IMG/VR virus record: IMGVR_UViG_3300023174_005002
Coordinates: 1 to 22,817 of that record
Length of the DNA: 22,817 nucleotides
Strand: one strand, 5' to 3'
DNA from: a virus
Shown: one piece after another, positions 1 through 22,817 of the stretch
Position numbering within the stretch: the first letter of the stretch is position 1
Layout of the letters: each line of letters starts with the position of its first letter
Notes under the pieces: model-generated
The model's input: the letters and a program-made list of their open reading frames with translations, nothing else
Database searches by the model: none
What the model was told of the DNA's origin: nothing
Made by a program: the position numbers and the translations under genes

Positions 1-8
1 TTTTTCAT
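1..8 (-). CDS. 5' end of a downstream gene (only the first codons in window)
   Basis: An ATG at 8-6 overlaps the TGA stop of the preceding gene in an ATGA arrangement, the same coupling used by many gene pairs in this window. Only Met-Lys and part of a third codon are visible before the window ends. The call rests only on overlap style, so no function can be given. Confidence 0.35.
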
Positions 9-340
9 AATCCACCTTCTTCATCAAAGAGATCGTAAATATCGTCTATTTCATCTTTATCTAAGCCGAATTTACGCATCTCAATCTTACCATCTTCTAT
101 TTCCTTGTCAAGCACTTCTTCCTTCCACATCGCATATCCTTTACTCTTGCGATATGCTTTTAGGAATTCTTTTAGGTTTGGCTCATCTTCAAGAAAACCT
201 TTAATAATAGCAATAAAGAACTCTTTTTTAGTAAGTTCTTCATGCCTTAATTTTATCATTAGACGAGCATATTCACCGTCTATTGTTTCAAAACATACTT
301 TACAAGGAACTAAACCTTGTGGTGGCTTTTCTTCACTCAT
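5..340 (-). CDS. Small phage protein with acidic hydrophobic C-terminal tail
   Basis: A 111-residue soluble protein of unknown function. The N-terminal third carries two cysteines (VPCKVCFET). The middle is a run of charged helices, and the C-terminus is very acidic and ends in IYDLFDEEGGL. It starts with ATG inside the stop of the IMPDH-family gene (ATGA overlap), so translation is probably coupled. The short hydrophobic/acidic end (IYDLF) loosely resembles the tails with which phage and bacterial proteins dock on sliding clamps. T4 gp33 is of similar size and also ends in such a tail, but I see no other similarity, so this is only a speculation. Not recognised at family level. Confidence 0.8.
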   Translation of the reverse strand: MSEEKPPQGLVPCKVCFETIDGEYARLMIKLRHEELTKKEFFIAIIKGFLEDEPNLKEFLKAYRKSKGYAMWKEEVLDKEIEDGKIEMRKFGLDKDEIDDIYDLFDEEGGL

Positions 341-1377
341 TTCTTGTGCAAAATATGCGTGAAACTTTCAGCAGCACCAGCACTTGTCTGCTGAATAAAC
401 TGAACTTTACCTGATAGTTCTGTGAAGTTTCTTGCACCAGCATATGAAAATCCACTTTGGATATTTCCACGAATATCGTCAAGGATTGGATTTACTGAAC
501 CTTTGTGCTTAATGAATGTAGAAATGCCTTCTGGTGCTGAACTTTTACCACGCCAATCAGTTTGTGCTTCTCTTGAAGCCATACCACGATAATTCTTCAT
601 TTTTACACCATTACCATCAATAAATGTTTCTCCTGGACTTTCATCTGTTCCGGCAAGCAATGAACCACACATAACAAAGTGAGCACCAGCAGCATATGCT
701 TTTACCATATCTCCGCTATTCTTGATACCACCATCAACAATAAGTTTTGTTTTACCACTCTTATATGCCTGTGTTTGTGTGCAATCAAATATAGCAGCAA
801 GATTGGGAACACCAAATCCTGTTTGTAGTCGTGTTGAGCAGATACTTCCACCACCAATACCTACACGAATACTATCAGCTCCCCAATCACTTAAATCTTG
901 GAAAGCTTTTGCTGTAGCAACATTACCAGCCATAAGATGGAACTTATAATGACTTGGGTGATTTTTAATCTTTTGTATTGCTTCTTTTACATTCTGGTGA
1001 TGTCCATGTGCAACATCAATACAAATTACATCAACATCAAATTTTATAAGCTCAAATGCTCTCTCATAGAAATCACCTGTTGAACCAACAGCAGCACCAA
1101 CATAAGTTGCTGCACCGCCAAGTTTAGCATCTCTTAGTAATCCTACTTGTTCTTGAATTGAATTATAACGATGTATAATGCCAAGACCACCATGATTAGA
1201 CATAGCAACACACATATCTACTTCCGTAACTGTATCCATTGGAGACGAAATAACAGGAAGAGATAGTTGTCTTGTTGGATCTAGATTAACTCTTAGATCA
1301 ACTTCACTTCGGCTTGTAATTGAACTGTATTTCGGTACAAGTAGTACATCATCAAACGTCAGAGCTGTCTGTAGCAT
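337..1377 (-). CDS. IMP dehydrogenase / GMP reductase family enzyme, CBS-less
   Basis: A 346-residue TIM-barrel enzyme of purine nucleotide conversion in the cytoplasm. Seen in the sequence: the N-terminal LTFDDVLLVP signature (about 6-15), the SSPMDTVTE loop (44-52), and the catalytic-cysteine loop GIGGGSICSTR with Cys180. VDGGIKNSGD and the YRGMASRE phosphate loop near 263-270 follow, then a C-terminal TSAG..ES segment. There is no CBS pair, and the length matches GMP reductase rather than full-length IMP dehydrogenase (about 490). The flap reads PEGISTFIKHKG (282-293). Glu283 is kept but the Arg-Tyr pair that IMP dehydrogenases use for hydrolysis is absent, so GMP to IMP reduction is a reasonable alternative to IMP to XMP oxidation. 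Start chosen at the third ATG, which has GGAG seven bases upstream. It overlaps the preceding gene by 26 bases. Confidence 0.9.
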   Translation of the reverse strand: MLQTALTFDDVLLVPKYSSITSRSEVDLRVNLDPTRQLSLPVISSPMDTVTEVDMCVAMSNHGGLGIIHRYNSIQEQVGLLRDAKLGGAATYVGAAVGSTGDFYERAFELIKFDVDVICIDVAHGHHQNVKEAIQKIKNHPSHYKFHLMAGNVATAKAFQDLSDWGADSIRVGIGGGSICSTRLQTGFGVPNLAAIFDCTQTQAYKSGKTKLIVDGGIKNSGDMVKAYAAGAHFVMCGSLLAGTDESPGETFIDGNGVKMKNYRGMASREAQTDWRGKSSAPEGISTFIKHKGSVNPILDDIRGNIQSGFSYAGARNFTELSGKVQFIQQTSAGAAESFTHILHKK

Positions 1378-1630
1378 TTTTTTCTCCATTAATAACTTGT
1401 TCAACCAACGATGTTGCTTTACCCCAACATGAAGGGCAATAAAGATTTACTTTATTTTCAGCATTTTTTACAACAACAAACCACGATTGAACTTGCTCCT
1501 TGTTCTTTCTATCAAAAGGAGAGTTACAAGTCAAGCAATGATCCGGAATACGATCAAACATGTTTAATTTCTGTTTGAGATCTTTTTCCTTATCCTTGTG
1601 AGATTTTGATTTTTCTTTTATTGGTTTCAT
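1352..1630 (-). CDS. Small CxxC..CxxC putative zinc-binding protein
   Basis: A 92-residue protein of unknown function. A Lys-rich N-terminal 20 residues precede two cysteine knuckles, HCLTC near residue 32 and YCPSC near 66, which would bind one metal ion. A short beta-rich stretch (SWFVVVKN) lies between them. Start and stop are both overlapped: ATGA with the methyltransferase upstream, and a 26-base overlap with the IMPDH-family gene downstream. It therefore looks like an integral operon member. A nucleic-acid or protein-binding role is possible but not demonstrated. Confidence 0.8.
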   Translation of the reverse strand: MKPIKEKSKSHKDKEKDLKQKLNMFDRIPDHCLTCNSPFDRKNKEQVQSWFVVVKNAENKVNLYCPSCWGKATSLVEQVINGEKNATDSSDV

Positions 1631-2115
1631 TTGTTACTCATTGTAAGCATATTTGGTAATTCTGGTGGCTTCTTTGGATTACAGAATTCAACAACCATAG
1701 ATGGAAATGGAGCTGAATTCTTCTGACCACCAAATTTTAACCTGCCTCTAATAAAAGTTACACTTTTAACAAGTATTGGATCCATACAAAATTCATGGAA
1801 CCATTTTGTATCTGTTCTTGCTGGCAGCAGCATAACAATTGTTGTATTTCCACCAGCAGCTTCGTGATATGCCTTACTAACCCAATCATATGTTTTAGAA
1901 TATGGTGGATTGATAAAAACAGTTTCTCCGTGCCAGCTATGACCCAATCCATTAGTTTGGATGGTATAATGTTTAGCACATTTATTATTTGTACCATCAC
2001 TTGCAGGATCAAGTGTAAAATTATATTTCTGATTCAGCTTATCAAAGATATGCTGTGGTGTCGACCATTCATCGCTTTTGTGACTAAAAAGAACATCTCT
2101 ATCTTTTTTTAACAT
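1627..2115 (-). CDS. Phage-type DNA N6-adenine methyltransferase
   Basis: A 162-residue protein of the small phage Dam-like family (Pfam 'Dam', phage N-6-adenine methyltransferase). It would transfer a methyl group from S-adenosylmethionine to adenine in DNA. Seen: the N-terminal DEWSTPQHIFDKL motif typical of the family, LDPASD at 35-40 (SAM-site region), the catalytic INPPYS at 68-73 (motif IV, N/D-P-P-Y), and MLLPARTDTKWFH following. The start has AAGGA eight bases upstream inside the end of the previous gene, one base after that gene's TGA. No restriction partner is visible, so an orphan protective or regulatory methylase is most likely. Target sequence unknown. Confidence 0.9.
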   Translation of the reverse strand: MLKKDRDVLFSHKSDEWSTPQHIFDKLNQKYNFTLDPASDGTNNKCAKHYTIQTNGLGHSWHGETVFINPPYSKTYDWVSKAYHEAAGGNTTIVMLLPARTDTKWFHEFCMDPILVKSVTFIRGRLKFGGQKNSAPFPSMVVEFCNPKKPPELPNMLTMSNK

Positions 2116-2116
2116 T

Positions 2117-3133
2117 TCAATTCCTTCTTTCTAATTTAAAGAATAGTTTTTTATCTGGTTGTTCTTTGTATGATTTTATCAAATCTGCATCTAATTCTTG
2201 TGGTTTTTTACCTTGAGAGTCTTCTGGATTTCCGATTCTCAGCAACATGAAACCTCCTAAAGGTGGGAATACTTTAAATTTTTTACCATCTTGATCTGTG
2301 ATTTTAAAAATTGAATTTAATGTATTTATATATTCCACCCAAGATTCTCTCAATTGAGAACCTGCAATAGTTTGCTCTCCATTATCAATGGCAAATCTAT
2401 CCAATTTTTCTTTATTCTTTTCATTATACCATCTTCCAAAGGCTCCAAATGTTTGACCTAATTTTCCTAAAATACCTGCTATTCCGCTGGTTGGATCCGG
2501 ATCTACTAATAGTTTATCTTTTTCAACATTAGAACGTCTTATTTTAACAGGATAATTTCCCAAAGGGACTTTCTCAAATTCATTAGAAAGCTCAGATTCA
2601 AAATCACTTAAACTTTTTTCCTTCTTTTTCTCTATTTTTGGAATATATTCAACACTTCTATCAAATTGACCCTTTATACTACGTATTTTTGACAAATCTC
2701 CCGATGAACATCTTAATGAGACATCATTTTCAGCTTCAAATCCGTTATTAACAAGATTAGCAAATGCTCTTGCACGGCCACTGTGTCCGGATATTGCCTG
2801 AAGAATATTACCTTCTTTATCAAGAGCTAAAAATAATATTCCGGCCATTTTTGGATTATAACCTTTTTGAAGGTCAGAACTTTCTTTATATCTACGATAA
2901 ACTAAAGATAAACTATTATCCTCTAAATTTTGTTGAGGAGGTGGATTTTTCTTAAAATCTTCAAAATTATCATTACTTGATAAGTACTTTGAACCATCAG
3001 TTGTGGTTAATTTTAAAAATTCTCTAGCTGGCATTTTTATTGTAGTTTGAGTGATAGGTTGAGAATTTTCTTTTAATAAGAGTTCCATTTCCTCCTGTAT
3101 AATTTCTTGTAATTTATCTTTTGTTATTTTCAT
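2117..3133 (-). CDS. Hypothetical protein, possible ParB/sulfiredoxin-like fold
   Basis: A 338-residue protein I do not recognise as a whole. The N-terminus (MKITKDKLQEIIQEE) is a short amphipathic helix of a type seen at the start of several phage proteins. Residues about 33-42 (KMPAREFLKL) and 100-125 (a beta strand, then SGHSGRARAFANL) recall the core of ParB-like domains, where a G-[HR]-x-R-x-x-A motif follows a strand. Part of the sequence is highly charged (KIEKKKEKSL), and the C-terminal half has no motif I can name. A strong GGAGGAAT site sits in the last codons of the dUTPase gene upstream. The fold call is tentative; a structural or virion role cannot be excluded. Confidence 0.75.
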   Translation of the reverse strand: MKITKDKLQEIIQEEMELLLKENSQPITQTTIKMPAREFLKLTTTDGSKYLSSNDNFEDFKKNPPPQQNLEDNSLSLVYRRYKESSDLQKGYNPKMAGILFLALDKEGNILQAISGHSGRARAFANLVNNGFEAENDVSLRCSSGDLSKIRSIKGQFDRSVEYIPKIEKKKEKSLSDFESELSNEFEKVPLGNYPVKIRRSNVEKDKLLVDPDPTSGIAGILGKLGQTFGAFGRWYNEKNKEKLDRFAIDNGEQTIAGSQLRESWVEYINTLNSIFKITDQDGKKFKVFPPLGGFMLLRIGNPEDSQGKKPQELDADLIKSYKEQPDKKLFFKLERRN

Positions 3134-3136
3134 ATT

Positions 3137-3631
3137 TTATATTCCTCCGGTAGAACCAAATCCTTTATCTCCACGATCGCTGATGGCAATTTTATCGCTA
3201 TAAAGTTCATTTTCATCAACAAGTATTGGTCTAACATGAATTACTGGAAACAATATTGCTTGTGCTATTTTATCTCCGGGTTTAATCATTTGTGGATTAC
3301 GACCAACGTTATGCATAATAATTGCAACTTCACCATCATATCCAGGATCAATAACACCACCACCAACAAGTAATTCTTTTTTACTACTTACACTGCTTCT
3401 ATTTTTGATTTCCAAGCAAAATCCATGTGGTACAGCAAAACGTAAACCTGTTCGTAATTTCATACATTGATTTGGCATGATTACGATACTGCCAAGCGGC
3501 ATGTTCTTTTCGTGGTCATGATCTCCCTCCTTTACATCAGGAGAAAAGAAAAGATCTAATCCAACATCACTTGGATTTGCTCTTGTTGGTTTGAATACAT
3601 TTTCATGTGTAGTAGTATACTCTAATAACAT
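3137..3631 (-). CDS. dut: dUTP diphosphatase (trimeric dUTPase)
   Basis: A 164-residue enzyme hydrolysing dUTP to dUMP and pyrophosphate. This keeps uracil out of DNA and supplies dUMP to the ThyX encoded in the same window. All five motifs of trimeric dUTPases are visible: SDVGLDLFF (21-29), NRSSVSSKK (77-85), GGGVIDPGYDGEVAI (90-104), PGDKIAQAIL (118-127) and the C-terminal RGDKGFGSTGG (153-163). Motif I has Val in place of the usual Ala. Start chosen at the second ATG because it overlaps the upstream stop as TAATG and lies nine bases after AAGG. The ATG two codons earlier is possible but too close to the ribosome site. Confidence 0.95.
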   Translation of the reverse strand: MLLEYTTTHENVFKPTRANPSDVGLDLFFSPDVKEGDHDHEKNMPLGSIVIMPNQCMKLRTGLRFAVPHGFCLEIKNRSSVSSKKELLVGGGVIDPGYDGEVAIIMHNVGRNPQMIKPGDKIAQAILFPVIHVRPILVDENELYSDKIAISDRGDKGFGSTGGI

Positions 3632-3819
3632 TACCATTCACCTTTTTTAAATTCCATTTCGCACGTGCCAAAATTTTCATTCACATGCACAACGCGAATT
3701 ACAGATTTACATTCGCACAAAAGAGTACGAAAGTCAAGACCCATCATGTTTTCTGATACAACTTCTTTTTCTGCTTCCATGCGAGCCTTTCTAATAATAG
3801 CAAAAGCAATATCATTCAT
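3631..3819 (-). CDS. Small hypothetical protein
   Basis: A 62-residue protein without recognisable domain. It has an N-terminal amphipathic helix (AFAIIRKARMEAEKEVV) and a CEC pair in the middle. It is linked by ATGA overlap to the 59-residue gene upstream and by TAATG to dut downstream, so it appears to be a genuine operon member. Function unknown. Confidence 0.65.
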   Translation of the reverse strand: MNDIAFAIIRKARMEAEKEVVSENMMGLDFRTLLCECKSVIRVVHVNENFGTCEMEFKKGEW

Positions 3820-3995
3820 GAATTTTTCACCTTATTTTTAAGTTCCGAACACAAACGAGTAACATTCTCAATGTTTTTCATGTGTGACTGTGGATCAATA
3901 TATTCTCTTGAAGTTAAAGCATAATTATATGCTTTTAGTGTTCTATCTACATTTGTAAAAAACGCAAGCAATTCTTCTTTTAATTTCTGGTCCAT
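3816..3995 (-). CDS. Small hypothetical protein (59 aa) behind the dnaE scar
   Basis: Begins ATG GAC CAG and reads MDQKLKEELLAFFTNVDR onward. It ends in NKVKNS with a TGA that overlaps the next gene's ATG (ATGA). The ribosome site (GGGTGA, five bases before ATG) is made of the last codon and stop of the orphaned dnaE 3' end. This gene was therefore presumably coupled to the original dnaE. It is mostly helical and charged. Function unknown. Confidence 0.7.
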   Translation of the reverse strand: MDQKLKEELLAFFTNVDRTLKAYNYALTSREYIDPQSHMKNIENVTRLCSELKNKVKNS

Positions 3996-3998
3996 ACT

Positions 3999-4040
3999 TC
4001 ACCCAATAAGCTTAAATGATTTACCGATAGAACGTGTGCT
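3999..4040 (-). pseudogene. Orphaned 3' end of dnaE (scar)
   Basis: Directly after the TAG of the endonuclease gene, one frame reads S-T-R-S-I-G-K-S-F-K-L-I-G-stop. The intact DnaE at 4920 ends S-I-R-N-I-N-K-S-M-K-L-I-G-stop. Nine of 13 residues are identical and both end at the same residue, yet most shared codons differ in DNA (for example AAG CTT ATT GGG here versus AAA TTG ATT GGA in the intact gene). The remnant has no start codon of its own. It is best explained as the original dnaE terminus left behind by the insertion or replacement event that placed the endonuclease gene here. Confidence 0.75.
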
Positions 4041-4869
4041 AGATTTTATAAAAAGTAAAATTTTTACATTTTCTTTTTTCATTAAAGCACTTTCTGAATG
4101 TTGAAGAATGTATTTTATTATCCTTCAAAAATTGTTTTAGATTATAAATTTGATATTCTTTACCATCTTCATCTATAGCTTTATATTTTAAATTATATTT
4201 AGAATTTTTATTATAATTAAAACTTTTAAATTTAGAATATTTTCTTTTTAAATACAACTCAGTTTTTTCGACATCCTTATAAATCCATTCTAATATTTTA
4301 ATAGCATTAAACCCGGAATAATCAAGATGATAAGTCATATTATTTTTTGATTTAATCTTATAAAATGTTCCAGCAGATTTTTGTAAATCAACAATATTGA
4401 ATTTTACAAATACTTGTTTAATTGCTTCTAGAAACTTTTCACCACCAGTAAAAATTATTTTTATAATATTTTTATTACTAATAACTACACTGCCATCACC
4501 ATCAAAAAAACCTAATATAAATTTTCTAATATATTTTTCTGGTATATCAGGAAAATTTACGATAGATGATTTTCTTTCCATTCCTCCTAAATTAATAATA
4601 TCATGATAGATTTCTTGAGAATATATTCTTAAATAACTTTTAGGATATTTTGATTTTTTTTCTTCTTTAACAGGTCCATTAAAATCAATTGCTTTTTTAA
4701 TAGATTCTAATATATATTTGTCTTTTGTTGATTGTGTTATTCCAAAAGTTTTGGAAGAATTTGTCTTATTATTTTTTGTTATATGCCCATCAGCAAACCA
4801 AAATCCTAAAACATATGCCATTTCATCAGACCAAATTTTAAAAAAATCTTTATTATATTTATACTTCAT
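4039..4869 (-). CDS. LAGLIDADG homing endonuclease (3' side of dnaE)
   Basis: A 276-residue free-standing endonuclease that would cut an allele of a neighbouring gene lacking the insertion. Two LAGLIDADG helices are visible: YVLGFWFADG (20-29) and FILGFFDGDG (117-126). Each ends in the acidic residue that coordinates catalytic metal, so one chain forms both half-sites. The C-terminal 60 residues (from YKAIDEDGKEYQIYNLKQFL) resemble the small DNA-binding NUMOD-type modules attached to such enzymes. Base composition is more AT-rich than dnaE. The gene lies 50 bases after the dnaE stop, and its own TAG abuts the orphaned dnaE tail. AGGAG precedes the ATG within a hairpin loop. Confidence 0.93.
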   Translation of the reverse strand: MKYKYNKDFFKIWSDEMAYVLGFWFADGHITKNNKTNSSKTFGITQSTKDKYILESIKKAIDFNGPVKEEKKSKYPKSYLRIYSQEIYHDIINLGGMERKSSIVNFPDIPEKYIRKFILGFFDGDGSVVISNKNIIKIIFTGGEKFLEAIKQVFVKFNIVDLQKSAGTFYKIKSKNNMTYHLDYSGFNAIKILEWIYKDVEKTELYLKRKYSKFKSFNYNKNSKYNLKYKAIDEDGKEYQIYNLKQFLKDNKIHSSTFRKCFNEKRKCKNFTFYKI

Positions 4870-4892
4870 AAATTTACTCCTAAGTATAAATA
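4856..4892 (-). promoter_or_regulatory. Inverted repeat around endonuclease ribosome site and start
   Basis: A perfect 11-base inverted repeat (TATTTATACTT / AAGTATAAATA on the minus strand) occupies 4882-4892 and 4856-4866. The 15-base loop is exactly the Shine-Dalgarno AGGAG plus spacer plus the ATG of the endonuclease gene. In mRNA this would fold into an AU-rich hairpin presenting or constraining the initiation site. The downstream arm also contains TATAAATA in the sense orientation, the T4-type late promoter word, though AT-richness makes chance plausible. Confidence 0.5.
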
Positions 4893-4919
4893 GTAACTAT
4901 TATGCGAATATATAACACT

Positions 4920-7900
4920 TTATCCAATCAATTTCATACTTTTATTGATATTGCGAATTGAGAATCCCCATTCTTCAGAATATTCAACGCGACTTACGTA
5001 AGGATGATTTAGATGAATTACATCTTTCTTTGGATCATAACTCCAGCACTTAATTTTTGTTACGATATTTGTCTCATCAATTGCTTCAACAATCAAATAA
5101 TGCTTTCCATTTTTTGTTGTCTTCTTCTCAAGACTTTTTGGAATAAACCAACAAATACCCAATTCTTGGTCATATTCCCCAAGAGGAGGAACCATCTTTT
5201 CTGCTAGTTTCCTCTGAACTTCTTCAGAGACTATCATATTGATTGGATACACACCTGTCAACTCCAAAGTGTTGAGAATCTTTTCATCGCGTGTAAAATC
5301 ACCTTCTGCTGCATAAGTTTTAATATTCTCTACAAGATTATCTGGCTTACGAGGACGATCAACTGCAACAGCAGACCAAAAATGTTTGCCTCCTGTAAAA
5401 CGACTATCCATCAAGGATAAAAGTGCTTCACTTCTACAGAGAGCATCAACATTCTTTTTATTCAATTTGCTATAACTTACACGTGGATGGAAAAGGAACT
5501 CCTCAATTGTTTTAAACGGCCTGTGGTCAACGATCTCTTTAATTGCAGCATCACCTACACCTTTGATGGCTGAAAGCGGCTGAATCAATGTTTTTCCATC
5601 TTCGCTGATTTCCCATACTTTTCCTGACTTATTAATATCAACTCCCTGAACATTATATCCAGCAGCTTTCACGATATTTACTGCCTTTTCTTTCTTGCTA
5701 TCTGGCTGACTATCAAGGTAAGCAGCAAGCCACTCGCTTGGATAATAATTGTATAGCCAAGCACATTGAAAAGAAATAATAGAATAAGATACAGCGTGAG
5801 ACTTATTGAAACCGTATCCTGAGAAGTAAATAAACTTCTGCCACAGTTTCTCACCAACTTTTTCTCCCAACCCTTTATCTACACAACCATTAATAAACTT
5901 ATCATGTAGTTTTTCTTTAACTTCTGCTTCTTTACCTGTACCCTTCTTGGTCAATACTTTTCGGAGAGAATTGCCTTCGTCAAGAGAAATATCACGACCA
6001 AGTTTGTGAGCGAGTAGAGCAATTTGCTCTTGAAAGACAAGGTATCCATATGTTTCACTTGTTGCCTCTTTGATTAATTGATGTTCATAAACAACATCGT
6101 CTGGATTATGCTTACTTTCGGCAAATGATTTATCTACCCCGGCAGATAGAGGACCGGGACGGAAAATAGAAGTAATAGAAGAAATATCAACGATATTATT
6201 CGGCTTTACTTTCTGACAGAAGTTTTGTGCTCGACTTTCTGTGAATTGGAAAATTCCTGCCCATTTACCAGCATGGAAGATATTTTCATATACATTCTTA
6301 TCGCTCATATCCAACACATCTGGATGTAGATTCTTCATATAAAATTCTTTTACATCACTGAATGTTGGACTCTTTACTCCCTTATGACGGCGAACAATAT
6401 GTTGAATGGCTTTCTCCATCATATTCAGTGTTTCAAGACCAAGAACATCAAACTTGATAAAACCCATTGGTTCAAGGTGACGAACGTTTTGACCTTCTGC
6501 CCAAGGTGTTTGACGTACACCTTTGCTATTAATCAATGGCATCCATTGATCAAGGTTTTCACCTACAACGATACCACCAGCATGACGCGATGCTGAACGA
6601 ATTGAACCATGCAACTGTTCAATATGTGTTTTGATGTGTGGATATGTTGTAAGGAATGTTTGAAGAGACTGTGAATACTTCATTACCTCTTCAAATGTTG
6701 GCGTATAAATACCAGCAGTAATTCCATGTTCTGCTTTTGCAAGTGGTGTTGCTTCAAGCAACATTTTATTTGTTACTGCATTTACCTCTTGAAAATCAAC
6801 ACCGTAGAACTTACTAATATCCTTGATTAGTGAACGCAGCTGTAGTGTATTCCAGTTTGTAATTGGAACAACATTATTCTTACCCCATTCATCAATCAGG
6901 TTCTGTTTCAGACCCATCGCATCGCTTACGTCATAATCGATATCCGGATAATCTGTTGCTGTTTTTGAAAGGAACCGCTCAAATTGAAGACCATATTTAA
7001 TTGGATCAACCTGAGTAATTCCAAGAACATAAGATACAAGAGCACCAGCAGCAGAACCACGACCGGGACCAGTAATATAACTTTCATTTGCACGATCAGA
7101 AATCGCTTTCATTGTCAAGAAATACTTGGCAAATCCACGGTCCTTGATTACATCAAGTTCTCGTAGAAGGCGATCATGATATTCCTTATTGCTCCACTTC
7201 TTCATATCTCGCAAACCTGTTTCTGCGAGTTGATCAAGTGTTTCTTCGGCTGTTTTACCTTCTGGAAGAATAAAGTTTGGCAGACGAACAGTATTATCTG
7301 GAATAAAGCTCTCAATACGATTGAAGGCAATATCCCATGTTTCCTCAATTGTCTTGAGGACAAAATCGTCGTTATAATTTACACCACACTTGGCAGAATA
7401 CTTCTTGTATGCCTGCCACATTTCATCGCCATTCTTGGGATAAAGTGTATATTCCATGTCATCAATATGATCTGGAAGTGTAGTGTCAATTACTTTGCCA
7501 TTACCAAGGAAGCCAAGTTTCTTATAAATTTCTCGGTCCTTCCATGCACCGGGAGTTGGATAATGACTATCGCCAGTAGAAATAACTTTAATACCGAATT
7601 CTTGACAAACTCGGATTACAAGCTTATTCAATTTATGCTGTTCAAGGATACCATTCCATTGAACTTCGCCATACCAACGATCACCAAATACATCAATCAT
7701 CTTGCGTGATGTTTCACGCATAGCATTTAGTACAGCATCTTCGCCATTTTCCCAATTTTCCCAAAAATCAGTAGCATACACTCCACCAAGACAGGCAGAG
7801 GATGCAATAATACCTTCGTTATATTCCTTCAGCATTTGGTAATCAATGCGAGGAAAACGATAGTAATTCTCGTCTGAAAAACTCTTGCTGATAAGAGTAA

Positions 7901-8339
7901 AAAGATTATTCAGACCTTTCTGATTTTGTGCGAGAAGGACGAGATGAGAACGCCGATTGAGGATACTCTTTTTAGTCTTCTTTGTCTCTTCTTCGTTCTC
8001 AACAATCGCTCCTGTGATCTCCTCGTCCTCTTTCTTTGCTTTTGTTGTTTTTTCAATTTCTTCCTTATCTTTCCGCCAAGCAGCAATAGAAGGATGAAAA
8101 TACATTTCACAGCCATAGATCCCTTTGATCTGGCGTCCTTCTTTAATCATCTTCTTGATATGGATAACTTGCCCCGCTAAAGCATTCATATTGCCATGAT
8201 CCGTGATTGCAAATGCATCCAATCCATTTTCATAGGCAAAATCTAAATGTTCATCAGGCATACCAAGCCCATCATGGATACTATATCCAGTATGCGAATG
8301 AAGACCTACGAACTTGATTTTAGAAATCTTACGTTCCAT
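4920..8339 (-). CDS. dnaE: DNA polymerase III alpha subunit (DnaE type) with intact PHP domain
   Basis: A 1139-residue replicative polymerase, close to the 1160 residues of E. coli DnaE. The PHP domain (about 8-270) keeps all nine candidate metal ligands: His14, His16, Asp23, His48, Glu78, His132, Cys183, Asp257 and His259. A 3'-5' proofreading activity in the same chain is therefore likely. A Lys/Glu-rich insert spans about 90-125. The Pol III core has GPGRGSAAG (424-432), palm aspartates Asp468 and Asp470 in PDIDYD, SRHAGGIVV (584-592) and Asp631 in KFDVLGL. RPGPL, a YGYLVFQEQ segment and GYGFNKSHA follow, then a helix-hairpin-helix (IKGVGDAAI) and a C-terminal OB-like region. Its ATG lies inside the last codons of the upstream endonuclease gene, with GGAG eleven bases before. 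Both gene ends are duplicated outside the flanking endonuclease genes. Confidence 0.97.
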   Translation of the reverse strand: MERKISKIKFVGLHSHTGYSIHDGLGMPDEHLDFAYENGLDAFAITDHGNMNALAGQVIHIKKMIKEGRQIKGIYGCEMYFHPSIAAWRKDKEEIEKTTKAKKEDEEITGAIVENEEETKKTKKSILNRRSHLVLLAQNQKGLNNLFTLISKSFSDENYYRFPRIDYQMLKEYNEGIIASSACLGGVYATDFWENWENGEDAVLNAMRETSRKMIDVFGDRWYGEVQWNGILEQHKLNKLVIRVCQEFGIKVISTGDSHYPTPGAWKDREIYKKLGFLGNGKVIDTTLPDHIDDMEYTLYPKNGDEMWQAYKKYSAKCGVNYNDDFVLKTIEETWDIAFNRIESFIPDNTVRLPNFILPEGKTAEETLDQLAETGLRDMKKWSNKEYHDRLLRELDVIKDRGFAKYFLTMKAISDRANESYITGPGRGSAAGALVSYVLGITQVDPIKYGLQFERFLSKTATDYPDIDYDVSDAMGLKQNLIDEWGKNNVVPITNWNTLQLRSLIKDISKFYGVDFQEVNAVTNKMLLEATPLAKAEHGITAGIYTPTFEEVMKYSQSLQTFLTTYPHIKTHIEQLHGSIRSASRHAGGIVVGENLDQWMPLINSKGVRQTPWAEGQNVRHLEPMGFIKFDVLGLETLNMMEKAIQHIVRRHKGVKSPTFSDVKEFYMKNLHPDVLDMSDKNVYENIFHAGKWAGIFQFTESRAQNFCQKVKPNNIVDISSITSIFRPGPLSAGVDKSFAESKHNPDDVVYEHQLIKEATSETYGYLVFQEQIALLAHKLGRDISLDEGNSLRKVLTKKGTGKEAEVKEKLHDKFINGCVDKGLGEKVGEKLWQKFIYFSGYGFNKSHAVSYSIISFQCAWLYNYYPSEWLAAYLDSQPDSKKEKAVNIVKAAGYNVQGVDINKSGKVWEISEDGKTLIQPLSAIKGVGDAAIKEIVDHRPFKTIEEFLFHPRVSYSKLNKKNVDALCRSEALLSLMDSRFTGGKHFWSAVAVDRPRKPDNLVENIKTYAAEGDFTRDEKILNTLELTGVYPINMIVSEEVQRKLAEKMVPPLGEYDQELGICWFIPKSLEKKTTKNGKHYLIVEAIDETNIVTKIKCWSYDPKKDVIHLNHPYVSRVEYSEEWGFSIRNINKSMKLIG

Positions 8340-9117
8340 TCATTAAACTCCATTTTCTTTCTAATTTAGGTATTTTATAATCTTTTATTCTATTAAAAAT
8401 ACTTGTAAAAGTTTTGCCATTAAAACAAAGTTTGTAAATATTACCATGCTTCTGTATTTTTGGAAGAACAATATTTAATTCTTTTTCAAGAACTTCTTTA
8501 AACCAGAGCATCATTTTCTCTGTGCCCAATATAGCAGAATTTATATATTGATATTTATCCTTATTTATAGTTTTATAAATTGTCCCATCACCATCTAAGT
8601 AACCAACAAAAAAAGACAATATTAAATCTATGTCGTTTAATTTAGGTGGTTGAAGAATTAAAGATTTTTTTGGTATTATGTTAAAATTTTTCCTTAAATC
8701 TTCATATATCTTACGAGAACTTATCGATAAAACTGCAGCACCAGAATAATTTTTGATATCACCAGAATATTCAATATCTCGTTTTAGTTTATTTAAATGT
8801 TCCTTATCTCCCATTTGCAAACAAATATAAGTTCTATAGTCTCTTTCTCTTACATTTCCGTCAGCCGCTAAAAAGCCAGCCCAATAACAATTTAAAACAT
8901 TTGGAGTTTCAAAAAAATTCTCATTTATATTATATCGTCTTTTGTGGGATAGCTTGTTTTTTCCAATACCTCTTTTATTATATAAAGATAATTTTCTAAC
9001 CTGATTAACGACAGATTCAACTGTTCTTTCTAATTTAGAAGAAATTTCTTTATAAGATATTATTTCATAATTTTCTTTTAGATAATTATTTTCTTGTTCC
9101 GTCCATCTTTTTCCCAT
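8329..9117 (-). CDS. LAGLIDADG homing endonuclease (5' side of dnaE) with HTH N-terminus
   Basis: A 262-residue endonuclease. Residues 1-45 (KRWTEQENNYLKENY, then a second and third helix ending VVNQVRKL) look like a Myb/SANT-type helix-turn-helix for DNA binding. Two LAGLIDADG helices follow: WAGFLAADG (79-87) and FFVGYLDGDG (169-178). The catalytic acidic positions are present, so the protein looks intact. It is only distantly similar to the endonuclease on the other side of dnaE. Its TAA lies 11 bases inside dnaE, the last residues NGT sharing bases with the dnaE start. AGGAGA precedes the ATG inside a hairpin loop. Confidence 0.92.
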   Translation of the reverse strand: MGKRWTEQENNYLKENYEIISYKEISSKLERTVESVVNQVRKLSLYNKRGIGKNKLSHKRRYNINENFFETPNVLNCYWAGFLAADGNVRERDYRTYICLQMGDKEHLNKLKRDIEYSGDIKNYSGAAVLSISSRKIYEDLRKNFNIIPKKSLILQPPKLNDIDLILSFFVGYLDGDGTIYKTINKDKYQYINSAILGTEKMMLWFKEVLEKELNIVLPKIQKHGNIYKLCFNGKTFTSIFNRIKDYKIPKLERKWSLMNGT

Positions 9118-9155
9118 ACATTTCTCTCCTACTATATTTAGGTGTTGAAATGTAT
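9116..9155 (-). promoter_or_regulatory. Inverted repeat over endonuclease start codon
   Basis: A perfect 9-base inverted repeat on the minus strand (ATACATTTC at 9155-9147 and GAAATGTAT at 9124-9116). The 22-base loop contains the AGGAGA ribosome site. The downstream arm ends in the first two bases of the ATG. Folding would pair part of the start codon and restrict access to the ribosome site. Confidence 0.4.
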
Positions 9156-9178
9156 TTTATCACAAAAGATAAATTGAT

Positions 9179-9463
9179 TTAACTAATCACTTCACAATCA
9201 ACTTCATCTTCATAGAAATAGTATTCTTTTCCATCAACTTGCGAATACCAAATATAGCCATTATCGTTTTCAGTTGAACCTTTCTTGAAAATATGACTAT
9301 GTTTTTCAACTTTGGTGATGATGCCAAATGTATTTTTAAGGCGAAGGAGAAGGGGGAGGCGAAGGCGAAGGTGAAGGCGAAGGCGAAGGCGAGGGCGAGG
9401 GTTAGGGCGAGGGTGAGGGTGAATATCTTTTAAAAGAACAAGATCACCAACTTGGTATTTCAT
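9179..9463 (-). CDS. Small SH3/KOW-like protein with a hexamer-repeat insertion
   Basis: A 94-residue protein. The outer parts (MKYQVGDLVLLKD and NTFGIITKVEKHSHIF, then a YYFYEDEVD end) look like a compact beta-barrel of the type found in many short phage proteins. Residues 15-43 are instead a run of alternating His/Arg/Leu and Pro/Leu encoded by about 14 copies of a degenerate hexamer. The reading frame is kept because the unit is six bases. The first 23 bases are almost identical to the start of the gene at 9733, so these two genes probably derive from one another. The ribosome site AGGTGA is created at the junction with the orphaned dnaE start. Function unknown; whether the repeat-bearing protein folds is uncertain. 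Confidence 0.65.
   Translation of the reverse strand: MKYQVGDLVLLKDIHPHPRPNPRPRLRLRLHLRLRLPLLLRLKNTFGIITKVEKHSHIFKKGSTENDNGYIWYSQVDGKEYYFYEDEVDCEVIS
9338..9421 (-). repeat. Degenerate hexanucleotide tandem repeat, about 14 units
   Basis: On the plus strand, 14 consecutive six-base units of the form AAGGCG, AAGGTG, AGGGCG, AGGGTG and one AGGGTT fill 84 bases. They split into an AAGG-type block followed by an AGGG-type block. The tract is strongly strand-asymmetric (G/A versus C/T) and GC-rich against AT-rich surroundings. It lies in frame inside a small gene. Confidence 0.9.
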
Positions 9464-9466
9464 GTA

Positions 9467-9538
9467 TCACCTAATAGAAAAGCCCGAATGTGCATGGAGT
9501 CCAACAAACTTAATCTTGGACACTTTACGTTCAGTCAT
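9467..9538 (-). pseudogene. Orphaned 5' end of dnaE (23-codon scar with ribosome site)
   Basis: An ATG preceded by AGAGG opens a 23-codon frame reading MTERKVSKIKFVGLHAHSGF then S-I-R-stop. The intact DnaE begins MERKISKIKFVGLHSHTGYS then I. Sixteen of the first 21 DnaE residues match after the extra Thr. At DNA level almost every shared codon uses a different synonymous base (GTT GGA CTC CAT here versus GTA GGT CTT CAT in the intact gene). Similarity stops after the Ile, where AGG TGA follows and supplies the ribosome site of the next gene. This is best read as the resident dnaE start left behind when the endonuclease-linked copy took over. Confidence 0.85.
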
Positions 9539-9550
9539 TTAAAACCTCTT

Positions 9551-9733
9551 TTATTTTTGAACAGGGAAATGTTTTGTTTCAGGATGTTTTTTAAGCATCC
9601 AATCTAATTCATAAGTCCAAAGCTTCATACTTGCATCTCCACATTTGAGAACAATGTATTTACGCTTTTCTCTACTTACAATTGTCCAAAGTCGGTTATA
9701 GTGCAATATTAGATCACCAACTTGATATTTCAT
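9551..9733 (-). CDS. Small SH3-like phage protein
   Basis: A 60-residue protein starting MKYQVGDLILHYNRLWTIV, a predicted all-beta barrel with no catalytic motif. Its N-terminus matches that of the repeat-bearing protein at 9463 in protein and in DNA (22 of the first 23 bases), so the two are probably paralogues. The start overlaps the upstream stop as ATGA, and both neighbours are of similar size and fold. Function unknown. Confidence 0.7.
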   Translation of the reverse strand: MKYQVGDLILHYNRLWTIVSREKRKYIVLKCGDASMKLWTYELDWMLKKHPETKHFPVQK

Positions 9734-9921
9734 TTTACAACCGGGAAGTACTGATAGATACCAGAAGAAACGAGTTGTTTCAACTGAAAATAAGAACCAT
9801 ATCTGATCTTTCTTTTTCCGGCTTCAAGATGAATACCTTGGCTATCTTTTTTTACGAAGATCCAAAAGATATTTTCTGTAGATTTTACTTCCACAAACAT
9901 ATCACCAATGGTGAATTTCAT
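9730..9921 (-). CDS. Small SH3-like phage protein
   Basis: A 63-residue protein (MKFTIGDMFVEVKS start, FPVVK end) with the same G-D-x-[FIL] opening as the next gene downstream, suggesting a family of short beta-barrel proteins. Joined by ATGA overlaps on both sides. No motif gives a function. Confidence 0.7.
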   Translation of the reverse strand: MKFTIGDMFVEVKSTENIFWIFVKKDSQGIHLEAGKRKIRYGSYFQLKQLVSSGIYQYFPVVK

Positions 9922-10286
9922 ACTTCAAGTTTGCCGGACCAATTGATTTTCAACATTTGTGTTTTTGAATTCATTACCAAGAAAAACATTGGATATTTTT
10001 GTTTAAACTGAGTTGCAAGCTCTATAAAACATGCTTTACTCAATTTACTGCAATCATAATCAAATTCATCTTTGCCTTGTGATGCATATTTGTCAATATA
10101 TCTTGAAATATCGTTGATATAGATAGGAATACTTTTTAATTCGCCAGGAGTAATTGGCTTTTCTGCGACGATTAGTGCTTGGCGGGCTTTCTTTGCTTTT
10201 TCTCTAATTTTTTCAAAATCAAGTTCATCCTCCATTTTAGGAGAACGAGCCATAAGTTTCTTTTCTTCGGTTAAAGCCATTTCCAT
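9918..10286 (-). CDS. Hypothetical protein (122 aa)
   Basis: A protein of two parts: a charged helical N-terminus (about 1-45, FEKIREKAKKARQAL) and a more compact C-terminal part ending MLKINWSGKLEV. A very good ribosome site (GGAGGA, five bases before the ATG) precedes it. A second ATG two codons on is an equally possible start. It heads a run of three coupled small genes before the dnaE locus. Not recognised. Confidence 0.75.
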   Translation of the reverse strand: MEMALTEEKKLMARSPKMEDELDFEKIREKAKKARQALIVAEKPITPGELKSIPIYINDISRYIDKYASQGKDEFDYDCSKLSKACFIELATQFKQKYPMFFLVMNSKTQMLKINWSGKLEV

Positions 10287-10308
10287 AATTCCTCCAAAAG
10301 TAATTATC

Positions 10309-11238
10309 TTACAAATCTTCTTTATCTACACCAACCGGACTCCATTCGTGATATTTAAAAAATTTTGGTTTATATATTGCTTTTGCGTTTGGTGAATTCA
10401 TATGTTCTAAGTAAGTTTTCCACGAATCCACACGGGAATACCATGCAGTTTGGCCCACATTGTTGCCCTCAAGTGTAGCACACCCGAACACCTTGTCAAG
10501 CGAGAACCAACGGGCACTGTATTGTTCATCAGTTGGTATTCTTTCTGCTTCAATTCTACGGTTTGTTTCTTTATCAAAGACAACATTTCTATATTTTCCA
10601 GTACCTTCTCGGATCACTCTGCGAAACTTCTTAAAATCTTCTTTATCAAAAGTAAATGGTAAATATTCACCATCTCTTACAGTTTTTCCCTCGTGCTCCA
10701 TATAAAAATTCTTTGGAGAACTTATCAAACTTCTATTTTGATATACTGAGTCTAGCGATACCAATCCATATGGAAATGAAACAAAATATTTATCGGGCAC
10801 AACCCATGAACTTATCATCTTGGAAATATGAAACGCTCTTAATGAACCATAGACAACACTCCATGCCAAACAATCTCTTTTGTCACGATCTTTTGGATGA
10901 ATAGGAACATAATATATTGAAGTATCTCGTCTTTGTTCGTCTATGTTCTTTTCCGCAAAAAGAGTTTGTTTGTAAGAACCATATTCATATATATGATCGC
11001 CTATACGGTCTCTTAAAATAGGGTGCATTTCACGATGTGCAACAATCCATATGGTTTCACACCCTGCATAAGTACATTGCATTATAGCGTGTTCTATTGC
11101 TGTTAATTTATAACCTACTGGCATCATACAATCATGCCAAGGCATATCAAAATCAAGTTTTTCACCTGCAACTGGAATTATACCTGCAAGGTGAAACTTA
11201 GTTATATCTTTCTTTCCATCTTCTATATCAGAGAGCAT
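10309..11238 (-). CDS. Nucleotidyltransferase-like (GT-A type) phage protein
   Basis: A 309-residue protein. Residues 18-70 (LAGIIPVAGEK, a PWHDCMMPVGYKLTAIEHAI segment, then AGCETIWIVAHREM) follow the pattern of sugar-nucleotidyltransferase cores. These have a G-x-I-P-x-A-G strand-loop, a Pro-rich 'PVGYKLTAIE' helix and a strand predicting other nucleotide contacts. The later part (DCLAWSVVYGSLRAF; VPDKYFVSFPYGLV) would fit the second half of that fold. I know of similar unnamed proteins in large phages but cannot prove the reaction. The start overlaps the upstream gene by 11 bases. It could supply an activated sugar for the glycosyltransferase at 15818, which is conjecture. Confidence 0.6.
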   Translation of the reverse strand: MLSDIEDGKKDITKFHLAGIIPVAGEKLDFDMPWHDCMMPVGYKLTAIEHAIMQCTYAGCETIWIVAHREMHPILRDRIGDHIYEYGSYKQTLFAEKNIDEQRRDTSIYYVPIHPKDRDKRDCLAWSVVYGSLRAFHISKMISSWVVPDKYFVSFPYGLVSLDSVYQNRSLISSPKNFYMEHEGKTVRDGEYLPFTFDKEDFKKFRRVIREGTGKYRNVVFDKETNRRIEAERIPTDEQYSARWFSLDKVFGCATLEGNNVGQTAWYSRVDSWKTYLEHMNSPNAKAIYKPKFFKYHEWSPVGVDKEDL

Positions 11239-11989
11239 AGGGATTTCCTAACATTTCGGTTATTTTCTTTAAGTTTATATCTTTTGTTTCTTTTCGTTCC
11301 ATCAACATCTTATCTTCTGATAGTTTTGTATCTAATAAAATTTCTCTTTTGAGAATTGAAGTTTTAATTTTGTGTGTTCTACCAGAACCATTTGATAGGG
11401 GTTCAAATCTACCTACAACACCATGATTTTTTAATACTTCTGTAGCTTTCAACCTTGCATAAACTTCACTATAATTCTCTTCTTTTAATTGTGCTTGTGT
11501 AAGATGAGAAACTGCAATCAATTGTGATATTTTATTATCTATCATCGTATAAAACTCAGTTATAAACTCTTCGCCTGTATTGATTTTATTTATAACTTCT
11601 ATATCTTGTGCTTGTATATTTTCTACTTTTATAGTATCAAGAACTCTTAATTTTTCAGTTGGTTTGATTTCATCATAACGAATGATATTGTTGTATTTAA
11701 TCTGAATCTTATATGCTGTTTTACCAAACACGGTTAAAATATTGTCTTCGTCAAATCTACATGTTGATGCTTTATCGGCAAGTGGATTTAAACCAGCATA
11801 TGAAAGATAATAACTCAATCTTCTCCATGCCAAATTCTTATTTAGCCCAGTTGGATCAGCGTCACGATAAAAAGGAAGTTGAGGGTTTACCATTATTAGT
11901 GGTATTCCCTCAACATAACTGTGTATAAGCGCTTCTAGAGTTCCACCAAGAATTATGGTGCTATAATTTAGTTTTTCTAGTTTTTCCAT
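11228..11989 (-). CDS. Hypothetical protein with Rossmann-like N-terminus
   Basis: A 253-residue protein. The N-terminus (YSTIILGGTLEALIHSYVEG then IPLIMVNPQLPF) looks like a beta-alpha-beta nucleotide-binding unit with G-G-x-x-E-A in place of the classic GxGxxG. The rest contains beta-rich and helical parts without a motif I recognise, ending in a Lys-rich segment. It overlaps the PQ-loop gene by 29 bases at its start and the next gene by 11 bases at its end. No clear ribosome site is visible, so coupled reinitiation is likely. It always seems to travel with its downstream neighbour here, suggesting a joint role, but none can be named. Confidence 0.65.
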   Translation of the reverse strand: MEKLEKLNYSTIILGGTLEALIHSYVEGIPLIMVNPQLPFYRDADPTGLNKNLAWRRLSYYLSYAGLNPLADKASTCRFDEDNILTVFGKTAYKIQIKYNNIIRYDEIKPTEKLRVLDTIKVENIQAQDIEVINKINTGEEFITEFYTMIDNKISQLIAVSHLTQAQLKEENYSEVYARLKATEVLKNHGVVGRFEPLSNGSGRTHKIKTSILKREILLDTKLSEDKMLMERKETKDINLKKITEMLGNPYAL

Positions 11990-12230
11990 AGAGATATTTG
12001 TAATAGAATATCACGGAAACAAAAATAATGTTTAGAGAATAGTTTATTAATAATGGGTAAGAAAACTTTTCAAATACGACATATGTCAATGTAAAAACTT
12101 CTCCAAACATCCATAGCCACAACATAGCGTGACTTGTTCCATCTGCATTTTTTTCTTTAAACACTTTAATAGCTTGTGGAAAAGCACAAATAGCTAGACA
12201 TACACCACCAATCCAACCTAATATTTCCAT
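11961..12230 (-). CDS. PQ-loop / SemiSWEET-like small membrane protein
   Basis: An 89-residue integral membrane protein with three predicted transmembrane helices (about 3-20, 36-53, 58-77) and a basic C-terminal tail. The first helix ends in A-F-P-Q-A-I-K-V, the PQ motif of the PQ-loop family. It is followed by a conserved-style loop (EKNADGTSHAMLWLW) matching the 'K-S-T-G-S-x-S' region of SemiSWEET sugar transporters. SemiSWEETs are about this length and dimerise to carry small sugars; that substrate is family knowledge, not shown here. The ATG is one base after the ThyX stop. Confidence 0.75.
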   Translation of the reverse strand: MEILGWIGGVCLAICAFPQAIKVFKEKNADGTSHAMLWLWMFGEVFTLTYVVFEKFSYPLLINYSLNIIFVSVIFYYKYLYGKTRKTKL

Positions 12231-12231
12231 A

Positions 12232-12915
12232 TCACGACTTTCTTACTTCATTATAAGCACCCATAGTCTCTGGAAAAAGTTGCTGAATTATTTTTAACAT
12301 AGCATTAGCAACTTGAACTATTTCCCATTGTGCTCCTTCGTGAGAACGTAATTCAATAAACTTGAGAATATTATTCAAATTTGCTGAAGCATAGTATTCC
12401 GTATAAAGATTTTGTGGCAATACTCCTCTTGCTTGCTCACGACAAACTCCAGATTCCATTAATTTATTATAGATCTCTAGACTTTGTTGGTGATGTTCTG
12501 AAATGAGCTGATTAGCATCTTTACCGTCAATAACTGGATTAATTAGTTCATTTTCGTTACTTGCTTGACGATTGTTTTTGTGTTGTGTACGAAATTGGTT
12601 TGGTTGATAAAATTCCATTTTTTCAGCAGTATAGCGACGAGAAATTTCGTTATATGACCAAGTGCGATGGCGGTGATGCTGTGAACGAATAAATAATGGA
12701 ACCTTTACACGAAAGGTTACAAAACAATGTTCTAGCGTTGATGTATGTTTGTGTTTAATAAGATAACGAATCAGTTTCCTATCTTTATCATTAAGTTCTT
12801 CTTGATGAAGGCCAAAGCTTACACGCGCACTATTGACAATCGTTAGATCATTTCCAACACTATCAACTAATTCTACTTTACCAATACTATCACCATACAG
12901 TTCAATGCTTTTCAT
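12232..12915 (-). CDS. thyX: Flavin-dependent thymidylate synthase ThyX
   Basis: A 227-residue enzyme making dTMP from dUMP with FAD, NADPH and methylene-tetrahydrofolate. The ThyX signature R-H-R-x7-S is present as Arg82-His83-Arg84 to Ser92 (RHRTWSYNEIS). Other family segments are visible, including STLEHCFVTFRVKVPLFIRSQ, EYYASANLNNILKFIELR and a final AMLKIIQQLFPE. Length is normal for the family, so the gene looks intact. GGAG lies eight bases before the ATG, inside the end of the upstream endonuclease gene, and the two genes overlap by 14 bases. Together with dUTPase and the B12-dependent reductase it gives the phage a folate-sparing route to thymidine nucleotides. Confidence 0.97.
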   Translation of the reverse strand: MKSIELYGDSIGKVELVDSVGNDLTIVNSARVSFGLHQEELNDKDRKLIRYLIKHKHTSTLEHCFVTFRVKVPLFIRSQHHRHRTWSYNEISRRYTAEKMEFYQPNQFRTQHKNNRQASNENELINPVIDGKDANQLISEHHQQSLEIYNKLMESGVCREQARGVLPQNLYTEYYASANLNNILKFIELRSHEGAQWEIVQVANAMLKIIQQLFPETMGAYNEVRKS

Positions 12916-13423
12916 GATTGTTCTCCATTTTATTCACAAGCTTTTTCATCCAAGTATATAATTTTTCTATCTCTTGTAAGGAAGCGTCATTTTTTATTCT
13001 ATTTGCTTTGTATGAAATACAAACGACATTATCTTTTGTATATCCCTTTTTAGAATCGATTCTATCAATAGAAGGCGAATTGTCAGCAGCAATTCCACAG
13101 GATTTTTCCAGAACAATTCCAAGAACTGGACATATTTCTGGTATTTTTATGTCTTCAATAGTTAAATTGAATTCTAAATTTGAATTTTTAGCACGACTTC
13201 TTGCTCTTGATAGAATGGCTTTTTCTATATTATTATTGCGCCATTTTGCTGTTTTATCACTATGATATTTTTTAAATTCTTCGCTTTCTCTTGATTTATA
13301 AGTTTGTCTGGCTGTTTCATTATAACATTCTATACATATAGAACGTTTATGATTCTTGCTGTCGCCTCTTGAATAAAAATCTTCTAGTTCTTTTTCTTTT
13401 TTACAGCGGCGACACTTCTTCAT
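12902..13423 (-). CDS. HNH-type (homing) endonuclease with N-terminal zinc ribbon
   Basis: A 173-residue putative endonuclease. Residues 4-33 carry a C-R-R-C ... C-I-E-C zinc knuckle with the DFYSR element typical of phage endonuclease zinc ribbons. The C-terminal half has CPVLGIVLE, then PSIDRIDSKKGYTKDN, V-V-C-I-S and N-R-I-K-N-D. This is the 'S-x-D-R-I-D-x-x-x-G-Y-x-x-x-N-V' core of a large group of phage HNH-like nucleases. It shares this core with the protein at 20086. Its reading frame ends within thyX, much as the LAGLIDADG gene ends within dnaE. It is probably a free-standing homing endonuclease targeting the thyX neighbourhood. Confidence 0.8.
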   Translation of the reverse strand: MKKCRRCKKEKELEDFYSRGDSKNHKRSICIECYNETARQTYKSRESEEFKKYHSDKTAKWRNNNIEKAILSRARSRAKNSNLEFNLTIEDIKIPEICPVLGIVLEKSCGIAADNSPSIDRIDSKKGYTKDNVVCISYKANRIKNDASLQEIEKLYTWMKKLVNKMENNHEKH

Positions 13424-13650
13424 TTCTTCCTCTTTCGTTTTATTGGTTCTTCAACCAACTTTGCTTGCCAATTTCTGTCAATACTATTACCAGCATTATT
13501 GTGAGAAGTCAATAGAGATTCTACTGCTGTTCTTCTTTGGTAAGCCTCTCCAAATACTTCTAAAGTAAAAAAATTGTACAATTCTTCTAAAGAAGATATT
13601 TTAGTGTGTATATTACCTGTTGATTTTTCTACTATGTGTATTACTTTCAT
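13420..13650 (-). CDS. Hypothetical protein (76 aa)
   Basis: Starts MKVIHIVEKSTGNIHTKISS, a beta hairpin followed by a helix, and ends in a strongly basic tail (EEPIKRKRKK). AAGGAG lies 10 bases upstream, immediately after a strong hairpin. The stop overlaps the endonuclease start as ATGA. No family recognised; the basic tail could bind nucleic acid. Confidence 0.7.
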   Translation of the reverse strand: MKVIHIVEKSTGNIHTKISSLEELYNFFTLEVFGEAYQRRTAVESLLTSHNNAGNSIDRNWQAKLVEEPIKRKRKK

Positions 13651-13678
13651 TCATAATAAATATCTCCTTAAAAGCGAA

Positions 13679-13709
13679 ATCCGTGGCGCTTCGGAAGCAT
13701 ACCACGGAT
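13679..13709 (-). promoter_or_regulatory. Strong GC-rich hairpin between adhesin gene and next ribosome site
   Basis: Outer arms ATCCGTGG / CCACGGAT pair perfectly (13702-13709 with 13679-13686). An inner stem GCTT / AAGC sits between them. On the minus strand the structure is followed by TTCGCTTTT and then AAGGAG. It could act as a weak terminator for the adhesin transcript or as a processing or stability element. An alternative 5-base pairing (AAGCG 13691-13687 with CGCTT 13676-13672) would exclude the outer stem. Confidence 0.6.
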
Positions 13710-13739
13710 CACGCAAGCGAGCAAACAGAGTGGATGGTT

Positions 13740-14504
13740 TTATCCTAATGTGCCATAGTAGTTCTCAACCCAAGTTTCTACTTGCGACATATCTATGTTA
13801 CCTTCATATACTCCAAATGATTCAACATAGGCATTCTGTGGTGTGCCGTTTGCTGTACGAGCACCTAAAACTAAATTCCATGGTCCTACTGCACCAACGG
13901 GACCAGATGAATCACTTTGCGTTATAAGAGTACTGCTCTTGATTCTAAATTCATGACCAGATGCAGTTCGTTTCCAGCTTAAACAGTATCTAACTCCAGT
14001 AGAAGCAGCAAAATCAAATGAAACTGGAGTAGATCTAATATCCATATTAAATTTTGTAGCACTATTTGCATTCATGCCAGTATTCCAGTAATTCGCTGCC
14101 GGATCAATACTCATCCACAACAATCCATTATTTGTTATGCTGGTATGTAGGCTGAACACGATAAAGCCGCTGATTTCAGAGTTAGTAAAATTGTAAGATG
14201 GACATGAGTTTGGCTGATCAAAACTTAACAAGCCAAGTGATCTGTTGAAACCACCAACTGTTCCTATTTGAATAGATGGTGTAGAAGCACGATATAATGG
14301 ACGATAATTTCCACCAACATTATCTGAACTTACCCATGAACCACCAGCAGAACCTAAATTTGCTACTGTTTCTAAATTGTTTGGTTGACCATCTGTTAAA
14401 GTTGAATTGCTTGAACCATCAATATTTTTTCCATCAAACCAAAATCTTAAATCTGATACATTTGGAGGAACATTTGACGGTGGTAACTCTCTATAAAAAA
14501 ACAT
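13740..14504 (-). CDS. LamG / concanavalin-like adhesin or tail-fibre-type protein
   Basis: A 254-residue, Ser/Asn/Gly-rich, nearly Lys-free beta protein of the kind carried on phage virions. The opening (PPNVSDLRFWFDGKNIDGSS) and the later LLSFDQPNSCPSYNF, SGFIVFSL, YCLSWKRTASGHEFRI and NLVLGARTANGTPQNAYVESFGVYEG follow the strand pattern of LamG/lectin-like jelly rolls. In these, 'F-G-V-Y' near the end is a common closing strand. There is no signal peptide. A sugar-binding role on tail or head is inferred from fold and composition. AGGAG lies 11 bases before the ATG. A strong hairpin follows the stop. Confidence 0.7.
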   Translation of the reverse strand: MFFYRELPPSNVPPNVSDLRFWFDGKNIDGSSNSTLTDGQPNNLETVANLGSAGGSWVSSDNVGGNYRPLYRASTPSIQIGTVGGFNRSLGLLSFDQPNSCPSYNFTNSEISGFIVFSLHTSITNNGLLWMSIDPAANYWNTGMNANSATKFNMDIRSTPVSFDFAASTGVRYCLSWKRTASGHEFRIKSSTLITQSDSSGPVGAVGPWNLVLGARTANGTPQNAYVESFGVYEGNIDMSQVETWVENYYGTLG

Positions 14505-14532
14505 ATTTTAAAACTCCTAAATTATAATATAA

Positions 14533-14634
14533 TTACTTCTTACCTTCTTTTTTGGCCTTTTTCTTTTCTGCTTTTTCTTTTGTTGTTAATTTTTGTTTAT
14601 TATTCTTATTACTTTTTTCTTGGCCTTTACCCAT
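14533..14634 (-). CDS. Lys-rich mini-protein (33 aa)
   Basis: Reads MGKGQEKSNKNNKQKL and ends AKKEGKK; about 40% lysine with no hydrophobic core. A clean AAGGAG ribosome site eight bases upstream and its own slot between two genes support it as real. Similar 'MGKGxEKxNK' peptides are widespread in phages and bacteria without known function. DNA binding or charge neutralisation is a guess. Confidence 0.65.
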   Translation of the reverse strand: MGKGQEKSNKNNKQKLTTKEKAEKKKAKKEGKK

Positions 14635-14645
14635 ATATAAACTCC

Positions 14646-15818
14646 TTATATTTTGCTATCCATAGCTAATTCTATTAATCTTTCATAACCACGAACATTT
14701 TCCGGATTATTTATCATATAGCGATATGAAAACTCACGTGATTTTTTAAGATATTCGTCATTCACGTATTCATTATCATCAAAATTTTCAGCAACATAAG
14801 CTAAATGTTCTACGGCTTTTGGAACATCATTTTCATGATAATACCAACCAAGTTCTTTCATAAATGGACTGTTGTGAATAACCGGATAACCTAGCCATGA
14901 AGCATCTAAATAAACATAATTTAATTCACATTGATTTTGGTGACTTAAAACAATGTCTGTATGCTTTTGTAAGGTCCAGGTCATTGGGTATCTTGCTTCA
15001 AAGAACATTTTTTTAGCAAGATAGCTATCAAGTTCTTTTACGAATGTTACCATATCTGGTTTTGTTTTTATCTTTTCTCCACAAAATACATTTAATCTTT
15101 CTAGAAGATCTGGATGTTTTCTATAGAAAAGTTCTGTGGTTATAATAGGAACTAAACTGGTTTTAACCATATTGATATTTGGTTCCATTGTTGAGATGCG
15201 CTTTTGTTTTAAACCAGATGGTGTATATTTTCCTGGAAATTCTTTTGGATTTGAGGCATTAAGTAATTTAACATGTTCCTCAATAAATCTTGGATCCCAA
15301 ATATATGGACCAATATAAGTAGGACAACCATACTGTGCTTCAAACAAATATCTATCTCTATCAAAGAAGTGAGGAGATAACCAAACAGCACTAACTGTTT
15401 CTGAATTTCTCAAATAAATGTTTCTTGCTTCTTCATTTGGTTTAAATAACACAGTTTCATTGAATACTGATAATTCAGCACCCATGATTTGTTTAACAAT
15501 TTTCTTTCCAAGCTTCTTAAATTCACGATAACGATCACGATGCATTGAACCTTGACCTACAACAATAAGATCACACTTTTCTTTTGCCTCATCAAGACTT
15601 ATCATATGCTTGACGTAATCTTTCCATGGACCTGTTGTGTCTAATGGAATCTTTTCTGCTGCTGTATTGATTATATATGCGTTTCCAACATTACGACATT
15701 TTTCATAAACATCTCTTAGAGTAATGACGTTTTGACGAATACCATTAGTAAATAAGGAATCATTTGGCTTATCAGCTAAAACTGTAATACCGATATTGAT
15801 TTTTCTTTCAAATTTCAT
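14646..15818 (-). CDS. Glycosyltransferase-like protein, DUF2827 type
   Basis: A 390-residue cytoplasmic protein. It opens INIGITVLADKPND then FTNGIRQNVITLRDVYEKC, the N-terminal pattern of the DUF2827 family ('G-I-S-V-F ... N-G-I-x-Q-N-V'), which has a GT-B glycosyltransferase architecture. The C-terminal half contains SHQNQCELNYVYLDASWLGYPVIHNSP, the E/D-x7-G-x-P-type donor-sugar site of GT-B enzymes, and LGWYYHENDVPKAV. It probably adds sugars to phage DNA, phage surface proteins or host envelope. The neighbouring adhesin gene makes virion or surface decoration attractive, but this is inference. Length is normal; the gene looks intact. Confidence 0.8.
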   Translation of the reverse strand: MKFERKINIGITVLADKPNDSLFTNGIRQNVITLRDVYEKCRNVGNAYIINTAAEKIPLDTTGPWKDYVKHMISLDEAKEKCDLIVVGQGSMHRDRYREFKKLGKKIVKQIMGAELSVFNETVLFKPNEEARNIYLRNSETVSAVWLSPHFFDRDRYLFEAQYGCPTYIGPYIWDPRFIEEHVKLLNASNPKEFPGKYTPSGLKQKRISTMEPNINMVKTSLVPIITTELFYRKHPDLLERLNVFCGEKIKTKPDMVTFVKELDSYLAKKMFFEARYPMTWTLQKHTDIVLSHQNQCELNYVYLDASWLGYPVIHNSPFMKELGWYYHENDVPKAVEHLAYVAENFDDNEYVNDEYLKKSREFSYRYMINNPENVRGYERLIELAMDSKI

Positions 15819-15839
15819 AAAAATACCTACCAGCGATAA

Positions 15840-16304
15840 CTAGTTTTTAAAATACAGTTCAGCTTCTGCTTGTCTGCGAGTTGTTAAACCTTTTAATACT
15901 TTTCCAGCAGCTTTATTCCACTTTAGGAACTCGTTCTTGATTAGTGGGTCACTTGGATTGGTATTCACCAGTTTAAGTAAGGTAGAGGATTTTAAAGAGC
16001 CTACACCAACATTATAAGCAAAGCATACAAGAGCATCAAACTGATGTTGTGTTATATCATCTCTTACATATGAATCTACGTACTTTTCAAATATTTTTAA
16101 TACACTTTGAAGAAGTTGAGTTGCTCTTTCTTCGCTTATTGCTGGGTCTGTTGCTTTTACTTTTGTTCCGTCTTCGTAAAATGTTGCGCCATAACCAATT
16201 GTTGGAACATTTGCAGGACAAAGATATGGTTGAGCACAGAAACCTTCAAACTTCTTTATAAGTTCTAATGCTTCCATTGAAACTTTTGTTATTTTTTCAG
16301 CCAT
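15840..16304 (-). CDS. GH24 lysozyme / endolysin (T4-lysozyme fold)
   Basis: A 154-residue muramidase that cleaves the MurNAc-GlcNAc bond of peptidoglycan at lysis. The catalytic triad pattern E-x8-C-x5-T is visible as Glu20, Cys29, Thr35 (KKFEGF ... YLCPANVPTIGYG). T4 lysozyme has Asp where this protein has Cys; a Cys there is also known in P1-type GH24 enzymes. Downstream are QFDALVCFAYNVG and a C-terminal GLTTRRQAEAELY, both standard for the family. Start chosen at the ATG with AGAGG eleven bases upstream. An in-frame TTG further upstream would add a hydrophobic stretch, but it lies in the terminator T-run and has no ribosome site. Confidence 0.93.
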   Translation of the reverse strand: MAEKITKVSMEALELIKKFEGFCAQPYLCPANVPTIGYGATFYEDGTKVKATDPAISEERATQLLQSVLKIFEKYVDSYVRDDITQHQFDALVCFAYNVGVGSLKSSTLLKLVNTNPSDPLIKNEFLKWNKAAGKVLKGLTTRRQAEAELYFKN

Positions 16305-16326
16305 ATTTAAAACCTCTAATGAATCG

Positions 16327-16335
16327 TTTTTTATA
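16327..16335 (-). promoter_or_regulatory. Possible late-type promoter word upstream of lysozyme
   Basis: After the terminator the minus strand reads TATAAAAAA, one base from the T4-type late promoter word TATAAATA, about 25 bases before the lysozyme ATG. Some promoter is expected here because the intrinsic terminator just upstream would stop incoming transcripts. The region is very AT-rich, so the match alone is weak. Confidence 0.2.
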
Positions 16336-16371
16336 AATATGGTTAAAAACAGTAATAATATTAATTTTCTC

Positions 16372-16402
16372 AAAAAAGAAACCTACCTTTACAGGTAGGT
16401 TT
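16372..16402 (-). terminator. Rho-independent terminator after the M15 peptidase gene
   Basis: Perfect 10-base inverted repeat AAACCTACCT / AGGTAGGTTT with a 4-base loop, followed on the minus strand by C and six T. It lies 20 bases past the peptidase stop and ahead of the lysozyme gene. This is the cleanest intrinsic terminator in the window. Confidence 0.9.
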
Positions 16403-16422
16403 ATATGATACAGACAGATTTG

Positions 16423-16845
16423 TTAATCAATCCTTAATACTTGTTTTCTATTACCCTGCGAATTCCAAGAAACATGAACCCAACCACTATCAGAAATACC
16501 TTCTTTATAGTATTCTAAAATCAACTGGTCAAATTCCATATTGTCTTTAATCCAGCAAAACAAAATTTTATTATCCATTCCAGCAATTTCAATATCTGCT
16601 GCTTGACCGGTCATATGCTGGCTGTTTTTTGCTCCACCAATAGCTTTATTTAAAGCTGGACCACGATAGCCACTATTAACATTCAGTGGTCTTCCAAAAT
16701 GGATTCTTATCTTCTCTAAAACATTTTCACAAAGCTGTTTTAGGTTTTCTATTTCTTTTTGTCCCGGTGTATTATCAATACCTTTTCGGGAACCAGTTTG
16801 AGATTTAATCATCTCTTCTAATGAGAAGTGTTGAGTTAATTGCAT
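16423..16845 (-). CDS. M15-family zinc peptidase (peptidoglycan endopeptidase)
   Basis: A 140-residue cell-wall peptidase cutting peptide stems or cross-links of peptidoglycan. The N-terminus QLTQHFSLEEMIKSQTG is typical of Peptidase_M15_3 proteins. Zinc ligands are visible: His77 and Asp84 in S-Q-H-M-T-G-Q-A-A-D, and His124 in W-V-H-V-S-W. RPLNVNSGYRGPALN (52-66) is the family's conserved core. Length is that of a single catalytic domain without a wall-binding module. With the GH24 enzyme downstream, the phage has two different peptidoglycan bond specificities. Either could be the lysis enzyme; the other could be virion-borne. The ribosome site (AGAAG) is modest. Confidence 0.9.
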   Translation of the reverse strand: MQLTQHFSLEEMIKSQTGSRKGIDNTPGQKEIENLKQLCENVLEKIRIHFGRPLNVNSGYRGPALNKAIGGAKNSQHMTGQAADIEIAGMDNKILFCWIKDNMEFDQLILEYYKEGISDSGWVHVSWNSQGNRKQVLRID

Positions 16846-16847
16846 GA

Positions 16848-16964
16848 TTACTTCTTTTTATTCAATACATCAACCAGAAAAACAATACATATTCCAATGA
16901 ACCATATTGGTAAGCTGATTACTAAACTTGATAATAAGATATATGTGTATAAAGCTTCTATCAC
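16848..16964 (-). CDS. Possible one-helix membrane peptide (38 aa)
   Basis: A GTG-started frame reading V/M-I-E-A-L-Y-T-Y then about 25 uninterrupted hydrophobic residues and a basic end (VLNKKK). Such a peptide would insert once in the membrane with the Lys tail inside. It fills the space between a hypothetical gene and the M15 peptidase and stops two bases before the peptidase ATG. This position would suit a holin-like or other lysis accessory protein. There is no good ribosome site and the start codon is not ATG, so it remains tentative. Confidence 0.4.
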   Translation of the reverse strand: MIEALYTYILLSSLVISLPIWFIGICIVFLVDVLNKKK

Positions 16965-16979
16965 ATATATAAATATATA

Positions 16980-17507
16980 TTAATCCCAAAAACGGTCAAG
17001 AGTTTCTAAAATACCGATAAAATCGTGGAATGGATCTCCACTACGGAAAGCACCAATTTGATCTGGATAATCACCATAACGGCAAAACCCGCGTTCTTGA
17101 TGCTCTTTCATCTCTTTCAGTTGTTTTGCAGCGCCTTCTGTAATATAGTTAGAAGAAATATATTGAGAATACTTAAAAGTTCCATCTTCAAGTTTCTGAA
17201 TACTATCGCCGCCGATACAATCTAAGGTTTTGCAATAACCAAGGTCATATGGACTTTCGGTTTTAAATTTAACAGTTGAGAATTCTGTACCTGGAATGTC
17301 TTCAAAGTACATATCGTCTGCTGGTAAGTTGTTATAATGATCCTCGTATTTTTGACGATCAATCATAGCAACTGCTTTAAAATACTTATCAAGAAAACCA
17401 AAATTGAAATCTTTTCCATGCTCACCAGAATGTGAGAAAATTACTTCAATAAGGAAGTAATCGTTATTCTTCTTTTTATTCTTCTTAATATCAAGAATTT
17501 TGAACAT
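16980..17507 (-). CDS. Hypothetical protein (175 aa)
   Basis: An acidic soluble protein with no recognised motif. It has a beta-rich N-terminus (MFKILDIKKNKKKNNDYFLIEV) and a C-terminus rich in Gly, Asp and Phe (GDYPDQIGAFRSGDPFHDF). The ATG overlaps the upstream stop as TGATG with GAGG seven bases before, a better start than the TTG one codon earlier. Part of a coupled run of small genes. Confidence 0.75.
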   Translation of the reverse strand: MFKILDIKKNKKKNNDYFLIEVIFSHSGEHGKDFNFGFLDKYFKAVAMIDRQKYEDHYNNLPADDMYFEDIPGTEFSTVKFKTESPYDLGYCKTLDCIGGDSIQKLEDGTFKYSQYISSNYITEGAAKQLKEMKEHQERGFCRYGDYPDQIGAFRSGDPFHDFIGILETLDRFWD

Positions 17508-17902
17508 CAATATTCCTCAACTTCTCCAAAAGTTTTCAAAATAGCAAATTCTTTAATAAAGTCAGGTCCAGCATCTAAACTAACATAGTTATCACCCTGC
17601 ATACCCTGTTCGCTGTAATCAACAGCTTTTGCAGCTTTTTTAGAAAAACCATTCTTGATTAAATTTTGACGAAATTCCTTGATCCAACCCTTATCGGTAT
17701 AGATAAGGCCATGCTTATAAGTGTCCCAAGTTTTAATTGAGAAAAATGCACGCAGTTCACCCCTATAAACTTCTTTCTTTTCCGGATGCCTTGATAGGTA
17801 ATGAAGTTGCAATTCTTTGACATCTACTGATGCTTTGTGATTTGACCAAAGGCCAACACCATTTGTATTTGCAGTAATATTAATTTTAAGTTTGTTGTTC
17901 AT
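17507..17902 (-). CDS. Hypothetical protein (131 aa)
   Basis: Starts MNNKLKINITANTNGVGLWS and ends FGEVEEY. Alternating strands and helices with a basic middle (GFSKKAAKAVDYSEQG) but no known motif. ATGA overlap upstream and TGATG downstream show tight coupling to both neighbours. Its acidic Glu-rich end carries the ribosome site for the next gene. Function unknown. Confidence 0.75.
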   Translation of the reverse strand: MNNKLKINITANTNGVGLWSNHKASVDVKELQLHYLSRHPEKKEVYRGELRAFFSIKTWDTYKHGLIYTDKGWIKEFRQNLIKNGFSKKAAKAVDYSEQGMQGDNYVSLDAGPDFIKEFAILKTFGEVEEY

Positions 17903-18471
17903 TTAAATTTCCTTGTTTTTCTTGCTTCTTCACAATTATCACAAAGAGTCATTATCCAACCGCCACCTCTTTGTTTACCCGGCATACCACATTCTTCACA
18001 AGTTATAGCACTCATACTTACGGCCATAGAAATAATGCCATGACAATATTCGTCTCCACCAGTAATATATGCTCTTAGAGTACCAAATTTTTCTTTAATT
18101 TGTGTAAATTCAACTTGTGGTGCAACTTCACGAAATGGTTGACGAAAAGGTTTATTTTCAATATCTCTTTTTACATATTCTTCAATAACTTCGTCTTTAT
18201 GACCAAATTTCTTGTAACGAAAACGTAGATTTCTATCATTTCCATTAATGGCTTGTCTTAGAACACGATTATATTCTTTTGCATAAAAAGCAGAACTGCG
18301 ACTTTGATCAATGTGACCTTGAATAAGGCTACACATTCTGTCAACAATATCAAACCAACCAGAACCACATTCCAATCCAAAACACATGGCTGTCTGTGTC
18401 ATGGGAAGTTTGCGTTGTTTAAACAGTTTTGGATACTTATTATAAAGTTGTTCTTCAAGTTCTTGCTTCAT
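17899..18471 (-). CDS. Conserved phage protein with C-terminal zinc knuckle
   Basis: A 190-residue protein. The segment QIKEKFGTLRAYITGG, followed by a MAVSMS helix, then CEECGMPG and TLCDNC, is a pattern I recognise from many unannotated phage proteins. The final two CxxC pairs would bind one zinc ion. The N-terminal part has a CFGLECGSGWFDIVDRMC segment rich in Cys and aromatic residues. ATGA overlaps join it to its neighbours. No function is established for the family. Confidence 0.75.
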   Translation of the reverse strand: MKQELEEQLYNKYPKLFKQRKLPMTQTAMCFGLECGSGWFDIVDRMCSLIQGHIDQSRSSAFYAKEYNRVLRQAINGNDRNLRFRYKKFGHKDEVIEEYVKRDIENKPFRQPFREVAPQVEFTQIKEKFGTLRAYITGGDEYCHGIISMAVSMSAITCEECGMPGKQRGGGWIMTLCDNCEEARKTRKFK

Positions 18472-18851
18472 GATTCCTTTTCCTCTACTTCAAGATGAAG
18501 TAATTTTCCTTTTGAAAAAAAGGCTACAAATTCAATCCAGATATCTTCATCAAGATCCCATTCATAGAATCTTACTTCACCGGTATGATTAAGTTTTTGT
18601 GGTTCATTACCAATATTTCTCAATGAACCAACCCAACTAAATCTATCCCATTCTGGTTTACCATAATATGGTCGTTCTTCTTCTGGACAAACTTCCCAAT
18701 TAAATGAATGATGAACTAACTCGCCATCTTTTGTAATGACATATTTGTCAAGACAATTCAGCAAACTTTTGGTTTGAAATATACTATTCTGATACTTTTT
18801 ATATTTCTCAGGAAGAATATATTCGCAAGTTAGTTCATCATACATTCCCAT
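18468..18851 (-). CDS. Conserved phage protein (MGMYDEL type)
   Basis: A 127-residue protein starting MGMYDELTCEYILPEKY with FQTKSLLNCLDKYVIT following. This opening (M-G-M-[FY]-D, then 'FQTK-[SD]-L ... Y-x-[IL]-T') recurs in many phage genomes without assigned function. The rest is beta-rich with several Trp. AAGGA lies eight bases before the ATG in the end of the previous gene. Confidence 0.75.
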   Translation of the reverse strand: MGMYDELTCEYILPEKYKKYQNSIFQTKSLLNCLDKYVITKDGELVHHSFNWEVCPEEERPYYGKPEWDRFSWVGSLRNIGNEPQKLNHTGEVRFYEWDLDEDIWIEFVAFFSKGKLLHLEVEEKES

Positions 18852-18854
18852 ATA

Positions 18855-19130
18855 TCAATCCTTTAGAAGTCCAATAACAAAATTTTCTTTACAAGTCAAG
18901 AAGGTGCTATCTCCAACTTTGGTTTCCTCAACCATGTTTCCTTCAACAACAACAAGTGCTCCAATGTGGACGGATACTGTGCAATCATCAGAGCGATCAA
19001 CAACTCGGTAAACATTATTATCTGGCCTCATTGCCTTCTTTGAAACTAAAACGAATTCAGTATTGGCTTCTTCTTTTTCTTGCTTTACTAAATCTAAAAC
19101 AAGACGCTTATTTCTTGCTTCAAGCTTCAT
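18855..19130 (-). CDS. GroES-like co-chaperonin (tentative)
   Basis: A 91-residue protein, close to GroES in length (about 95). The N-terminal KRLVLDLVKQEKEEANTEFV aligns by eye with the GroES strand and mobile-loop region ('D-R-V-I-V-K ... G-G-I-V-L'). The C-terminal VGDSTFLTCKENFVIGLLKD aligns with the final strands ending 'I-L-A-I-V'. Phage co-chaperonins such as T4 gp31 have this fold and help the host GroEL fold the capsid protein. The hydrophobic triplet that contacts GroEL is not clearly preserved, so the call is tentative. AGGAG lies ten bases upstream. Confidence 0.5.
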   Translation of the reverse strand: MKLEARNKRLVLDLVKQEKEEANTEFVLVSKKAMRPDNNVYRVVDRSDDCTVSVHIGALVVVEGNMVEETKVGDSTFLTCKENFVIGLLKD

Positions 19131-19131
19131 T

Positions 19132-19413
19132 TCATACTCCTACTTTGAGTTTTGTCTTGATGACGTTAATAAACTCTTCAAAATCTTCAAGTTCTTCACC
19201 CTTCTGGGCCATACGATAAGCACGAAGAAGCTTGCTCTGATCTTCGCGGGTGAGAAAACTATTTTCAGCATAGTGTTTCTTTAGGGCAAGCTTATGTTCG
19301 CGATATGGCTCAATAGCCTGCTCAATTGTATTGAGTGCTTTCAAATAATTAACAATATGTTCTTCACGGGTAAGCTTTTTATCTTGCTGTTCCAAACTCT
19401 TTAGATCCGTCAT
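19132..19413 (-). CDS. Small helical protein (93 aa)
   Basis: An all-helical, highly charged protein (MTDLKSLEQQDKKLTREEHI start) with likely coiled-coil character and no known motif. The start is the second in-frame ATG, which has TTTAGGAG seven bases upstream. An earlier in-frame ATG lies inside the leader hairpin and would translate through the ribosome site, so it was rejected. The leader carries a strong hairpin. Confidence 0.75.
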   Translation of the reverse strand: MTDLKSLEQQDKKLTREEHIVNYLKALNTIEQAIEPYREHKLALKKHYAENSFLTREDQSKLLRAYRMAQKGEELEDFEEFINVIKTKLKVGV

Positions 19414-19426
19414 TTTATCTCCTAAA

Positions 19427-19455
19427 GGAAAGCGCCCCATGATCGGGACGCTTCC
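19427..19455 (-). promoter_or_regulatory. Strong GC-rich leader hairpin
   Basis: On the minus strand GGAAGCGTCCC pairs with GGGGCGCTTTCC around a 5-6 base loop, with one bulged T and one G-T pair. It is followed by TTTAGGAG, the next gene's ribosome site. It lies between the HNH endonuclease gene and a run of small genes. The placement resembles the hairpin at 13679. Weak terminator or RNA processing/stability element. Confidence 0.6.
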
Positions 19456-19480
19456 AAGTCTAACAGGTTTTCAGCCGGCG

Positions 19481-20086
19481 TCAAGTGCCATTCAAGCAGG
19501 CATGTTTTTCAACCTTTTTAATATTATATTCCGTTACTAACTTACACATTTGTATAAAATATTCTTCATCAAACTTGTTTTTCATTATATTTAAATCTTT
19601 TAAAATCCACTGGATATTTTCTTTACAATATGCTTTTTTACTGTCAATTCTATCAATAGAGGCTTTTTCTATAGTCATAGATGTTCCGGTTAAAGCACAA
19701 ATTCCTTTTTGTTCTTTCCATTTATTATCACAATCTTCAATTGTAATTTTAAAATCAATATTTCTCAATCTTGCGCCTGTTTTTATGTGTGTAAAATAGC
19801 TTGAACTAATTTCTCCAAAACCCTTCCAATTAGAATTTTTATCTTTATCAGTATTCTTCATAGAACACTTAAAACATTTTTTAGTTATTCCATTTTCTAA
19901 TTGGTAACAATCAACTAACTTTTCTTGCTCGCATAAAATACAAACACAGAGATATTTTAATCTATGTCTGTCTTTTGTATTTGAACTTGGAGTTTGAACT
20001 CTTTTACAAATATTATCTAATAATTTCCAATTTCCAAATAAATGTCCTATTTCATATTTTTTATCATATCTTGAAAATTTACCCAT
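19481..20086 (-). CDS. HNH-type homing endonuclease (behind nrdJ)
   Basis: A 201-residue endonuclease. The N-terminal part (YEIGHLFGNWKLLDNI) resembles the strand-rich DNA-binding opening of phage HNH/AP2-type proteins. It is followed by a four-cysteine knuckle (C-V-C-I-L-C ... C-F-K-C). The nuclease core is CALTGTSM, SIDRIDSKKAYCKEN, IQWILKDLN and MKN, the same S-x-D-R-I-D-S-K-K-x-Y motif as the protein at 13423, so the two are distant paralogues. It lies 75 bases behind the reductase stop. Its initiation site is locked in a long inverted repeat, and its last codons may incorporate a scar of the nrdJ 3' end. Confidence 0.85.
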   Translation of the reverse strand: MGKFSRYDKKYEIGHLFGNWKLLDNICKRVQTPSSNTKDRHRLKYLCVCILCEQEKLVDCYQLENGITKKCFKCSMKNTDKDKNSNWKGFGEISSSYFTHIKTGARLRNIDFKITIEDCDNKWKEQKGICALTGTSMTIEKASIDRIDSKKAYCKENIQWILKDLNIMKNKFDEEYFIQMCKLVTEYNIKKVEKHACLNGT

Positions 20087-20146
20087 TTTAGTACCCCTAA
20101 TTTAAATAGTCTCCTATCTTCAAAAGGCGGTACTAAAATGGATAAA
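20078..20146 (-). promoter_or_regulatory. 18-base inverted repeat sequestering the endonuclease start
   Basis: The arms at 20129-20146 and 20078-20095 pair over 18 positions (TTTATCCATTTTAGTACC with GGTACTAAAATGGGTAAA on the minus strand). The only non-Watson-Crick position is U-G. The downstream arm contains the ATG and the last bases of its AGGGG ribosome site, so both are hidden when folded. The 33-base loop contains another AGGAG. T4-type endonucleases such as I-TevI are known to be kept silent by a comparable stem-loop until a late promoter within it is used. Confidence 0.8.
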
Positions 20147-20161
20147 CGTTATTTGAGGATT

Positions 20162-22231
20162 TTATCTGATTTCACAAGCTCCATTGCTACAAGCAACCTC
20201 GCCAGACAAATTGGTATAATCCTGATCTTCTCTTACCATATCTATATCAACATCTACTAATTGATCCATTCTTTGTTTATATTCAGCTTCACCTATATCC
20301 TGGAATGGGGCCTGATGATAAGTGTGGTTAGATAAAGGTAGAAGTGAAATAGCAGCATAACTGTCTTTATTTTTCCACATCCAGTCAGTAACTTCTCCCC
20401 ACTCACCGTCACGAACAGAAACAGTAATAGAAACATTGTGTGTATTGTCTCCACGACGATGACCACCTTGAATCCAATCAAGATATACTTTTTTCATACG
20501 TTCAAGCTGTTCAAGAGCACTTTCTTTTCTTGTAATAGCTCCTTCTGGTGCTCGCTGTGGTAATACAAGAATTCCATTGTTCTTATTGAATACATCGTCT
20601 TCAAGAAGTTCTGGGTGGAACATTTTGAGATAACCATACATTGTTTCTGTCTTTAGAAGGCGCATACGGCGTAAATAGAACTCATTATGCCATGCATGAA
20701 TACCTGATGAACAACCTAGAACACAAGAAGTTGTACCACTTGGTTTTACAGTTGTAACACGGGCTGCTTTATTTACACCAACAAGTTTAGCAACTCTTTC
20801 GTTTTCTTTTGTTGCCGCTTCTGCTGCTGCAGCCATATCAAGTGCTAATACTTTTCCACTTGCAATACCGGTCATACCAATACCAAGTAGAGCTTCTTTT
20901 TCTGTTGTTTTACGCCAAACATCACGAAGATAATGGAAATCAGTATAAGAAGCTTGTAGTGTTCCAATGAACGCTGCAGCTTTTACACGATCTTCATAAT
21001 CTTTTTGATCTGTAATGTCTGAAGCATTGATTTCACAAAGATTACAGAATTGGTTTGTTCTCAAACCAATTTCACCACATGGATTTGTACCCCAATCTGG
21101 ATTATTTGTCCAGAAAATACCTGGCTCACCAGCTTTGCTTTCTTCTGTGATTTTAAGAATACGTTCAAAGTCTTTCTTGTTTCTCATCTTGTGACGGACG
21201 ATAACAACACTATTATTGGCACGACCACGCTGTTCTTGAACATAAAACCATGGAACAATACCGTTATCTAAAAAGAATGGAATATCATGTTCGCCAACAT
21301 CAGCCTCAACTGTGCGAATACCATAAGCTGGGTCATTGTAGGCTATTTTAAGGCGTTTATAAGTGGTGTTTGTAGCCTCATCTACTGTACGGACTTCAAG
21401 CTTAACTTCATTACCAAATTGATCGCGCTTTGTGAGCGTAACGGGTTCATAACTTGATACTTTAAAGTTACTCTTGCATGTAAGCATTGCTTCATCATCA
21501 ATATCAAATAGTGAAATCATTGCTGAACGACGAATACCACCTGCAAGGACAGCATCAGCTAAATGACAAAGAATGTCATGAATCTGGACTGAACGTAACT
21601 GTTCTCCACTTTCTACACTATCAAGAATACCACGTACATTATCTAATGAACGCTTTAATGGTTCTGGACCTGGAGCTTTACCACCACCAGTTTTGATTGG
21701 TGTTCCTTTGGCACGAATTGATGAATAATCAAAACGAATCTTTGGTGAATTTGGCTGCATGTATGATTTCATCAATACTTTTACAGCATCAGCCCAACCT
21801 TCAATACTATCGCCAACAAGGAATTTCTTTTCACCTTTTGATGGTTTTGTTACTGGAGGAAGTTTTTCAATATGCTTTTTCTGTACTGAATAACCTACAC
21901 CACAACCGGCAAGCAATAGGAACATAGTTTCACTAAAACTATGAACACTATCAATATGTTGGAAAGAACAGTTATAAATACGTGAGTTGTTTACTTCAAT
22001 CGCTTTTCCACCGAATTGCATTGAACGCATTGATGGAAGAACTTTTTTATCATAAACAAACTTATACGCTTCTTCAATCTGATCCTTTAGATCAGGGAAT
22101 TTAGCAATATGCATTGCTTTGTTGCGATCAACAAGTTCAACCCAATTCTCACGACGACCAAGTTTCTCATCAAACTTTGCATATCGTGAAAATACTGTTA
22201 CATCTGATAATATTTTGCTTGCTTTGTCCAT
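20162..22231 (-). CDS. nrdJ: Class II (adenosylcobalamin-dependent) ribonucleotide reductase
   Basis: A 689-residue single-chain reductase converting ribonucleotides to deoxyribonucleotides using B12. It resembles the monomeric L. leichmannii enzyme (739 residues). Key residues are visible: Cys88 in IYNCSF, the radical cysteine Cys385 and Glu387 in NPCGE, and Cys396 eleven residues later (FCNLCE), matching Cys119, Cys408, Glu410 and Cys419 of that enzyme. The C-terminal shuttle pair is C-S-N-G-A-C before EIR. Between TCKS (about 252) and QRGRANNSV (about 334) there is a roughly 75-residue beta-rich insertion where related enzymes have a short link. Start taken at the second ATG, seven bases after GGGAG. 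The helicase stop overlaps the first ATG. Confidence 0.95.
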   Translation of the reverse strand: MDKASKILSDVTVFSRYAKFDEKLGRRENWVELVDRNKAMHIAKFPDLKDQIEEAYKFVYDKKVLPSMRSMQFGGKAIEVNNSRIYNCSFQHIDSVHSFSETMFLLLAGCGVGYSVQKKHIEKLPPVTKPSKGEKKFLVGDSIEGWADAVKVLMKSYMQPNSPKIRFDYSSIRAKGTPIKTGGGKAPGPEPLKRSLDNVRGILDSVESGEQLRSVQIHDILCHLADAVLAGGIRRSAMISLFDIDDEAMLTCKSNFKVSSYEPVTLTKRDQFGNEVKLEVRTVDEATNTTYKRLKIAYNDPAYGIRTVEADVGEHDIPFFLDNGIVPWFYVQEQRGRANNSVVIVRHKMRNKKDFERILKITEESKAGEPGIFWTNNPDWGTNPCGEIGLRTNQFCNLCEINASDITDQKDYEDRVKAAAFIGTLQASYTDFHYLRDVWRKTTEKEALLGIGMTGIASGKVLALDMAAAAEAATKENERVAKLVGVNKAARVTTVKPSGTTSCVLGCSSGIHAWHNEFYLRRMRLLKTETMYGYLKMFHPELLEDDVFNKNNGILVLPQRAPEGAITRKESALEQLERMKKVYLDWIQGGHRRGDNTHNVSITVSVRDGEWGEVTDWMWKNKDSYAAISLLPLSNHTYHQAPFQDIGEAEYKQRMDQLVDVDIDMVREDQDYTNLSGEVACSNGACEIR

Positions 22232-22233
22232 AA

Positions 22234-22817
22234 TCATTCTCCCTTTAGTTCTTTCTTTTCTTTTCTATGTATGGCATACTTTTCTTTTAGTTTCTTGGCT
22301 TGATCAGCAGCAGCGTTTTTATTGATTTCATCAACAGTTTCATTTGTTGGTTCCATCACTTTGATTGCAACATTTGATGTATCCATGAATATCGGTAAAA
22401 CAACTCCATCTGGTCCATTTCTATTCTTTGCTATAAAAATACGACCGGTATTATTCTGTTTATGAGTTGCAGTTCTGGAAAGGCTGAAAATAAAGTCAGC
22501 AACGAAACACTTATTAAAAGCTTCACTAATACTTTCCATAGTAACTACTTCTGCGTTCAGACCTGAACGGTTTGTTTGTGATGCTGTCCAGAGAGGACAC
22601 TTGAGTTCAGCAGCAATTCCGCGCAATTCTTCATAGATGCCTTCAAGTTCATTTCGCTTCTCTCTCTGGGCTGTTACTGGTTTTAACAAGTCACCATAAT
22701 CAACGACGACCATATCCACCTTAAAATCTCTTTGTTCAAGTTTCTTAAGGTGGTTTCTCAACGTTTCCGTTGATACTGTCTTGGTCGGGTATTCTTTAAT
22801 TATAAGCTTGCCGGGAA
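22234..22817 (-). CDS. DnaB-type replicative helicase, C-terminal part (5' end outside window)
   Basis: The frame is open to the window edge, so this is a partial gene of at least 194 codons. The segment PGKLIIKEYPTKTVSTETLR leads into the RecA-fold Walker B strand VDMVVVDYGDLL. This is followed by ELEGIYEELRGIAAELKCPLW and TASQTNRSG (sensor region), then RIFIAKNRNGPDGVVLP, the 'K-N-R-x-G' element of hexameric DnaB/T4 gp41 helicases. The extreme C-terminus is Lys/Glu-rich. It would unwind duplex DNA ahead of the DnaE-type polymerase. Its stop overlaps the nrdJ start region as ATGA. Walker A lies outside the window. Confidence 0.9.
   Translation of the reverse strand, partial: PGKLIIKEYPTKTVSTETLRNHLKKLEQRDFKVDMVVVDYGDLLKPVTAQREKRNELEGIYEELRGIAAELKCPLWTASQTNRSGLNAEVVTMESISEAFNKCFVADFIFSLSRTATHKQNNTGRIFIAKNRNGPDGVVLPIFMDTSNVAIKVMEPTNETVDEINKNAAADQAKKLKEKYAIHRKEKKELKGE

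Follow-up and report, generated by a model that had tools for sequence, protein, structure and literature searches.

Gene ends of foreign origin have been described in fungal mitochondria, where mobile ORFs (mORFs) interrupt essential genes: a LAGLIDADG or GIY-YIG ORF has entered the gene and brought along a diverged version of that gene's end, the native end being retained downstream (PMC3630166). Foreign C-termini of this type were reported for atp6, atp9, cox2 and nad3 in Allomyces and Glomus; in Glomus atp6 the inserted end matched close relatives at 64% vs. 91% for the native end (PMC3630166). For T4-like phages, the available part of one account describes free-standing HEGs (seg, mob) beside or in DNA-metabolism genes, with break repair and co-conversion (PMC2988022). 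HEG-islands, i.e., essential genes with HEGs of differing, mutually replacing classes on both sides, are described in the accessible portion of another (PMC10448857). Gene 60 of T4 has a 50-nt bypass with a homing endonuclease nearby, and protection from the nuclease has been proposed (PMC5009743).

The dnaE locus studied here lies in a viral stretch of 22,817 nt, the whole of which is called the window (W); related viral contigs are given L-numbers (e.g., L003). Its features, read along the minus strand, are as follows.

9473-9538, minus strand: native 5' remnant of dnaE, 22 codons and then AGG TGA (DNA match to L005)
9179-9463, minus strand: small gene (MKYQVGDL...), cargo or neighbour (comparison with L011)
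8329-9117, minus strand: HEGn, free-standing two-motif LAGLIDADG endonuclease with an N-terminal extension (Pfam, PHROG and PDB matches)
8101-9220, minus strand: recently mobile unit, HEGn plus foreign dnaE codons 1-79 (99-100% to L011)
8112-8339, minus strand: foreign (recoded) 5' tract of the working dnaE, ~228 nt (identity in 30-nt bins)
4920-8339, minus strand: intact dnaE, DNA polymerase III alpha, 1139 aa (Pfam/PHROG domains)
4920-5009, minus strand: foreign 3' tract of the working dnaE, ~90 nt (identity drop vs. L003)
4039-4869, minus strand: HEGc, second LAGLIDADG endonuclease (Pfam and PHROG matches)
3999-4040, minus strand: native 3' remnant of dnaE, 13 codons plus stop (continuous with the dnaE ends of relatives)

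On the minus strand, positions 9538-9467 encode MTERKVSKIKFVGLHAHSGFSI followed by R and a stop, and the intact dnaE starts at 8339 with MERKISKIKFVGLHSHTGYSI. Similarly, the 3' remnant (4040-3999) reads STRSIGKSFKLIG plus stop and the intact gene ends in SIRNINKSMKLIG plus stop. The final 11 nt of the HEGn ORF (9117-8329) overlap the dnaE start, and the stop codon of HEGc abuts the native 3' remnant. A sequence-only reading had described a dnaE placed between two different endonuclease genes with orphan copies of both its ends outside them, and this arrangement was confirmed to the base by ORFs, tblastn and the DNA of relatives. Its observation that the protein ends are alike while the codons are heavily changed also held, as codons differ at ~11 of the 16 identical residues of the two starts. 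A group I intron or an intein, in which the insert is removed at the RNA or protein level, was considered and rejected, since no splicing is needed for an intact dnaE ORF, which is complete at both its start and its end.

When DnaE was searched against its own record (tblastn), the 5' remnant was found at 76% over 21 aa (E 1.6e-5); by protein alone the 3' remnant was borderline, with a score of 41 in a scan of 1188 ORFs. At the DNA level, positions 9473-9568 were 92% identical to the uninterrupted dnaE start of L005, a contig without the insert to which the 5' scar proper showed 94% identity, and positions 3168-4044 aligned through the dnaE end of the same contig. The 3' remnant was also continuous with the native dnaE ends in L003, L005, L007 and L009. 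Both remnants are native dnaE ends, because the DNA alignments run straight into the uninterrupted gene of the relatives. In L005 a start like that at 9538 and a stop like that at 3999 run directly into dnaE, as the sequence-only reading had expected of relatives without the insertion. Thus, as in the mORFs, a native end is left outside the insert and matches insert-free relatives.

The working 5' end, in contrast, matched L003 and L005 at only 50-80% DNA identity per 30-nt bin, rising to 95-100% to L003 just downstream, and the 3' tract showed 56-76% to L003 vs. 97% for the preceding dnaE. The foreign tracts therefore extend past the insertion points (~228 nt at the 5' end and ~90 nt at the 3' end), in agreement with the prediction from co-conversion. 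Compared with most of its own clade, W had 67% aa identity in the 5' tract vs. 90-98% in the dnaE body, and the tree of the 5' tract was incompatible with the clade that the body forms, which was rejected (AU p 0.003). In the same tree L003 and L004 grouped with L069 (support 99/98), whose lineage is the nearest source found for their 5' tract (type B). For the 5' tract of W (type A) no donor was found, the best match outside the close clade being 65%, nor was one found for the 3' element in the searches made; a scan of genome contigs with the DnaE of L005 gave only ~30% relatives in Clostridia MAGs. The inserted end of dnaE is in frame, diverged and of foreign origin, like that of the mORFs.

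These profiles bear on the possibility that the dnaE ends were partially duplicated in place, later parted by HEG insertion and then left to drift. The likeness of the protein ends despite their different codons would agree with this, but it is the working copy that is foreign and the scar that is native: the 5' scar showed 92-98% DNA identity to L003, L004, L005, L007 and L011, the working ends only ~50-80%. Moreover, the working starts of W and L011 are 100% identical despite divergent bodies. Duplication, disfavoured at the 5' end by the W-L011 profile and at the 3' end by the mapping of tract limits, is considered extremely improbable.

Between W and L011, positions 8101-9220 were 99-100% identical while the dnaE body and flanks were 75-90% identical (40-nt bins and per-gene table), which is direct evidence that HEGn and the dnaE start recently moved together. 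The small gene, only 65% identical in aa to that of L011 though the adjoining HEGn is 100% identical, follows the scar whichever of the three endonuclease types is present; since it is common to several elements but was left behind by HEGn, the element boundaries are layered. The 5' element with a clean scar was present in eight contigs (W, L003, L004, L007, L011, L172, L173 and L175), and the scar was found in 0 of 78 wider relatives. The 3' element was seen in one genome only, W, and L003, L004, L007 and L011 have the 5' element alone. The L011 contig stops inside dnaE, and the absence there was read from L008 (same sample, without the 3' element), which is probably the rest of the L011 genome.

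This distribution is at odds with one model of the sequence-only reading, in which a single 5.4-kb endonuclease-polymerase-endonuclease cassette took the place of the central part of the resident dnaE in one event, much like a HEG-island. Phages in which HEGs flank essential genes on both sides are on record (PMC10448857, available part), and the dnaE bodies of W and L003 are 94-97% identical vs. 75-80% for neighbouring genes; larger dnaE stretches were therefore also exchanged beyond the two cassettes, and co-mobilisation of the body is possible. However, L003, L004 and L007 have the 5' element but not the 3' one, foreign sequence is limited to the two ends, the dnaE body of W falls in the same clade as those of the 5'-element relatives, and in the W-L011 exchange the body did not travel with HEGn and the 5' tract. 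The single-cassette model is thus not supported and appears very improbable. The other model, two independent insertions each with a recoded terminus, is supported by the tract mapping and by relatives in which one element or neither is present.

HEGn matched Pfam LAGLIDADG_3 (E 9e-7), PHROG 4645 (E 1e-37) and PDB 2dch (E 2.5e-7), and HEGc matched LAGLIDADG_3 (E 1e-13) and PHROG 4645 (E 3e-37). Both have two motifs with a terminal acidic residue in one chain (WAGFLAADG and VGYLDGDG in HEGn; LGFWFADG and LGFFDGDG in HEGc), with PF14528 above the cut-off. Their kinship is distant, HEGc having ~30% aa identity to HEGn homologues. The HEGn search gave only L011 and one 36% match, L007 being recovered via DnaE instead, and no close relative of HEGc was confirmed in viral contigs. 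At the same dnaE codon other relatives have a GIY-YIG or PD-(D/E)xK-like nuclease with other foreign starts, and occupation of the site appears to turn over, with LAGLIDADG, GIY-YIG and PD-(D/E)xK-like nucleases in place of one another.

It could also be proposed that phages exchanged these sequences by ordinary homologous recombination and that the HEGs are bystanders at the recombination boundaries, as mosaic genes are common and in L004 the dnaE end is slightly different, with a cytidylyltransferase-like gene next after it and no scar. After a simple exchange, however, no gene ends would be orphaned, three families of nucleases stand at the same codon and always upstream of a foreign start, and the arrangement recurs on four genes, so that this explanation is highly improbable. 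The four genes are dnaE, nrdJ, thyX (phage of L006) and purA (L059). nrdJ is a second case of the C-terminal type within the window, with the following features.

20162-20347, minus strand: foreign 3' tract of nrdJ, ending in EIR instead of VVT (68-77% to L184 vs. ~90% upstream)
19481-20086, minus strand: EndoVII/HNH-type endonuclease between the replaced and native nrdJ 3' ends (PHROG 3322/1035)
19460-19486, minus strand: native nrdJ 3' end remnant and following sequence, ACTTGACGCCGGCTGAAAACC (near-identical sequence directly 3' of nrdJ in relatives)

The nrdJ endonuclease is absent from five relatives (L184-L188). Scars were also sought systematically against a null of permuted ends, but neighbour genes that are homologous raised this null, and therefore only individual matches were used.

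A further kind of start (type C) was found by a DNA pattern scan; it is out of frame, so that an N-terminal protein search misses it. A 10-nt insert is present in L173, L169, L172, L175, L006, L009 and L010 and absent from W, and a PD-(D/E)xK-like HEG adjoins the type C start in the first four. Apart from the 10 nt, the type C leaders, read by eye, retain the native site at 24 of 25 bp. The 10 nt lie inside a covarying 19-bp RNA hairpin, the outer stem of which has two compensatory pairs (0 in slid controls). Features that would suit a bypass are UCC UAA, the 10-nt gap and the hairpin, for which z was -3.6 to -4.8. The frames agree just as well with a +1 shift. Since the native site is split by the 10 nt, type C expression would seem to need ribosome bypass or a frameshift. 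Self-immunity could possibly be caused by the insertion in the site, tolerated via hairpin-guided bypass or the +1 frameshift. T4 gene 60 likewise has an insert in a gene beside a homing endonuclease, skipped by ribosomes, a stop after the take-off codon and a stem-loop (PMC5009743), whereas in type C the insert is 10 nt, the hairpin is larger and both are carried on a replacement gene start.

Very probably, two separate homing cassettes invaded dnaE, one after codon 22 and the other 13 codons before the end, each with a foreign replacement terminus. The cassette structure, the tract limits and the recent joint transfer of the 5' unit are observed directly; each cassette comprises a free-standing LAGLIDADG gene and a foreign, diverged dnaE end from beyond the cut. 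The endonuclease would presumably cut a site in the empty dnaE of a co-infecting phage, predicted near TTTTCTATT/TTTGATGG at the 5' end and near TTCAGT/ACACG at the 3' end. Repair would copy the endonuclease and the foreign terminus, with the co-conversion tract running on into the gene, and the native end would be stranded outside, no longer functional. Since a gene end comes in frame with the cassette, the polymerase is whole, and the different spelling, which around the 5' site affects 10 of 24 bp, should keep the nuclease from cutting its own copy. The earlier analogy with a gene drive seems apt for the architecture, with nuclease cutting and resistance of the recoded ends as its presumed parts. 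That the lineage carries general "end-swapping" homing cassettes for either gene end, with self-immunity by a recoded terminus or a hairpin-skipped site insertion, is an evenly balanced proposition.

If true, homing could alter the termini of core replication genes with no intron or intein and with the gene left unsplit, and the rescue-type homing drive designed by engineers would be an old natural strategy in phages. End swapping would also explain mosaic gene termini that would mislead DnaE phylogenies. The locus further offers comparative material on site choice by endonucleases, displacement at one codon and the origin of gene 60-like bypass sequences.

The HomeR drive likewise has a homing insert in an essential polymerase gene with a re-coded end downstream of the cut, but it is a synthetic CRISPR drive in Drosophila, whereas in the dnaE case, a natural one, the nucleases are proteins and the ends diverged naturally (PMC7968924). 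The T4-like HEGs resemble the dnaE elements in being free-standing and at DNA-metabolism genes; gene insertions in those phages leave the interrupted gene encoding two separate chains (nrdA, gene 43, topoisomerase gene 39/60), and the available part of the account describes no replacement terminus or scar (PMC2988022). The locus is bracketed like a HEG-island, but its two elements are independent, and the accessible portion of the HEG-island account reports no duplicated or recoded gene ends (PMC10448857). The sequence-only reading knew of no such polymerase with both termini left as scars; this stands for phages within the literature searched, in which no phage or N-terminal precedent for replaced gene ends was found, but not for fungal mitochondria, which have the C-terminal version (PMC3630166). 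The fungal mORFs are alike in the insertion of a nuclease ORF with a diverged end and in a native end outside that matches relatives. The C-terminal position and mitochondrial genome of the reported mORFs do not describe the dnaE case, which is from a phage, is also N-terminal, involves both ends of one gene and, unlike them, shows nuclease replacement at one site and cargo. As both the 5' and 3' ends are used and the record is viral, the dnaE case is therefore a variant of the mORF type rather than a member of it.

The arrangement proposed in the sequence-only reading, a dnaE between two endonuclease genes with orphaned dnaE ends outside them, was borne out in gene order and coordinates along the minus strand of this 22.8-kb IMG/VR virus record:

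9538-9473, minus: native dnaE start, 22 codons, ending AGG TGA
9463-9179, minus: small gene
9117-8329, minus: HEGn, a LAGLIDADG homing-endonuclease gene (HEG) overlapping the dnaE start
8339-4920, minus: complete dnaE
4869-4039, minus: HEGc, the second LAGLIDADG endonuclease, its stop codon touching the 3' remnant
4040-3999, minus: dnaE 3' remnant, last 13 codons and stop

The small gene carries a repetitive CTTCGCCTTCGCC-type stretch (9340-9430), Pro/Arg/Leu-rich and of different length among relatives.

A DnaE scan of viral contigs gave nine close loci. In one of them, L005, dnaE is uninterrupted and goes straight from a 9538-like start to a 3999-like end, as had been predicted for relatives without the inserts. 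Window 9473-9568 matches the start region of the L005 gene at 92%, the alignment of 3168-4044 extends across the end of that gene, and 4963-8274, the body of the window dnaE, directly joins these two matches. Because both window remnants are continuous with this uninterrupted gene, they are native dnaE ends, and insertion was precise. Eight contigs (the window, L003, L004, L007, L011, L172, L173 and L175) carry the 5' insert with a clean remnant, or scar, and only the window carries the 3' insert, a pattern that favors two insertions, one of the two models offered earlier, over replacement by a single endonuclease-polymerase-endonuclease cassette. Although the 3' element is known from one genome, its remnant and the recoded dnaE end are clear in the DNA. 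The scar was absent from all 78 wider relatives (about 60% amino acid identity). L006 and L169 have apparent scars in a decayed state, and L009 has a third-type leader without a scar. The 5' site is occupied by LAGLIDADG genes (window, L007 and L011), GIY-YIG genes (L003 and L004) or, as the third type, a PD-(D/E)xK-like nuclease (Pfam Phage_endo_I; the L173 group). In L003 (6087-6749), the place of the small gene is taken by a 220-aa ORF without family match, with the dnaE scar on one side and the GIY-YIG gene on the other; in L004 (10596-11036), a cytidylyltransferase-like gene lies directly behind dnaE, the end of which is altered and has no scar.

The ends of the working gene differ in origin from its body. 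Binned DNA identity between the window and L003 dnaE was 95-100% in most bins, compared with 50-80% over nt 1-228 and 56-76% over the last 90 nt. In the GIY-YIG type, the foreign end, or tract, stops near nt 180, and L003 is L005-like beyond (100% in the next bin). The foreign tracts thus extend beyond the sites of insertion, the outcome expected if a break was followed by co-conversion. At the protein level, the window tract is 67% identical to most of its own clade and 59-68% to marine relatives, whereas the body shows 90-98% and about 60%, respectively. The close clade was rejected in the tract tree (AU p 0.003), where the L003/L004 tract grouped with that of L069 (support 99/98), the body of which lies elsewhere, with L173; the tree has 79 columns only and its other placements are weak. 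No donor was found among the sequences searched for the window-type 5' tract or for the 3' tract.

That nuclease and replacement start travel jointly is clearest from a unit shared with L011: window 8101-9220 (HEGn and dnaE codons 1-79) is 99-100% identical, compared with 45-90% DNA identity in the small gene on one side, 80-95% in the dnaE body on the other and near 75-80% in the outer flanks. Since this unit moved without the small gene, an occupied site is apparently open to entry by a new nuclease. Similarly, in the third type, nuclease and leader of L173 and L169 are mostly 95-100% identical, falling to 80% just past a 10-nt insert. The dnaE bodies of the window and L003 are more alike (94-97%) than the neighboring genes (75-80%), and therefore further exchange of dnaE occurs. 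Elsewhere in the window (12232-13423), the start of thyX is overlapped by an EndoVII/HNH gene. The ThyX of L172's phage, whose DnaE shares only about 60%, is 97% identical to the window protein, compared with 73-76% for the ThyX of L011's phage, so thyX itself has been exchanged.

The native site differs from the window-type start at 10 of 24 bp and from the GIY-YIG-type start at 5 of 24. The third type retains CATTCGGGCTTTTCTATTTTTGATGG at 24 of 25 bp, as counted by eye, interrupted by TAATGGAACC or TAATGGTGCC, which brings an in-frame stop and moves the reading to the +1 frame. These dnaE starts with stop and 10-nt insert are:

L173, 5609-5726
L169, 3245-3362, minus
L172, 12419-12536
L006/L009/L010, 5955-6072

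Leader and insert form a predicted 19-bp hairpin (z -3.6 to -4.8), the stem of which ends exactly with the insert. All 29 pairs hold in the five distinct sequences, and where letters of the insert vary, the leader changes with them (C-G to U-A, A-U to U-A), a modest covariation signal from five related sequences; compensatory change was absent from control structures slid by 1-3 columns. We read this as a candidate 10-nt ribosome bypass, which would yield the GFS-IFDG protein sequence of L005, or a candidate +1 frameshift; either would lie in a gene for a DNA polymerase and move along with a homing endonuclease. The insert in an otherwise retained site would be a second answer to self-cutting, beside diverged starts. 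Cleavage, homing, resistance of the recoded ends and expression are what we infer from these comparisons. In L010 (8080-9262), an apparent split intein breaks dnaE at about residue 702, and its halves flank a free-standing endonuclease gene, an arrangement of the 'fractured gene' kind.

The same layout was found on other genes. In nrdJ of the window, the last 186 nt are foreign and precede an EndoVII/HNH nuclease, behind which comes the native nrdJ 3' end that stands directly after nrdJ in five relatives. L006's phage (L193, 2269-2796) has this end-side layout on thyX, with a LAGLIDADG gene of 145 aa and then a native thyX 3' remnant of 26 codons. A marine phage (L059, 8593-9364) shows the start-side layout on a purA-like gene, with a native-looking 5' remnant (57 codons), an EndoVII/HNH-like gene and a new start.

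Duplicated recoded gene ends in phage, or any N-terminal case, were not found in the literature searched, most subscription papers being outside its scope. In the available part of a T4 review (PMC2988022), genes are split and their ends are not replaced, unlike dnaE here; HEG-islands have genes bracketed by HEGs (PMC10448857). The third-type insert is paralleled by the 50-nt insert of T4 gene 60, for which protection against a homing nuclease has been proposed (PMC5009743). The dnaE inserts follow the same logic as the mORFs of fungal mitochondria that come with foreign C-termini (PMC3630166), and synthetic HomeR drives apply this design to a polymerase gene (PMC7968924).

Follow-up and report, generated by a model that had tools for sequence, protein, structure and literature searches.

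A start-codon hairpin with a promoter-like loop in an HNH endonuclease cassette at the end of a phage nrdJ gene: a proposed late-expression switch

Regulation by a hairpin combined with a late promoter has been reported for the T4 homing endonucleases I-TevI, I-TevII, I-TevIII and SegB, as well as for MobE of phage Aeh1 (PMC2988022, PMC3014915). In the three I-Tev leaders the Shine-Dalgarno (SD) sequence and the AUG lie in a stem only on the long early or middle RNA; the late RNA is devoid of one arm (PMC2988022). The box of the T4 late promoter is TATAAATA (PMC2988020, PMC3037559). T4 segB, a gene for a free-standing endonuclease, has a late promoter and a structure predicted to sequester the SD (PMC2988022, PMC3014915), and mobE of Aeromonas phage Aeh1 encodes an HNH endonuclease inside nrdA, its ribosome site being sequestered by a hairpin (reviewed in PMC2988022).

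The locus described here lies in a window of 22,817 nucleotides (the whole stretch of DNA analysed, IMG/VR record IMGVR_UViG_3300023174_005002). The original prediction had drawn the parallel with the T4 intron endonucleases; the principle fits, but the free-standing MobE and SegB are the closer cases. Like mobE, the window gene is a free-standing HNH gene in a ribonucleotide reductase gene, with its ribosome site in a hairpin and a late promoter arrangement, which is here predicted. Unlike mobE, it is found near the stop codon of a class II nrdJ, which remains one gene, it belongs to an endonuclease-VII-like HNH family, and it is accompanied by a CTATTTA box as opposed to the Aeh1/T4 late promoter. 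The free-standing endonuclease, the predicted SD-sequestering structure and the late promoter (again a prediction here) are shared with segB, whereas the latter is of the GIY-YIG family and is located in a tRNA region. As in the I-TevI, I-TevII and I-TevIII leaders, the SD and AUG are placed in a stem on the long RNA, and the promoter is predicted to be so positioned that the late RNA misses one arm; those genes, however, are borne by group I introns and have TATAAATA as their promoter box, while the window gene is free-standing and shows no operator-like similarity. For T4 gene 49 (endonuclease VII), too, regulation depends on a long structured RNA as against a short late one. Its product and that of the window gene belong to a common broad nuclease group (PHROG 1035 match), but the former is a resident Holliday-junction nuclease and is not mobile. 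The principle is already known; the host gene, the promoter, the nuclease family and the recurrence with unrelated stems are new.

The nrdJ cassette and its hairpin

The features of the locus are as follows (all on the minus strand):

20162..22237, minus: nrdJ, class II ribonucleotide reductase, 691 aa (PHROG 367, E 2e-131)
19487..20172, minus: inserted element of ~686 bp, comprising the new nrdJ end, the hairpin leader and the HNH gene (from the empty sites in sister phages)
19481..20086, minus: HNH/endonuclease-VII-like gene, 201 aa (PHROG 3322/1035/3118, A1 alignment, empty-site comparison)
20129..20147, minus: hairpin 5' arm (repeat search and fold)
20077..20095, minus: hairpin 3' arm, which includes the ATG (repeat search and fold)
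20094..20098, minus: Shine-Dalgarno AGGGG, within the base-paired stem and inner extension (fold)
20102..20110, minus: ACTATTTAA in the loop, putative promoter element of the phage lineage (from the positions of ACTATTTA in sisters)
20111..20115, minus: additional AGGAG of the loop, ~25 nt upstream of the ATG (sequence)
20096 +/- few nt, minus: predicted late transcript start (analogy with T4 TATA-box spacing; RNA model)
19430..19455, minus: GC-rich hairpin downstream of the insert, kept in empty-site sisters

A protein search with NrdJ yielded close phage contigs (L001-L008, 88-94% protein identity), and the 3' ends of nrdJ from L001, L002, L004, L007 and L008 were aligned with that of the window. 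The nrdJ ends of L001-L005, L007 and L008 are empty: they terminate with VVT or VVA, and immediately beyond the stop comes the gene found behind the endonuclease in the window. The window nrdJ reads ...GACEIR and a stop, followed by the hairpin and then the HNH gene; its last three codons (EIR) and the stop come from the insert, such that three codons were lost and three others gained. The insert replaces ~5 nt of the ancestral nrdJ end (TGTG|TTGTG|ACTTGA), with junctions that were set by eye on the alignment and are therefore good only to a few bases. The endonuclease gene has taken over its last codon and stop (ACT TGA) from the ancestral nrdJ, and its start is positioned 75 nt past the nrdJ stop on the same strand. 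Since the close sisters do not carry the insert and the repeat lies within it, the hairpin arrived together with the endonuclease.

The endonuclease protein matches PHROG 3322 (endonuclease; E 3e-17), 1035 (endonuclease VII) and 3118 (HNH), and residues D145 R146, N157, Q159-W160 and N166 are invariant in the A1 alignment. To judge from the present and absent sites and from the family match with its conserved motif, the product is a free-standing homing endonuclease, which presumably cuts the HNH-free nrdJ allele. A group I intron was rejected, given the lack of an Rfam match and the presence of only ~80 nt outside the open reading frame, and an intein was rejected as the nrdJ frame stops before the insert gene. 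A single-sequence search of IMG/VR revealed no close relatives of the endonuclease protein, but an alignment search did find relatives (see below).

The inverted repeat consists of two arms of 18 nt (20078-20095 and 20129-20146) that are 94% complementary and spaced by 33 nt, the sole mismatch being a U-G wobble when the minus strand is read as RNA, i.e., in the direction of both nrdJ and the endonuclease gene. It had originally been claimed that such a repeat of 18 positions with one wobble is beyond chance, and the repeat search, the fold and the shuffles all bear this out. With up to one mismatch allowed, the longest inverted repeat of the window measures 18 nt, compared to 11-16 nt in 25 dinucleotide shuffles of the whole window. 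RNA folding of the 5' region, proposed at that time as a check, gives a strong hairpin: the minus-strand fold of positions 20076-20148 has an energy of -34.8 kcal/mol (z -8.4; shuffled mean -11.7; 0 of 200 shuffles as stable), and the hairpin is the lowest-energy 75-nt segment when both strands of the whole window are scanned. The stem comprises 19 bp (20129-20147 paired with 20077-20095) with an inner extension (20125-20127 with 20096-20098). The start codon and the ribosome site were indeed located in the stem, the ATG at 20086-20084 and the AGGGG both falling in the paired 3' arm, and the loop contains TATTTAAAT as well as the extra AGGAG (20115-20111), again as originally described. This second AGGAG is not common to the relatives and is probably not a ribosome site for the endonuclease gene. 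No second copy of the inverted repeat occurs elsewhere in the same viral record, and none of the 11 pattern matches to the exact hairpin in IMG/VR precedes a relative of the endonuclease gene.

We consider it quite probable that the hairpin is a translational lock on the HNH cassette at the nrdJ end, and that a late promoter in its loop frees the endonuclease late. Read-through RNA from nrdJ, presumably early or middle, would possess both arms, fold, and hide the SD and AUG. Late in infection, a promoter of the CTATTTA type in the loop would start an RNA downstream of the 5' arm, which could not form the stem and would be translated. With the read-through RNA locked and the late RNA open, the endonuclease would thus be made only late. 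In the modelled read-through RNA, 88% of the SD-to-AUG stretch is paired, compared to 27% in a modelled RNA starting 12 nt after the TATTTA start; in box-bearing nrdJ-linked relatives the modelled pairing drops in the same direction, with smaller changes in L100, L102 and L137. Of the AGGGG ribosome site, an RNA with the predicted start would keep no more than GGG, a weak point of the model; the true transcript start may be situated 1-3 nt further upstream.

Recurrence of the layout in HNH relatives

The alignment search returned 80 HNH relatives, many of them directly behind an nrdJ that is only 30-60% identical to that of the window. A hairpin that buries the SD and the start (defined by z<-2 and paired >0.7) was identified in 14 of the 80 and in 5 of 437 neighbouring genes (p 1e-8), where at least one of the five positive control genes is a homing endonuclease gene of the window itself. 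TATTTA is present in the leaders of 20 of 79 relatives versus 15 of 427 neighbours (p 4e-9). Leaders with z<-2 were more frequent among nrdJ-linked HNH genes (24/36) than among genes following an HNH-free nrdJ (12/52), but the set of 36 was partly gathered from hairpin-bearing seeds and its rate is biased upwards; the fair comparison is therefore 14/80 versus 5/437. The leader of L126 (CTACATTTCACAACC...ACTATTTAG...GGAGGTTGTGAAATG) serves as an example, and further nrdJ-linked cases are L100/L228, L104/L108, L235, L250 and L252.

Between groups the stems have no common sequence, while the ribosome site or AUG is always in the 3' arm and the box is usually in the loop. The original suggestion of searching for the same repeat before homologous endonucleases was therefore borne out in part: the exact sequence was not found, but the architecture recurs with unrelated stems. 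The same layout being built from unrelated sequences, the arrangement looks selected and not accidental. Compensatory conservation in homologues, on which the original prediction was to stand or fall, takes the form of the same architecture on different stems, and the changes between the stems of close pairs, few in number, mostly preserve pairing. Among the 28 pairs of the L126/L243 stems, six are changed (two of them doubly) and none is broken, and sliding the stem partners halves the pairing; covariation within close groups, which rests on few events, does not beat a shuffle control (114/500), although slid controls score lower.

The stem might alternatively be mainly a processing or stability element, such as an RNase III site parting the nrdJ and endonuclease mRNAs, with only incidental occlusion of the start. 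A stem of ~22 bp suffices for RNase III and is located here between two co-directional genes, but the relatives keep the SD/AUG in the 3' arm and TATTTA in the loop, neither of which is needed for processing alone, and a third of the nrdJ-linked HNH genes have no strong stem at all; we thus regard this explanation as unlikely.

Hairpin leaders also came to light among HNH genes in other settings. The HNH relatives of Streptomyces phages Patelgo (L084) and LukeCage (L085), which follow a gene for a Ro-like RNA-binding protein, have a start-codon hairpin. In L090 (4788-4840), an HNH protein of another family has a GGTACTAAAATG hairpin leader, which emerged from the pattern search and is probably due to chance.

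The loop box in sister phages

In a search without preset motifs for 8-mers enriched upstream of genes, performed on three sister contigs and the window, the top 8-mer was ACTATTTA, an exact copy of which sits in the hairpin loop. Upstream positions were defined as 10-50 nt before a gene in the sense direction, with gene starts taken from simple script calls and not from curated annotation. By this measure, all 10 copies in the first three sister contigs are upstream versus 3% expected (p 8e-16; both strands, 168 kb, sisters only, the window being excluded). In two sister contigs outside the discovery set the proportion is 5 of 7, giving 15 of 17 for all five, and the unrelated control phages G012 and G017 show no enrichment of the 8-mer. 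The genes that follow ACTATTTA in the sisters code for tail sheath, head-tail adaptor, tail/baseplate-like and scaffold-like proteins, and a variant, ATATTTATA, precedes the endolysin gene. In the related, cultured Microcystis phage Mel-JY01, whose genome is complete (PP395634), upstream positions are enriched in TATTTAT (20/219, p 1e-6). The motif is located there ahead of the genes for the large terminase and the tail tube, of the tail-sheath operon and of further genes in the structural blocks; the two long non-structural blocks, at 62-92.8 kb and 98-154 kb, have none.

These positions suggest that CTATTTAT is the late -10 box of the phage lineage, different from the TATAAATA of T4. The T4 box is not enriched, with at most one upstream site per contig, and a T4-type late promoter was rejected for the lineage, ACTATTTA/TATTTAT being enriched in its place. 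Neither a match to gp55 (PHROG 234) nor a Sigma70_r2 protein was found in Mel-JY01 or in the sister contigs G001-G005, the latter being fragments. The T4-type switch that was originally envisaged is accordingly supported by comparison, through the recurrent layout, the promoter-like box and the RNA models, except that its promoter is not TATAAATA.

A reading as unlikely as the RNase III one is that the hairpin blocks translation but is released by a trans factor or by slow refolding, with TATTTA as a mere AT-rich loop. AT-rich loops are to be expected in a genome of 34% GC, but the loop contains the exact 8-mer ACTATTTA, which in the sisters occurs almost only at promoter positions, and TATTTA before HNH starts exceeds expectation (20/79 observed versus 4.7 in shuffled leaders). 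Very improbable is a repeat with no RNA role, one that arose as a side effect of insertion or replication (for instance when the start region was duplicated in inverted orientation) or that serves the endonuclease as a binding site on DNA: although the repeat is wholly within the insert and T4 I-TevI, I-TevII and I-TevIII have operator sites near their starts (PMC2988022), the leader bears no similarity to the empty target site above that of shuffles, no second copy exists in the record nor a related one in IMG/VR, and the architecture is repeated in relatives with different sequences. An autorepressor of the I-TevI type was likewise rejected, the leader having no operator that resembles the homing site.

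Boxes and start hairpins were also observed at other endonuclease genes. A LAGLIDADG gene of the window (4039-4869, minus strand), behind a DnaE-like gene, has a ACTATTTATA box at 4893 (minus strand) followed by AGGAG, and only a weak start hairpin despite its own box. In an HNH-free sister phage, the start of a GIY-YIG gene (G005:17013-17786, plus strand) is preceded at 22 nt by a CTATTTATA box; the CTATTTAT boxes of these two genes are 22-24 nt ahead of the starts. The DnaE-like gene is flanked on its opposite side by a second LAGLIDADG gene (8329-9117, minus strand) with a moderate start-codon hairpin (ACATTTC...GAAATGT), which is kept in an 84% identical ortholog in a sister phage (G003, 5282-6067, minus strand). 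The start hairpin of the window endonuclease gene at 12902-13423 is weak, and the short open reading frame at 9179-9463 (minus strand) contains a low-complexity run, HPHPRPNPRPRLRLRLHLRLRLPLLLRL.

Possible tail replacement and spread of the cassette

The NrdJ tail is copied at the C termini of several nrdJ-linked HNH proteins (GGAGGCEIK in L126, GGACEIK in L243, AGGACEIA in L103 and TAGVCEIVDLNAA in L120), and the HNH frames of these four look fused to the displaced old NrdJ tail. In L234 (2501-3260) and L235 (2380-3845), a displaced nrdJ 3' end of ~45 codons is located behind the HNH gene, and the contig of L235/L249 (IMGVR_UViG_3300026183_000028) contains, after the displaced nrdJ end, another HNH cassette whose own hairpin bears a box. 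The simplest reading of these arrangements is that the cassette carries a replacement tail and moves the old nrdJ tail to its far side, where in the window only the last codon and the stop are left of it. The evidence leaves evenly balanced a broader proposal, whereby cassettes at the nrdJ tail would be widespread in phages with a late promoter that is not of the T4 type (CTATTTAT), the replacement tail keeping the enzyme while the old tail is displaced, and hairpins with a loop promoter would have evolved independently, limiting the endonuclease to late infection.

The hairpin switch of T4 has so far been discussed from a handful of related Escherichia coli and Aeromonas phages. The present analysis suggests the same switch logic in uncultured phages, with a different late promoter, a different endonuclease family and many unrelated stems. 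Its recurrence with unrelated stems speaks for strong selection, acting repeatedly, to have the endonuclease made only late, and is so frequent that a general rule for homing endonucleases of phages suggests itself. The analysis also yields a candidate late promoter that can be tested in a large phage lineage, of which Mel-JY01 is a cultured member, together with a concrete model in which an essential gene is invaded by a selfish one and yet is not broken.
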